Below, piece after piece: positions 1 to 64,000 of a DNA stretch of 64,000 bases (its first letter is position 1; each line of letters begins with the position of its first letter). Position numbers and translations under genes: made by a program. The DNA lies in assembly GCA_013368325.1 (NCBI GenBank), contig JAACJK010000163.1, positions 1,054,001 to 1,118,000 of the forward strand, written 5' to 3'. Under the pieces are notes generated by a model, which saw only the letters and a list, made by a program, of their open reading frames with translations, was not told the origin of the DNA and ran no database searches. The DNA comes from Ephemerocybe angulata. Lineage: Eukaryota > Basidiomycota > Agaricomycetes > Agaricales > Psathyrellaceae.

Positions 1-247
1 TGTAACTTGAGGAGGTTCGCCTAGGAATAATTGGGCGGGCCCGGACTGGTGTATCGCGCTTCTCGATTCGCAGGGGGTTGACGAGGGAGTCTGAGCCAGA
101 GCTGCTCGTCGACGAGATAGACCCAGTGTTCTGGACTTGTGGATTGGGATTCCACCCCATGCCTGACTCGCGCAGAATGGATGATTTAATGGGATCCGGC
201 GAGTTCGAGAGCAGGCGGTCCTGCAAGGAGGGTTTGCGTTTGGACAT
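1..247 (-). CDS. Unrecognised protein, N-terminal fragment (runs off left edge)
   Basis: The minus strand stays open from an ATG at 245-247 to the window edge, giving 82 residues with no intron and no stop. It starts MSKRKPSLQDRLL, is basic at the front and Ser/Pro/Asn-rich behind (an SSTSSSGSDS stretch), then turns Arg-rich. I do not recognise the family. The composition suggests a disordered N-terminal tail. It is transcribed away from PEX5, sharing a 313-bp intergenic region. I preferred this frame over the longer plus-strand ORF at 78-425 because it has a plausible start and normal-looking composition. Only the start of the gene is visible, so no function is offered. Confidence 0.5.
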   Translation of the reverse strand, partial: MSKRKPSLQDRLLSNSPDPIKSSILRESGMGWNPNPQVQNTGSISSTSSSGSDSLVNPLRIEKRDTPVRARPIIPRRTSSSY

Positions 248-560
248 TGTCCACGACGGGCAGAGGGTGTTGGAGGACGGGGGAAGGGAGCTCGACGTCG
301 GCGGGGACGATGATGAGGGCCGTGGTGTGGACAAGGAATTCAAAGTTGGAACGAAACGCCGTGACTTGCTCGACCACAAACTCAACAAACCCCGTGGGAA
401 TACCTCCGTCGCGTCTGCCACGTGACGGTGTTCCTGGTTCAAGCTCCGCACAGCCCCTAACGGTAGTAACGCCGAATCAGATGCAAACCCCAGCCGGCAA
501 CTGGCGGTCCGACTGGGTAGGAGAGGAGGTCGAGTCTTTGCTGCTCTTCCGTCTACAATC
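248..560. other. Divergent intergenic region upstream of PEX5
   Basis: These 313 bp lie between the start of the left-edge minus-strand gene and the PEX5 start, so they should hold both promoters. I see no clear TATA box or repeat. Confidence 0.4.
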
Positions 561-2942
561 ATGTCGTTCCAGGGTCTTATTTCTGCGTCGGACTGCGGCA
601 CATCTGCAAATCCTTTGGCACAGGTCTTGAAGCATACTGAAGGAGACCGCAGCCTGCAGCAGGTAGGTCTCCTCACCCTCTACACGTTGGGATGAAACTC
701 AGATTTCATTAGGATAGGGTTGCCGGGCCTTCAGGCTCAAGGGTATGGACGTTTCTCCTCTGAGATATTCTTTAATCTTATTTGACGCTCTAGCTCTACC
801 AATTACCTACGGCTGCGAACCCAGTTGCCGCCAACGAGCAAGATCTCGCACATGCCCGACAATTCTTTGAAGCCAAAGCTCAGGAGCATGGATTTGGGCC
901 AGGATTCTCGATGCATCATGCCCACGACATGGCCAAGCTGGACGCTCGCCCCGATCTTCAGGAGGCTTGGGCCAAGGAGCAGAGCCTTCGATCATTCGAG
1001 GGGCCCGCGGCTCAGCATGCGGCTTGGGCGTCAGAGTTCCGTGCAGCATCCCAACATAGCGCTCAAGGGCCTTCGATGCAAGGAAATGGGTCGTCGGGGA
1101 TGCAAGGTAGGTCCCACGACTGCTTTACACTTCCGAAATTAACCTATTTCCTAGTGCAACCCCGGGCGTCTTATATGCCCTCAATGAACATGTACGGATC
1201 ATCTATGCCCTCCGGAATGTACGGAATGGGGATGCAACAGTACGGCTACAATCCAGGGATGCAAATGGCGGACCAGGGCAAAGGAAAGGGCAAGAGCAGG
1301 GAAGCAGACTTTGAAGCTGCGTTTGCACAGATTGCCGAGTCCTTTACTTCTGCACAGGCAGAATCGTCGAAAGAGGCCGAAGATCAACTCAGCAACTTGG
1401 AAGAGGCGCTGAAGAACGCGTCGCTAGACTCGAAGGAAGGGGACTCGCAGGCATCGGATTTCAAAGCGTGAGTGGCATTTCAGGCCGTCAATCTAAGCCT
1501 CGCTAACGTTGTCAAAGAGTATGGGAGGACTTGCAGAAATCGGAGCTACCCCCAAAGGAGGATGAGCTAGCTAAATGGGAGTCCGAGTTCACCCAGCTAA
1601 TGAATGCTCAACGCGACGAACTGGACTACGGCGATTCTATGCAAAATGCATGGGAGAGCGGAATCGGGGATTTCCAAGAAGGGACAAGTAACGATAGACC
1701 CCTTCAGTTTGACCCGGAAGGTGTACCACAGTTGGGGGAATATGTTTTCGGTATGTCCACCCCACAGCCAGAAAACTGTATATTGACTTATATATCTAGA
1801 GAAAACCAACCCATATTCACAGTCGCCTTCCCGGTCATTGCTGGGAGATGCAAAGGCCCTCCTGGAACAGAATGGATCATTGTCCGAGGCGGCGCTCATG
1901 TTGGAAGCCGCTATTCAACAAGGCGACCTTGGTGAGGGAGGGTACGAAGCCTGGGTTCTCCTGGGAGAGACCCGGAATATGGATGAGCGAGAGGACGCTG
2001 GAATGAAAGCGCTACTGCAAGGCGTCAGGCTCGCGGAAGAAGCTGGTGCCCCAGGGGCGGGGATGATGGTAAGTGCTTGATTGCAGTCCTTGTTCCCAGT
2101 TTAACCGTCGCTTTTAGTCTCTGGCCATCTCTTTCACGAATGAGTCGTTCGACAGGGGCTCACATGCTATGCTTCTTCGCTGGCTCCGGGCCCGGCATCC
2201 ATCATTCCCTGTCTCTGAAGAGACAATTGCGGCCATGGCCACAAACTCTGCTTGGGATACGCATGGACGCGTGACCGAGATTTTCTTAAACCTCGCGAGG
2301 CAGCAGCACAGCGAAGGCGTACTTGACGCCGATGTCCAGATTGGGTTGGGGGTCCTGTTCTATACCAATGGCGAGTACGAGCACGCGAAAGACTGCTTCG
2401 AAGCGGCGCTCAGCGTTCGGCCAAAGGTAAAGCTAGTCGTTTCTTTCCAGCTCAAAATCTGTGTTGACTCATCTCTCTAGGACTATCTACTGTGGAACAG
2501 ACTCGGGTCCTCCCTGTCCAATGGCAACAAACCAGAGGAAGCGCTAGGCGCTTATCGCGAGGCTCTTCAGCTTAGGCCGACATATACCAGAGCGATTTAC
2601 AACGTTGGAGTTGCCTGTGAGTTTAATTCTATCACGAACAGTAAACGAAGTTTGCTCAAGGGACTGTCATACAGGCTTGAATATCGGCGCGGATAAGGAA
2701 GCTGCTGAGCACTTCCTTAGCGCAATAAGCCTCCAGGAAGCGACTAACGGCGACACGAGCGACCAGTTATGGTTCACTCTCCGCCGCGCTTTCTTGTCAA
2801 TGGTGCGGTCGCCTTACACTGCCGACTCTTATTGTAAGCTAATCTCCTTACCATTTAGCAACGTAACGACCTCGCGGAGATGGCTAAGCCAGAGGCTAAG
2901 ACGAATCTCGACGCGTTCCGCCACGAGGGCTTTGAGTTCTAA
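561..2942 (+). CDS. PEX5: Peroxisomal targeting signal 1 receptor (PEX5)
   Basis: Cytosolic receptor that binds C-terminal PTS1 signals through TPR repeats and carries cargo to the peroxisomal membrane. Ten exons: 561-662, 713-742, 794-1106, 1155-1467, 1518-1750, 1800-2068, 2118-2426, 2481-2616, 2675-2802, 2859-2942; 638 residues, normal for the family. The N-terminus has the conserved cysteine ([14 protein letters not shown]) used for ubiquitin-dependent recycling. WxxxF-type motifs follow (AWASEF, KWESEF), expected to bind PEX14/PEX13. The C-terminal half carries the TPRs ([21 protein letters not shown] and following). The eighth intron (2803-2858) has a weak GTGCGG donor, but splicing there restores the family's C-terminus. 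The start matches the conserved PEX5 beginning. Confidence 0.95.
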
Positions 2943-3248
2943 GTTCAATCGATTTACATACATATCTTGCTGTCGTTGGTAAATGCTATCTAGTTGGAAT
3001 TCTCTTGGATACACTACACAGGGGCACGTTGCTCACACAGTCCAATTCGAGATCTAGCTTCTCCCGAAGGTGCCCAAGCGCCGTCCGGGCCGACAGTTGT
3101 TCCCATTCTCCCTGCCCATAGCCGAAGCGTCTGTCTGTCCCTGTGACTTGCTTGACTCGACGCAAATAAAAGACGATGCGGAGGTTCACACAGAGCCAGA
3201 CGCTTCTCTCTTATCATCGTCTCGATCTTACCACAGACCGCTATCACC
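2943..3248. other. Intergenic PEX5-ILV3
   Basis: 306 bp between the PEX5 stop and the ILV3 start, both on the plus strand. It should hold the PEX5 terminator and ILV3 promoter. No open frame here looks coding, and I see no repeat. Confidence 0.35.
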
Positions 3249-6174
3249 ATGGCCTCAGCAGACTCACAACCTTCAGGCGATGTCCAAATGTACGTGCACT
3301 CCCCTTGAGTCAGGGCGTTAGCTGTCCGATGTCCTCCTGCCCGGTGGCCTGGTTAATGCTTATCGCTATCGTCACAGCCATCGCACGACGAAGAGCCCCG
3401 ACTCGGAAGGCGTCAAGTTGAACAAGATATCGGGCCTAGTGACTCAGGACAAGGTATGGAAGCGTTCTTCAACTCGAATGTATCGCCTCGTACCGCCCCG
3501 GACTCAACGATTTCGACGACCAGATGATGGGTGGCGCCCAGGCCATGCGTAAGGCCCCTCCATTCACAGTTCCAGGGGAGCACTGTCTAATGCAAATTAA
3601 ATGACCGCCCCAAATGCGCATGCAGTCTACGCCGTTGGCCTCAGCGAGGAAGACATGAATAAGCCCCAGGTGCGACGGTCCTCTACCAATTACTTTTGAC
3701 GTCATGCCAATTAATGCTCCCCGGAAATTCACCAGATCGGTATTTCTCCGGTGTGGTGGGAAGGTTCGTGGAAGACACGTCTGAGCCAATCGAAAAGCGC
3801 TGATTAGGCGCTTGTGCAACCACGCGCGCGCGTGCTCAGGCAACCCGTGCAACTATCACCTGGTGAGCTCGCGTTGCATAACTAGCGCTCACCCTTCACG
3901 TTATCTCATCGGACTTTCTGTGAACTGACTGTGTGTCTGCTAATCAGCTGGACTTGGCGAAGGAAGTAAAGAAGGGATGCCAAGAGGAGGACTCCATCGG
4001 GTTAATTTTCAACACCATTGGTGTTAGGTGAGCACAACTCACCGCAGTACAGGATGCAGACATTAATCAAGGTAATCTAGCGACGCTATCACTCAGGGAA
4101 ACGATGGTAAGTGGCAATCTTCTCGGAAATGATTCTTGTCGATTAATGAGCCCGTTTTCAGGAATGCGATACTCGTGCGTGTTGCTTTGACAGGAAATGC
4201 CCAAACCCCATACTTATATTTTAATCTATAGTCTTCCGAGTCGCGATATCATTGCAGACTCGATTGAAGCGGTAGGTTGCACCCTCGATCCTGACAGGGT
4301 TTGCATTCTAAACTCTGGAGTTAGGTCGTTATGGCTCAACACTATGACGGTAACATCTCTGTCCCAGGTTGTGACAAGAACATGCCAGGGTGTTTTATGG
4401 CTGCAGTCCGCCATAACCGACCGAGCATCATCATCTACGGCGGCACAATCCAACCTGGGACCCGCCATCTCGGTTCGTCCTCTCATTAGCCGTCCACTCA
4501 CCTAAACGCCTAATATATCGCTTTCCCGAAGATTGCGAATCTATGGGTAAATCTAAGGGAGGGAAAGTGAACATCTCTGATGCGTTCGAGTCCTATGGTA
4601 TGCTCAACACCAAAGTCGTCGGATGAAGATTGAAACTCAATTACCTGGCTTTCAGGCGCATTTGCCGTCGGTAAGATCACGGACGAAGAACGCTTCGACG
4701 TTGTTCGCCACGCCTGCCCAGGCGCCGGTGCATGTGGAGGCATGTACACCGCCAATACCATGAGTTCCGCATTGGAGGTGAGTGGACAACACCACTCACA
4801 AGTTGGGGTGCTTTCACACCTATGAAACTCAGGTCCTTGGATTCTCTCTCCCTTACTCCTCAAGCACCCCGGCTTTGCATCCCGGTAAGGCTGAGATAAA
4901 GATTAGTTGGACGACTACCTCATCTCTCCAACAGAAAAGGTCCAGGAATGCATCAAAGCAGGGAAGTACATGAAGCGCTTGTTGGAGCTTGACCTGAAGC
5001 CAAGGTGATAAAGCTTAAAACCCCTCATAGATGCCCTTTTCTAAACATCCTTCCCCAGGGATATCCTGACGCGCCAATCCTTCCTGAACGCCATCGTCAT
5101 CATCACCGTTCTTGGCGGTTCAACAAATGCCGTCCTGCATCTCCTCGCAATGGCTCGTGCAGCAGACATCGAGCTGACGATCGACGACTTCCAAATGATC
5201 GCAGACAAGACGCCCTTCCTCGCGGACTTGATGTGCGTCCCCGTGCCCCCTTCTTTCTTTCTAATGTTCCTACCTCTGACACCTCACCCTAGGCCGTCCG
5301 GTCGCTACTACATGGATGATATCCACCGCATTGGAGGCATCCCGGCCATCGTCAAGTATCTCCTCAACCACACCGACCTCATCGACGGTAACCAACTGAC
5401 GGTCACGGGCAAGACCATCGCGGAGAATCTGGTCGACGTCGCCGAGCTCGAGTTCGAGAATCAGGATGTCTTCCGCCCCATAACCAATCCCATCAAAGCC
5501 ACTGGGCATCTCACCATCATGAGGGGCAACTTCGCGCCCGGGACGGCTGTTGCAAAGTTGACAGGCAAGGAAGGTCTCCACTTTGAGGTATAGTCTCTCT
5601 CCCAAGAGTTTACGGGCGCCAGTAGCTGAATCATCCGTATACAGGGTGTAGCAAAGTGCTTCGACAGCCTTGCCCCATTCTATACCGCTCTGGAAGCGGG
5701 AGAGATCACGGCTGGCTGTGTCCTCATCTTCCGATACCAAGGTCCCAAAGGCGCACCCGGCATGCCTGAAATGCTTGGTCCCACAGGTGCCATTGCAGGC
5801 GCCGGCCTCGCGAACTCGACCGCCCTCATCACAGATGGGCGATTCTCTGGTGCAAGCCGCGGCTTCATCATCGGGCACGTCGTCCCCGAGGCGCGACTGG
5901 GAGGGCCCATCGCCCTCGTTCGAGACGGAGACAAGATCGTGATCGACGCTGCGACACGGACTATCGAGTGGCTTGTGGATGAGGAAGAGCAAGCCCGCCG
6001 GAGGAAGGAATGGGAGGCTTCGGAGAAGTCGAAGCTTAGCGTACGAAGGGGTGTCCTCTATCGATATGCAAGGGACGTCGCTGTGAGTGATCCTGTTATC
6101 CAGAACTCACAGTCTAGTCCTGACGAGAGAGTGACTATCTTTAGCCCGCGAGCTTTGGAGCGTTCTGTGATTGA
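3249..6174 (+). CDS. ILV3: Dihydroxy-acid dehydratase (ILV3)
   Basis: Dehydrates dihydroxyisovalerate and its isoleucine-pathway counterpart to the 2-keto acids, the third common step of branched-chain amino acid synthesis, in mitochondria with an Fe-S cluster. Nineteen exons: 3249-3289, 3378-3453, 3524-3548, 3626-3669, 3736-3763, 3840-3862, 3948-4027, 4081-4106, 4162-4174, 4232-4271, 4325-4472, 4532-4597, 4656-4777, 4833-4884, 4935-5004, 5059-5232, 5293-5587, 5645-6082, 6145-6174; 596 residues. All three cluster cysteines are visible: [20 protein letters not shown] and [12 protein letters not shown]. The conserved [16 protein letters not shown] segment is near the C-terminus. The last 30-nt exon restores a typical ending (PASFGAFCD). 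The N-terminus is short and only weakly resembles a mitochondrial presequence. Confidence 0.95.
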
Positions 6175-6358
6175 GTGGTCTGTCCTGAAGAAAGAGATAA
6201 GATTACAACAGATCAGAAGAGTACAATCGAGGTATATTAGGGGAAAGCGAAATGTGAATGTGAAGACCAATAGTTCGAATCCCAGATCCAGAATTCCAAA
6301 TAACCAGAGAAGGACACAAAGTACAAACCAGGGAAGAAAGGATCTTCGAGCCACGAAA

Positions 6359-7121
6359 TTAAGGCTCCGAGGGAAGGGGATTGAGAGGCACAGTCATTTC
6401 GTCATCGATACCCGTTTGAGCCTTTTTAGGTGACGACGGCCGCGATTTCGATGAGGAGTGGGATCGTTTGTGGTTCTGCGCACTGTGACTCTTCAGTGGA
6501 ACGGGGCGTGAGGGCGTAGGCAACGGTTGCTTCGCCGAATGCGAGCTCACAGACCGTGAATGTCCAGGATGTTTATGCTTAGGACTGTCCGAATCGCTAT
6601 TATGCCGCGAGGCAGCAGGGTGCATAACGTCTCCAGGTTTCGCATACCCAAGCAAGATAGCCGGGTCGGGGGGAATAACGATGCGCTCGCTCGTGCTCCT
6701 CGTCGGGGCAAGCTTCTCGGGGGGCGGGTCACATAGCCCTTCCTCCGCCGCACGTTTACGCTTCTTTCGGTTTTGACGTTTGCGAAAGTAGACCGCGAAG
6801 CCGATAACCCAGGCAATGAACAGCACGCCCCCGCACACCGAGCCAGCAATGATGGGGGTCTTGGCAGGCTTCCTGGATTGGTTTGAGAGGTAGTTTGCAC
6901 GAAGAGTCAAGTTGAAGGACGTCGGCGCCAGTTAGTCTGAAGCGACAATCAAGGATTATAGACATTTTGTGCTCACCCTCCCAATGACGCAGCCTCCGAC
7001 GAACTAACGGGTGTCCTACGCTCGATTGGCGTCGTATCAAACACCAAGGCTAAATCCAGAGAGCTCAGCACGCATCTGAATTTCATTCTGAAGGATGTTT
7101 ACCTGACGGTGAAGCAGGCAT
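6359..7121 (-). CDS. Single-pass membrane protein, Ser/Pro-rich tail
   Basis: Proposed exons 7121-7103, 7049-6977 and 6872-6359, giving 201 residues. After a short Ser-rich N-terminus there is one membrane helix ([20 protein letters not shown], continuing to about residue 60), then a very basic stop-transfer stretch ([11 protein letters not shown]) and a long tail rich in Ser, Pro, His and Lys. This resembles the many fungal plasma-membrane proteins with a Mid2/WSC-like layout, but the outer part is too short to name a family. The final intron must skip the first acceptor (6921) and use the one before 6872, because the first gives an early stop or loses the membrane frame. The upstream exon structure is the weak point. 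Confidence 0.55.
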
Positions 7122-7549
7122 ATCTTTCTGGGATATCCGAGTGCAGATGTAAGTGGTGTGTCGTTGTGTTATCGTCGAGAAGGTCGTAAATAAGAGAAGG
7201 GACAATTAAAGGAGCATAAACGCAAAGACTGTTGAGGCTGTGGTGATTGTGGGCGGAGCTCTGGCAGTGGCAGAGCAAGCTGCGCGAGATGGCAGCGCCC
7301 AAGAGGTGATCTAGGGTGAGCTCTTGCTGAGGCATCGGCACCTCCTACAGACTCCGTTGTGTTCACACGTGCGTAAATCTAACAATAGGAGCGCAGTGGT
7401 TGCACAGCGGCCGTCCGGCCGCACAGACCATCTCGAGCAATGCTGAAAACAAAGCCTTGTCCGGCTCAGAAGATAATCCGCATCTTCTATATATCCTACA
7501 GATGCTAATGTACAACAAGCTAAAATCCTTCTCTAGAGAGCCATCTCAA
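7122..7549. other. Intergenic, no gene seen
   Basis: 428 bp between two minus-strand genes. Short frames here look like noise. It should hold the promoter of the membrane protein and the terminator of the RING/TRAF gene. Confidence 0.35.
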
Positions 7550-9415
7550 TCATAATTTCGTTATCCCAGGGGCCACCGGGTAGAACATTCGTTGATTCTG
7601 CAAACCCTGTGTCATGGGGGAAGGTAGGCCATAGCCCTCGGTATTCCCTCCCTCAGATCCGTTCGCGGACTGCGGGGGCCTTCCCCCCGAGAATCCCATA
7701 CCCATTCCGTTCCCTGCAGCACCGACCCCAACCCCTACGTTCCCCATCATTAACGCGTGCATCTGCATCCTCAGCCCTTGCACTGTCGCTCGTACGCCCA
7801 TCACCTCCTCGCCTAGCCTCAGCACCTCCCCAACAACACCCCCACCAGGTAATGCACCTCCCGTTCCCCCACCCATCAGAGCCAATGCCACATCACCCTT
7901 CTTGTTAAGTTCGCCCATCGCCGCAGCAAGGACCTCAACAGTGGAATGAAGGCCTTCGAGAGTAGTCGAGATGGAAGGTGTCGAGGTATCAAGGTCCGGA
8001 ATAGTAAAGTCCCCAGCCTGAGGTTGATGCTGCGGCCCAGTAGGCGGTGACAGGATGGCTCCGTACATGCCCATCGCCCCGTAAGGAGAGGTCAAAGGGT
8101 GCCCGAAGTAGCCTCCTCCAATCCCCATTGGTGACATGGTCGGATGGATGTCCGCGGGATTCATGCCAGGTACAGAAGGGACACTATGGTGGTGAAGGTG
8201 ACCGACGCCTGGAGGCCGAGGTTGCCGCTGCGTTTGACTGTACTCCGGTATTGAGGATGTCGCTGTTCGCCGAACCCGAACTTCATCGTCGGCTGGAAAG
8301 TACGAGGCCAAGTCATTACGGTCCACTGGTCGGTCTTCCGATCGAGAACGTCCCTCGTCATTCGAGGAGCCGACCTGTGATCCTCTCGGTACAGAGTCGT
8401 CTGGAGAGTTGATGCCAGGGGTTGTGTTGTTCGTGCGGGGCCGATAATCCCTTTCTGCTGCAGGACTGGTGAAGTTGGATGAAGCACGGACGTCAACTTC
8501 AGAGGCCGGAATGCGATTTCCTGCACCTGAAGTCGAGGGCTGCCCACTGGCTGCGCAGTTCTGGATCCATGGGCTTAATACTGTCCGGACCATGAGCATC
8601 TCTTTCCTGAGGATTTGGACCGCGCCTTCTAAAGTATCGACTCGATGTCTTAATAAAATGTTCTGTTCCGTAAGTCGAGAGACCCCTCGAGAGGAACTCG
8701 GTATGGCGCCAGATCCTGAGGCAGTCGTACTTGTTTCGTCTTCATTTCCTAGAGGGCCCTTTGGAACAGGCTCTTCGGACATTTCAAAAGGTGGGATAGT
8801 CTACAAGCGAGGTGAATAGATACATCAGGACGAGAAAGGCGGATACGCACCTCTGAAGATTCCGGATGTGCAGCACAACTTTCATTCATTTCCTTTTCCT
8901 TCAGTTTGCACAATTCGTTACGCACACTCCCCGCCTCTGAGAACTCGCATTCGTCTTTCAGGTGTGCTGCCAGAAGTTGTCTTTGAACGCGGTGTCGACA
9001 CCCTTCCTCCCGATAAACGCATTCTACCGTAAGTTCATCTACAAGCTATCGAGAGGGTTAAGAAAGTGCAATGTCGACCAGAAAAACATGACGTACACTC
9101 CGCACTATAGGATTAACCGGACCCAGGTCATTCAAGGCTAGCGGTGAGCGATCCACGGGACACTGCGGGGAATGTGTTAGGGCTCTTGTTATACAATCCC
9201 TGCAGAAGGTGTGTTGACAAGTGGTTGTTGTAACAGGGTCGGTGAAGGGAGCTCTGTGGTGACCATCTACGTTAGTATCACTGACCGGGGCACTAGGTGA
9301 TCGAGGATATCTACCTGCATATGCAACATACCAAGTTGTTGTTTGGGGTATCGACATAGTTGTACAGCAACATGGGTATCGTAGTCTCCAGGCGAAGGTG
9401 GCTGGCAATGCGCAT
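7550..9415 (-). CDS. RING finger plus TRAF-type zinc finger protein
   Basis: Four exons: 9415-9315, 9253-9097, 9045-8851, 8800-7550; 567 residues. A RING-type motif starts near residue 29 (CCICRAPF, then TCQHTFCRDCI, then CPVDRSPL). A Cys/His region of TRAF zinc-finger type follows (VECVYREEGCRHRVQRQLL and HLKDECEF). This layout is known in fungal candidate E3 ubiquitin ligases. The last exon encodes a long, probably disordered segment with one likely coiled coil (LTEQNILLRHRVDTLEGAVQ), then a Gly/Met-rich region with a second helical stretch. No MATH domain is visible, unlike animal TRAFs. Substrate and pathway cannot be told from sequence. The second exon's acceptor was chosen because it joins the two halves of the RING in frame. 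Confidence 0.8.
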
Positions 9416-10261
9416 TTCAGACTTTTTGAGTCAACGACAATGAAAGCAAGGACATACCCTTATATCCCCTTCGTTCTCCGTGCGAGACAGCAGTGACGTT
9501 CGTTAACCCTTGTTGGCAAGTAAACGCTCTCGGAAGGAATTCAAGTGCGACTAGGTGGAGACGGAGTTGGGTTGGTTCCTTGTATCCGGGAGCTTGACGA
9601 GTAACGTCGTGTACGCTTGAAAATGTACCTTGCCTTCAGGTTGCAGCAAGATGCCTCCCTGCGCGCGTACAGGGGTGGCGGGTGTTGGGGTTTGCAACTA
9701 CTCCGTGCAAGATACCCGTCGGCTACGGGCTCCCAATTGTGTTCAGGTCCTTCGGAGGGCTTAGGCGTTTTTGAGTTGCAATGCTGGGCCGATAGATTGT
9801 AGTGTGGTGAGAATAACTTTCCGAGCTCCGTCACAACTATTGGTGGTGGTACAGGAACAAGCTTGGATTATGGGAGCTCCAGCCAGCCGGTCTCCCAATC
9901 AGCTTAAGGATAAGATAAGATTAGATCCGCATCACTGAATCAATCCTAAGGCTCTCACGGAATCTCTCTCAGTTGCAACTTCCATTTCCTCTCGCCCAAT
10001 GATCCTCTCTCGGTAGATCCATAATCTATGGGATGAAATACAGCGCACTCCAGCTCACGAATGGGGACCAATCAGTTTGTATGGCCAATGTTCATGACCC
10101 TACCAGCGCCAGCAGTTTCTGATCGTTCAACTCGAAACGAAACACGGATAATCCCCTATGTGCTTCCAAGACCAACCTGACCAGAGGACGTGTAGGATCG
10201 AAGGGACTTTTTCCGAGATGCCGTCGACTTCGGTGAACTGATCTCAATCGCTGATCTTCGA
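9416..10261. other. Intergenic, no gene seen
   Basis: 846 bp between the RING/TRAF gene start and the left duplication of the large mobile element. It has only short frames without family resemblance. It should contain the promoter of the RING/TRAF gene. Confidence 0.35.
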
Positions 10262-10270
10262 GGCTGCGGG
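10262..10270. repeat. Target-site duplication, left copy (9 bp)
   Basis: GGCTGCGGG, identical to 16286-16294, directly outside the two inverted ends of the 6-kb element. Confidence 0.85.
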
Positions 10271-10373
10271 TAGGCTCGAAAACCAGCCGTTACGGAGCAG
10301 GGGTTATGGGGAATAGCTCCAGTAACGGCTGGTCAAACTGCATCAGGCGCGAGTACAGTGGAATTTTAAACTC
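10271..10373. repeat. Left terminal inverted repeat with hairpin
   Basis: Outer end TAGGCTCGAAAACCAG. The hairpin arms are ACCAGCCGTTAC (10282-10293) and GTAACGGCTGGT (10322-10333). The inner conserved block is at 10334-10373, ending in TTTTAAACTC. Confidence 0.85.
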
Positions 10374-10416
10374 AGCAGCATACTAAATTAGGAATTTCCG
10401 ATCAATATTACCTGGC

Positions 10417-10430
10417 GCGCGTCGACGCGC
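10417..10430. promoter_or_regulatory. MluI-box-like palindrome upstream of helicase
   Basis: GCGCGTCGACGCGC is a perfect 14-bp palindrome about 110 bp before the helicase start. It carries the ACGCG core on both strands. In yeasts this core is bound by the MBF (Mbp1-Swi6) factor at G1/S; binding here is inference. Confidence 0.4.
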
Positions 10431-10535
10431 TTATGCCCCTTTCTTTCAATTGTGGAGAGCTCAGACCACTGTCTCACCTCTATGTATATCTAAGGCATCG
10501 AATATACACTATGTTTTACTGTACCTACTCGTTCT

Positions 10536-13044
10536 ATGCTCAGAATGGCCCAGCCAACCCCTCCTTCGCTGCCAGCAATACCTCCAGTCCGGAAGTACAA
10601 GCCTTCCGAGGTCAACCTCTCCACTCTATCTGAGCGTGCTCTTGCCAAACTGAAGAAGAAACCATTCGAATGGCAGCTGAAGGCGGCTAAGCACCTTCTG
10701 TGTGGCGAGGATTTGATTTTGGATGTTGGAACGGGGTGTGGAAAGAGTTTAGTCTTCCAGCTGCCATTGCTGTTGGATGACATGGATATCAGCATGGTTG
10801 TCTCGCCCCTTTCGGCGCTCATGGTAGAGCAGGTGTGTTCCATTTATGTATAGTCTTTGGCCAAGTTATAACGCATTACCAGGCCGAAAGCTCAGCCTTA
10901 TCCACTGTTGCTGTATGTGCAGAGACATTAGAAGAAATGGGCCGGGACACTATGTTTGAAGTATGAGTCACCCGTTTGCTGTCTGTTATCTGGATGCCAT
11001 AGCTCATTTTTTCTACAGAGGATTGTGTCGGGATACTACCAGCAGATCCTAGTCTCACCAGAGATCGTAATCTCACCAGCATTTCGAAAGGCAGTGTTTT
11101 CGAAACAGAGTTTCACGGATCGGCTCCGTTGTGTCTGTGTAGATGAAGCGCACTGTATCAACATTTGGGGAGGGACTTTCCGACCGGACTATGCGCAGCT
11201 AGGAGTACTTCGGGGTCGTCTTCCTAGCTCCGTACCCCTCCTCATTGCATCCGCAACTCTGCCCACCCACGTACTCGAAGATGTTCGCCGGAAGCTGCAG
11301 CTCTTCCAAGACGCGCCCATCATCTCTGTTACCAATGATCGCCCCAACGTCAGTCTCAGTGTTCGTAAAATGCGATTCTCGGAGGAATCTAAAGCAGACT
11401 GTCGATTCCTTATCATGCTGAACGCACAGTCACCGAGCGACATTGCACAAACTGCGCTCTACGTGAATCAGAGGACAACTTGTGAGGATGCATGTGATGT
11501 ACTCCGAAAATGGGCTCGGCATGTGGGATTCTCAAGAGAGGCAGCATCCGCTGCCATAGTGTTCTATCATGCAAAAGTAGGGACTGCTAGGAAGAGGGAG
11601 ATTGAGGCAAAAGTAAAGTCAGGAGAAGTGCGAATTATAGTTTGCACAGAGGCACTTGGAATGGTATGTCTGTGTATTAATGTGTACGCAATCAGCTAAC
11701 TGTGAATCCAGGGTTGCGATATTCGCAGCTTGAAGCGCGTGGTAATGTGGCAGATGCCACTTTCATTCTGTGGACTCGTTCAGCGGGCAGGACGTGCTGC
11801 TCGGGACATGACACAGAAGGGAGAAGCTATTTTAATTGTTTCTGGGGCAACAATTGCGAAGGGTGTCTCGGAGACGCAAATGTCAGTTGCATTGGAGGAA
11901 GGTGTGCTTGAGCATGAGTCAGAGAACCGTGCTGAGGATGAGGAAGAGAGTCTCAGAAATGAAGGGATAGCGGTTGGTCCTGGGAATGAGCTAGAGTCCG
12001 TTGAGGAGCTCGGGGTTCGCGTTGGGCGTACACAAGCAGCAACAAAGTCGAAAGGTAAAGGGAAGCGTGCTGATGAGCGCTATAACCAGCACGAGCTCTC
12101 TGCCCTCAATAAATATGTTAGTGGAGAGTGTTGCCGCAGGGAAGTCTGGAATGTGTTTTTTGGCAATGAACGCAAACGTAGGCAGAGATTTATTCAAGCA
12201 GGCTACTGATACTTACTAGTTACCTGTGCATCTAGTTCAACTGCAGTACCCGGCTACTTCAACATTTCGACCAGACCCGAGCTTACTCTGCTGCGATGTG
12301 TGTGATCCTGATTCATTTAAAGTGGAGGATATCACATTAGAGAAGGTCAAGGGGCTTGCGAGAGGTCGGAAAAAGCAGCTTCCGTATGCCGAAGAGCTTG
12401 GGAAGCGGATCAGGACCAAGCTTGAGGCCTGGCGCGAGGACACTTTATTACAGGAGTACTATGGTGACTCTGACATGGTCTCCATCTCGGGCGAAGCACT
12501 GCTAGGAGACGATGTTATCAGCAAGATTGCCAACTGTGGCAAGTACCTCAGGACTGCCGAGGATCTTGCCCGACATGTTCGCTGGTTTCTGGCATTTGAA
12601 ACCGACACACAGAAGCTGACAACATATGGTCAGCTTCTCCTAAATGTGCTTGAGCCAATATACACAAAGCTGGATGAGGATATTGGGCTCGTAACACTTC
12701 CCGAGTCAGACGAGGATGTTCTAGAACCAGAGTCTGAGGATAGTGACAAAGCTGAGCCCTCGACAACTGCGGCGGTTCCTGCACCGCGTATTGTTGACCT
12801 TGGCGCTCAAGGTATTGACCCAGACACATTCTATGCTCAACGTCCTGGGGTTAGTACACGCGCAATGAGAAAACAGAGCAGCTCAGCGGTACCACCATCC
12901 CAACCGCCTGTGGCTGCTCTGCCGGTCACTGCCCCAAAGCGTGGAACCAAACGCCCCCCTCCAGATGTGGCAGCACCCGAACGGGGGATTAAACGTGGTC
13001 CTGGGAGACCTCGAGGCAGTAGAGCACGGGGAAGAGGAAAATGA
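10536..13044 (+). CDS. RecQ-type DNA helicase encoded by the mobile element
   Basis: Five exons: 10536-10832, 10883-10960, 11019-11663, 11712-12177, 12236-13044; 764 residues. Walker A is GTGCGKS (about 65-71), the DEAH box lies in CVCVDEAHCI (about 167-170), motif III is LIASATLP, and motif VI is QRAGRAARD (about 364-372). A RecQ-like zinc-binding region follows: GECCRREVWNVFFG, then LLCCDVCD. The first cysteine group and the second are joined across the last intron, which supports that splice. The C-terminus is low complexity and ends in a basic GRPRGSRARGRG tail, probably DNA-binding. A second in-frame ATG lies three codons on. The gene lies wholly inside the repeat-bounded element, convergent with the DUF6589 gene, so a role in transposition or its repair is inferred. 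Confidence 0.85.
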
Positions 13045-13066
13045 TTACATTTAGACTACACGACTA

Positions 13067-16000
13067 TCACTCAAACAATTCTCCCGCCAATGTATCGACT
13101 AAATTCTCTACCAATGCGACGACCTCTTTGGGGTCAGATCCAACGGGAAACTCATCCTCGTCGAGTCCGAGGTCATCTTCTGTGAATCCAGAGGGGGAGC
13201 CGAAGTCATTTGTGTTGCCGTCATCTTCGTCCTCATCTTCGCTGGCATCGGAGTCTGAGGTTGGATTCGGAGTCGGGGGTGCAGCTGTGGTGGACTTGAA
13301 GTCGGCTTTCTGGGTATCTTCACGATAGTTCTTGAATGCGGTTGGCGTGTTTGAAGATGCAGTGCCAGCTGCAAGTAAGTCACGGGCAGGAACTGCTCCA
13401 CGGTTACCAGGTCGCTCGGGGGTGTACGATTGAATGGCTTGGGATTCAAGGTGGGACTGAAGCGTGTTGAGATCAGCCTCCGTTGATGGTGATGTGTGCG
13501 ACTTGCTGTTGTGAGGGGTCTTGAAGTTTGACTGAACTTGCCGGATGACGTCTCGGAGACAGAAGATGCACACCGAGACTATACCAAGCCAACGCCAGCT
13601 TCGGTTCGATCCCTTTGCCGTGTAGATGATCTTAATCGGTGTCAGCAATGTCATTTATCGTTGTATTCATACCACGTACCTTCAACCAAAAGTTTTGGTG
13701 CTCCTGCAATAAGTCTATCTCCTTGAATCCATTGGCCTTCCCTGAGAGATTCACGAGCCAATTCATCAAAGACCCTTGTCTATCCAAAGCTATATCAGTG
13801 ATTTGAACCTCCAGAATGACAATAACGGACGCACCGGAGGTCTGGCGCCATCTGAGATAGATCCCGAAGATGATGGAACAGGACGTCAGCATATTTCGGC
13901 ATTTTACCCGTTCCACGAAACATAAGTAACCAGTACGTTAAGACATTCACAACTGTCCCAACGTCACCTCGCTTGACCGCCCCTTGAAGTGCTACAAATA
14001 TCAATGCATCACGGTTGAACAGAATGATGTTCTCGAGAGTGACATCTCGGTCGACCTTCTTACGCAGCATAGCCACGCGACGCGCTGAGCAGAGCTCACG
14101 GAATACCTTTAGCGTTACAAGGCGAAGGGAAGCATGGTCCGTGATCTCCTTAATCCAGATATCGAGCTTCTTGCCCGAGTGAATGCGATAGCCGTCGAGG
14201 ATGTTGGCCGGCAGAGCGAGCTTTGTGATGAGCTCGAGAACAGGCCGATATGGTGCCGGGGTTTTAGCTTGCCAGCCGACACTGATGGGTTTTCTGCCCA
14301 GTAGCGAGTTCACCTTCCAGAGAGACCACGGAGCTGGACTGCCCGAGGTACCCCAGTACTCGTTTGCAACACACCGTATTCCCGCCATCTTCGCATGAAA
14401 CAGCCCAAACTGGGGCTTCATGAACTTGCTCGGATTGTCGACGAGGCGGGCATCATCACGGCGTGAGCCAGACGCCTAAACATATCTCAGTATGTATCAT
14501 TGAGTTGAGATAAAGAACCCTTACCGAGTCTATAAGCGAAACAGTTAGCTGATCACCGTGCGTGAAGAAGATACCGTGTTGCTGTATTTCGTCCTCGTCA
14601 AGACCGAGAGTCTTGAAGAATATGTGGTCAATGACTTCCAGCGTGCCGTCGATAGTGGATTCGTCAATGAGCGCAGCCGGGAGTGGATACTGAGCTGATT
14701 TGTGAAGGGGTATGGCGTTGATCATGGGAGGAGCGAGGTTGGTGCCGGTGTTCTCAAGGCGCTTTCGTAGGGCAGGGAAACTCTGCATTAGGAGGTCTTC
14801 CAGGTGCCACAGCAAGCACGTCTCGAGTTCCTGAATCTGTTGGCGCGTTGGGAGTAGATCAGTCTCGGGCTTGAAGTCAAATGTGATGCGACGGGTGAGT
14901 CGAGGAGGAAGGAGGGAGAGCGGGAGCGATCCTGGGGCCACAGCAAACAGCGGGATGAGGGTAGCGGTCGTCCCGTTGTCGAAATGGTCCTTCGAAGCTA
15001 CCCGTTGCTCGTTGACGCGAAAGGGAATGTTTACATTGTCCCAGGCAATCATACAGGGCTGGGTACGAACGAGGCGCTTCAATTCGGTGACCCGCTCGCG
15101 ACTGAGCTCCTTTAGCTTAATCGTTGCCGAGGTATACGAAAGCGCGAAGCCTGCGTGATTGAGGACCTCGTAAAGCGATTTCGTCGCCCCGCACGCATAC
15201 AGGTAAAGGCTGGCGACGATCTGGTAGGTGCTGGCGCGCTCGTGGCGTGTCTGGGCGACCGTACTCAGCATGTTGGCCAGAACCTGTACAAACTGTGTTG
15301 AGCAATGCGAGAATCGTAAAATATACGGTTACTCACCACATCACGTTTCCTTCGAGAGTCTTCGTCACCCTCCTTGTATAGGAGAACCGTGGATAGGGCT
15401 TGGACGAGGTTTGGGGCGGCTTCTTTGGCGTCGAGAAGGAGTTGTGGAAGTGAGTAGCGCGCTAGAGCGCTCGAGACGTTTGCACCCTCCTCTGGGACTA
15501 GCATCGCAGCTAGAGCTGCCCCTTCACGTTGGAGGACGTCCAGAAACCGTTTGGAGACCCATTCGTCGATGAGAGGTCGCTCAATGCGGTCGGCGAGAAA
15601 TCCGAGCATGTCGGTCCCTCGGTTACTGTGTCGATAGCTTCGGGTGAGCGCTGCACTAATTTGCTGATTCTTCGTGGTATGTAAGGCGGCCTGGAAGTCC
15701 CAAAGCGAGGTAAAGCCTATGTAAATAAGTTTCAGTGCAGTTTCAGAGCCTGGAGGAATGAATCCACGTACCTGCTTGTGTGACAGCTGCTAGCACGGTC
15801 CCGAGCTTTTCGTCCTCTGCCTTCTCCCTCTCCTGCGCCCTATCCTCCTTCTCCTGCTCCAAACGCGCCTCGTTTCTTGCCTTCCATCGCGCTGATGCAA
15901 GAGCTTGACTCTCAGCTGTGATTTCTTCGAATACACGTCGCTTCTTGGTGGTCGGCGGGGCCATGGGTGTGTAAACTAACATCTTCATGGGCGTCGTCGC

Positions 16001-16069
16001 GTTTTCCTTGCCATTTCTCCGTTTTGCGGGCGTGACATTGAAGAGTGGGGTAGTCGGTAGTGGATTCAT
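13067..16069 (-). CDS. DUF6589-family protein, candidate transposase of the element
   Basis: Six exons: 16069-15772, 15716-15337, 15292-14525, 14475-13835, 13779-13680, 13630-13067; 916 residues. The N-terminus is disordered, then a Glu/Arg-rich helix. The core matches my memory of the DUF6589 family of Agaricomycetes: MIAWDNVNIPF (Asp about 311), FFTHGDQLT (Asp about 473), FGLFHAKMA (His about 509) with NEYWG (Glu about 521), IILFNRDALIFVAL, LLMFRGTGK and LLQEHQNFWLK. The C-terminus is acidic. The family has no assigned function that I know. Asp-Asp-His/Glu after predicted strands, inside an element with terminal repeats, suggests an RNase H-fold transposase, but this is inference. Exon 5 must use the acceptor before 13779; the one 14 bp earlier gives a stop. 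Confidence 0.8.
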
Positions 16070-16127
16070 CGAAAAAATTGGCCGTAAAGGCGCGAGTAGA
16101 GCGAGAAATGGGTTTATTGGGCGTTCG

Positions 16128-16137
16128 ACGCGACGCG
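16128..16137. promoter_or_regulatory. Tandem ACGCG motifs upstream of DUF6589 gene
   Basis: Two adjacent ACGCG cores (ACGCGACGCG), about 60 bp upstream of the DUF6589 start. They resemble the MluI-box motifs ahead of the helicase and RAD9 genes. MBF control is inference. Confidence 0.35.
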
Positions 16138-16183
16138 CCGTGGTGGTAAATGGCAGGGGTTGATCCCCGTTTAGAAACCCGCG

Positions 16184-16285
16184 GAGTTTAAAATTCTACT
16201 CTACTCGCGCCTGATGCAGTTCAACCAGTCTCCTTGGGGTGTATTCCAAGTACTACCACACCCCAAGGTCCTGGTTTCGAGTCTA
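16184..16285. repeat. Right terminal inverted repeat with hairpin
   Basis: Inner block GAGTTTAAAATTC at 16184, then GCGCCTGATGCAGTT. The hairpin arms are CCTTGGGGTGT (16232-16242) and ACACCCCAAGG (16258-16268). The outer end is CTGGTTTCGAGTCTA. The hairpin differs from the left one in sequence but keeps the pairing. Confidence 0.85.
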
Positions 16286-16294
16286 GGCTGCGGG
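16286..16294. repeat. Target-site duplication, right copy (9 bp)
   Basis: GGCTGCGGG, matching 10262-10270 exactly. Confidence 0.85.
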
Positions 16295-17641
16295 CGGCCG
16301 CCGAGAATACGATCGGCAATAAGTAATTGATCGAGGAAAGGAATCCATAAGCGCCTACAACCAAGCAAAGGTTTCCAGAATCCAAGGGCGAGGGAATAGA
16401 AGACATACCCAAGTGCTCGTTCAATGGCCTACCGCGTCGCCCCTGGGGCTTGCCGGACACTTTCAGGGGCACTTCGGCACGGCGCGACCATCTGCGACCA
16501 TGCTCCCGTTGCGACGAGACTACGAGAAATCTGGCTTCTGGGCGTCAAAGAACTCTTTCCACCTTTGCCCACGCGCAACGAGACTAGATTCTGCTCCGAG
16601 TCTTCCAGATTCCAATGCCAGAGCCTGATCAAGGCTCCAAACAACCCAACTCCATTACTCTAACCATGCTCTTGCATGAGCGATCTCTGACGAGAGATCT
16701 TTCGCCTGCTAGCCGTTGAGGCTAGCGTACTGTGGGCCCCGAGACAAGCGCAATCGTCCTGGGGTCCCGACTCCTGCATTGTCACAAGTAATTCCAATCC
16801 TTCATCTCTTGACATCTGGGCGCTTAACGTATTTCCAGAGCTAACGCCCCCCTCATGTGCACCTGCCTGCCCTGGTTGCCCAATTTTTGGCAGTGACCTG
16901 TGAATGGTGGATCGGCTGCGCGCCGACACCATCAGTTCCGCCCTCCATTCCCGACCATGGGCCAGTAGCACCCACATCGTGGACAAGTAGTAATGTATTG
17001 GACAAATGTACGACGTTCCTCATGAACCCGTTTACCGATAGACATTTGTACGTCGAATTAAGCCAAACAGAGCTCTCATGAAATCGGAGATATGTGCGTG
17101 TAATTTATGGAATATCAGTACTGAGGAATGCTACAAAAGTTGGTAAAAAGTTAGTGAATGCGCGTAGGGGGGTATTGATTTTCGCTCGATATCGTCAATT
17201 CCCGAAATTCCCGCCATGAGCACTTTCCTGATGGTGGCGACCATCCAACCTCGGACGTGGACCGACCCGCCGCGGGCGGTCTCGTACATATTTCGTAGTC
17301 ATCTAGTCAGCATCTCTACGTATATAAGGACAGTTTGTACCTACTGGTTCGTTAGTTCGCTCTCCCCTGAGCTCAGCCTCCTATCCATCCCCCAATTCAT
17401 TCTCCTTTGCCCGCGCCTGTCCTGGGATCGTTCGTACTCCCTCGGTCAAACATCTCGCAGTCCTTCTGTGAAAACGTGTGCACGACATCGGCGGGTGCAC
17501 GTTCTTGTTACCCGACAACCCTCACCGGTGAGCATGGTTGGAGTTGATGTATTGAGACAATCGGCATAAGCATTGGGCTGTAAGGATTCCGTTGCTCCGA
17601 GCAGTGGGTTGGGAGTTGGCACTCGCGCAGCCCTCTCCCCG
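16295..17641. other. Intergenic, no gene seen
   Basis: About 1.35 kb with only short frames that lack family resemblance and show no consistent splice structure. It lies between two inverted-repeat elements and is probably non-coding accessory DNA. Confidence 0.4.
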
Positions 17642-18926
17642 TACCGCCCAGTGAGAATTGGAATCTCCTGGGAGCATCCCAGAGTATCTCATTTCACAAA
17701 ACTCGAGTGCCACCACCCCCACAGTATCCTGGAAACGCCTTTTAGACAAGTTGGTATATCTTCTCCACTAAATATATCCAACTCGCACAACTTAATAATG
17801 CATTCTTGCCTACAGCTGGGCAGAAAACAGCTTGTAGATTGTACGCAACCACTACGTAGACCCTCTGTTCTGTAAATTTACTTGACTTGTCGCCTGCCTT
17901 CTTTCTATTTGTTTTCGATGTCCGAAATCCGGTAAACGCACGAGCACGGACGCGTCAATTTCCCCAGGTCTTCCTTCTCCTCACCACCACCACCGCCGCC
18001 ATCGAGGCTCGAATCCGGGCCTCCTACACAACTTCGCTGAACTGTCACAGCCCTGTGACGTGCTCGTCAGCTTCCTGTAAATGATCTCCACAGTAGGAGG
18101 CGGTTGGCCTGTGGCGGGTTGGATTTGAAGTCGAGTGACGATGGTATGTCTGAGGTTGCTGAGGTTGGTTGACTCTCGTCTGATGCCCTTCAACCCCGCC
18201 GCTCGTGCCTCCCCGAACCATGCGAACCCATTCCGGGAGTCTGATGGCTCACGAGCCCCTTATCTCTGTTCCATCTCCCCTGGCTGCTGTTGGGCGGGGC
18301 GAGCGATGCAACGGTGCGTAACTGACTGGACTCCGAAGATGGTGACTGATTGGCACGTCTGGATCCCCGTCCACGCTCAGCCTTAGCAATTCAGCTTCAT
18401 CCCCCAGCATCCTGAGCGTCTCGCCATGCACCTTATCCACGGAAAGTCGCCCAGCCCTTCGCGGGTGGCAGTCTCGCTCAGTCATTTTACCCTCGGCCGT
18501 CTTTGGCTTTCCGGTAAGTGTTTGCGCTCGACTCTGTCGCTCGCACTTGCTCACTCATTTCATTAGGGAGCCCTGACATGAAGCTCCAGACACGATGGCA
18601 CCCGGCTTTTATTGTGTTTATTGCGGGGTATCTTAGGTTTTGGAAGGGGCATAGGAGGGGCATGGAAATGGTGAGCTTGTGAGTCGGTTTTACGTCGTTG
18701 GAAGATGATCGATGATCCCCTGTATACATGTAGTATATACGATACTGAATAAATATGAATTCATTACTACATTTGCTGTTCTGTGTTGCCGGATACTCTG
18801 AGAGAGCCAGAGAGGCAAAAAAGTGCCACATTTGCCTCCCGGAGTATCCTCACGTCAACTTATTATATATGTACTGAGAGATACTCTAAGATACTCCCAG
18901 GAGACTCCGATTCTGACTGGGCCGTA
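17642..18926. mobile_element. 1.29-kb inverted-repeat element, non-coding
   Basis: The two ends are imperfect inverted copies over about 50 bp: TACCGCCCAGTGAGAATTGG at 17642 against the complement of 18870-18926. Both contain TCTCCTGGGAG and AGAGTATCTC. The flanks share CCCCG (17637-17641 and 18927-18931), a possible 5-bp duplication that could be chance. The interior has no convincing gene. GGATACT/AGTATCC words recur inside (near 17722, 18790 and 18840), with a further hairpin at about 18788-18850, so smaller copies may be nested. This is likely a decayed non-autonomous transposon; I cannot name the family. Confidence 0.5.
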
Positions 18927-18931
18927 CCCCG

Positions 18932-19850
18932 CACACTACTCTACACATACTATTGCCTTACTTACCCTTTCCATATTTTAGCTATGGTAGGCGGCGTGTA
19001 GTACACACGCACGCATGTCAACGGTCCTTAAAAGTTAATCGGCCATGAGAAGGTTTCCACATGCAACAACAGTGGAAGGGGTTGCAAACTCATGTCCGTC
19101 GCCTTTTCCCCCATCCTTTGCAATGTATGTATGCGTTCTTGGTCTTGTGGTCGAACATGTCCTTGATCTGATCCTCTGAATGCTACTTCTCAGCGGCTAT
19201 CACATATCATGATATGATGGGGATCAATACACTTGCTGGGAGACTCTGACCAAGGCCGGTGAGAGTTGTTTTGGCAAATTCTCTCAACTGCATATACTGA
19301 AGTGATGCAGGGAAAGTATTCTTTTGCTTCAGGAATAGTTGGGGACGAAAAAGCACCAAATGTGCTGGTCAGGACTCAACTAAACCTTTGTTTACATGTG
19401 TTGACAGGTCACACTGCCCGGCTACTTAATCGACTAGTTTAGGACAAGACCCTCCCACGGGGGCGGTATGTCTTGCGACGAGACTACTCTTCCTCGGAAA
19501 TCTCGGTACTCTTACTCAAGAGTGGGATCTCTGGGAAGGGCTTGGGCGCAATTTTTAGATCAAGCATACGGTCTCCAGCAGAGTAATCAAATCTTATCAA
19601 ACCTCTCGAAATGTGACACCTGGGGTCCGAATGCGCAATTCCTACGAGTCCCCGACCTGTCTGACTTGTGTTTTTAACCTATTGAGTTGTTTGTAAGCCG
19701 GAGTCTTCGGCCTCAGGCTTTCCATTGGATCCACGACAGTGGGCTTCTGGGTGGCTACGTGGTACGTACCTACGCTGAATACGGGGCCTTGGACAATATG
19801 ATAATGCGCCACAGGCAGTATCCCAAAACCGGAGTTGTAAAGGACGTCGA
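18932..19850. other. Intergenic, no gene seen
   Basis: About 0.9 kb between two repeat elements. I found no coding frame with family resemblance. Confidence 0.35.
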
Positions 19851-19859
19851 ATACCGAGA

Positions 19860-20746
19860 GGACCCCCGGCAACCCACCCAAATGCCTTTTCCAAAATCGC
19901 CAGTTTTTGGCGATTTTTATCCGGACTTTTTGGGTCACTTTTGGCCAAAATCTATCCGGATTTTTACAAAGGCATTTGGAAAGTCAAATTTTTATCCGGA
20001 CAGGGATATGGCCTACGAAATATGCCAATTTTTTCTTCCGCTCCGCGGAAATGCGTTTTTTGCGACATACGAGTGTATAATGTATCTAGATATGACCACA
20101 GAGCAGTCCCAACAGACACTAGGAAGTAAATTCCGTCCTTGTCATTGTCTATAGGCTCGGCAGCCCCTCCATCTGCCACCCCTTCCCCCGTTCCTTTTTC
20201 CCTGAGAGTGCAACAACGAACTTAGACACGGATGCCTTATTTGCACTGAGTAGGGTAAATGTCTTGAAATCCTCTTGCTCCAGTGAGAGATCGTGTTATG
20301 CAGGCGTGTGCTGGTGTCTTGACTCTTGAGCGTCAAACGCTGTCAAAATATGGACGTGTCGCCGAAGTTGGGCCCAATTTGTTCGGTGTTAAACGTTACT
20401 GGTCAATCGTTCACAGTTTTCCCTTTCTATCCTGAACATGGACGTATATAGGCAGATATAGGCCAAGTATACAACATTTGCAAACATTCTGACTGTCAGT
20501 GAGCGCTTAAGAGACTGGGCGCTCGCGCCCACCATATTGGGTGAGGGCGCTCCCAGCCACCGCCCAATTTCTATCCGGATGGGGCAGAGGCAAGCTCATC
20601 GAGACCAAATTTTTATCCGGATCTACGCACATGGGGTTCGTCCAAAATATCGAAATTTTTATCCGGACAGGTATATGGCAGATCACCATTTTAAGGCGAT
20701 TTTTATCCGGACGATGCAAAGGCATTTGGGTGGGTTGCCGGGGGTC
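19860..20746. mobile_element. 887-bp non-autonomous inverted-repeat element
   Basis: The ends are near-perfect inverted repeats of about 28 bp: GACCCCCGGCAACCCACCCA at 19861 continuing AATGCCTTT, and its complement ending at 20746. A perfect 9-bp direct repeat ATACCGAGA flanks it (19851-19859, 20747-20755). Inside each end the word T(T/C)TATCCGGA recurs in one orientation: about 19914, 19952, 19991 on the left and 20569, 20613, 20660, 20700 on the right. Such subterminal arrays are usual transposase-binding sites in DNA transposons. The middle shows no convincing gene, so it would depend on a helper elsewhere. The ends are unlike the 6-kb element, so this is a separate family. Confidence 0.8.
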
Positions 20747-20755
20747 ATACCGAGA

Positions 20756-21222
20756 CACCTGCCACCTGTGCCCAAGCAGACGTGAGAAGATTCTCTCTCT
20801 TTCTCCCAACGCCACAGAGACCTGGCAGTCGTTTCCAAAACTTGCTGCATAAGTCGAACTCTGAGTCTGAACTCTTCTCTCACCCCGACGTCTCCGAAGT
20901 CACCTGAAATTGCTACATAGAGGACGAAGGACTAGATTGAGCGCTAAGATTATCATTAGACTGCAAATCGGAGTGAGAAAGTACTGATATCGGCATATAC
21001 CCCGGGCTTTTTTATCTTGAGACTCGATCACATCATTCTCGTGGCGGAAACTGCTTGACTGTTTACCAGGGGGACCGGTGTGGAGGTGCCAGCAGCTTAC
21101 GAAAAGAAGCCAGGTTTGTCGAAGCTCATGTATAAAGTCATGCAGGATCTTTGAATGGACTCGTTGCTAACTACACAAGACCAGTGCACACGTCGGGCTC
21201 AACAACCTCTTCATGCGCGCCG
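20756..21222. other. Intergenic, no gene seen
   Basis: 467 bp between the right duplication of the 887-bp element and the start of the DUF6533 gene. It probably contains that gene's promoter. Confidence 0.3.
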
Positions 21223-22914
21223 ATGGCTGCGCTATCCCCCGCCGCATTAAGGACGGTCTCTGAGCTTGTCGGAGCGAGATTGTACACGAATGTAAGCAAC
21301 TTCGTTATCCTTCACAAATGCATGGAACGCTCACCTGGTCATACTCTAGTACGTTGTGAGGCCCCTGTTCGAATCTGCGCGCTAATACACTGACAGGCTG
21401 GATTTCCTGGGGCCATGCGTAGATAGCCTCGGCGCATACTCTCGTTGTAAGGCCACTCTGGGACTCTGAGTGAGTGTATAAACTCACTCTTGCCGATATA
21501 GCTCGCCGACTTTCTACACACTTTCCCAGATGAGGTAGGGTTTAGCGCACCGAGGTGATATGCTGCATGCACTGTGGATTGACCTATGTTTGTTTTATCT
21601 AGGTGCGGCTAATGTGGCCCGCAAAATTTAGCATCCCAAAAGCTTTATTTTTTGTGGTGCGATACTATACCATAGGCAACCTCATACTCTCAACGTTTAG
21701 TGCGCTATCCGCTTTTATAAGTTATAACTCGATTGTTCGACTAATTGCAGATTCATCTTGAACAGCCTCATACCCATTGTATGGTGACGATACTGAAGGG
21801 TGCCTCAAAGCTTACATTCGCGCTGCAAGTGAGCCTACATCCTTTGACACGCTAGGTCCTACGGCAACTCTGATCATCTCTATCCCAGTCTCGTGTACCG
21901 TCGTCTCCATTGGCGCAGAAAGTTGGAATTTGGCGTGTACTGTGGCATATCAAACTGATCATGTTATCCCCTGCAGTAATCTTGTTCTATCGCGTCCACG
22001 CCTTCGCGGGAAGGAGCAGGAATATGGCCATATTTTTGGCCATTGTCTTCTGCGTGAGTGAGCCATTTCTAAGTGCTACAGATACAACTTCGATAACGTG
22101 ATATTAAATCCTCAGGGTGTTCATTCCTCCGGATACTACCTTCTCGTAAGGTTCCTGCAATCCCTGAGATGTAAGGCGTAACAGTTCGTCCAATTAACTT
22201 GTGCTCGCTCTGGACTGACGGTTACTGACACACTCGTCCGTTGACAGTTAAGAAATGGCCATTCCCTAATATACCGGCCTGTATGCCCGTCGCGGGGGAG
22301 AGTGATTTTCTGGGTGGCGTGTTTGCCACCGTACTGCTCAGCGTATCCATCGTTATGACTATCATGATGTTCCTCGTGGTGCGCAAGCACCGTGATCTCA
22401 ACAGTACCCTGTTGACGACGTTCTATCGTGACGGGATATTCTATTTTGTCGTTTTCACAGGTGCGCTCAATACATTTGGGCAGTTCGAGAGCTTACTGAA
22501 TAATTGTACCCATCCATCTATGGGCCGCGACCACAGTCTTGTCAACAGTCAACATCATCATCAGCTTCGCCGCCACAGGCACATACAAAGGTCTCTTGGT
22601 AGAGTGAGTGTCGCTTGTATTCCCTCTTCGAGGGTCGATGATGCTGACTTAGACTCGATCATTTTAGGTTCTCAATCGACCTTCACAGTATCCTCTCTAC
22701 AAGGATGCTTCTCCACCTACGTTCCGTTGTCACATCAGACGAGGATGAGGTCGGTTGGACCGCCAACTGGGCTAGACGCATAGATAGGACAGAGTCAAGC
22801 CAGTCAACTGCGCGACCAGAAGACTCAACCTCAACAACAATTTTCTTCCGAGGCTGGGAGTTACAGGATATCAGTCGTAGGGAGAGCACAGGGGTCGGCC
22901 ACACTGGCTCATAA
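21223..22914 (+). CDS. DUF6533-family seven-helix membrane protein (exons partly uncertain)
   Basis: This family is greatly expanded in Agaricomycetes and has no settled function. The start MAALSPAALRTVSELVGARL, then FLHTFPDEVRLMWPAKFSIP (exons from 21502 and 21603), is the DUF6533 signature. Later segments fit its helices: ILFYRVHAFAGRSRNMAIFL (about 21975-22055), then ATVLLSVSIVMTIMMFLVV and TFYRDGIFYFVV (22241-22460), then LHSILSTRMLLHLR and a polar tail to 22914. Near the end, splicing 22461-22536 and the strong GTGAGT donor at 22603 restores the family pattern. Between about 21690 and 21940 I could not settle the exons, and a 6-nt exon may exist at 21350-21355. The gene could be intact or slightly damaged. 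Confidence 0.55.
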
Positions 22915-23095
22915 CATGTGGATTGCTGGTGGGTTGACACAGTGGAAGGCTAGTAGGCGCCTAATCTAGCGCTCGCTTGGAGTCGCTCTCTGTTCTGATC
23001 GGCGGGGGAGTCACGCGCGGCCTTGGGATAAAGTGAATGTACACTGTAAACATATGTATGTAGCACAGATAGTTCGAAAAGCGACCGCTGACGGT

Positions 23096-26000
23096 CTATG
23101 AGGGTAATCTGAAAGAGCCATTACCGAAAGAAGGGGAGATGTATACAACGAAAAAAACGACTGTCCATGAGATAACGAGTATATTAGCCACCAATGTAAC
23201 CCAGTGCTTAGTGGATGTGATCAAGCTTCTTTGGGTGTCTGAACGAGGATGAACACAAGTGGCCGATGAAGTAAGAACAGGAGTGTCCGACAGCTTGGAC
23301 GGCAACTCAAGGTCTGGGGCTCCAGCCGAGAAAGAAGTTAGACTGACGCTCGGGGGTGTATCTGACTCGTCTTGGGTTAGGGTAGGGATTCCTTGGTCTG
23401 ACAGCATGGTGGGTGCCACGCTATGGCCCATGCTTTCGCCGTCCCCACTCGTTCTCGAGTCCGCACCCTCCGCAACGTCGTCTTGCGAAACAGGATTGGC
23501 TGCGTCCGATGTATCTTGGCTGGACTCCGCGGCACAATCTCTTTTCTTGTAACCGGTAGCTCCCATGTGTTCTTCGACAAGTGCCTCGAATTTTGCCAGA
23601 TATGAGAGAATACCCGAGTTGTCATCGTCCTTCTCCAAGGTAGATGACTTGGTGGGGAGGAGGTGGGTGGCCAGATACGCGCGGAGATCATCGTGAAAGT
23701 GTTCGGGGGCCAAATCTCCAAAGACGTCCCGAACATTCTTTGAATCAACCGATGGCTTCGAATCTGTGGGTGGAACGTCCAGTTCGGACCTCGCCTTCCA
23801 GGCTTCCGCGACACTCTCAAGCAGCACGACAGCCTCGTCCCGTTGGCCTGAGTTCCACAAGTAGGCAGAGACATCGCACATGCTCTCGAGGTACTGCGTG
23901 TCTTCCGCCAAATTAGGTGAACGCATCTTCGAAGTTACAACAGCGGCCGACGCAAAGGGAAGAATGTTCTCCGTACGTTCCAGTTTGGCGTAATGCGAGG
24001 CGATGATGGCAAGGGTGTCGTGGCGAAGGCCCAAGCCAGAGAGACTAATCTCACCACCTATTGCTTCCCGATGCAAGGAGTATGCCCTCTGAACGATACT
24101 ATCCACAGCCAAAGATCGACCCTGCAGAGCGCGGAAGTGGATAAGGTGTTCGTAGGCCTCGAATTGGTCTTGGATCCGGAAGGTCGTCTCGACTCTGCCC
24201 TCGAATGCCGTGTAAACTTTGTGGGAGAAATCAGGATCCAGGATGTCTTCGTCCGTGACCCCAGCTAGGCGTAGGCACTGTATCAAAACAGCGTAGAGAG
24301 AAGTGTGTGCGGAAGGTAGAGTAGTTGTTGGACTTGAAAGAAGGTGATGGGCGTATTGGGCGAGTTGATAGGACCGCTGTGGTTTGAAGGTGAGGAGGTG
24401 CTCACAGATCAAGAGGAGGGTGGTAACGAGGGGCCCTCTCGCCACATCTTGGAAAGTGCCCAACTCTTCATGCTCGAGACACAGCTGGAGGAGCTCCTGA
24501 TAGCACTGGAAGGCCTCCACCGTTCTGCCGGCTTTACGCAAGGCATCGGAGAGGTTTATCATGGAATAGAGGATCTCCCGTTGTTCCCCCCTTTCTGCCG
24601 ATAGTGTTCGATACACGGATATTGCTTCCTCTATTGCAGATATCCCTGTCTCCTGCTCTCCGCAATGTAGCAAGGTGTTTCCAAAAGCGACTAAAGCGCC
24701 TGGCAGTTCGATGTCGAGTAGGCAAGAGCGACCGAGATCCATGCACGTTTGTGCACAATGCATGAGCTGTGATTGGAACGACAAGTCGAGCCTCTCGCTG
24801 GTATCTCTGATCAGCGTGAGTGCCCTAAGCAATAGCGCATTGTGAGAGCCCTGCTGTACTTGCGTGGACGAGGTAAGGGAATCCACCGCCTCAAATGTCA
24901 CCTGGGGATATAGAACCGCGAAGGCGACAATGAGTTGGTGTGTATTTTCTGCCAAACCAGGCCCAGACGTCGTATTGATGTTCGACATCGGAGTCAGATA
25001 CGCTTGAATGGCCCTTTGGATTATCTGAATCCCGCTTTCCAATCCTTGCAGCGCGCGAATAACGGGTTTGAATGACCCATGGCCCATGGGATGGTCCTCG
25101 TTCGTATGGACGATGCTTTCCTCATACACCAATTGGAAGATGTAGCAGTGTCTCGCCTCCAATATGACACGGTCCGGGTGGCTAGGCGTGCCGAAGTGGC
25201 AAAGGTATGCGTACGCGTAGAGGCAGCGAAGGAATTGTGACGAGAACCTTTTAGGGTCCGTTTGCGACAGGAGCCGATACATGTCCACGATTTCGCCTGC
25301 CAGGGATAGAGAGCAGCCATCGGTGAATAGTGATTGAAGAATGCGAGCAGCTAGATGAAAGAGGCGGGTGGGGAGGTTCCATAAAGAATGCCCATCGAGG
25401 TCTTCTCTCGAGGTAAGGGACATATAGAACAACGCCAGCTTGAGAATTTTGTGTGCTTCGAGCTCATCCCCATCCCAGTAGAGCGCCTGCGAGTAAGACA
25501 TGGCCACGCTGCTGGCAGAGAAAAGGATGGTGAAAGTCGATGTTCGTGTACCAGACTGGATCTCTTGAATGAGTTCAGCGTAAGTTGAAATGGACTCTTG
25601 GAAGATGTCCAAAGCACTTGACGATTTCCCCGCGAGCGCCAACGCATCGCCGTGTGTTCGAAGGTTCATGGCGAGGAGGGGGCGGAAGTCGAGCTCAGGG
25701 TGAGCATCGCATACCAGCCGTAGAGCTGCAATGGAGTCCTCGCTCGCAAGTAGGGCCTCTTCTTGCTGGCCAATGTTCTGCAAGTGGACCGAAAGGTTCT
25801 TGAGTGCATGAGCGAGATTCGGTAAATAGAGGGAGCAGCCCCCTCCAACTAGGTTCCGGAATAGTTGGACGACGATCTTCTGGGCATTGATGGCCTCTTG
25901 GAAAAGGTAAAGGTCGTTCAGTTGGCCTGCGACTGATTCGATGTCTCGAGCAACCTTGTGAATGCTTTCGTACGAGGCTGCGCGCACGGACCTGGAAAGG

Positions 26001-27005
26001 ACGAGTATGTCGGTGACAACGAATTCGTGCGGTACTGTTACGAAGTTGACTGGTTCAAAGTTTGGAGTAAAATCGTCCGCAGGTCGCTCCATGATGGGGC
26101 CTTGATAGCCTGGGTGTGCTTCCATGATGTCGAGTGCTTTATCCAGCTGCATGCAAAGGTAGTCATGCTCGATGCTCCTGCCTTCAGTCGGGTACTGTCC
26201 AACGCTAGTGAGCACACCAGCTTCGTGGACTCTTCAGGGCGGGACTCTCACCACTCCAATTACTCTAGCCACCTGCTGAACAACCTGCTTCCCAAACCGT
26301 GTATCAAGCAGGACGTTCGTTACGAGAACCTCCAGTCGTTGTAGATGGGCTTTATGTTCCACTCCCCGCACTACAATCGAATTCTCTAGCCTATAAGATG
26401 CGTTTTCTGCCCGTGCAGCGGCGAATGCCTGTTAATATCCAGTCAGTACTTCGAGTTGTCTCAAGACCGTGGTGTTCATACCGTGAATTGAGCATAACAG
26501 GACGCGATGGTGTCCTTGATTCTCTGCATCTCAGCCTCCAAGTCATCCCGTTTGCTCCACGCCTTCACACTAGCCTTGACCTTAGAAAGCTGGCTCCCAT
26601 CATTGCGCGGGACAAGTTTATGACAATGGGTAAGAAAGTCCGCCATGTCGCTAGATGCGTCGACGCAGATCGTAAGAATTGCTGGCCGTCATGGTATTTG
26701 CTGCCCCAGCCAGACTCACCGCTGTAACTTAAGAACAGCATTCTGCAACTGCTCAGATCCCCCAACCTCTTGCACATGAGCTTTCGAGAACTTTTCAAGG
26801 TCATCCAGAGACTTGATGATGTCGCCCAGGAGTATTTCCAGCCGCTTCTTATTGCCTTTAACCTTCGAAGTCAATAGCCATGTTAAGCTTGCTCTGAGCG
26901 CTCAATCGACTGGTTCGGATAACACACCTTGTCTATTGACGCCTTGATAGCATTGGCCATCTGAGCGATGGTAAGGACCGTCCCTAGGACTGATAGTGGA
27001 TCCAT
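23096..27005 (-). CDS. Large TPR protein with NLR-type N-terminal domain and C-terminal membrane helix
   Basis: Five exons: 27005-26928, 26862-26720, 26650-26482, 26428-26252, 26194-23096; 1,221 residues. The first 190 residues are helical and start MDPLSVLGTVLTIAQMANAI, with VKAWSKRDDLEAEMQRIKDT further on. This is a beginning shared with fungal NOD-like (STAND) receptors and TPR proteins of Agaricomycetes. The rest is repeat-rich and alpha-helical, with TPR-like units (ALKNLSVHLQNIGQQEEALL; SDALRKAGRTVEAFQCYQEL). I see no NACHT or NB-ARC P-loop. The C-terminus is Ser/Asp-rich and ends in one hydrophobic span (VANILVISWTVVFFVVYI), suggesting membrane anchoring. A role in self/non-self sensing is only inference. 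The start of exon 5 follows the 57-bp intron that keeps the frame. Confidence 0.75.
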
Positions 27006-27468
27006 TGAGGTTCCAGGGGGCTCTTTCAAGCTATGGCGGCGTTGAAGGGCTTGAAGGCGAGGGTATCATGTTAACCCAGCGCTGTGAACAACCCAGGTTT
27101 AATATGAAAGCAGGCTATGCCGTCACGCTGCGCGAGCAGGCAGCTCCAGAAATGGCGATACATCGGTATTTCAGGATGCTGTGGTAGAGGCGAAGGGAGT
27201 GAATGATGGGATAGTCACAGCCGTGCGCGGAATCAAAACTTGCGACACTGCAGTGACTGCACAGATCATTGGCCTAGAAACAATGTGGAAACTGATTTAC
27301 TGGTATACGACGTTCAAACGTTCACAAACGGTACTATGATAACAAGAATTACAACAACAACCTACAAAGATATAAAAGATGGGTATATGAGAAGGTGACA
27401 AAGTAGATTGTGTCCAAGAAGTAAGATTGGAAAAGGCGGAGGAGTCAAAAGATAAGAATTGGGTGTCA
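27006..27468. other. Intergenic, no gene seen
   Basis: 463 bp between the TPR gene start and the septin stop, both on the minus strand. It holds the septin terminator and the TPR promoter. Confidence 0.3.
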
Positions 27469-28822
27469 TTAGTAGCTCGTGTTGCTGTCTTGAGCGGCCA
27501 TCCTGGTCTCGAGATTCCTAAGGGCAGCCTCTTTTGCCATAAGCTGCTGCCTCTTCTCGTTGATCTCGCGTTGCATCCTGAGCTCGATCTCACGGAGTTT
27601 CTCTTCTTCGCGACGGAGCTGTTCTTCCTTGAGACGGACGCTCTGGTTGGCAAGGTCTTCAGGAAGGAGCTGGGAGTCGCGGTTGTCCGAGTTGACAGCA
27701 CGCGAGAGTTTCTCGGTACGGTAGGTTTCGTACAGGACATCCTCGGTCAAGGTCTTGAGGTCTCCCAAGTGAGAACCGAGGATGGCACCACGCAAGCGCA
27801 CGAAGTCAGAGTGGTGGGGGTTGTCGACTTCGACAACACCCCAGGGGTAGATGCGGGCACGGACTGGCTCGCCATCGATCTCGACCTCTTCCTCAGAACC
27901 GACAACCGCGAACGGAAGCAGCGAGCGAAGTTCCATGTTGTCCTGGATAGTGTCTTCATCGTCTTCCTCGACATCGTAAGGGAAGTTGTAGATAGGGATA
28001 TCGTAGTGGTCGATGTCTTCCATGATCTATTTGTGGCGTTAAGAAGGTTCAGGTCGTAATAAGACACCACATACCCGCTTCTTGAAAGCTTTGAGCTCCT
28101 TGGGGGTCAGAGAGTCGGCCTTCCCAATCACGGGAATGACGTTGACGCAAGGAGAGAGGCGTCGCATCAGTTCGATGTCCATTTCCCTCAACCTAATCAA
28201 CTTTGAATATTGAACAAGCGACAATGGAAAGGAAGGCACGTACGCATGCCCGGAGGGGGGGATGAAGTACAGAAGCGCATGGACACGGTTGTCCTTGAAA
28301 CGGGGGTTACGCTTGATTCGCGACTGCTCTGCCAGGATATCATCGTACTGGCGCTCGATGTAGGTCATTATTTCCTGGAAACTGGTAAAACGCGTCAATT
28401 CGGGCAATTTCAGTTCGAGTTTGGCGGACGTACGCGAATTCGTTGTCAATGCTGTCGCCGAATCCTGGTGTATCGACAACAGTCAAAGCAATGCGAATGC
28501 CATCCTCCTCGAGCTCTGTACATCATCTTATTCAGTCTCTCCACATAGAACGCTAACGAGGTTGCTAGACTGACCGACGTTCACAGGCTTAATCTTGATT
28601 CCCTCCTCCAAGTGTGCGTTCTCTGGGCTGTCGATAATCTTGTGGCCCAGGACATCAGACTCACACAAGGTATTCACAAAGGTCGTCCTTCCGGTGCCGG
28701 AAGCCCCTATAGGTCGCACGTCAGCAGCCTCAACTTGCAAAGGAGTCAGGGTACGTACCAACCACCATAATGGTGAATTGGACACCCTTGACTTTGTTCC
28801 TTCGTCGACCAGTAATGGGCAT
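27469..28822 (-). CDS. CDC11: Septin, CDC11 type
   Basis: GTP-binding cytoskeletal protein that assembles into filaments at septa and hyphal tips. Six exons: 28822-28759, 28706-28575, 28515-28434, 28381-28244, 28192-28075, 28026-27469; 363 residues. The P-loop is GASGTGRTTF, with Arg where most septins have Lys, a mark I associate with the Cdc11 group. The G3 motif is DTPGFGD, G4 is GKADSLT, and the septin element includes YPWGVVEVDN. The C-terminus is a Glu/Arg-rich coiled coil (EQLRREEEKLREIELRMQRE). The short MPITGRRRNKVKG start is preferred to the ATG at 29045, which is in another frame. It is divergent from the CLC gene, with 255 bp between. Confidence 0.9.
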
Positions 28823-29077
28823 GTTGAAAGTCGCTGAGGTTTCCGGTTTTGCGGTAGAAAGGTGACGGAGACGCAGGAATCGTACGACGAAGAGAATCCC
28901 TGAAGCTGGGTTTTAAGTAAACTGGGTTGAGGATAGGCTTTCCCCGTTGCGAAGCGCGCTGGCGCCAACGACCACTGCCCCTAACACCGCCAAACGCGAT
29001 CTTTCTCACGCCGGCTTTATTGGCGTCACGGTGTTTATGGCTCATAGGTCTTCAGCAAGAACCTTGACGCCGTCTTC

Positions 29078-32000
29078 ATGATACCAGACGAGGACGAAGA
29101 GCTCGAGCAGATACGGTGAGCAGCTACCTTGCTCTGAATCTACCCCCGTATCTGACAGAAATTCTCTACCAGCCGATATGAGGACTTCACAACCATAGGT
29201 ATGTGTGCGTCCTACGCGCTATCCCGGACTTTACCAATTTACGGGCGCCCAACTTGAAGACTGGATCCAAGATGCCAAGTTAGAGCGGACTAGGAGGCTT
29301 ATGGACGCGCGCAAGGCCAACATCCAACGACGCGGCCCCCGAGGGGAATTGACCTGGCCATGGCTAATGGCGCAAATGAGAAGGGCTGCGGATTCCGTCT
29401 CGAGCTGGTTCGTGGTTAGCCTCGTCGGTGAGTCTGAATCCATTTAGAAGCTAAAGATATGCTCATTGATCTTTCGCGTATAGGTGTGGGCATTGGCGTA
29501 AATGCAGCGATTATCTCCATTATGAGCGAATGGTTCTCTGACCTGAAGATGGGCTACTGCTCCGACGCTTGGTGGCTAAACCAACAGTTCTGTTGCTGGG
29601 AAATGGAAGGAGAAGAGGTGGACGGTTGCGACTCGTGGAACAGCTGGAGCACGATTACTCTGGCCCGTTGGATTATCTTCGTTTTGTTCGCAGTAAGCTG
29701 TACCGCATCCTTCAGGCGCCCATTCAAACTAAATTTCCACAGACCTCGTTCGCGTTTGTAGCATCGCACCTCGTCCGATCCCTTGCAAAGTACGCGGCAG
29801 GGTCCGGTATATCTGAAATCAAGTGCATTTTGGCTGGCTTCGTCATGCAAGGGTTTCTGGGTTTCGCGACCTTCTTCATCAAGAGCATGACCTTGGTAAG
29901 TACTTGGGATTGTAATGCGACCAAAAGAGCCGGGTTAACCGAAATCCTCAGCCGCTCGTTATTGCGTCTGGGCTGTCTGTGGGCAAAGAGGGACCCTCAG
30001 TGCACGTTGCCTGCAGTATTGGTTCACTGGTCGCTGGCTTCTTTGGTTCTTATAAGCGCAGTCAGAGTAAGTCGAGGCTTAGCCACCTTTCTAAATGCGT
30101 TGGTAACCCAGCTTTCCAGGCAAGATGCGTGAAATCGTCACAGCAGCAAGTGCAGCTGGTGTAGCTGTCGCCTTTGGGTCACCTATTGGCGGTGTCCTGT
30201 TCTCCATCGAGGTGTGTCTAGGTTAGATTTCTTTGAACACCTTCTGATTGTTCAATTCACAGGAAATGAGCCACACATTTAGTATCAAAACGATGTGGAG
30301 AAGCTTTCTCTGTGCTTTGGTCGCGACATTTACCCTTGCTGTAAGTGCCTTTTGACGGCCATTGCTGGAGAAGCCACCTGACGCGCCATGACAGGCAATG
30401 AATCCTTTCCGTACCGGAAAACTCGTACTGTTCCAGGTCACTTACGATCGCGATTGGCATTTCTTCGAAATCTTCTTTTTCGTGATTCTAGGGATATTTG
30501 GGGTGGGGTTTATTATACTTTTAACGGAACCTGTCTCTCATCAATCTTCTAGGGTCTTTATGGCGCTTTCGTGGTCAAATTCAACCTTCAAGTTGCAGCG
30601 TTTCGCCGAAATCACCTCGCCAACCACGGGGTCGCTGAAGCCGTCACCCTTGCTATTATAACAGCCATGATAGGGTACTTCAATCGCTTCCTTAGAATTG
30701 ATATGACCTCCAGTATGGCAATCCTATTCCGAGAATGTGAAGGAGGGGGCAATGTCTATAATCTATGCCAGTCCGTCCCTCTCACTTTAATTGCGGGGTT
30801 CTCCTCTCACTTTCGACCATACAGAACCGAAGCACAATGGCAGATCGCGAATTCGCTCCTATTAGCGACTATCATCCGAATTGGTCTTGTCGTTATCTCA
30901 TATGGGTGCAAGGTCCCAGGTGGCATCTTTGTTCCTTCTATGGCGATCGGCGCAACCTTTGGCAGGATGCTCGGCATTATGGTGAAAGCCATGTACACGT
31001 AGGTCCATCATCCGCCACACGGGCTAAGCAATGACGCAATGGTTCATTAACAGGGCTTACCCAACTTCTGGGATGTTCAAGTTCTGCGCTCCAGACGTTC
31101 CATGCATCACACCTGGGACCTATGCATTCTTAGGTGCAGCTGCTGCTCTCAGTGGCGTCATGAGAATTACCGTCACGGTGGTGGTGATTATGTTTGAGCT
31201 AACAGGAGCATTGACATACATCTTGCCTACTATGGTAACTCCACAAAAAACATACTCGCGATCCCTCCCCATGTTCTGACGCCCCCACGTTTTACAGATC
31301 GTTCTGTTGGTGACGAAGGCTGTTGGGGACTTCTTGGGAACCAATGGTATCGCCGACGAAATGATTCGATTCAACGGGTTCCCTTTCCTAGAGAAAGAAG
31401 ACCATGCATACAACGTCACTGGTAAGTGTGGCCCATGATTTTCGCGGTCAATTAATTCTAAGCGCGACTTCTCGCTCCATAGTCGCTTCGGTGATGAAGA
31501 AGGAACTACATACCATTACAGAGACCGGGATGAGCGTGAAGGACATCGGTATGCTAGCCATAATTCCCTAGGTTCTTGAACTTACGAATTCCGGCACAGA
31601 AAATATACTGTCGGGCACCGACGTCAAAGGGTTCCCCATCGTGTCTGGGGATGGGGCTCTGACCTTGGTAGGATATATAGAACGAAGCGAATTGCGCTAC
31701 GTAATTGGTGGGTTTTGCCGTCAACGTCCTATCCCTGGATAATTAATTCTCTTACGAATCATGACCATAGAACGCGCAAGAAAGACGCGAGGCCGAATTA
31801 ACAACTTGCCTTGCCTATTCACGACGCATGGAGAGGATGATCTCGATCTACCACGCGACCCTGGTTTTGAGGGTGAAGACGAGCACCCGGAACAATTCTT
31901 TGCTCCAACGACGGCGGGGGAGCTCCAATTTACTCCTTGGGTTAACAAGGTAAGTTGCTTTGATCCTCATGTCACGGACTTCCTCTGAATTCAATGACCG

Positions 32001-32348
32001 TTCTCTTCAGACGCCAATGACAGCAACCCCAGAACTTCCCTTAGAAATTGTGATGCAGATATTCAAACGGATGGGGTAAGCTTCTGACTGGCTCCATGAA
32101 CTGAGAAGATAACTAAGCACTATCATCTAACTAGGCCACGGGTGATACTCGTAGAAGAACACGGGGTGTTATCTGGCCTCGTTACTGTCAAAGACGTCTT
32201 GCGATATATCGCAACGGAAAAGCCGGGGCACAGACCATCATGGGACGAGCGTGGGGGCCTCGACGGCCTTTTGGAAGAACTCTGGACTTGGGGGAGCGGC
32301 GTAAAAGCTCGCACCGTCTCATGGGGCCTGCGTCTCCTCCGGAGATGA
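29078..32348 (+). CDS. CLC-type chloride channel/transporter
   Basis: Membrane protein of the CLC family (yeast GEF1 relatives), moving chloride across Golgi, endosomal or vacuolar membranes. Seventeen exons: 29078-29115, 29173-29198, 29260-29427, 29484-29692, 29743-29895, 29952-30066, 30120-30211, 30263-30340, 30395-30502, 30553-30998, 31054-31234, 31298-31421, 31483-31548, 31600-31707, 31771-31949, 32011-32075, 32135-32348; 789 residues. Selectivity motifs are visible: [14 protein letters not shown], and [16 protein letters not shown]. Two CBS domains follow ([10 protein letters not shown] to [12 protein letters not shown]; then [17 protein letters not shown]). Exon 10 carries a stretch after NLCQ (about 30773-30826) that I do not recall from relatives; it could be an unspliced intron, but I found no donor that keeps frame. 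Confidence 0.9.
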
Positions 32349-32705
32349 TACCCACACGATGCCTATATTATATCTATCGTAATTTATTTTTCGCTCCCGT
32401 ACCTTCGGGTTTGACTTGGGGTTTGGCCCGTCGACCCTACTTCTCGGATGATGTCACCACCCCCGCTGCCAGGGTATGGAGCGGGGAGGGTCTAGATCCA
32501 ATCAGCGCGGAGGCCACGATTTGGGGCTCTACGATGATACGCTGAATGCTCACAAAGCCAAAGGAGTGCAGGACTGAGGATCCCATATATATGCACCTGT
32601 CCGTTTTTGAGTATACTCGCACTTCCATCCACTTTTTACCAACCCTCCCTCAACCCTTTCTCGAGCTACCACTCGTCACCATCACCAATTATTTCAGCAC
32701 CTAAG
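32349..32705. other. Intergenic with TATA-like box
   Basis: 357 bp between the CLC stop and a small gene. A TATATATG stretch at 32586-32593, about 113 bp before the next ATG, could be a TATA box. The stretch from 32610 on is C/T-rich, common in fungal promoters. Confidence 0.35.
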
Positions 32706-33025
32706 ATGTCAGCTGCGATACAAGACGGTCCTGTCCAGCACTACGCTCAAGAACTTGCCCAGTACACGATGCGCCAATTTTCTAAGGCCACTGCTGTTCT
32801 CGACGACAACAAGAAGGAGAGATTAGCGAAACTCCCTGGTTCTCATGCCCGCGTCTTCCAGACAGCTTCTTCACCAAGAAACGGTTCAGGTTAGTGGGTC
32901 CACGTGCACTGTGAACACTGCCGCCCAGCGTATACACACATACTGATTCTTTCACAGTCGGATCCTCTCCTCGCCGAACACAAGCACCTCAAGGGACTGG
33001 CAGGAAACCGCCACGAGTTAATTGA
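32706..33025 (+). CDS. Small hypothetical protein (83 residues)
   Basis: Two exons, 32706-32889 and 32958-33025. The first 50 residues look helical and polar (MSAAIQDGPVQHYAQELAQY, then MRQFSKATAVLDDNKKERLA). The end is Ser/Pro/Arg-rich (SSPRRTQAPQGTGRKPPRV). A TATA-like box and pyrimidine-rich leader precede the start, and the intron has a normal donor and acceptor. I do not recognise it. It lies between CLC (same strand) and TSR1 (convergent). Confidence 0.5.
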
Positions 33026-33289
33026 AAGACAAATGTTAACACTCTGATAGCCCGCAAACGAGTGAGTTTTTCTCTACTTGAGCTGGGCTTTCATCGATTA
33101 ATCTTGCGATTTGAAAGCTACAGGCGCTTACAAACATCATACATCCTTCGCGACGGACGAAGGCTCGGACGATGGGAAAACGGTGCTATCCTAGAGCAAA
33201 TATACACGGCAATGTCTCACAGATACCACACCATTCCGTTCGAAATATATACCCACATTATGAAATGGCATATCGGCTACGCAGTACAA

Positions 33290-36196
33290 CTAGTCCTCCA
33301 TCATTACATCCTCGGTTGTGTCCTGGTGGTTCGCCTGGCGGGCCAAGCTAGACCACTTGGGGAACACCCGCTTGTATAGCGACATGCACACCGTGTCCAT
33401 TTGGTTGATAGGTCCGTCAAAGTATGCCTTGAAGTATCCGTGCGTTCCAAGCGACTCTTTGATGTGACCCACTCTCCCATACTTGGTATACAGCTGGATA
33501 GGCTTGAAGTAATGGATATCCTCTGTGGGAGCACTACCGTCAGTCATCCTACTCCTACTGGGCAGCGTTTCGCACCCAAAAGACTCACCGGAGTTGAAGA
33601 ACATGTAGCGAATAGTCGCCGTCTTCTTGTGGACCTTGAAGGGATGACCACTCAATATGATACGTTTGGCGATAACTCTGGTAGTGTCCGTATTGAGGAA
33701 CGAGCCATAGGCCACGAGACTTGGAGCTGATGATAAGAAAAATCAAGGCAATCAGCATCTTCGCTGCCTTTGGTATATTCTGTGCAAATAAATGGGAGCG
33801 ACTCCAAGAGAACCCGGCTTACCTTGTGGGTCCTTCCCTTCGCGAAGGAGCGTACATGACTGATGACCGTACGTGACAGGTCCGTAGACTGTCGCGACAC
33901 TGGTAACCCCATGGCGAAGGTAACGTTCATACTTGTGAACATTGTTGGTTCCCTTGCCTCCACCTCGAGTGTGCTGGCTGTACTGTGGGTTCACAGCCAA
34001 TCGGCGAGGACCCACGCAAAGGATCAGGGGATCCTGGGGGTGAGGATCAGCATGTGAGCAGAGTAGAAACAGCATTGAACATACCTTGGAGCGAACAGAA
34101 CCATCGTACTCCGTGTTCCTCTGCACGGTAAAGTTCAGGGCGGTGACCTTGTGCTCGTGTTGGAATAGGGAAAAGACGCTCAATCCAGTCGCCTGGGCGG
34201 CTTCCTGAGGAACATCCTTTAGGTGAATTGTCACCCGTGTTCCAGGCTACCCAGCAGAATCAAAATATGTTTGGATAAAGCCGAAATAAATGTACGAACC
34301 TCGACCGAGTTCGGCACCTGTTCCGCACGACGACGGACCATTCGCTCTGTCCTCTTGAAGTCTTCAAATTGAAAGATACGCGCATAGTCTCGGGGAAGGT
34401 TCTCATAAGGATCCCAAGGACTCGTTCGGAACGAGCGCATGCCACGATAGCGTGCAAATCTTTCCCGGGCAGCAACATCCGCCGGTGTGTCGATCTCATC
34501 GGGGAACGCAGTATCGTCTTCTTCCTCCCGCTTACGATTCCGCCATTTTTCGAGCCTAGTGTGGAACGAAAATCAGAGACGTCCTCCAAAAGTAACGTGG
34601 ATAGACGTACTGCTCGGCCTCCTCCTCAAGATCAAGATCCTTGAAAGCAACGTGTCTTTCACTCTCCATCTCGGTTGTGTCTTCAACGGGCATGTCTACC
34701 ATCTCTTCCATTTCTTCATCGTCTTCGGCATTATCGTTGTCGGCACCAGAAACATTGTTTTCATCGTCTTCTTCATCTGACTCTTCAACAATCCAGGCAG
34801 CTTGATACTCGCTCATGCCTTTGGGAATCTTTTTGACTGCTTTTGGAGTGGTGCCAGGCATAGCGTCAGGTATCGATGGATCTTCAGCAGCTTCCTGCGC
34901 CCCGCTCATTTCGTCCTCTGTTGGCCAAGTCTGTTCGTTTTCGAGGTCTTCGGGGTCATTGCTAGAAACCAATGAATCCGCGTCCTCTGGATCTGGCTCA
35001 GAAATGAGGGCTGGTTCCACATCCATCGTCGCCCCATTCCCCCTCTGAGGTTTGGGAAGTGGCGCGGAGAAGATCTGGGGAATTCGTTAAGAAATGGGGA
35101 TTTGACTCCGTCGGAGGGATGAGCATACCTTGGATACTTGGAAGTCCCCAAAGTTGGGAACGTGCATCAAGCGATTCGCTGAGAATGAAGCACCACGAAG
35201 AACACCTGTCACTTTGAGAATACCTTCCTCCCACTCCGTTTTCTCAGAGAGGACCCACGAGCGACCGTCTCTCCACCGAACATCGCTGGGTTTCCCCTCG
35301 GAGACAGCCCGGAGAGCGTTTAGTTGATCAGAAGGAACGTGCAAGTCATATACCCTGCTCTGGGAGGGGACGAAATACTGAACGAAGGAGAGGAGGGACT
35401 TTAGGACGCCGGTCCGTTGTTTGGGATCCAATTCAGAATCTGGAGACACAACGGTGACAACTTCGGGGAGACCCTGGGATTGAAGACTGCGCAAAAGCGT
35501 ATCTGCCCAGTCGTCGACCTCGACAGTGCTCGAGATGGCGAAGACCACATAATCGGCGACTTTGCAAGCGTCCAAGGTCGCGTAAAAGCTCCTGTAGGGT
35601 AGGGTTCGGAATTGAAGGGAGGTCTTGAAGCGATCCGCTCTACGGAATGCATTGTGAATAACATACATTAGGTAAAGCACTAGACGACGCACCTCATCCT
35701 CCATATTCCATTCTCAGGGCAATCCTCCGCGGACACGTCGAGTGAAGCAGCTATTGAAGCGACGATGCTTCGTGAACTGATGTCCGGGCACAGTGGAACT
35801 ACTGTGACGATACGGGGAGCTCCGTCGACGCCATTGAAAAGTCGGTTGGCCGAAACAATTTCGCTCCTTTTCTTCGTTTGCGTTTGCTTTGCATGGTTTC
35901 TCCTGTTCAATCTATTCTGGGCAGCGGTAACCCCTGCATTGGAGCCCGCCTTTGGAGAATCGCGGGCGATTTTACCTTTGGAACAATACAGTCACGTTAG
36001 CAACTACATAGGGTATCTCGACACGTAGTGGCGCACCCTTAGCGCGATCTTTGAGGGCGCCTTTGCTCGCATGTCGCGATTTGAAGGATTTGTTTTGCTA
36101 GGAACATGGGGATTAGATCAAACCCGGTTTCCTGGCCATCTGTTGACTACACACCTGTTTGAGGGTAGCTCTGTGGTGGTGAGCTCCTTCTGTCAT
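33290..36196 (-). CDS. TSR1: 40S ribosome biogenesis factor TSR1
   Basis: GTPase-like factor that binds late pre-40S particles and supports 20S pre-rRNA maturation. Ten exons: 36196-36155, 36097-36037, 35975-35693, 35639-35129, 35074-34611, 34555-34300, 34246-34085, 34033-33823, 33726-33589, 33522-33290; 786 residues, usual length. Conserved pieces: [20 protein letters not shown] at the N-terminus; the AARP2CN-type domain around [20 protein letters not shown]; an acidic linker after [32 protein letters not shown]; and a C-terminal beta-rich domain with [20 protein letters not shown]. The classic G-motifs are degenerate, as in other TSR1 proteins. The first two small exons were found from the conserved N-terminus. 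It is divergent from RAD9 with 224 bp between. Confidence 0.93.
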
Positions 36197-36384
36197 CTTA
36201 AAAGCTCTCTAGAACCTGGATATCCCGGTTTATAAGGTTCTATAAGCTCAGCTACGGGACGGACACAACGTACCTCTTGATCGTAAAATCTCAAAAATGT
36301 GCACAGGTCCAGATATGGAAGGCTGATATATCAGGGTGGCTGTGGTCAATGATGTGAGAGTTTGGCTTGGCGATCAATGTTCGA

Positions 36385-36397
36385 CGCGTCGACGCGA
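36385..36397. promoter_or_regulatory. MluI-box (MCB-like) cluster upstream of RAD9
   Basis: ACGCGTCGACGCG, about 25 bp before the RAD9 start, with one complete ACGCGT and a second ACGCG. In yeasts MCB elements bind MBF and drive G1/S genes, which fits a checkpoint clamp gene. The function here is inferred. Confidence 0.5.
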
Positions 36398-36420
36398 CTT
36401 TTCCCCAACCACCGTGTAGG

Positions 36421-38285
36421 ATGCAGGCAACACTCGATATCACTGCCCTAAAACGTGAGTACACCAACAAAATGGCTATAAAATATGCTTAGGAATACCA
36501 GCATTTACCAGAGCACTGAACTGTCTGCTCAAATATGGCGAAGAGTTGACGATCTATGCTACGCCAGAAGCACTTTCGCTATCAGCAGTGAATTCCTCGA
36601 AGTCTGCGTACTGCAGGTTCAAATTTCAAGCTTCTTTTTTCTCGAGATACTCTGTCGGGAAGCCAGGGATCAGGCTCAGCGACGAGGAGTTGGAGGAAAT
36701 GCCTTCAGTTAACGGTCAGTTGTTGACCAAGGTATCACGATCTGAGTCGCTGCGTTTCAGAGCAAGCGTTGAACGAATGTTGCAAACACCTATAGTCTCT
36801 ACTATCAATCTTGAAGCACCGCACCGTTGAAAAATCTGCCGACCGGTGTGAATTGTCCATCGTAGAGGGCACTCCAGAAGACGGCAACGACGACGAACAC
36901 GACAGCCTAGAAAGCAAACTCGTCATCAAGCTGCACTGCAAACATGGCAAGCGAGTTCTTCAGTCTGACCATACGAGACACTGACCTCAACGCAGGCATT
37001 ATAAAGACGCACCGTTTGCTGATGCTCACCCCAACGGCTCTCCTGGCGCCGAATTGCCAGGGCTTGACTGATGAGTCCAAAGTGACAATCGGACCCAGAG
37101 CTTTGAAGGACGTAATAGATCACTTTTCGGTGAATACAGGCGGAAAGTCAGACCCCCAACTCGTATGGACATTTGCAGACGGAGAGTTGGTGCTCAGGAG
37201 CTCAGAGTCGGCGATTGGGAATAAAGGTAGCCTATCTTAATTATGTGGATGACTATGATCAATTCTGACAGCGAGGCAACACCAATTTCCAGGACGAGAG
37301 CAGCTATCCACGGAGCTTACACTAAGTGCCGATGAATTCGATGACTATGACATCTCTTCGCCCCCAATTACAGTCGCATTTCACCTCCGCGAATTCAATG
37401 TACGCTTTTATCTTTGTCACTTGCTCTAAATCTCAAATCTTGACAGGCCACCATCGCCTTCACAGATAGCATGTCCCTATCTCTCGAAATGCGATTCACG
37501 GAACCAGCGTCGCCACTCTTTATCGACGTTGAAGGGGACGGGTTTGATTGCCTGTTTGTTCTTTCAACAAACCAAGTGACTGGTACCCAAAACACGACGC
37601 AAAGTCAAGCCACTGCTTCCTCTAGCCGGAAAAGAGATCGCGATGAGACGACCCATGAGACCCCTCGAATGAAGAAACCAATGAAAGCTGTCCAGCCTGC
37701 ACCCTTGCCATCAGGAACAAGAGCGCCGTCGATGCTCCGCACTCAGCCTCGGCCGCCAAATTCGATAAACCCTCTTCCTTCGACCTCCAGACCAGCTCCC
37801 TCGTCCTTTTTCTCCGATCCTCCGTTGGCCGAGTCTACCCATCATGGCATGCCCCCACCGCCTGTTCCCTTTAAAGCCCTAGCTTCAAGCCCAGTACAGA
37901 AGCGGGAACCCTCTTCAGATGCGGAACCGTTATTTCTCCCCTGTTCCCAACTCTCTCAAAATGAAGTCGAGGCGTTGCGATCTACAGGTCTTGGCATCGA
38001 AGACATGAACGCGGATGAATTTGCGGACATGCTCGAAGGCGAAGGAGAAGAAGTGGACTTCTCACAAGCCCAGGTCCAGGGCGCGGGCGCCAACTATAAC
38101 TACAACAAGATGGATCAGGCGTTGGAGGGTCCAGACAGTTTCGAGCTGGTAGACGAATTCGGTGCGACACAGTCATCCAGCAGCCAATCAAAGGTGATTT
38201 TCTTGTACTTCCTTGCACATGTTCACATTCATTTCCGCTAAACGTCGCTTGGATCCAGGAATTCCAACCTCTGTTCGAAGACTGA
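36421..38285 (+). CDS. RAD9: DNA damage checkpoint clamp subunit RAD9
   Basis: Subunit of the 9-1-1 (RAD9-HUS1-RAD1) sliding clamp loaded at damaged DNA to activate ATR-type signalling. Seven exons: 36421-36454, 36493-36731, 36796-36946, 36996-37226, 37272-37399, 37447-38193, 38259-38285; 518 residues. The first 260 residues follow the PCNA-like Rad9 fold: MQATLDITALKRIPAFTRAL, SAYCRFKFQASFFSRY, LLSILKHRTVEKSADRCELS, and SPPITVAFHLREFNATIAFT. A Ser/Pro-rich tail follows, ending in the short conserved EFQPLFED encoded by a 27-nt last exon. The intron at 36947-36995 starts with GC instead of GT. The tail is expected to be phosphorylated. Confidence 0.9.
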
Positions 38286-39007
38286 ACAACCAACTAATCA
38301 TGCCTCGTGGTGCTTTACCAGTGACCGGTGACCAAAAAGCTCATGATCGTCAAAGCTTCGCGCTTATCTCTCTCGGTGCAAGGCGTACCAGGTGATCGAG
38401 TAAACTTAACCTTTTTCCCGCACGATGATTGGTACACCAAACATAAACCATCGACGTCGACCAGTGGGTCATGTCCACCCTACCAACAGTTTAGAAACTT
38501 GACACCGATAAAGATGCTAGACCAATAACTTTTCGAATCTAGATGGCAGTATCCAGAACATCTCCCAGTTCCGGCCTCAGGGCGCCTGGGGCCCAAAGCC
38601 AGGTCCCATTTCCAGACTTCTATCGAGTTCGTTGAACCTAATTTCACGGAGTTAACGATTCCTTTGGCAAATGAAAGCTTCCAAAAGGAGTCCGGGGTGC
38701 AACACGAAGGCAATAGCTGCGCTGTTCTCGGGCATGAACGTTCATGCCCGAGAACAGCGCCTTGCATACGCTCAGACGCAGCGGCAGCGGCTATTTTTGA
38801 CTTTTGTGCTTTGGGAAATAACCTTTGGCTGGAGTGTTACGCTCTCGGCAACTTAAAAGTATGTTGGCCTATGTTGGCTGATTATGACTTGAGGATTTAC
38901 TTTTAGGGAACCTTATAAATTGGTCCCGTAGAGTCCCATGAACAAGGTATACTGCGACTAAGGGCCCGTTTCCTGAGTGGGTTTCGCATCCTCGCACGGC
39001 CTTTCAT
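38286..39007. other. Intergenic with 42-bp palindrome
   Basis: 722 bp downstream of RAD9. Apart from the perfect palindrome at 38719-38760, listed separately, I see no gene. ORFs here read through the palindrome in both directions and are not credible. Confidence 0.4.
38719..38760. repeat. 42-bp perfect palindrome
   Basis: Arms GCGCTGTTCTCGGGCATGAA plus C (38719-38739) and their exact complement (38740-38760), with no spacer; the centre is AAC|GTT. The match stops on both sides at once. Confidence 0.9.
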
Positions 39008-39364
39008 TCAAGTAGATTGAAGGGCCAAAAAGGACTGTCCCCACGTCCACGTCTGCAAGATAACAAACATGAGGCTTCGAAGGTGTTCGAAGGAGGTCCT
39101 CAAATCGGCAAACCGAAAGCGTTCGGTGGACAGAAGACCAGAGGTTCGGACTGAGGCATTGTTCGAAGGGGTTCGAATGGCTGAGCTTGGGGGAGACGTT
39201 GGATTCTGCAAGATGTATATTGTTGGAGGCCATCTAAACACCGTACAGCAGATGTCAGGGAGAAACTGAACTCGACCACCGAGCGGAACCCTCTGGAAAG
39301 GGATGTCAACGTGATATATAGAGTATCCCGAGTCGTCATTCAACGAGAATTCAAAGGGGAGCAT
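39008..39364 (-). CDS. Possible small hypothetical protein
   Basis: An uninterrupted 118-codon frame starting MLPFEFSLNDDSGYSIYHVD, with normal-looking composition in its first half (HVDIPFQRVPLGGRVQFLPD) but weaker behind. I do not recognise it. It lies just downstream, on the same strand, of an F-box gene and could be an unrelated short gene, a decayed fragment or chance. Confidence 0.25.
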   Translation of the reverse strand: MLPFEFSLNDDSGYSIYHVDIPFQRVPLGGRVQFLPDICCTVFRWPPTIYILQNPTSPPSSAIRTPSNNASVRTSGLLSTERFRFADLRTSFEHLRSLMFVILQTWTWGQSFLALQST

Positions 39365-39450
39365 AGTAGTAGATGACGCAAAGGGAAACGAATAGAAAGA
39401 AAACTAGTACGCTGCACGCGCTACCAACAGCGCTATAACCCCAGAAATTT

Positions 39451-40836
39451 TCAGTCGAAGAGTGTGTCTTCGCGATCGATATACTTCGTTCTCCATCCAC
39501 ATGGCCAAGCATCCACCGTGGAAGACACATAGCATTTGAGATTGCCAGTGGATTCGGCGGCGACCTCCGCCAACCAAGGTTGGATTAACTCTTCTTCCCC
39601 CGTACGAAAGAAAATCCCAGAAAGTGGGTGGCCTAACGCTTCTCGTGCGTCACTGAGGCCCGAAATTAAACATGGATCGTCCATGTCGTGCCATCCAAAG
39701 TCTAACGTATGCAAGTTTGGCCAAGGCACCGCGCTCCCAGGAATCGGCAGCGCACAGAGCGACCCGCAGGCTCGGGATACCCCGATGGTGGTCGAAGGCG
39801 ATTTGAAGGTCTCGATGGAGGGAAAAAGCTTGTACATCGAGAGGAACCCCAAGTCGGAGAGGTCGAAGTCGCAGAAAGTGAGAACCTTGATTTGAGGAAA
39901 AGAAGTGAAGTTCCCCATGTGGCCGTATACGAGATCGCCGTCGAGCATTGCTTTGAGTGTGAGGGAGTCTAAGAGGGGTGCGTCGATGTTGAAGATGATC
40001 CCAGCGTAGACTGGTCCCTCGGTGCCGCAAATCCTCAGGGACTTGAGGGCTGGGAGAGGGATTAGCGTTGCTGGGGCTGAGGACAAAGGCCATTGAGGCC
40101 GGTCGACGGTCTCGCCGTGGACGGACAGATGTTTCAGGGTGGAGGACGAAGTCAAAATCCCTTTGAATGTCCTGTAGGAAACCCGGGTTGTGCTCGTTTC
40201 CAGATGGAGGATGGCAAGAGACCCGAGGGGCGGTAGGAAGTAGTGAACCGCCACTCCACGAAGACGAAGGAAGGATATTGATGACTTCATGAAGACGGTG
40301 GGCGCCGTAGGGCTGTTAGCGGGTTGAGGGAGTTCCTCTTCGTCCATGGAATGAATGGAGAAAGACAGGTACTCGACCATCGGTGCGGGGCACCGACAGA
40401 GAAGGTCGATAACCGATCGCTGGGTGATGGGGTCGCGGTTCAAGGCAAGGGAAAGCCTGTGCCAGCGGTGTCTGTGGTCGGCGACAATTGCAAGGGAGTC
40501 GAACACAGAGCTAAGCACTTTCGCATCGCTCGCCCAACTTCCATGTAAGTCGACCCATACGTCCAATGGTGCAGTAGAGGACCGGTGACAATAAGCTGCC
40601 ACTCGGTCAACGACACTGTGACGACCTATCTTAATGGTGGTCCAGAGGAAGGCAGTTCCCAGTGCGACCTCGCGGAAGTGCACCGATACTCGAGCGCACG
40701 TTTCTTGAATAGGGAGAGGCGATAGGCGACCATGTCTGTCGTCGGCACTTTGGGGATTGGCGTTTTGTTTGACCAAGAGGAAGATACGCGAGAGTAATTC
40801 CGGCGGTATAGCGCATATATGGCTCACAGCAGACAT
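39451..40836 (-). CDS. F-box/LRR-type protein
   Basis: One exon, 461 residues. The N-terminus has the Agaricomycete F-box pattern (ICAIPPELLSRIFLLVKQN, then CARVSVHFREVALGTAFLWT), expected to bind SKP1 in an SCF ubiquitin ligase. The rest has irregular leucine-rich units (LRLRGVAVHYFLPPLGSLAI; LPALKSLRICG; FPQIKVLTFCDFDLSDLGFL), which usually form the substrate-binding part. Such genes are present in large, fast-changing families in mushrooms, so no substrate can be suggested. An in-frame ATG with the F-box close behind supports the start. Confidence 0.8.
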   Translation of the reverse strand: MSAVSHICAIPPELLSRIFLLVKQNANPQSADDRHGRLSPLPIQETCARVSVHFREVALGTAFLWTTIKIGRHSVVDRVAAYCHRSSTAPLDVWVDLHGSWASDAKVLSSVFDSLAIVADHRHRWHRLSLALNRDPITQRSVIDLLCRCPAPMVEYLSFSIHSMDEEELPQPANSPTAPTVFMKSSISFLRLRGVAVHYFLPPLGSLAILHLETSTTRVSYRTFKGILTSSSTLKHLSVHGETVDRPQWPLSSAPATLIPLPALKSLRICGTEGPVYAGIIFNIDAPLLDSLTLKAMLDGDLVYGHMGNFTSFPQIKVLTFCDFDLSDLGFLSMYKLFPSIETFKSPSTTIGVSRACGSLCALPIPGSAVPWPNLHTLDFGWHDMDDPCLISGLSDAREALGHPLSGIFFRTGEEELIQPWLAEVAAESTGNLKCYVSSTVDAWPCGWRTKYIDREDTLFD

Positions 40837-41159
40837 AGTGCAGCTCTAGTGGTCTGTATGAACGAAGGAGTGGAGGGAATAGATGAGACGATGTAACACT
40901 GTTGCAGGGCAGGTAGATGTCCTTTCGGATTCTCAAGCGTTTTTCACCGTTCGTATTATATACCACACATATTCTCTGCCTACCGCACTTGGGCAAAGCA
41001 TCAGACAACAACTGGAATGTAACAGAGTTAAACTTACCTTCCCGTCGTTCGGGTATAGACACATGCAATGACATGAAATAAGGGGGTGTATCAAGGCAAA
41101 TGAATAATATACATCTTGGATCGGTCGGTACTTGAACAAAATAGGCTTTGACTCTCAGT
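40837..41159. other. Intergenic, no gene seen
   Basis: 323 bp between the F-box start and the end of the bli-3-type gene, both minus strand. Probably the F-box promoter. Confidence 0.3.
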
Positions 41160-42050
41160 TCAAGTTGAGTTCAATCCCTGGGCAAGTTGAATCTAAAAGA
41201 GTGTCGATGAGTTTCGAAAATAGGCAGAGCCCAGAGTAGCCAATACTACCTACCTCCGGCTTCGTGATAGTCCGAAGTTCGCCAGGTGATGCAACCTTCC
41301 CTGTCACAGCACCAACGCCAACCTCCATAGCACGACCGATCTTGCCTCGAGTCACATACCAGTATCGAATCTCATCTGGGATAACTTCGATGAGTGAAAT
41401 GCGGGGATCATTTTCATCGCCCGTGTGAACACCATCCTTGAGGTCTCCAAACCAAGCTGCTGTTCTGTACAACACTCAGTTAGGAACCACGGCGATAAGA
41501 ACAGAAGACTAACGGCGCAGTCCAGTGCTTCCTGATTTCATCCTTGTCATGCAACAGCCTTGCCTTGCCAGAGATCCTGCATGAGAACGTCAACGAGGAT
41601 AACGAGCTGCGGTAACTTCCTCGACGCACGAAGCCCAGTTGCTGGTTGATGGGTCATAGAAGCTAACATTTACATGGGAATCGTTCTGGATTTCCTCGAA
41701 CTTGTGGGAGACGTTGTTTGCCACGAACACGAGGTTGAGCTGGGTGTCGGTGGTTCCTATATCGAAGGTTAGACGGCGATTAGAGGAGATCTGGGGTGCT
41801 AAACATACGCTTAGACGGGTTCATGGCCCTAGAATGCAGCTGCCCATCAGCTGAGCGGGTCGTAAGCATTGCGGTCTGCACGGAATCGATGATTTCTTTG
41901 AAACCTGGAGGTTATTTAGATTAGGGGTGAAGAAGTGAGGTCAGATAGTACGAGCGCCTAACCGGTTATCTTTTCCTGCGGGGTTATCTTGTTGCCCAGC
42001 TCCTCCGCTTTGGCAGTGTAGGAATCGAGATTGGTTTCAGCGTGCGACAT
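41160..42050 (-). CDS. Pyridoxamine 5'-phosphate oxidase-like flavin protein (bli-3 type)
   Basis: Six exons: 42050-41963, 41904-41809, 41756-41630, 41576-41514, 41464-41254, 41192-41160; 205 residues. The split-barrel fold of general-stress-protein-26/bli-3 proteins is visible: KEIIDSVQTAMLTTRSADGQ, LHSRAMNPSK, NLVFVANNVSHKFEEIQNDS, HVNVSFYDPSTSNWAS, ISGKARLLHDKDEIRKHWT, AAWFGDLKDG, then RISLIEVIPDEIRYWYVTRG. Such proteins bind FMN or F420-like cofactors; in Neurospora bli-3 is blue-light induced. The substrate is unknown. The intron at 41629-41577 must be removed to avoid a stop at its 3' end. Confidence 0.85.
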
Positions 42051-42357
42051 GGTGGAATAAGATGGGAGGAAATGTTTGAATGTATTGAAGGACCATCCAG
42101 GACTGCTCCTCTTTATGTGGGTCGCGGCTTCTGACGTCACACCGCCCGAGTGGAAGGGTGGCACTCATCCATGATGCAGTCAGGCTGTAAGGAAACCTCG
42201 ATCTGAGCGATGTGGAGTAGGTGATAGGAGTAGAATTCTGATATCCACGTAGTATACACATCATACAATTTGGAGATCGCTAAATGGGCAGCGTCAATAC
42301 AAACCCAAAGGCAGAGGCGAATAGCCCACTCACAAGGGCGCATGTCGAAATTCGCAA
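42051..42357. other. Intergenic, no gene seen
   Basis: 307 bp between the bli-3-type start and the CDC26-like stop, both minus strand. It holds a promoter and a terminator. Confidence 0.3.
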
Positions 42358-42582
42358 CTATTCTTTCCTCTTTTCCTCTTCAGCCTTCGCGTCCATGGAT
42401 TCCAAAATATCCTGCATATCCCTGTCTTCTGACGTGATTTTGCTTGTCTTGGACAGCCTGGACATTGTGTTGAGGATAGCCTGATGTTGTTGCTCATCTG
42501 CCTTGGCTTTCGCGACGATTTCTCTGATATCTTGGACATCCGAGTCAGTCATGGGTATGAGGGTCGGATTTCTGCGAATCAT
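42358..42582 (-). CDS. CDC26: CDC26-like anaphase-promoting complex subunit
   Basis: One exon, 74 residues from the ATG at 42580-42582. The start MIRRNPTLIPMTDSDVQDIR resembles CDC26 (APC12), whose short N-terminus MLRRxPTxxxLT binds and steadies the TPR subunit CDC16/APC6. An Ala/Lys/Glu-rich helix (EIVAKAKADEQQHQAIL) and a polar tail follow. CDC26 proteins are small and poorly conserved past the N-terminus, so the call rests mainly on about 12 residues. It is divergent from the PRA1 gene with 245 bp between. The frame continues upstream without a better start. Confidence 0.6.
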   Translation of the reverse strand: MIRRNPTLIPMTDSDVQDIREIVAKAKADEQQHQAILNTMSRLSKTSKITSEDRDMQDILESMDAKAEEEKRKE

Positions 42583-42827
42583 TGTCAATGTTGTGGAACG
42601 AGACGAAGAGAACAATGACAAGCTTCAAGCATCAATTCTGTGTTTGGCACCCTGGTCGGCGCCAAACTCATCGGTCAAAGCTTTGATGGCTAACGTAAGC
42701 ACGGGCGCAGCGATCCGTCGAACTGCGGCAGCGCTCTTGCTGCTGCACAGTCCTTCTCCAGAGCCTATAACTCTCCTTGTTCTCCATCCACCACCTTCAA
42801 CATCCCCACTTAACACCAGACTCAACA

Positions 42828-43633
42828 ATGGAAGCCCTTATGCGCGTTACAGATACCCTCAAATCCTTCAGGGTGCGTCCGATTTCACCTCCGTCGATTT
42901 GTCGGACTGGAAATCTAAATTACACGTATGTGCGATCGTAGGAGGCAAGGCTTTCAGGCCTCCGCCCGCCCCAGGAATTCTTCGATGTCACAAGGGTATC
43001 TCGCCCAGCAGACATGAATCAAGCCACTTCTGTATGTCAATCAACTCAGCTGGTCCAGGTTTACGAGCGCATTCCTGACATGAGCATCAGCGTATATCCT
43101 ACAACACTCGCTATTTCTCAGGTCGGTGCCGGTATTCCTTATCTCCCAATTCTTGCCTGATGATGACCAATTTCAACAGGAAACTATCTGCTAATTGTCG
43201 CACTGCTTGCGGTCTACGCGGTGTATGCTTTATCAATGTGCCCTGTTTGAGAACATGGCTGACGCGCACTTATAGACTTACAAATTGGCTTCTGCTCATC
43301 TCTCTGGTCTTCCTAGTGGGCGGCTTCGCTGCTATCAACCGGTTCGGTACGAATATCTCTCATATCGTTCAAGTTAGATCGTTCGAACTGACCAATGAGT
43401 TCAATATTGGTTCAATAGCTCCTGACGCGACACAATTTGGCGAACACACGATCACCCAAAAGCACCTCTACACTGGTCTCTTCGTCATCGGAATTCCTAT
43501 GTTCTGGATCGCAGGACCCTTCGGTACCTTCTTTTGGCTCATTGGCGCCTCTGGCGTCCTCATCCTCGGACATGCATCCCTCCTCGAGCCCGGTGTGGAA
43601 AGCGACTATGCGAACATCCAGGATCAAGTCTAA
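42828..43633 (+). CDS. Prenylated Rab acceptor (PRA1/YIP3 family)
   Basis: Five exons: 42828-42872, 42942-43031, 43091-43121, 43180-43237, 43276-43633; 193 residues, right for the family. Motifs: RLSGLRPPQEFFDVTRVSRP before the membrane part, then two hydrophobic hairpins (YLLIVALLAVYALS with LTNWLLLISLVFLVGGFAAI; LYTGLFVIGIPMFWIAGPFG with FFWLIGASGVLILGHASLL), and an acidic tail. These proteins sit in ER/Golgi membranes and bind prenylated Rab GTPases. The fourth intron is only 38 bp and has a weak GTGCCC donor, but it restores the first hairpin. Confidence 0.85.
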
Positions 43634-43879
43634 GTTCGCAGGCGAATGACAGGCGTGATCTTTTATGTATATGGATGCCCCACATATACCGCAAGAATAC
43701 GACTATGCCCGCATGTACATACCGCTCGACCAGCCGCCGGGTTCAGTGCTGCGGGCGATTGGACGATGATGTACCCCCGGTCTTCTAGTAATCTTTCCGT
43801 AATACTAAGTATATCCGTTCACCATCTCACTTCGTTCTCAGCGTTGTTTTATATACCTTACGAAACATAGATGCGGCTT
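43634..43879. other. Intergenic, no gene seen
   Basis: Downstream of the PRA1 gene; no gene, probably its terminator region. Confidence 0.3.
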
Positions 43880-44009
43880 TAACCTGGTTCACCCTCAGTT
43901 CTGATATTGGGCGTCAAACTCGTCTCCTCTCCGACATATGGCAGTAACCTGGTTCACCCTCAGTTCTGATATTGGGCGTCAAACTCGTCTCCTCTCCGAC
44001 ATATGGCAG
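43880..44009. repeat. 65-bp unit in perfect tandem duplication
   Basis: 43880-43944 and 43945-44009 are identical, starting TAACCTGGTTCACCCTCAGT and ending GACATATGGCAG. There is no coding frame around it. Confidence 0.9.
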
Positions 44010-44261
44010 CAGCTCTGATTGGCCTCGGAACCCTTCCACTCAGAAGCGCCCCTGTCAATATACATCCGAGCGCAGCAAGCGAACCGACCTTGCTTGGACC
44101 GGGTACGTGACGAACAGCTACGAACAGCCGCCAAGCTTCTTCTCCAGATGGTCCCTGTGCTTCCCTGTGAACCGCGATCTTGGGCGATCGCTGGGCTCGG
44201 ATGACCCAGCTCTAAGCTTTGGTTGGCTAGCGCCCATCTGGATAACAAAGAGCCGGCGAGC

Positions 44262-44402
44262 GTCCGTAATAGGCTCGAGACCAGCCGTTCCTGGAGATTT
44301 TGGGGATGGTGGTATAAGTATGGAGTTGCTCCAGTAACATTCCAGTATCCTTCCACCCCCAAAAATCGCCCTCAGGAGCTGGTTTCGAGTCTAGTCCGCT
44401 AA
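44262..44402. repeat. Target duplications around the 124-bp element
   Basis: GTCCGTAA (44262-44269) left and GTCCGCTAA (44394-44402) right: a 9-bp duplication with one base lost on the left. Confidence 0.6.
44270..44393. mobile_element. 124-bp MITE related to the 6-kb DUF6589/helicase element
   Basis: It starts TAGGCTCGAGACCAGCCGTT and ends GGAGCTGGTTTCGAGTCTA, matching the outer ends of the 6,015-bp element. It also shares GCTCCAGTAAC with that element's left repeat. The whole can fold as one imperfect hairpin: CTGGAGATTTTGGGGATGG pairs with CCACCCCCAAAAATCGCCC and neighbours. No coding capacity. It was probably mobilised by the proteins of the larger element (inference). Confidence 0.75.
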
Positions 44403-46001
44403 CGTCGACGACGTCGCCATAGACAGTGTCAGGAGGCACCAAGATCCCTTGAACCTTCTGTATGTACTCTCGTCCCTCACACTTCAATTCCTGCTTCCAG
44501 GGGTTCATTTTCTTTAATTCCTATTTCCAACTCGCCTCGCTCAGCTGGAGCTAATGTCCACGAAGTCCGCCCTATTTTTGAGCAGGGCAATGGGCACGCA
44601 GAGACAGAAGCGCGCCGCGAATTGGAAGTAACTTATAAGTATAGAATTTTGGAGGCGCCACGAGGTACCGGCCTCTGGTCGCCCCGCACCTACTGCCGAA
44701 CGCCGTCACGAGCAGCTTACCAAAGCCTCTCAATGCCGCCCTTCTGCCCAAATGCGGTCTGGTGCCTGCCGCCGCTCGCCGGGGCGGGAGAACATTTTGT
44801 CGAGCCGCCCACTGGGAAGGTCTGGCAAGCGGTTCGACTAGGTTCGACTACACGCGTGAAGCCCGGTGCGGGCGCTTGCGAGTCGACAATGATCGACGGA
44901 CGCATAGTCGCATACTAACTTGCTATGGCGGTGTTGTCGTCAACCTATCTACATATGTTCGATCACGATCGGTAACATGAATGGGACCCTCTAATAAGGT
45001 CGAGAATCGAGAAGGGGTGGGGTAGCCTGGGGTGGGGCGAACCACGAACCGCGTGAAAATCTCACCCAGGTCGCGTGCGCCTTCCCATTGGAAGGGCAAG
45101 CAGAGTCAAAGGCGAACCATTGCTTCGAAGGCCTATAAGTAGAATATCAGAAAAGACCAACCTGCTATAAACCCTACATCGAGTATACTGTGTACCATCC
45201 CAGACTCATGGGTTATTCACGTCATCGCTCGCAAGGAGGGGACACGGGACACCAGGGCACACCCTACCAGTACCAGACCCCACCGAGCTCCAGGCTGATC
45301 GGCTGCTGGTTGGGGCTTTCCCCATGACGACTTCCAAAGAGGGCGGCCCAAGCGTAGCCAAGCTGAACCGCCGAACGAGTCGAGCATATGCACAAGGACA
45401 CCGACGGCCGGCGTGCGTGATTATGGATGATCGATGACACTCGACCTGGGGTAAAATGCGCGCGGGTGCGGAGAGAAATCCAATTCCATTGTTGATGTCA
45501 GGCGGTATTACTATGCATACCATTTTCATGTATGAGACCTACATTAGATTGTATCTGGGAAAGAGAGAGGGCAGAGAGAGAGACGAGGAGGAGGAGGAGA
45601 GAAGAGGAGAGAGGAGGAAGGTGGAGGGGGAACACGGACAGGTTATTTAAACCAATAATATAGCATACGTCTACAGAAGATGTTGGGACCGCGAAGAGAA
45701 AGGCCCGGGCGATAAACCAAGACAAGCGCAGGAGAGTGAAATATAAATGGTCATCGACAGCAGAGAACGCAAGTGCAAGGGTAGCTGACGAGAGGGCTAG
45801 AGAGTTCAGAGATGTAGCAGAGCGAAAAGAGAGCCAGCAGAGAGAAGCAGCGAAGGAGATGCAAGTCGATGCACCACAACAGACGAAGGATATAAAAATA
45901 CTTGAATCGAGCTCATTAGTCAACGTGGGTCTAGGTTGCTTGGTCTACAGAAGGGGAAGCCATTGTCCTAGTCGAGGTACGATAAGGATTCAGCGGCATG
46001 A
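44403..46001. other. Intergenic, no gene seen; purine-rich tract
   Basis: About 1.6 kb. Frames such as 44622-44918 and 45736-46251 lack splice support and family resemblance. A purine-rich low-complexity tract (GAGAGA, GAGGAG repeats) lies at about 45560-45632. Confidence 0.4.
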
Positions 46002-48121
46002 TCAAGCGAATGGCACGAGCAACGCACCAATGACCATACAAGGCAAATCAAACAAGTCCCGCTTTATCGTAAAGCAAAAGGTAGCTGGAACGGGGGCGCC
46101 TGATGGTTTGAGTAGAACGCAATGCGAGTATACTGTCCGTGTCGTGTTCTCAAAGGCGTGGGAGGCAAAGCTTTCCCAGTACTCCACTACCGACTGGTTT
46201 TCGAAGAGCTGGGAGCGAAGAGAAGCTGTCAGCACTTCGATTCTCAGATAAAGATAGCAAGTGAACATACCTCGTAGATGAACTTTTTACGGCCGACCAG
46301 TTCTTCCATGGGCCATTCGGTCAACATGCAGAACTCGGGCGCGACTAGGCAGATCTCCCCCGTGCGACGCCAGACGACTGTCGGTGTCCCACTGTAAGAG
46401 ATCAGTTTGCCAAGTTCCTACTTCCAAGTGAGACAAATAGTTCTGAACCTGATGGTCCTACGCTGGTATGCTTACAAGCAGTGATCGCTGAAAGCATTTC
46501 TCCACGAAGATTTCGTCATCCAAAGACAAGGGCATTTGAAGCGCTATCAGCGAGGGTCGATAGATCGCTAAAGCCCGGACGATTCGAAGAATGTCATTCT
46601 TCTCAAATCTTCAGAACAGAAGCGATGCAAGCAGATGATAGGGAGTGATGGAAAGCGGATAAATGAAGAAAGATGATCAGAGCTCGAGTCCCCAGGGCAC
46701 TCCTTCGAATATGTCAACATATCAGGAAAAGACATACCGAGTCGGTAGGTGTTTCATCAAGAAGTGGTAGCCTTGGGTATAGTCATAAGGTGCTGTGACC
46801 CGGCCATTAATGCTTTGCAATGCTGAGCATGTCGGTTTTGAGGGAGGAAGTTCCGCTGCTCCGAGAGGTGCAGAAGCTGTTGAGCTTGGTGAGCCATTTG
46901 ATAATGGGGGTGTAAGCAGTCCACGTGCGGCAACATCTTGGGATGTGGCTTCAGCGAAAGCAGCTGTGGGTGGTGACCGAGGTCTATTGTCTGGATAGCG
47001 CGGTTGTAGAGGGTGGAGAGAAGGTTGTTGGGATTGGAGTTGCGAAGAAAACGGCCCTTCGGCCAAGTCATCCGAACGTTGTGGCTGAGAATAGGAATAT
47101 GTCAGGAACGGTGGATTAGGAGACGACATGGATTCGGAGGCCAGAGCGAGCTGCGCATCGCCATATGCTGAGGCGTATGAGGCTGTTCCTAATCTTGGAG
47201 ACGTTGCGAAATCTATGGCGTCTGAGGGCCATGTCGAATAATGTGACGGTGGCGCTGGTGGTGGCGAGGTCGGCGCTGACTCTGGAGGGCTTGGGTTCCC
47301 GAGAATGGCAGACAGTATCGAGTACTCGAGATTAGCGGCTTCGGAGCCAAATGCGAAGGTCGGGTCGAAGGCAGTGGCGAGGAGGGAATCGTTCTGGGAT
47401 ATGGGTTCGGCTGAAGTTTTCCAAAAGGTCAGATATTGGGGTCCTAAGAGCACGGACGATGGCTATCTCACCGATTGGAATGGTCGTTGGCTTTTCAGCA
47501 GGCTTGATGTCTGTATCATCGTCAGCTGGCACGCCAGACTTGTTCCGTTTGAGCAGCTCTGCGAGGACCACACGTGACGTCAGGGACATTGTCTGGGCAT
47601 CCCCAGTGTCAGAGGCGAGCGTACCGAGCTCCTCGTCGTCCAGAAGATACTTTGCTTTCTTGCGGTGCCCTTCTGTGCAGTTGTTCGCGATACCGCGTTT
47701 AATGCAGCGTTGACACGGTCGTGCTGTATTGCAACCGAAAGCACGCATATGAGCATGAAGTCATGCATGTGTATATGCGCACCACTCACAGTCGTCACAG
47801 GTAAGATGTGCCTTTTGGCAGTGAAAGCACGCTCTGTTGGCTTTCTTTTTCTTGGGGCCCTCCCTGGCTTTTCGTGGTGGTTGCGAAGTGGCAGAATCCT
47901 GCGAGTCTTCGGGCGTGTCGAGTCGTTTGCGTTTCGTGGCGAGGCTCGTTTGTGAGGTCTTTTTCTTGAGCGTTGGCTGGGAGGTAGACGGGCCCGCCTG
48001 CGCATTCTGCATGAAGAAAGAGAGCTCATTAGCCGCTGAAGTCGAAAACAGCACAACGGTTGAGCAGGAGACTGACGGCGAGGTGAGCTGGTCGAGGGGC
48101 GACGGCGTATACGGTCGACAT
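46002..48121 (-). CDS. ERT1: Zn2Cys6/PAS transcription factor of the ERT1/AcuK type
   Basis: Nuclear regulator of gluconeogenesis and non-fermentable carbon use in the families where it was studied. Seven exons: 48121-48077, 48006-47790, 47723-47472, 47410-46738, 46608-46476, 46417-46271, 46208-46002; 557 residues. The binuclear zinc cluster spans exons 2 and 3: [14 protein letters not shown], then [27 protein letters not shown]. After a Pro/Ser-rich middle come [38 protein letters not shown] and a PAS-like C-terminus ([33 protein letters not shown]). The first 45-bp exon uses a GTCAGT donor and is less certain; an ATG at 48012 is the alternative start. It is divergent from MTQ1, with 266 bp between. 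Confidence 0.85.
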
Positions 48122-48387
48122 TGTGCCCTGGACGTCGTGGCGGGCGGCGAGGGCTGGGGACGGGGAGGAGATGGTCGACGATGAGCGGACCGGGAGAAAA
48201 GCCAGGCGAAAAGGACCAGAGAAATACGTGCTCTGCTTAATCTTGTCCTGCTGATTTTATTTGTTCAACCGGCCGAGGCAAGCGAGCTGCCCGCCAAAGC
48301 TTTGCTCCCGAGCCAAACCATGCCGAACCAGCTCCGTCCCGGGGTCAACCTGTCCCGCGACACTTCCGCTTGCCGTCACCCTGCCCA

Positions 48388-49299
48388 ATGCATTCTCGTC
48401 TGCTTGCGACGCTGGCAAAGGCCCTGGGCAGCGAGCAGGCCGTCCACGAGCTCAGATGGATGTCGCAGGCAGTGGCAGCTGCAGCCCCTACCACGTCTCT
48501 CGACGAGATGGTCAGACGGAGATCACTCGGGGAACCACTGCAATACATCTTGGGTACTCGAAAACCTTGACTGGTGCTGGCAATTTTCTGACGATGTTCT
48601 TTCCTAGGAACCCAGCCTTTTGGGCCTCTCAATCTCCTTACACGTCCCCCAGTCCTTATCCCTCGTCCGGAGACTGAGCATTGGGTCATGAAGCTTGCCG
48701 AAACCATATCACCCTCCCTTCAGCGTCCACTAAGGTTGCTCGACCTGGGGACAGGCTCAGGCTGCATCCCCCTCCTGCTCTGCCACGTATGGCCAGCAGG
48801 AAGCCTGAAAGCGCATGCTGTTGACATATCCCCACATGCTCTGCGCTTGGCCAACGAGAACGCAGCCCTGGCAGGTATTCCGCCGGCTTCAGATGGCTCA
48901 AGCCCACAAAATACTTTCACTGCCTCTTACGCAAACTTCTTGTCGGACGACTTTCCCGGTAGCCCAGAGCTAGAAAAGGCTCTTCCTATCGATATCCTGA
49001 CATCCAACCCGCCATATATACCCTGGGAAGAATACCTAGAGCTTCCACCTTCCGTTCGCGACTACGAAGACCCAAAAGCGCTCTTCGGAGGCCCGTCCGG
49101 CTTGGACTTCTATCATGCCATCGTGCGCTTAATGTGCCGTCGCGAGCTCTTCAACCCAAATGCCTTTGTGGCTTTAGAAGTTGGTCATCAGCAAGCCGAG
49201 ACGGTCCAAGCGCTTCTACGGAGTACTGGTCGAGTGGTTCAATCGGACATTTGGGCTGATCCATGGGGCAAGAAGAGGACCGTCGTTGCTCGCATGTGA
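48388..49299 (+). CDS. MTQ1: Mitochondrial release factor glutamine methyltransferase (MTQ1/HemK type)
   Basis: Uses S-adenosylmethionine to methylate the Gln of the GGQ motif in the mitochondrial release factor. Two exons, 48388-48553 and 48608-49299; 285 residues. The N-terminal helical domain ends in EPLQYILGTQPFG, the PrmC signature. The substrate loop LIPRPETEHWV, SAM motif I LLDLGTGSGCIPLLL, motif II AVDISPHAL and the catalytic NPPY (ILTSNPPYIPWEEY) are all present. It lacks a clear mitochondrial presequence from this ATG, so location is inferred from the family and from the absence of MTQ2 features. Confidence 0.88.
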
Positions 49300-49772
49300 T
49301 TGGTTGCCCATCTATATCATCATATCCAGTATTTCCTCGCGATGGGCGAGATGGGACAAGTGGCTCTCGCACGTCTCTGGCACCAGTTCACATCGTCTCT
49401 AGCCGCCTGTCAATGAACTCGGACTGAAACCAGGTCGACAAACACAAGCCTTCAAGCTTCGGCGCTGACAAGTACTGACAAGAGCGCAATCAGCCATTCG
49501 CCAGCACAATCCGATCAATACCGTTGGCGTTTTGCAAGAGGCGCTCGGCCGATAGGGGCTTGACGTCACTTAACGACGGATAGGAACAGACATAACTGTT
49601 CCGGCCAGTGTCTCTTGCTCCTCCTCCTACCATGACTGTAGTATTACGTTCAAGACATTCGAGACTGCTACACGCGATGTTTCATTTGAGCTGCTGTCAT
49701 CAGAGACCTTGAGGGAACTGCGCAAGGTACCGTCAATTCTCTTCACACTTCACTGTTCTTGCCCAAATCACC
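49300..49772. other. Intergenic, no gene seen
   Basis: 473 bp between MTQ1 and an F-box gene on the same strand. Nothing recognised. Confidence 0.3.
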
Positions 49773-51407
49773 ATGTACCCATGCCAGGATCCCAGAATCA
49801 ACCACCGCATCCTTCAAGACCATCCATATCCAGTCGACTTCTCGGCCAAGAAAGAACAACGGGAGCCGCATGTCGGTGCGGAGAAGTCGTCCAGCTTTGG
49901 AGTGACCTCGATGTTACCTCCGGAAGTATGGGCAGAAGTCTTCCTATACTGCCTACCAGAACCTCCTCCCGCGAATGGTCCTCATCCATGGTATAACCGA
50001 GATCGGTACATCAGCCCTTTAACCGCTCCCCTGCTTCTCTGCCAGGTATGTCGCATCTGGCGAGAAATAGCGGTAACGATGCCCCGGCTGTGGCAACGCT
50101 TGGGAGTGTACGTCTCAATGGGTACCGCGTGCCCAGCGCCAGGCCTCGCAGACCTCTGGCTCTCGCGCTCCGGCTCGCTCCCCCTCATCCTATCCCTGCA
50201 CCAACAAAACGAGTCGAACCTGAACGCGCTGGTCGCAGGGCGGATCCTCGTGCTGTTCATCAAACACACCTCGCGCTGGATGGACGTCGACCTCTACCTC
50301 GCCGGCTCGCGGCTCGTCCTCACCAGCACCTCGTCGAACCCGGTCGACGCGAAGATGGCCGCGGCTCCGATCCTCCAGCGGTTCAGGCTCCGGACCTCGT
50401 CCCGGGTGTACGAGAAAGAGGAGCGATATATCTTCGGTGTCATCCAGGACGTTCCTCGGCTGAACGATTTGCACATCTCGCGCGTGCCCGAGCTGGACCT
50501 GCTCGGCAATAGCACCGTCGATGTGCCCTGGCATCAGCTAGGATCGCTCGCGCTCGACTACGTGCCTTCCATCGGCACGTCTCTGCACGTCCTCAGCAAA
50601 TGCGAGCGGCTCGAAGAATGCACGATCAAAGCAGACGCCCTCTTCGGGCCGCTCTTCCAAGAACCATTGGTCCACACCTCGCTCCGTAGCCTGAGCATCA
50701 ACATTGGCTGCGACCATTTCACCGCGTTCTTCTCGCGCGCGACGCTCCCTGCGCTGCGAGATCTCAGCATCCAGATACGCGGACCGCTCGAGCACTACGG
50801 CTGGCCCCAGCCTTGCTTCGAGGAGTTTCTCAGCCGCTCAGAGTGCAGGCTCGCGCGCCTCGAGATACGCGACTCGGGCATGCGCGCTGACCAGTTCGCG
50901 ATGTGCCTTCAGCACCGGTTCCTGCAAGACGTCGAGGAGCTGGTCATTGATGATAGGCGGGATTGGACGTGGGACCCTTTCGTCAAGGATCTGGCCTTCG
51001 ATTTAATGAACTGCTCGCGATGCGCGGACACTTACGCTGCACTCGTGGTGTTGGAGGGAGGCTATATCGCGGATGGTGCAGGTGCCGATGGGGGAACAGA
51101 GGTAGATAACGGTAGCGGCGCTGAAGATGGTAGCAACGGAAATAGTGTCGATGGCAATGGGAGATTGACGAGAGGTAGAGTTTGCTTCTTGCCGAAGCTT
51201 CTGAGTCTAGTGGTGCGAGGCAACTGTATGCAGACATCAGATGGGACGATTTCGGACATGGTCGAGTCCCGTTTCTACTTTCACGAACAGAACGTTGCGA
51301 AGCTGAGAAGCCTTAAACTGGACATTCCTTCAAGTCATCTCGGAGACCTGCAGCGCCTGAAGTGGATGGAGACAGAGGGGTTGGATTTGGATCTGGCGTT
51401 CATTTAA
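49773..51407 (+). CDS. F-box-type protein
   Basis: One exon, 544 residues. The F-box lies at about residues 47-110: SMLPPEVWAEVFLYCLPEPP, then LLLCQVCRIWREIAVTMPRL and WQRLGVYV. A long leucine-rich part follows (LNDLHISRVPELDLLG; LGSLALDYVPSIG; LRSLSINIG; LPALRDLSIQIRG). A Gly/Asp/Asn-rich insertion (about 440-475) sits before the last repeats. It would act as an SCF substrate receptor; the target is unknown. The block 50150-50980 is unusually GC-rich and has long open frames on the other strand, which I read as shadows. Confidence 0.8.
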   Translation: MYPCQDPRINHRILQDHPYPVDFSAKKEQREPHVGAEKSSSFGVTSMLPPEVWAEVFLYCLPEPPPANGPHPWYNRDRYISPLTAPLLLCQVCRIWREIAVTMPRLWQRLGVYVSMGTACPAPGLADLWLSRSGSLPLILSLHQQNESNLNALVAGRILVLFIKHTSRWMDVDLYLAGSRLVLTSTSSNPVDAKMAAAPILQRFRLRTSSRVYEKEERYIFGVIQDVPRLNDLHISRVPELDLLGNSTVDVPWHQLGSLALDYVPSIGTSLHVLSKCERLEECTIKADALFGPLFQEPLVHTSLRSLSINIGCDHFTAFFSRATLPALRDLSIQIRGPLEHYGWPQPCFEEFLSRSECRLARLEIRDSGMRADQFAMCLQHRFLQDVEELVIDDRRDWTWDPFVKDLAFDLMNCSRCADTYAALVVLEGGYIADGAGADGGTEVDNGSGAEDGSNGNSVDGNGRLTRGRVCFLPKLLSLVVRGNCMQTSDGTISDMVESRFYFHEQNVAKLRSLKLDIPSSHLGDLQRLKWMETEGLDLDLAFI

Positions 51408-51746
51408 GCGCTATCGCTCCGTTGATATAGTCCCCCTGATTACTCGATTGTGCTCACCCTGATTAGCTTGGTGCTGTATTTACTATTCATTATCGTTGTC
51501 TGGGCTAGCGATAGAGCAGCGCCGACGCGATGCTTTCGCCGTTATCTGGTGTTCCATTATAGATAAAGACCGTCCCCACGTGCATTTAGCCTTCAATCCA
51601 TATGTTGCTCAACCGGACCGGGCCCCTGTCGCCCTATAATAAGGATCGCGTGCCCCCAAACCCTCTCTTTCTGCTAAGCGACGACCTACCAGGACATCTT
51701 GCTTACTTCGTGCCCACACCCTCAAACGCAATAACATACCTCCAGG
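51408..51746. other. Intergenic, no gene seen
   Basis: 339 bp between the F-box stop and the allantoicase start. It probably holds the promoter of the purine-degradation gene. Confidence 0.3.
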
Positions 51747-53928
51747 ATGGAATTCCAGCAAATACCCCTAGAACAGTTCAATGAAAGTTTATCATTGGCA
51801 ACAGGTACGGATTAGGCAGAGACATGGACAGGAAAGGAATCAGGAATGACTCGTTCCGCTTCCCCTAGAACTCTCAAGCATCGCTATTGGAGGACGGGTT
51901 GTCGAGTGTTCGGATGAATTCTTTGCAGAGGCTATCAACCTGCTGCAGGTTGAGGTGAGTACCTACCCGATCTTGACTCCGACATACAGAACTCAGAAAG
52001 AACCATGGGGGTTGTGTTTAGCCTTCGGTCAGCATGAAGGGCCAGTTTGGTCCCAGCGGTGCTCTCTACAACGGGTGGGAGACCAGGAGACACAACCCTG
52101 GCCATGATTGGTACGTTTGGGCTCATGTTCTACCTTCCTCTCCAAGCTGACCAATGGTATAGGTGTATCATCCAACTTGGGACGCCTGGGCACCTAATCG
52201 GGTTCGACATCGACACCTCCCACTTCAGCGGTATGTCTTTTGCCTTATCCCATGGTCCCCAACACGTGTTGACGCCAGATTTCTACCATAGGAAACGAAG
52301 CTCCCGCAGGTTCCGTCGAGGTCCTTTACGGGACTCCGGACGAGAGTCCTCGTGCTGATGACAAACGGGTAAGCAAGCGCTTAGATCCCAAATGAAAGGC
52401 CGACCGGTGTTCATGTTCTTCATATGTTGATAGTGGTCAGAAGTCCTCCCCAAGACGAGCCTCGGCCCCAACTCGCGACACCTCTTCAGGATCCCTAGGA
52501 CGGATGTAATTAACTTTGTGAAGCTCAAGATCTATCCCGATGGCGGTGTGGTAAGTGGATCCCCGCTTTGCTCCCCTCCTTCCGTTCTTAACGTAGCTAT
52601 GAGATAGGCCCGCTTCAGAGTCTATGGAGAAGTCGCACCCGTGCATGCCCTCGAGGCTACTCCTTTTGATCTTGCACATGTCTTCGCTGGGGGTCGTGTG
52701 GTTTATGTGTCCGATCAGCACTTCGGTGTCGGTTCCAACCTGATTCTGCCGGGACGAGGCAAGGATATGGGTGATGGTTGGGAGACGAAGCGGAGCCGCA
52801 GTAAAGGGCACAAGGACTGGGTGATAATCAAGCTGTGAGCTTCCTATTTCTAAGATTGGCAAAAGTTTGACTCACCGGGTGTTCGATCACAGCGGCGCAC
52901 CGGGATACCTTGAGCAAGTCGAAATCGATACTGCGCATTTCAAGGGAAACTTCCCTGAGAGCTGCGAGATCGAGGCGACATACTCGGAGACCGATCTAGA
53001 TGTGCAAGCTCATGGCGGAGAGGGTCTGTCATGGAAGGTTATCTTACCTAGAACGAAACTCGGACCGCATAGACAACATTATTTCCAACTCGAGAACGTA
53101 GAGAACACCGTGTTCACGCATGTCAAGATGACAATATACCCTGATGGCGGTGTGAAGAGGATCCGTGTTGTGGGTGTCAAGGCAGGGTACTCTACTCTGC
53201 CTGAGGCTCCTGCACCGGTGCTCGAGCAGGGCGAGTCCGAGATCGCCACTCCTCCATCTCCATCCACATCCTCCCCACCCTCTGTCACCCCGCAGGTAAC
53301 AACCATCCCTGTCCTCCCTCTGACCCCAGAAGCCTTTGCTTCGTTCGGACAGGTTATCCAGGGGTATGGCGACCTGACCGCTGCACCCAAGGGCACGAAG
53401 ATCACGCCAGCTAACGCCGGCACAGCGAACAAGTTCCACAAGCTTTCCCTGCTCCAATCCAGCTACCCATCCGGATCGAACGCGACTGCTGGCATTTCGG
53501 TGTACCGCTGCCAGCCATTGACTGAAGTCGCGTCAGACGGGACGACCCCGCTGAAAGTGCTCGAGCGACACCCATACACGAACCAGGCATTCGTCCCGAT
53601 GGGCAAAGGCGGCGCAGAGGGGCTGAAGGAGACGAGTGAACGGTACTTGGTGGTGGTTGCGCAGAATGGCGCGGACGATAAACCGGATCTCAAGACACTC
53701 CGCGCGTTTTGGGCGAGCACGGCACAGGGAGTCGTTTACGGAACCGCGATTTGGCACCAGCCGATGACGGTTCTGGACAAGGTGAGTTTTCTGGCGATCT
53801 GGGATGACAGGACGCTCACAAGCTCTCAGGAATTGGACTTGGCCTGTGTCGAGACGCAGATAGGGGACGGCAGCGCTGCAGACTGCGAGATTGTCGAGCT
53901 GGCAGAGGTATATAGGCTGCGCTTGTAA
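51747..53928 (+). CDS. DAL2-DAL3: Bifunctional allantoicase-ureidoglycolate lyase
   Basis: Allantoicase splits allantoate to ureidoglycolate and urea; ureidoglycolate lyase then gives glyoxylate and a second urea. Nine exons: 51747-51804, 51869-51954, 52022-52110, 52163-52230, 52292-52368, 52434-52550, 52608-52834, 52893-53781, 53830-53928; 569 residues. Residues 1 to about 345 hold two allantoicase repeats, each with GGRVVxxSDxxF, NGWETRR or DGWETKR, ISTS/IDTAHFxGN and IYPDGGV. A Pro/Ser linker leads to the lyase domain from about 375 ([37 protein letters not shown]). The last intron is 48 bp, in frame and without stops, so naive translation adds 16 residues. Nitrogen-source control is likely from the family. 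Confidence 0.92.
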
Positions 53929-54062
53929 TTAGTCGCGTCAATTCCATTTTTGTGACAGAGGTTAAACATGTGAGATCGGATTAGTCAGCTTGGCCCTGGA
54001 CCAAACAAGTCCCGTCAATGTCCTTGAAGGACTTCCACACCGTCGCCTCCTTGCCACCGACC

Positions 54063-57000
54063 ATGAACGAGTTGTCCAGAAAGCGCCCACACGCCGACGA
54101 TGGAGATCTCACTGTCGCAAAGAAACGGGTCCTGACGGGCACAAACGGCACCCCGCAAGTCAACGGCCATTCTGACCAGACCGAGGATGAGCAGTTATTT
54201 CAGGCCAATCTCGAGGTGAGCTTCCTCTTCTAATGGAAAGCCCGGGCAGAGCAGCTGATGGAGCGAGGTGTAGAAATTCAGGAAGGAGGCCATCTGGAGG
54301 CGGATGAAGCACTATCAACGAGAGAATGAGAGGAACTCGGCGAAGATCGAGGACTTGGAGCGTCAGAAAACGAGGTGCGAGGCGAATGTTGCAGCCATGG
54401 CTGCATGCTGGGCACAGGTAAGAGAATAGAGTAGAGGAGAATGGTCTGCGACAGCCTTGACTGAACGCGATGTTTGTCTTTTCAGATCCTCCAAACCCTT
54501 CAAGTATTCGTCAAGTCGGATGACCTGTCTCCAAGTAATATCCAAGCCAAAGGTAGCTTTATAACGTTATGGCTTCTGCATTTCATCACTGACCCTTGAT
54601 ACGAAGACGTGTTTGATGTTACCGCACACGTCGAGGAGGACACACTCCCTGAATTTGAAGATGCTTTAGGCAGGACTGCGACTGCAACCGAAGCGCTTGT
54701 ACACAAGCTGATAGAGTCGGGAGGTTCAGAGGGCTCAATAGCATGGAAGAAGAACCACTTTGAAGAGTTACAGCAGTCTCAAACAGAGGTACGGTAACAC
54801 TTCGGACACTATCGTCCGACGCGTTTGCGCTAATTGCGCTTATTAGTGCGCTGCTCTACGATCTCAATTAGGTCTTCTGAAGAAGCAGTTGGATGACTGC
54901 ACGTCCGACAAAGACAAATATCACGCCGAACTCGTTGCAGCTGAAAATCGAGCAGAACGGGCTCAAAGTGAATCCGTGCAGTTAGCCCATCCACAGAAGG
55001 CAACTTCCAAGGCGGCCACACCAAGGGAAGGCGAAACTCCAACGACAACGACAGCATCATCATCAGAGGATAAAGAACGCAAGCCGTCCTCTCCTTCAGT
55101 GAGTGGTTCGGTTCTTATTCATGGTGGGAGTTCTAATACTGAATCACATTATTTCGCTTTCTAATCTTCCTACCAGATACCGTCACAGGGTTCAACGCCT
55201 GCACCAGAATCACACCCGCTTTCGCTCTTGCCAGAGAGTGTGAAACTTTGGGAAAACAGGATCGAACAGCTAGAGGCTGAAAACCTTAGGTTAAAGCAAG
55301 AATTATTTGAAAGGCCAGAGGTATGTTACAATATTTATGGTCATCGCGATGGATGGACATGACTTCTAACAAAATGGGCTCACTAGAAACGGGCAATTCA
55401 CCATACCAACAGCGATGAACTTTCAGGTCTGAGACGGTGCCTAACGTCGACCGACGCCCAGCTTACGGAAGTGCAAGAGGAGCTTAAGCAGGTTTTAGCT
55501 TGCCGTGAAGAATGGAAGCAGTCTGTATTGGTATGTGCTTTGAAAACGATAAAGTTGGAACGAACTTTAACTGATTTACGCGTGTAGGCTGCTCAAGAAT
55601 CTGTTATCGACAACTTGAGAGCAATGATGGTGCGACGCGACAACGAGAACACGCGGCTGCGTGAACAGCGCGACCAATCTCAAGCAGAGCTCCTCGAACG
55701 GAAGCAGAAGGACGGTATCAAGTGGAATGCGCAGCAAGAGCTGAAAAGCCTTGTGGACATCCAAAATGTGCGCTTATTCTGGACCATTGGCAACCAGGAT
55801 CGGTACTGACGTTGATTGGTATCTATAGGAACGAATATCTGCATTCAAATCTGAGCTCAGTCGGTGTAAAGCTCGGCTGGCTGCGAAGGAGGGAGATGGA
55901 GACCTCCTGCGGTTCTTTCTTCAGGGCAAACCAGAAGAGGAGCACCTCATCGAGGAGCTCAAGGCGCTGAAAGCGGACGCGGAGGTTCGCGCGCAGGCGG
56001 CTGAAGCTGCACTCTCCAAGATTGTTCAAGGAGAGCCTTCGACATCCGCAGAACACGCAACCCTAGTGAAGCTGCAGGTGGAAGCAGAGGAAAAGGTGGT
56101 GCGGTTGACAAGGGAGCTGGAGGAGCTCAGGACGGTGTTTGGAGTTGACGCTTTAACCGTCCCTCCAGACGTTTCGAAGCTGAACGACCAAATTCGGGCG
56201 CAAGGGAAGGAACTCGAGCGACTGCGACTGCTTCAGGAGAAGAGCGAGCAGGGCGAAGCCGATCTTTACAAGACCATCAACGACCTCTCCGATGGACACG
56301 ACGCCCTTCTGGAGAAAGTCAAGGACAAGGTATTCCAGTTGCACTATCAGGAGGAGAAACTGAGCAAGGCGATTGTGGAGAAGGCGAAGAGCGAGAACAA
56401 GTTCTACGCCGCGATGCGTGACAAGGAGGCTTTGGAAGCTGAGCGGAAGACGCTAATACGGACCCAGGAGAAGTGGATGAATATGGCGCAGACCAGAGAG
56501 GACCAAGTGGGTGTCATTGACAAGTTAAGGGTGCGTTTTGAGTGGGCCAATCTCGTGAAATATGTGGAGCTGATTGAGCCATGTCTAGCAAACGCTTCAA
56601 GATGAGCTTTTCAAGGAGAAAGCGGCCAGGGAACGAGGGCAACGAATACTTGGGAATGTTGAGGGGATGAGACTTGACGCGGAGGCAAGGCTGAAGGGCG
56701 GTGAAGAGGCCTGCAAAGCCCAGGCTGAGCTCTTGAAGGCCGAAGCCGAGAAATACACCAAGGGTCTCAAGGCGCTTCGCTTGAAGGAAGCTGAATGGGA
56801 CAGTACGAAGAAGCAGCTTGAAGAGCAGGTGCAGAAGCTCAAACAAGATGTGGCTGCAGGCGCCGCGCACAAACACGATCGGCATAGTTCGAAGAATGGG
56901 AGAGATGAGGAGTACCAGTCGATGCGGTCGCTTTTGATGTGCTCGACGTGCGACTCAAATTTCAGGTCTGTTATTGTTACGAAGTGCATGCATAGTGAGT

Positions 57001-57159
57001 GGCGTCTTGCCTTGACTTGATGGGAATGAACTGACATGTGTGCGTGCAGCGTTCTGTAAACCGTGTATAGACGCCCGGATATCCACGCGGCAGCGGAAAT
57101 GCCCAGCGTGCGGTGTGGCATTTGCACAGAGCGACGTGTCGACACTGTATATGCAGTAG
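54063..57159 (+). CDS. BRE1: E3 ubiquitin ligase BRE1
   Basis: Nuclear ligase that, with RAD6, monoubiquitinates histone H2B during transcription. Eleven exons: 54063-54215, 54274-54417, 54486-54552, 54607-54788, 54847-55098, 55177-55320, 55387-55530, 55588-55767, 55829-56530, 56589-56994, 57050-57159; 827 residues. It starts MNELSRKRPHADDGDL with a bipartite nuclear signal, continues as coiled coil almost throughout, and ends in the RING: LLMCSTCDSNFRSVIVTKCM, HTFCKPCIDARI, RKCPACGVAF. The RING is split by the last intron and rejoined in frame. An in-frame ATG at 54018 would add 15 residues, but the chosen start looks more like other BRE1 proteins. Confidence 0.93.
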
Positions 57160-57696
57160 TCGTTCATTCGTTCAAAGATCGAGACTGGTTTAGATATCAT
57201 TATTTGTTTCGATTTCTCTGTCCGTGTCCGTATACTTAATAGGACATCTCCCCGGTACTGCAGGAACCTTCATCCCGACTCTGCCTTTCTCTGTCTCTTC
57301 CCTCTCTCACTTACCATACATCACACACATACATATCATCTGTTATTCTCCAGCTTTATCTTTCTTTCTCATCCACTGTTGTCCTTACGCTGTCTGTTCA
57401 CGTTCCGCCTCGATACCTCTCCGCTTGTTTAGTATAATCTATCCCATGATAAGTTCTTCTGTCGGACGTTCGTGTGCATGTTCTCCTTCAGAACGTCGTG
57501 TTCCACACTCAAGTCCTCCTGGAGCACGCAGTTCGAAGTTCGAAGTCGCTAGGGGTGTATGGGCGCCAAGCTGGCGTGATCATGCCATTTCGCTGATTAC
57601 TTCAGCAGAAAAGATAGCACTATTAAATTTAAGCAGATCGCGGTCATCCCGCTTCACCTTGATTAATCCCCCCTCTCCTCCTCAACTTACCCGAAC
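57160..57696. other. Intergenic, no gene seen
   Basis: 537 bp between BRE1 and the phosphatase gene, with C/T-rich stretches at 57290-57440 typical of a fungal promoter. The frame at 57224-57778 has no family resemblance. Confidence 0.35.
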
Positions 57697-58759
57697 ATGG
57701 CACCCGTCGACAAGCAGCTCGTCGTCTTCGACTTTGACTGGTACGTGTCTCCACTACCTCAAGTGTAAGCGCCTCTGATGTTCGGTCGGTCGCGCATTGC
57801 AGGTCCATGGCGGATCAGGACACCGACCGGTGGATCTTCGAAGTGCTTGCCCCTGACCTCCGCCGCAAAATGAAGACGCTCAAGGACGAGGTTCAGTGGA
57901 CTGACTTGGTGTAAGATACCATGCCCCCTCTTGCTGCATTTATGTGCGTAGTAGGGAATGACAACTCAAATGCACGCGTCAAGGGCACAGTCGCTGAGGG
58001 AGGCTCATGCGCGGGGTATCAAGCGGGAGCAGATCGAGAATGCGTTGAGGATTATGCCTTTCGTGCGTATCGACGTCTCGTGTTCTTCGGGTCTGTTGCT
58101 TATATCTATGGGTATATTGTAGCATCCCGCGATGGCCCGTGGTGTCGATAACTTGAAGAAGACGGGGCGAACGACCTTCCTCTGCCTCTCCAACTCCAAC
58201 TCCGTCTTCATCTCCACCATCCTCGAGGTTCGCACCCCCTCCCCCCTCCCCACACAAAGCACGTCCCTAACCCCACAATCCTTTCTTTTATTTTATAGGA
58301 CAAGAAGCTCACGCACATCTTCGACGAAGTCATCACCAACCCCGCGGAGTGGAAAGACGAGCTCCTGAGCCTGCGCCGGCGCGTCGACCCCGCAGGCACA
58401 CAGCACACCTGCAGCGTCGGGTGCAGCCCCAACATGTGCAAGGGCGAGGAGCTCGAGGCGTTCCTCGCCAGGGCCGGGAAGGAGTTCGACCGCGTCGTCT
58501 ATGTCGGCGATGGCAGCAACGATTTCTGCCCCATCCTCCGTATGCGAGAGTCAGTCGTTGTTTTCTCTCCTTTCAACAATATCCTTTCTACCAGGTTCTG
58601 ACGTTTATTGTTAATTGTAGGCAAGATTTGGTGTTGTGCCGAAGCCATCGTGGGCTGTCGAGCCGTATTGCGAAGGAGGGCAAGGAGAAGGGTCTCAAGC
58701 CCACGATCCAGTACTGGGCCGGAGCCTGGGAGGTCGAAGAGATCTTTGCCACCCTCTAG
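57697..58759 (+). CDS. PHOSPHO-type HAD phosphatase
   Basis: Six exons: 57697-57740, 57803-57910, 57984-58062, 58123-58227, 58299-58549, 58621-58759; 241 residues. HAD motif I is VVFDFDWSMADQDTD (DxD nucleophile, split by intron 1), motif II is LCLSNSNS, and motif III/IV is VVYVGDGSNDFCP. The HTCSVGCSPNMCKG segment is typical of the family that includes animal PHOSPHO1/2 (phosphoethanolamine/phosphocholine or pyridoxal phosphate phosphatases). The exact substrate is not set by sequence. The C-terminal exon is joined through a GTCAGT donor. It is convergent with COY1. Confidence 0.88.
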
Positions 58760-59171
58760 AGTCCAGAATCCAGAGTGGAATGTCATCGGTGGCGAGGTCA
58801 CGGTAGAAGAATGACAAAGGAAGGAGGGCGCTTAGAATAGCTCGAGTGGCGCAACCCTTTCATGTGCGCGGATCTAACAGGAAGGAAGGAATATGGAATG
58901 CTTGTATCATAGAACTTGGAGAACTTGGCTTGTCAATCAAATCGCGCTCTAACGGCGTGAGTACTTGAGTGGAAACTGGAATTGGGAACTCCTTGGTGGG
59001 CTGCGCTTGCAAGCAATTAAGAGGGAAATGAAAGTCTCCTAGCATTAACATAACATAAACATACTCTATGCACCAGCCCAGTCAGTCCGTGTGTCCATGT
59101 CAATGGTATCTCCTCCACCTGGTAATAAACGACGATCCAGCGTCAGAATCTACAAATTCCTAGCCGCCATT
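58760..59171. other. Convergent intergenic region
   Basis: 412 bp between the stop of the phosphatase and the stop of COY1. It should contain both terminators. No gene seen. Confidence 0.3.
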
Positions 59172-61719
59172 CTACGGATGATACGGGTTTGGTTGCACGG
59201 TCAAGTGGTCCTGTGAACTCGCCGTACACGAATATGAGGTGTACATGACGAGGACGTGCAGCCCAATGGCATAAATGAAGAAGAGCGTTCGGGCTCTCCG
59301 ACTGCCCATGATCGGCCGAGTGAGGAGGAGGACAGTACGCTCGAGTGGGTTGAGCGACTGATACCCGCGCGTTTGTTCCTATGAAGCGACAAAAGCGAGT
59401 CAGAAAAAGGCTTGGGACATTTGTAGAGAGATGAGTTGCTTACCCGGCCTCGGAATGCCTCAAACGGATTGATCGTCTCCTCGTACCTCGTCTGGTATTT
59501 GCTCACACTCTCATGCTCCGTCCCAGCCGTAGGGTACATCTCCAACCCCGATCCAGGTCTACTCCCCCCATTCGCACCCGCACCTCCAGCATACGGATTC
59601 CCCGCAGCACTCGACCCCGCATCCTCGCGGTAGCTCTGCATATACCTGACCTTCTCGTAGAGCTTGAGGTTGTCCGCCTGCAGACTCTTGACCTCCGCAC
59701 GGAGTTCGGATATCGTCTGGTAGTGCTTGCGCAGCTCTTCTTCGAGCTCGGCGTTGCGCTGGCGGAACCGGTCGCGCTGGGAGGTGACGATGGGTAGGAT
59801 GGAGGTGTCGGCGGAGGGCGCTGCGAAGGGGATGGGGGTCGAGCGGGAGGGAGGGTCTGAGGAGCCTGAAAGTGCCTTTTTGGTGTTCCCCAGATCCAGG
59901 CCGGCGAGGAGGTCGTCGTCGTCGCCCAACCCTTCTGGAAGTTCAAGTCCGACATTCGGTTGCTTTCCTTTACCCTTCCCGTTGGATATATTCGCTGCTT
60001 GGGGATTTGAAAGTGCGTTGTGTTCGGTATGGTCGATGGAGAAGAGGTCGTTCTCGAGCTTGTCGTTTAGGTCTTTCTGCTTTTGAAGCTCTGCGGACGT
60101 CAAGTCCAGCTTTTGTTCGACATTGCGGAGCGACTCTTGCAGCTCGCCGTGTAGAATCTTTCGCGGGAGTCAGGAAGGTGAGAAAGCTAGAATAATAAAT
60201 GTACTCACTCGGAACTTGGTCAGCTCTTCCTGCATCCTCCTGTTCTTGCTCGCCAGGAGCGTCTCAAGGGATGTCCCGTGCTGGTGATTCGCCTTGTCCG
60301 CATTGGGGTCGGGAAGGTGCAAGCCCAATCCATTCCCATTCGCCAGCCCCTCCTCATCTGCCTCCTCGTCCAGCCCGGAGAACTCGACATACTTCATGAT
60401 ATCCAGCTCGCGTTTGATTTCGTCATAGTCGCTCAGGGCGTTCAACCGGACCTTCAACCCCTCAATTTCCCCAGCCCGCTTCTGCAAGTCGGCCCCGAGT
60501 TGTTCGACCTTCTTGCTCGCGTTCTGCTCGATCTCGTGGGTCGCGGCTTTCTGGCCTTCAAGCAGGCGTGAGAGGCGCTCGGTTTCGAACTCGAGGTCGG
60601 ATATTTGGGATTCGAGATCCTTGACGCTGATAGCGAGTGCGGGGTTAGGGGTGCTGAAGGTGCAGAAAGGTTAAGAGCTCACCGGTCGGAGGTCTCGTTT
60701 CCACTGCGCAGGGTCTCTATTTCAGCGCGCAGGATCTCGTTGCGCCGTTCGACGGTTGCGATGCGGCTGTTGGCGCGGTCGAGGTCGGCGACGATCATGT
60801 CCACTTCTGCGAGTTTCGAGAAGACTTCTTGGTCTGGGACGGAGTTGGTACTTGTATGGTATTTGCAGTGACCAGGGCTTACCTTGGCGCTGGCTGTGGT
60901 CGATGAGTTTGGCCTGGTTCGAGTCGTGCGAGGCGCGGAGGTCCCGGAGTTGGGTGTTGGCAAGGGTAATCTGTTTCTGGAGGTCCTGTTCACTGGGGGG
61001 CCGTAAGTACCATCCATACCGAGGATCAGAATTTACGCACCGCTCCTCGTAGTTCCTAATCCGCTCGTCGTATGTCGCGTGAAGCTCGTTGGCCTTTCCA
61101 GCGACCTTCTCCTGGATCATGTCGTCCATCTGTAGGATTGTATTAGTACACGTCGAAACGATACCGTGGACACGCACCTTGTGCTCTAGTTGCTCCACCT
61201 TGAGGTCGAGCTTCTTCTTGCTGGCCTCGAGCGAAGGCAGGTCCGTGAGCTTCTTGCGGAGCTCTGCATTCTCTTCGCGCAAGCGATTCAGCTCGTCCTC
61301 GCGCTCCAACGCCTCTGTGACCCTGACAGCTTGGTCTACGGCGGCCTCGAGCAGCGGGTACGGGTCAGGGGCCTCCGCGAGGACCTTGTAGACATGGAGG
61401 AAAGCATTGTCGGAGCTCTTGCAACGCTTCGTGATATTGTCGATCTCTGTCTGGTACGCCTTGAGCAGGCCCTTGACTGCATTGAGCTTCTCCGCGTCTG
61501 GGAGCTTTTTGAATTCTGCGCCGGGTCAGTGGGGTCCAGAACGGTCGTTCCGTGCGACGCACCCTTGGTCTTGTCCGCAAGCGCCTTGCGGCCGAGCAAG
61601 CCCTCCTTCTGGTTATCGACGATTTCTATGCCCTGGACGTCGAGCTTCTTCTGCAGCTCTGCGAGGTTGATCGTGCGCCATGTCTCGAGCGCAGCGGCAA
61701 AGTTGGATGACGACGCCAT
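59172..61719 (-). CDS. COY1: Golgi tethering protein COY1/CASP
   Basis: Golgi membrane protein with a long cytosolic coiled coil and a C-terminal tail anchor, involved in intra-Golgi vesicle tethering. Eight exons: 61719-61563, 61515-61178, 61129-61041, 60992-60883, 60833-60683, 60626-60209, 60157-59444, 59378-59172; 727 residues. Conserved parts: FAAALETWRTINLAELQKKL and VDNQKEGLLGRKALADKTK at the N-terminus; TSQRDRFRQRNAELEEELRK, LYEKVRYMQSY and ETINPFEAFRGREQTRGYQS near the C-terminus; then LNPLERTVLLLTRPIMGSRR and the membrane helix TLFFIYAIGLHVLVMYTSY. It is divergent from the uS9m gene with only 118 bp between. Confidence 0.93.
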
Positions 61720-61837
61720 TGGAATGGTCGGACCTGGGCTTGGCGCTCGCCGCTAGCAGGTCAATATCGGGCCACGTGACGGCCACCAACTTTTCCGAGT
61801 CCGGCGTTTGGCGCCAACGGATACGCTCCTGGCCACC

Positions 61838-62935
61838 ATGTCGCTGCTCCGCTCGACCACCGCCAGAACCCGCTTCTCGCTGCCTGCGACGACGAGCACC
61901 CACTTCCGCAGCATCCAGACAGCCACCAACCGCAACCAGGACAGCGACCGCCGCCAGGGGCCCGTCAAGGTCTCCCCCACGTCGCCAAGCTTCTACACGA
62001 GCCGACCCGTCTTCTACGACCAGGTTGCCCAGCTCGAGCGCGCCATTGCGACGACGGGTGCCGCCCTCCGACGCGCACAGCTCCTCCCCCTCCCCGCCTT
62101 CGCCAAAGCCAGCCTTCCCCCGCCCCAGAACGTCTGGCAGTCCAAGGAGGAACTTGGGGAGACCTTCAAGACCAAAATTAACCTCACCCGATACCGCAAG
62201 ATCACCACCCTCCTCAATGAGCTGAGCGAGTTCCACCGCATTGCGAACGCCGCGGGCGTCGCCGACATTTCGCAGAAAATCCACGCTGTGGTGTCGCTGT
62301 TCGAGAGTGACAAGAAGGAGGCGTATCTCGCGAGGGGGAAGAAGAAGCCTGTGGTGCTGGACGCGTATGGCAGGTCGTATACTCTCGGAAAGCGGAAGAC
62401 GAGCTCTGCGAGAGTGTGGATGATCCCGGTGCAGGCCCCCGAGCCCACCACCGTCCCCGAAGGCGCCCAGTCGAAGAAGTCAACACCCCCAACTGTCCCA
62501 ATGACTACTATCCTTGTCAACAACCTTCCCCTGAACGAGTTCTTCCCCCTGCCAGCAGACAGGGAGCGGGTTACACGGCCCCTCAAGGTCGCGGGGCTGC
62601 TGGGCAAGTTCAATGTGTTCGCTATCGTCCGAAGTGGTGGGACTACGGGGCAATCCGGTGCACTCGCCCATGGTATCTCCAAAGGTATTGTCGCACACGA
62701 GCCCGCACTGGAAGTCCTCTTCAAGAAAGGTACGCTGTATTCATTGTATCTTGGGAAGGGCTCTGCTCATACTTTTACCGCCTCCCAGCCAAACTCACTC
62801 GCCGTGATCCTCGTATGGTCGAACGTAAAAAGACTGGACTCGCCAAGGCTCGCAAGGCCGTACGTTGCTTTCCCTCTCGCTGCGTTCCAGGATACTTACT
62901 TGTCTTCCTCGCAGTATACCTGGGTCAAGCGTTAG
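61838..62935 (+). CDS. MRPS9: Mitochondrial small-subunit ribosomal protein uS9m (MRPS9)
   Basis: Three exons: 61838-62729, 62789-62859, 62915-62935; 327 residues. The first 40 residues are Arg/Ser/Thr-rich without acids (MSLLRSTTARTRFSLPATTS), a typical mitochondrial targeting sequence. The S9 core is in the C-terminal half: YGRSYTLGKRKTSSARVWMI, ILVNNLPLNEFF, VFAIVRSGGTTGQSGALAHG, LTRRDPRMVERKKTGLAKAR. It ends in the invariant YTWVKR, made by a 21-nt last exon; this tail reaches the decoding site and touches P-site tRNA. The start is the first in-frame ATG before the presequence. Confidence 0.93.
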   Translation: MSLLRSTTARTRFSLPATTSTHFRSIQTATNRNQDSDRRQGPVKVSPTSPSFYTSRPVFYDQVAQLERAIATTGAALRRAQLLPLPAFAKASLPPPQNVWQSKEELGETFKTKINLTRYRKITTLLNELSEFHRIANAAGVADISQKIHAVVSLFESDKKEAYLARGKKKPVVLDAYGRSYTLGKRKTSSARVWMIPVQAPEPTTVPEGAQSKKSTPPTVPMTTILVNNLPLNEFFPLPADRERVTRPLKVAGLLGKFNVFAIVRSGGTTGQSGALAHGISKGIVAHEPALEVLFKKGTLYSLYLGKGSAHTFTASQPNSLAVILVWSNVKRLDSPRLARPYVAFPLAAFQDTYLSSSQYTWVKR

Positions 62936-63227
62936 TTCGTCGACATTACTACTACGGGCGGAGCAACACCCTTCACATCGACCTAGTTTTCCACTCTGCA
63001 TCAATAGAGTTACCCATTACACGCATGCTAATAATATTTCTACTAACCAAAACCTGCCTGCTACACCCAATGAGTGGCGTGCCTGTCTCTCAAACTTTCC
63101 AGGATGAAGATATCGATTCATTCAACATAAGAACAGCAAAATCAAATTGAAGAAAGCGTCGAGGTATGTATAGAGAGCGGAAGGGAATAAATAGGAGAGA
63201 GGGGTATAACTCTTCCTTCGCGAGCAT
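62936..63227. other. Convergent intergenic region
   Basis: 292 bp between the uS9m stop and the SDR stop. Terminator regions; no gene seen. Confidence 0.3.
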
Positions 63228-64000
63228 TCAGGTGCTATTACCACCCCGATTGGCTGGATACGCTTGTACTATCTCCAGGACTCGTCCATCGACCTTGGAA
63301 AGCTCGAGCACGAGGTCGTTCTATGCCAGGAAGTCAACCTCCTTCCCAGCACTCAAAACCTGAAGAAACGGATCTCACCCAGAGCTTGTCCCTCCTTTTC
63401 TTTCCTTCCTCTCCTAGAACATAGTCACCAGGCTCATCCGCTTTGTGCAGATTAATGTATGCCCCCCGCAGCGTGTCAATCTTCTCCTCGCCTCCGACCG
63501 CGGCATAGACAAGCTGGCGAGCGCCTTTTTCGGTTGAGCGCCCCAGAATGGCCTTCGCGATCCTGTCTGCTTGCGCCTGGGCAGCGCTGGCGTTTCTGGC
63601 TAGATCGGAGTAGCAGTATCCCGGGGTGACCGTGTTTACGACCACGGGTGTCTCCTTCAGTAGCTCTGATAGGGATAGGGTGAAGAAGACGTTCAAAACT
63701 GGATGAGGTCGGTGAGTGCCACTGCGAAGCACCGTGAAGATATGGGCTCACGCTTTGTCTCAGAGTAGCGTGTGGCGCCTGGCATGATACTATCGCGGAG
63801 GGCGGAGATGTGTTAGCCGTCTATTTTTTCAAGTTTAAGGGGTTGGCTGGGACATACGCTGCACAGTATTCCCTGGAGTTGAGATGTTCGAAGGCGGACT
63901 GCCCTTCGTCGTAGGCCCTCTCGGGCAACGACACGTTGTAGTGCAGCTCGCTGGACACAACGACGATTCGAGGTCTAGCACCAGGGTACTTCATCGAAGT
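63228..64000 (-). CDS. Short-chain dehydrogenase/reductase, C-terminal part (runs off right edge)
   Basis: Four exons visible: 64000-63858 (partial), 63789-63752, 63698-63379, 63320-63228. The strand-5 serine region (RPRIVVVSSELHYNVSL) and the catalytic YxxxK (TRYSETKLLNV) are present, followed by NTVTPGYCYSDL and a C-terminus close to fungal SDRs of the retinol-dehydrogenase/WW-oxidoreductase-like kind (LVYAAVGGEE, GAYINLHKADEPGDYVLGEE). The NAD(P)-binding Gly-rich N-terminus lies outside the window. The last intron (63378-63321) is needed to reach a family-like end; unspliced, the frame stops soon. The substrate is unknown. Confidence 0.85.

What the first reader, a model, noticed from the sequence alone, without database searches (positions are those of the whole stretch)
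10262..16294. Complete 6-kb DNA transposon with RecQ-type helicase and DUF6589 genes, bounded by a perfect 9-bp duplication
Three things agree: inverted ends about 100 bp long, an exact 9-bp direct repeat (GGCTGCGGG) just outside them, and exactly two intact genes inside, convergent and 22 bp apart. I know of no named transposon class built from a RecQ-type helicase plus a DUF6589 protein. Helitrons carry a different (PIF1-type) helicase and lack terminal inverted repeats. This may be an undescribed or poorly described superfamily in basidiomycetes.
Basis: partly seen in the sequence, partly recalled or inferred. Interest (0 to 1): 0.92.

Follow-up and report, generated by a model that had tools for sequence, protein, structure and literature searches.

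The report
Mushroom jumping gene with RecQ helicase
This is a complete, apparently intact cut-and-paste jumping gene in an inky-cap mushroom; it carries a RecQ-type DNA helicase plus a protein of "unknown function" that looks like its transposase, and it fits an already named group (AcademH) rather than a new class.

Summary
Window 10271-16285 (6015 bp) is a full-length DNA transposon flanked by an exact 9-bp duplication (GGCTGCGGG), holding two intact convergent genes 22 bp apart: a RecQ-family helicase and a DUF6589 protein. The host is inferred to be Ephemerocybe angulata. Other copies share its ends: of 12 independent copies with both ends located, 7 have an exact 9-bp duplication, 4 a nearly exact one, 1 none. 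Two diverged full-length elements (C121, C125) carry both genes too.
A named class with these traits exists: AcademH (Kojima 2020, not held here). Passages in other papers say that AcademH makes 9-10 bp duplications and that fungal Academ elements encode recQ_fam helicases. Comparison with Repbase Academ transposases was not possible. I file it as a probable new member of AcademH. Extras: DUF6589 as a DDE transposase (the name occurs in no paper of the held library), subterminal palindromes, and two gene orders.

The parts
10262..10270 (.). left target-site duplication GGCTGCGGG
   Evidence: exact 9-bp match with 16286-16294
10271..16285 (.). complete transposon, 6015 bp
   Evidence: ends TAGGCTCGAAAACCAG / TAGACTCGAAACCAG inverted; recurrent elsewhere
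10271..10387 (+). left end: 14-nt terminal repeat, own palindrome, then 59-nt inverted arm 10329-10387
10282..10333 (+). left subterminal palindrome (14-bp stem ACCAGCCGTTACGG, one mismatch)
   Evidence: shuffled ends reach 10 bp or more in 6 of 300
10545..13044 (+). RecQ-family helicase gene, exons 10545-10832, 10883-10960, 11019-11663, 11712-12177, 12236-13044; 761 aa
   Evidence: 100% to P0121; PF00270 and PF00271 over cut-off; TIGR00614 recQ_fam E 2.3e-52, 178.4 bits, below its cut-off of 219.8
13067..16069 (-). DUF6589 gene = probable DDE transposase, exons 16069-15772, 15716-15337, 15283-14525, 14475-13835, 13779-13680, 13630-13067; 913 aa; triad D308, D470, E719
16170..16285 (-). right end: terminal repeat, own palindrome (16231-16269, 12-bp stem, one mismatch), inner inverted arm 16170-16228
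16286..16294 (.). right target-site duplication GGCTGCGGG
44263..44393 (.). 131-bp mini-element with the same two end types (TAGGCTCG... / TAGACTCG...), flanks GTCCGTAA / GTCCGCTAA

Best explanation
A complete autonomous DDE-type DNA transposon of the AcademH kind in Ephemerocybe angulata. Shown: ends, exact 9-bp duplication, both open genes, related full-length copies, and small derivatives that keep the ends. Inferred: the DUF6589 protein, an RNase H-fold DDE enzyme with a long all-helical insertion like Hermes, P element and RAG1, binds the ends (terminal TAGRCTCG plus subterminal palindromes), cuts the element out and joins it to target DNA with a 9-bp stagger, which repair turns into the 9-bp duplication. 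The RecQ-type helicase probably assists by opening or remodelling DNA at the palindromic ends or during repair of the excision gap or target. It is accessory to, not the source of, strand cutting.
Confidence: 0.85

Rival explanations
1. A DDE transposon superfamily separate from AcademH that recruited a RecQ-type helicase independently; DUF6589 would be its own transposase lineage.
For: Transposase homology to Academ could not be tested; RecQ helicases occur in another superfamily too (KolobokH, passage).
Against: Host group, helicase type and 9-bp duplication all match what is stated for AcademH/fungal Academ.
Confidence: 0.12
2. [quoted passage not shown]
For: RecQ helicase and fungal host.
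Against: Duplications here are 9 bp and of varied sequence, not TTAA (recalled as the Kolobok target); the helicase is a separate gene on the other strand.
Confidence: 0.02
3. A chance gene pair (host RecQ and DUF6589 genes) framed by unrelated repeats.
For: 17 of 39 DUF6589 clusters have no helicase hit within 5 kb.
Confidence: 0.01

Closest known systems
AcademH lineage of the Academ superfamily (Kojima 2020, Mob DNA 11:15; known here only through passages of citing papers, not read)
   Same: Helicase-bearing DNA transposon, 9-10 bp duplication, low copy in fungi; fungal Academ helicases are recQ_fam
   Different: Nothing shown to differ; transposase sequence relation untested
KolobokH
   Same: RecQ helicase, fungi
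   Different: 9-bp varied duplication, separate convergent helicase gene
hAT (Hermes) and P element transposases
   Same: RNase H DDE core with all-helical insertion before the last E
   Different: No sequence match to them among 14 PDB sequences at E <= 1; 8-bp duplications and no helicase (recalled)
Helitron
   Same: Carries a helicase
   Different: Helitrons lack terminal inverted repeats and duplications and use HUH/PIF1 proteins (recalled); no such Pfam hit for P0121

Membership tests
AcademH | helicase encoded, RecQ-type in fungal Academ (PMC10045372, PMC6416283 passages) | tested here: met
   the recQ_fam score is below that model's own cut-off (178.4 against 219.8 bits)
AcademH | 9 or 10 bp target-site duplication (PMC10045372) | tested here: met
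   7 of 12 two-ended copies exact 9 bp, 4 nearly exact, 1 none
AcademH | DDD/E transposase | tested here: met
   predicted fold and triad; not assayed
AcademH | transposase is homologous to other Academ transposases | not testable with these tools
   no Repbase; paper not held
KolobokH | TTAA duplication (recalled) | tested here: not met
[quoted passage not shown]
   separate gene on the opposite strand
MULE | MULE transposase domain (PF10551) | tested here: not met
   no such hit at E <= 1 for P0001 or P0002 nor at E <= 0.1 for the window exons
hAT | 8-bp duplication (recalled) | tested here: not met
Helitron | no inverted ends, no duplication, HUH + PIF1 (recalled) | tested here: not met
Pfam DUF6589 (PF20231) | profile match above cut-off | tested here: met
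   window exons over the cut-off of 27; 320.6 bits for the relative P0001

The most novel reading that the evidence does not exclude
DUF6589 defines an unrecognised DDE transposase superfamily of its own, spread through mushroom-forming fungi, that adopted a RecQ helicase independently of Academ and uses asymmetric terminal palindromes (one type at each end) as helicase-opened recognition sites.
Probability: 0.12. Interest if true: 0.65.

Novelty: new member of a known kind. Interest (0 to 1): 0.34.

Why it matters
It gives a functional reading to DUF6589, a common "unknown" family in mushroom genomes: these proteins and their RecQ-like neighbours are probably mobile-element genes, not host genes, which matters for gene counts and for claims of RecQ expansion in fungi. 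It also supplies an apparently intact autonomous element, with short derivatives, for testing why a cut-and-paste transposon needs a RecQ helicase.

Tried and rejected
Empty site: each 500-bp flank matched only itself in the genome, so no paralogous empty site was found; no other strain's DNA was reachable. Sequence search of PDB with the DUF6589 profile gave 14 hits at E <= 1, none a transposase, best E 0.12. D651 and E493 (P0001 numbering) were considered as the third catalytic residue and rejected: by eye on the translations, E493 is T or another residue in other DUF6589 groups, and D651 is one residue off the E found there; E694 is kept in each own-genome group whose motif the profile reached. 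KolobokH, MULE, hAT and Helitron membership rejected (see table). A loosened end pattern in the window is not above chance. Literature searches: DUF6589 (0 papers), PF20231 (1 unrelated paper), and (the last 0 papers). Papers seen as passages only: PMC10799480, PMC10045372, PMC8290104, PMC9970103, PMC12210899, PMC9587614, PMC12730594, PMC10817607, PMC6416283, PMC10294476, PMC9674265; none was read whole, the rest only as listings. C114:79000-88900 gave only one clear end; for C185 only the right end was seen. Copies counted as having no second end: C13:206890, C117:1031871, C125:2766885, C125:3508694 (the weak candidates there had 4 or more mismatches in the flank) and C215.

Full report
What is there. 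The window lies at G000:C117:1054001-1118000. The host is inferred to be Ephemerocybe angulata: the helicase protein is 100% identical to D9611_000349 on a contig of 3,712,436 bases, the length of C117, and P0002/P0123 sit on a 705,892-base contig, the length of C121. The element is 10271-16285, 6015 bp, flanked by GGCTGCGGG. Other long reading frames in the window look like ordinary host genes (judged by eye only).

Ends. The first 14 nt match 11/14 between the ends. Then the ends differ: the left carries a palindrome of CCAGCCGTTAC/GTAACGGCTGG type, the right one of CTTGGGGTGT/ACACCCCAAG type. After that a 59-nt arm at 85% is shared. Of 10 ends examined from six elements, 9 have a stem of 10 bp or more, one mismatch allowed; 6 of 300 single-base shuffles reach 10. 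One end begins TAGG and the other TAGA in all four elements whose two ends were compared: window, C121, C125, C86.

Other copies. The pattern TAGRCTCGAAAN{0,1}CCAG has 17 genome matches against 0 for the reversed control. Copies with both ends located, identical C46/C47/C187 counted once: 12. Exact 9-bp duplication, not extendable to 10: window, C121, C125:3.0M, C114:301k, C139, C207, C117:1145k. One or two mismatches: C13:18038, C46, C38. One-base indel: window 44263-44393. None: C86. The scans for second ends used the duplication as a guide, so this share is not an unbiased rate; five further copies had no second end that I accepted. The C114 copy (789 bp) lacks two inner stretches, each junction with 3 bp shared; its left 533 bp are 86.5%, its inner right 229 bp 99.1% and its last 33 bp 100% identical to the window element, so it looks like a hybrid of two related elements. 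That fits gap repair after excision and recent activity (inference).

Genes. The helicase has Walker A GTGCGKS, DEAH, SAT and QRAGRAAR motifs, scores E 2.3e-52 with TIGR00614 recQ_fam though below its cut-off (178.4 against 219.8 bits), and its best PDB matches are RecQ, RECQ4, RECQ5, RECQ1, WRN and BLM. For DUF6589, 142 proteins reached E <= 0.001 among 7992 scored candidates; the named ones among the 120 listed are mushroom-forming fungi (judged from the names).

Pairing. In this genome 22 of 39 DUF6589 clusters have a helicase hit within 5 kb. By the script 14 of the 22 pairs are convergent and 8 divergent; one divergent label, C86:815016, is a wrong pairing with its neighbour's helicase, so 15 and 7. 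Several pairs look like duplicates of one another (C24/C143/C144, C151/C154, the C77 pair), so they are not 22 independent events. Both orders occur between the same kind of ends: convergent in window and C121, divergent in C125. Of the 38 closest listed helicase relatives (P0121-P0158), 16 share a contig length with a listed DUF6589 protein; 2 of these are E. angulata. This is a proxy: only 120 of 142 DUF6589 rows were listed, and each cluster shows one contig length.

What is known. Passages seen: PMC10045372 (AcademH 9 or 10 bp, AcademX 3 or 4 bp duplications), PMC6416283 (fungal Academ encode PF00270 / recQ_fam and are often annotated as host genes), PMC10799480 (AcademH low copy in Basidiomycota, Ascomycota, Mucoromycota), PMC9587614 (KolobokH with RecQ helicase in fungi), PMC10294476 (bivalve Academ consensus elements average 5565 bp). 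Kojima 2020 itself was not held. So a named class with the same helicase, duplication length and host group exists. DUF6589 appears in no paper of the held library; that is no claim about other literature or about Repbase.

Mechanism. Shown: anatomy, duplication, related copies, predicted fold and triad. Inferred: staggered 9-bp target cutting by the DUF6589 protein; end recognition through the terminal repeat and palindromes; helicase help at palindromic ends or in gap repair. Which helicase step matters is open.

Verdict. A probable new member of AcademH; a useful annotation result rather than a new class.

Noticed in passing
window 44263-44393: A 131-bp mini-element with the same two end types as the main element, flanks GTCCGTAA / GTCCGCTAA.
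   Followed up: partly
window 43880-44009: A perfect 65-bp tandem duplication near the mini-element.
   Followed up: no
G000:C86:811665-821793 (L047, L038, L056): Two neighbouring copies, 3 differences in 4282 bp; the first stops abruptly inside its DUF6589 gene exactly where the left end of the second begins, and neither shows a duplication: an unusual self-adjacent insertion, repair product or assembly join.
   Followed up: partly
C47, C55, C117:1453084, C118, C139, C184, C192 (L025-L031): Seven DUF6589 loci with the same score and one TAA each in the main hit and no helicase hit within 5 kb; three lie on contigs of 29-36 kb.
   Followed up: no
P0001 (strain DFP72): The other strain's copy has D where the presumed catalytic E stands.
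   Followed up: no
G000:C114:301230-302018 (L002): 789-bp derivative that looks like a hybrid: left part 86.5%, inner right part 99.1% identical to the window element, 3-bp overlap at both junctions.
   Followed up: yes
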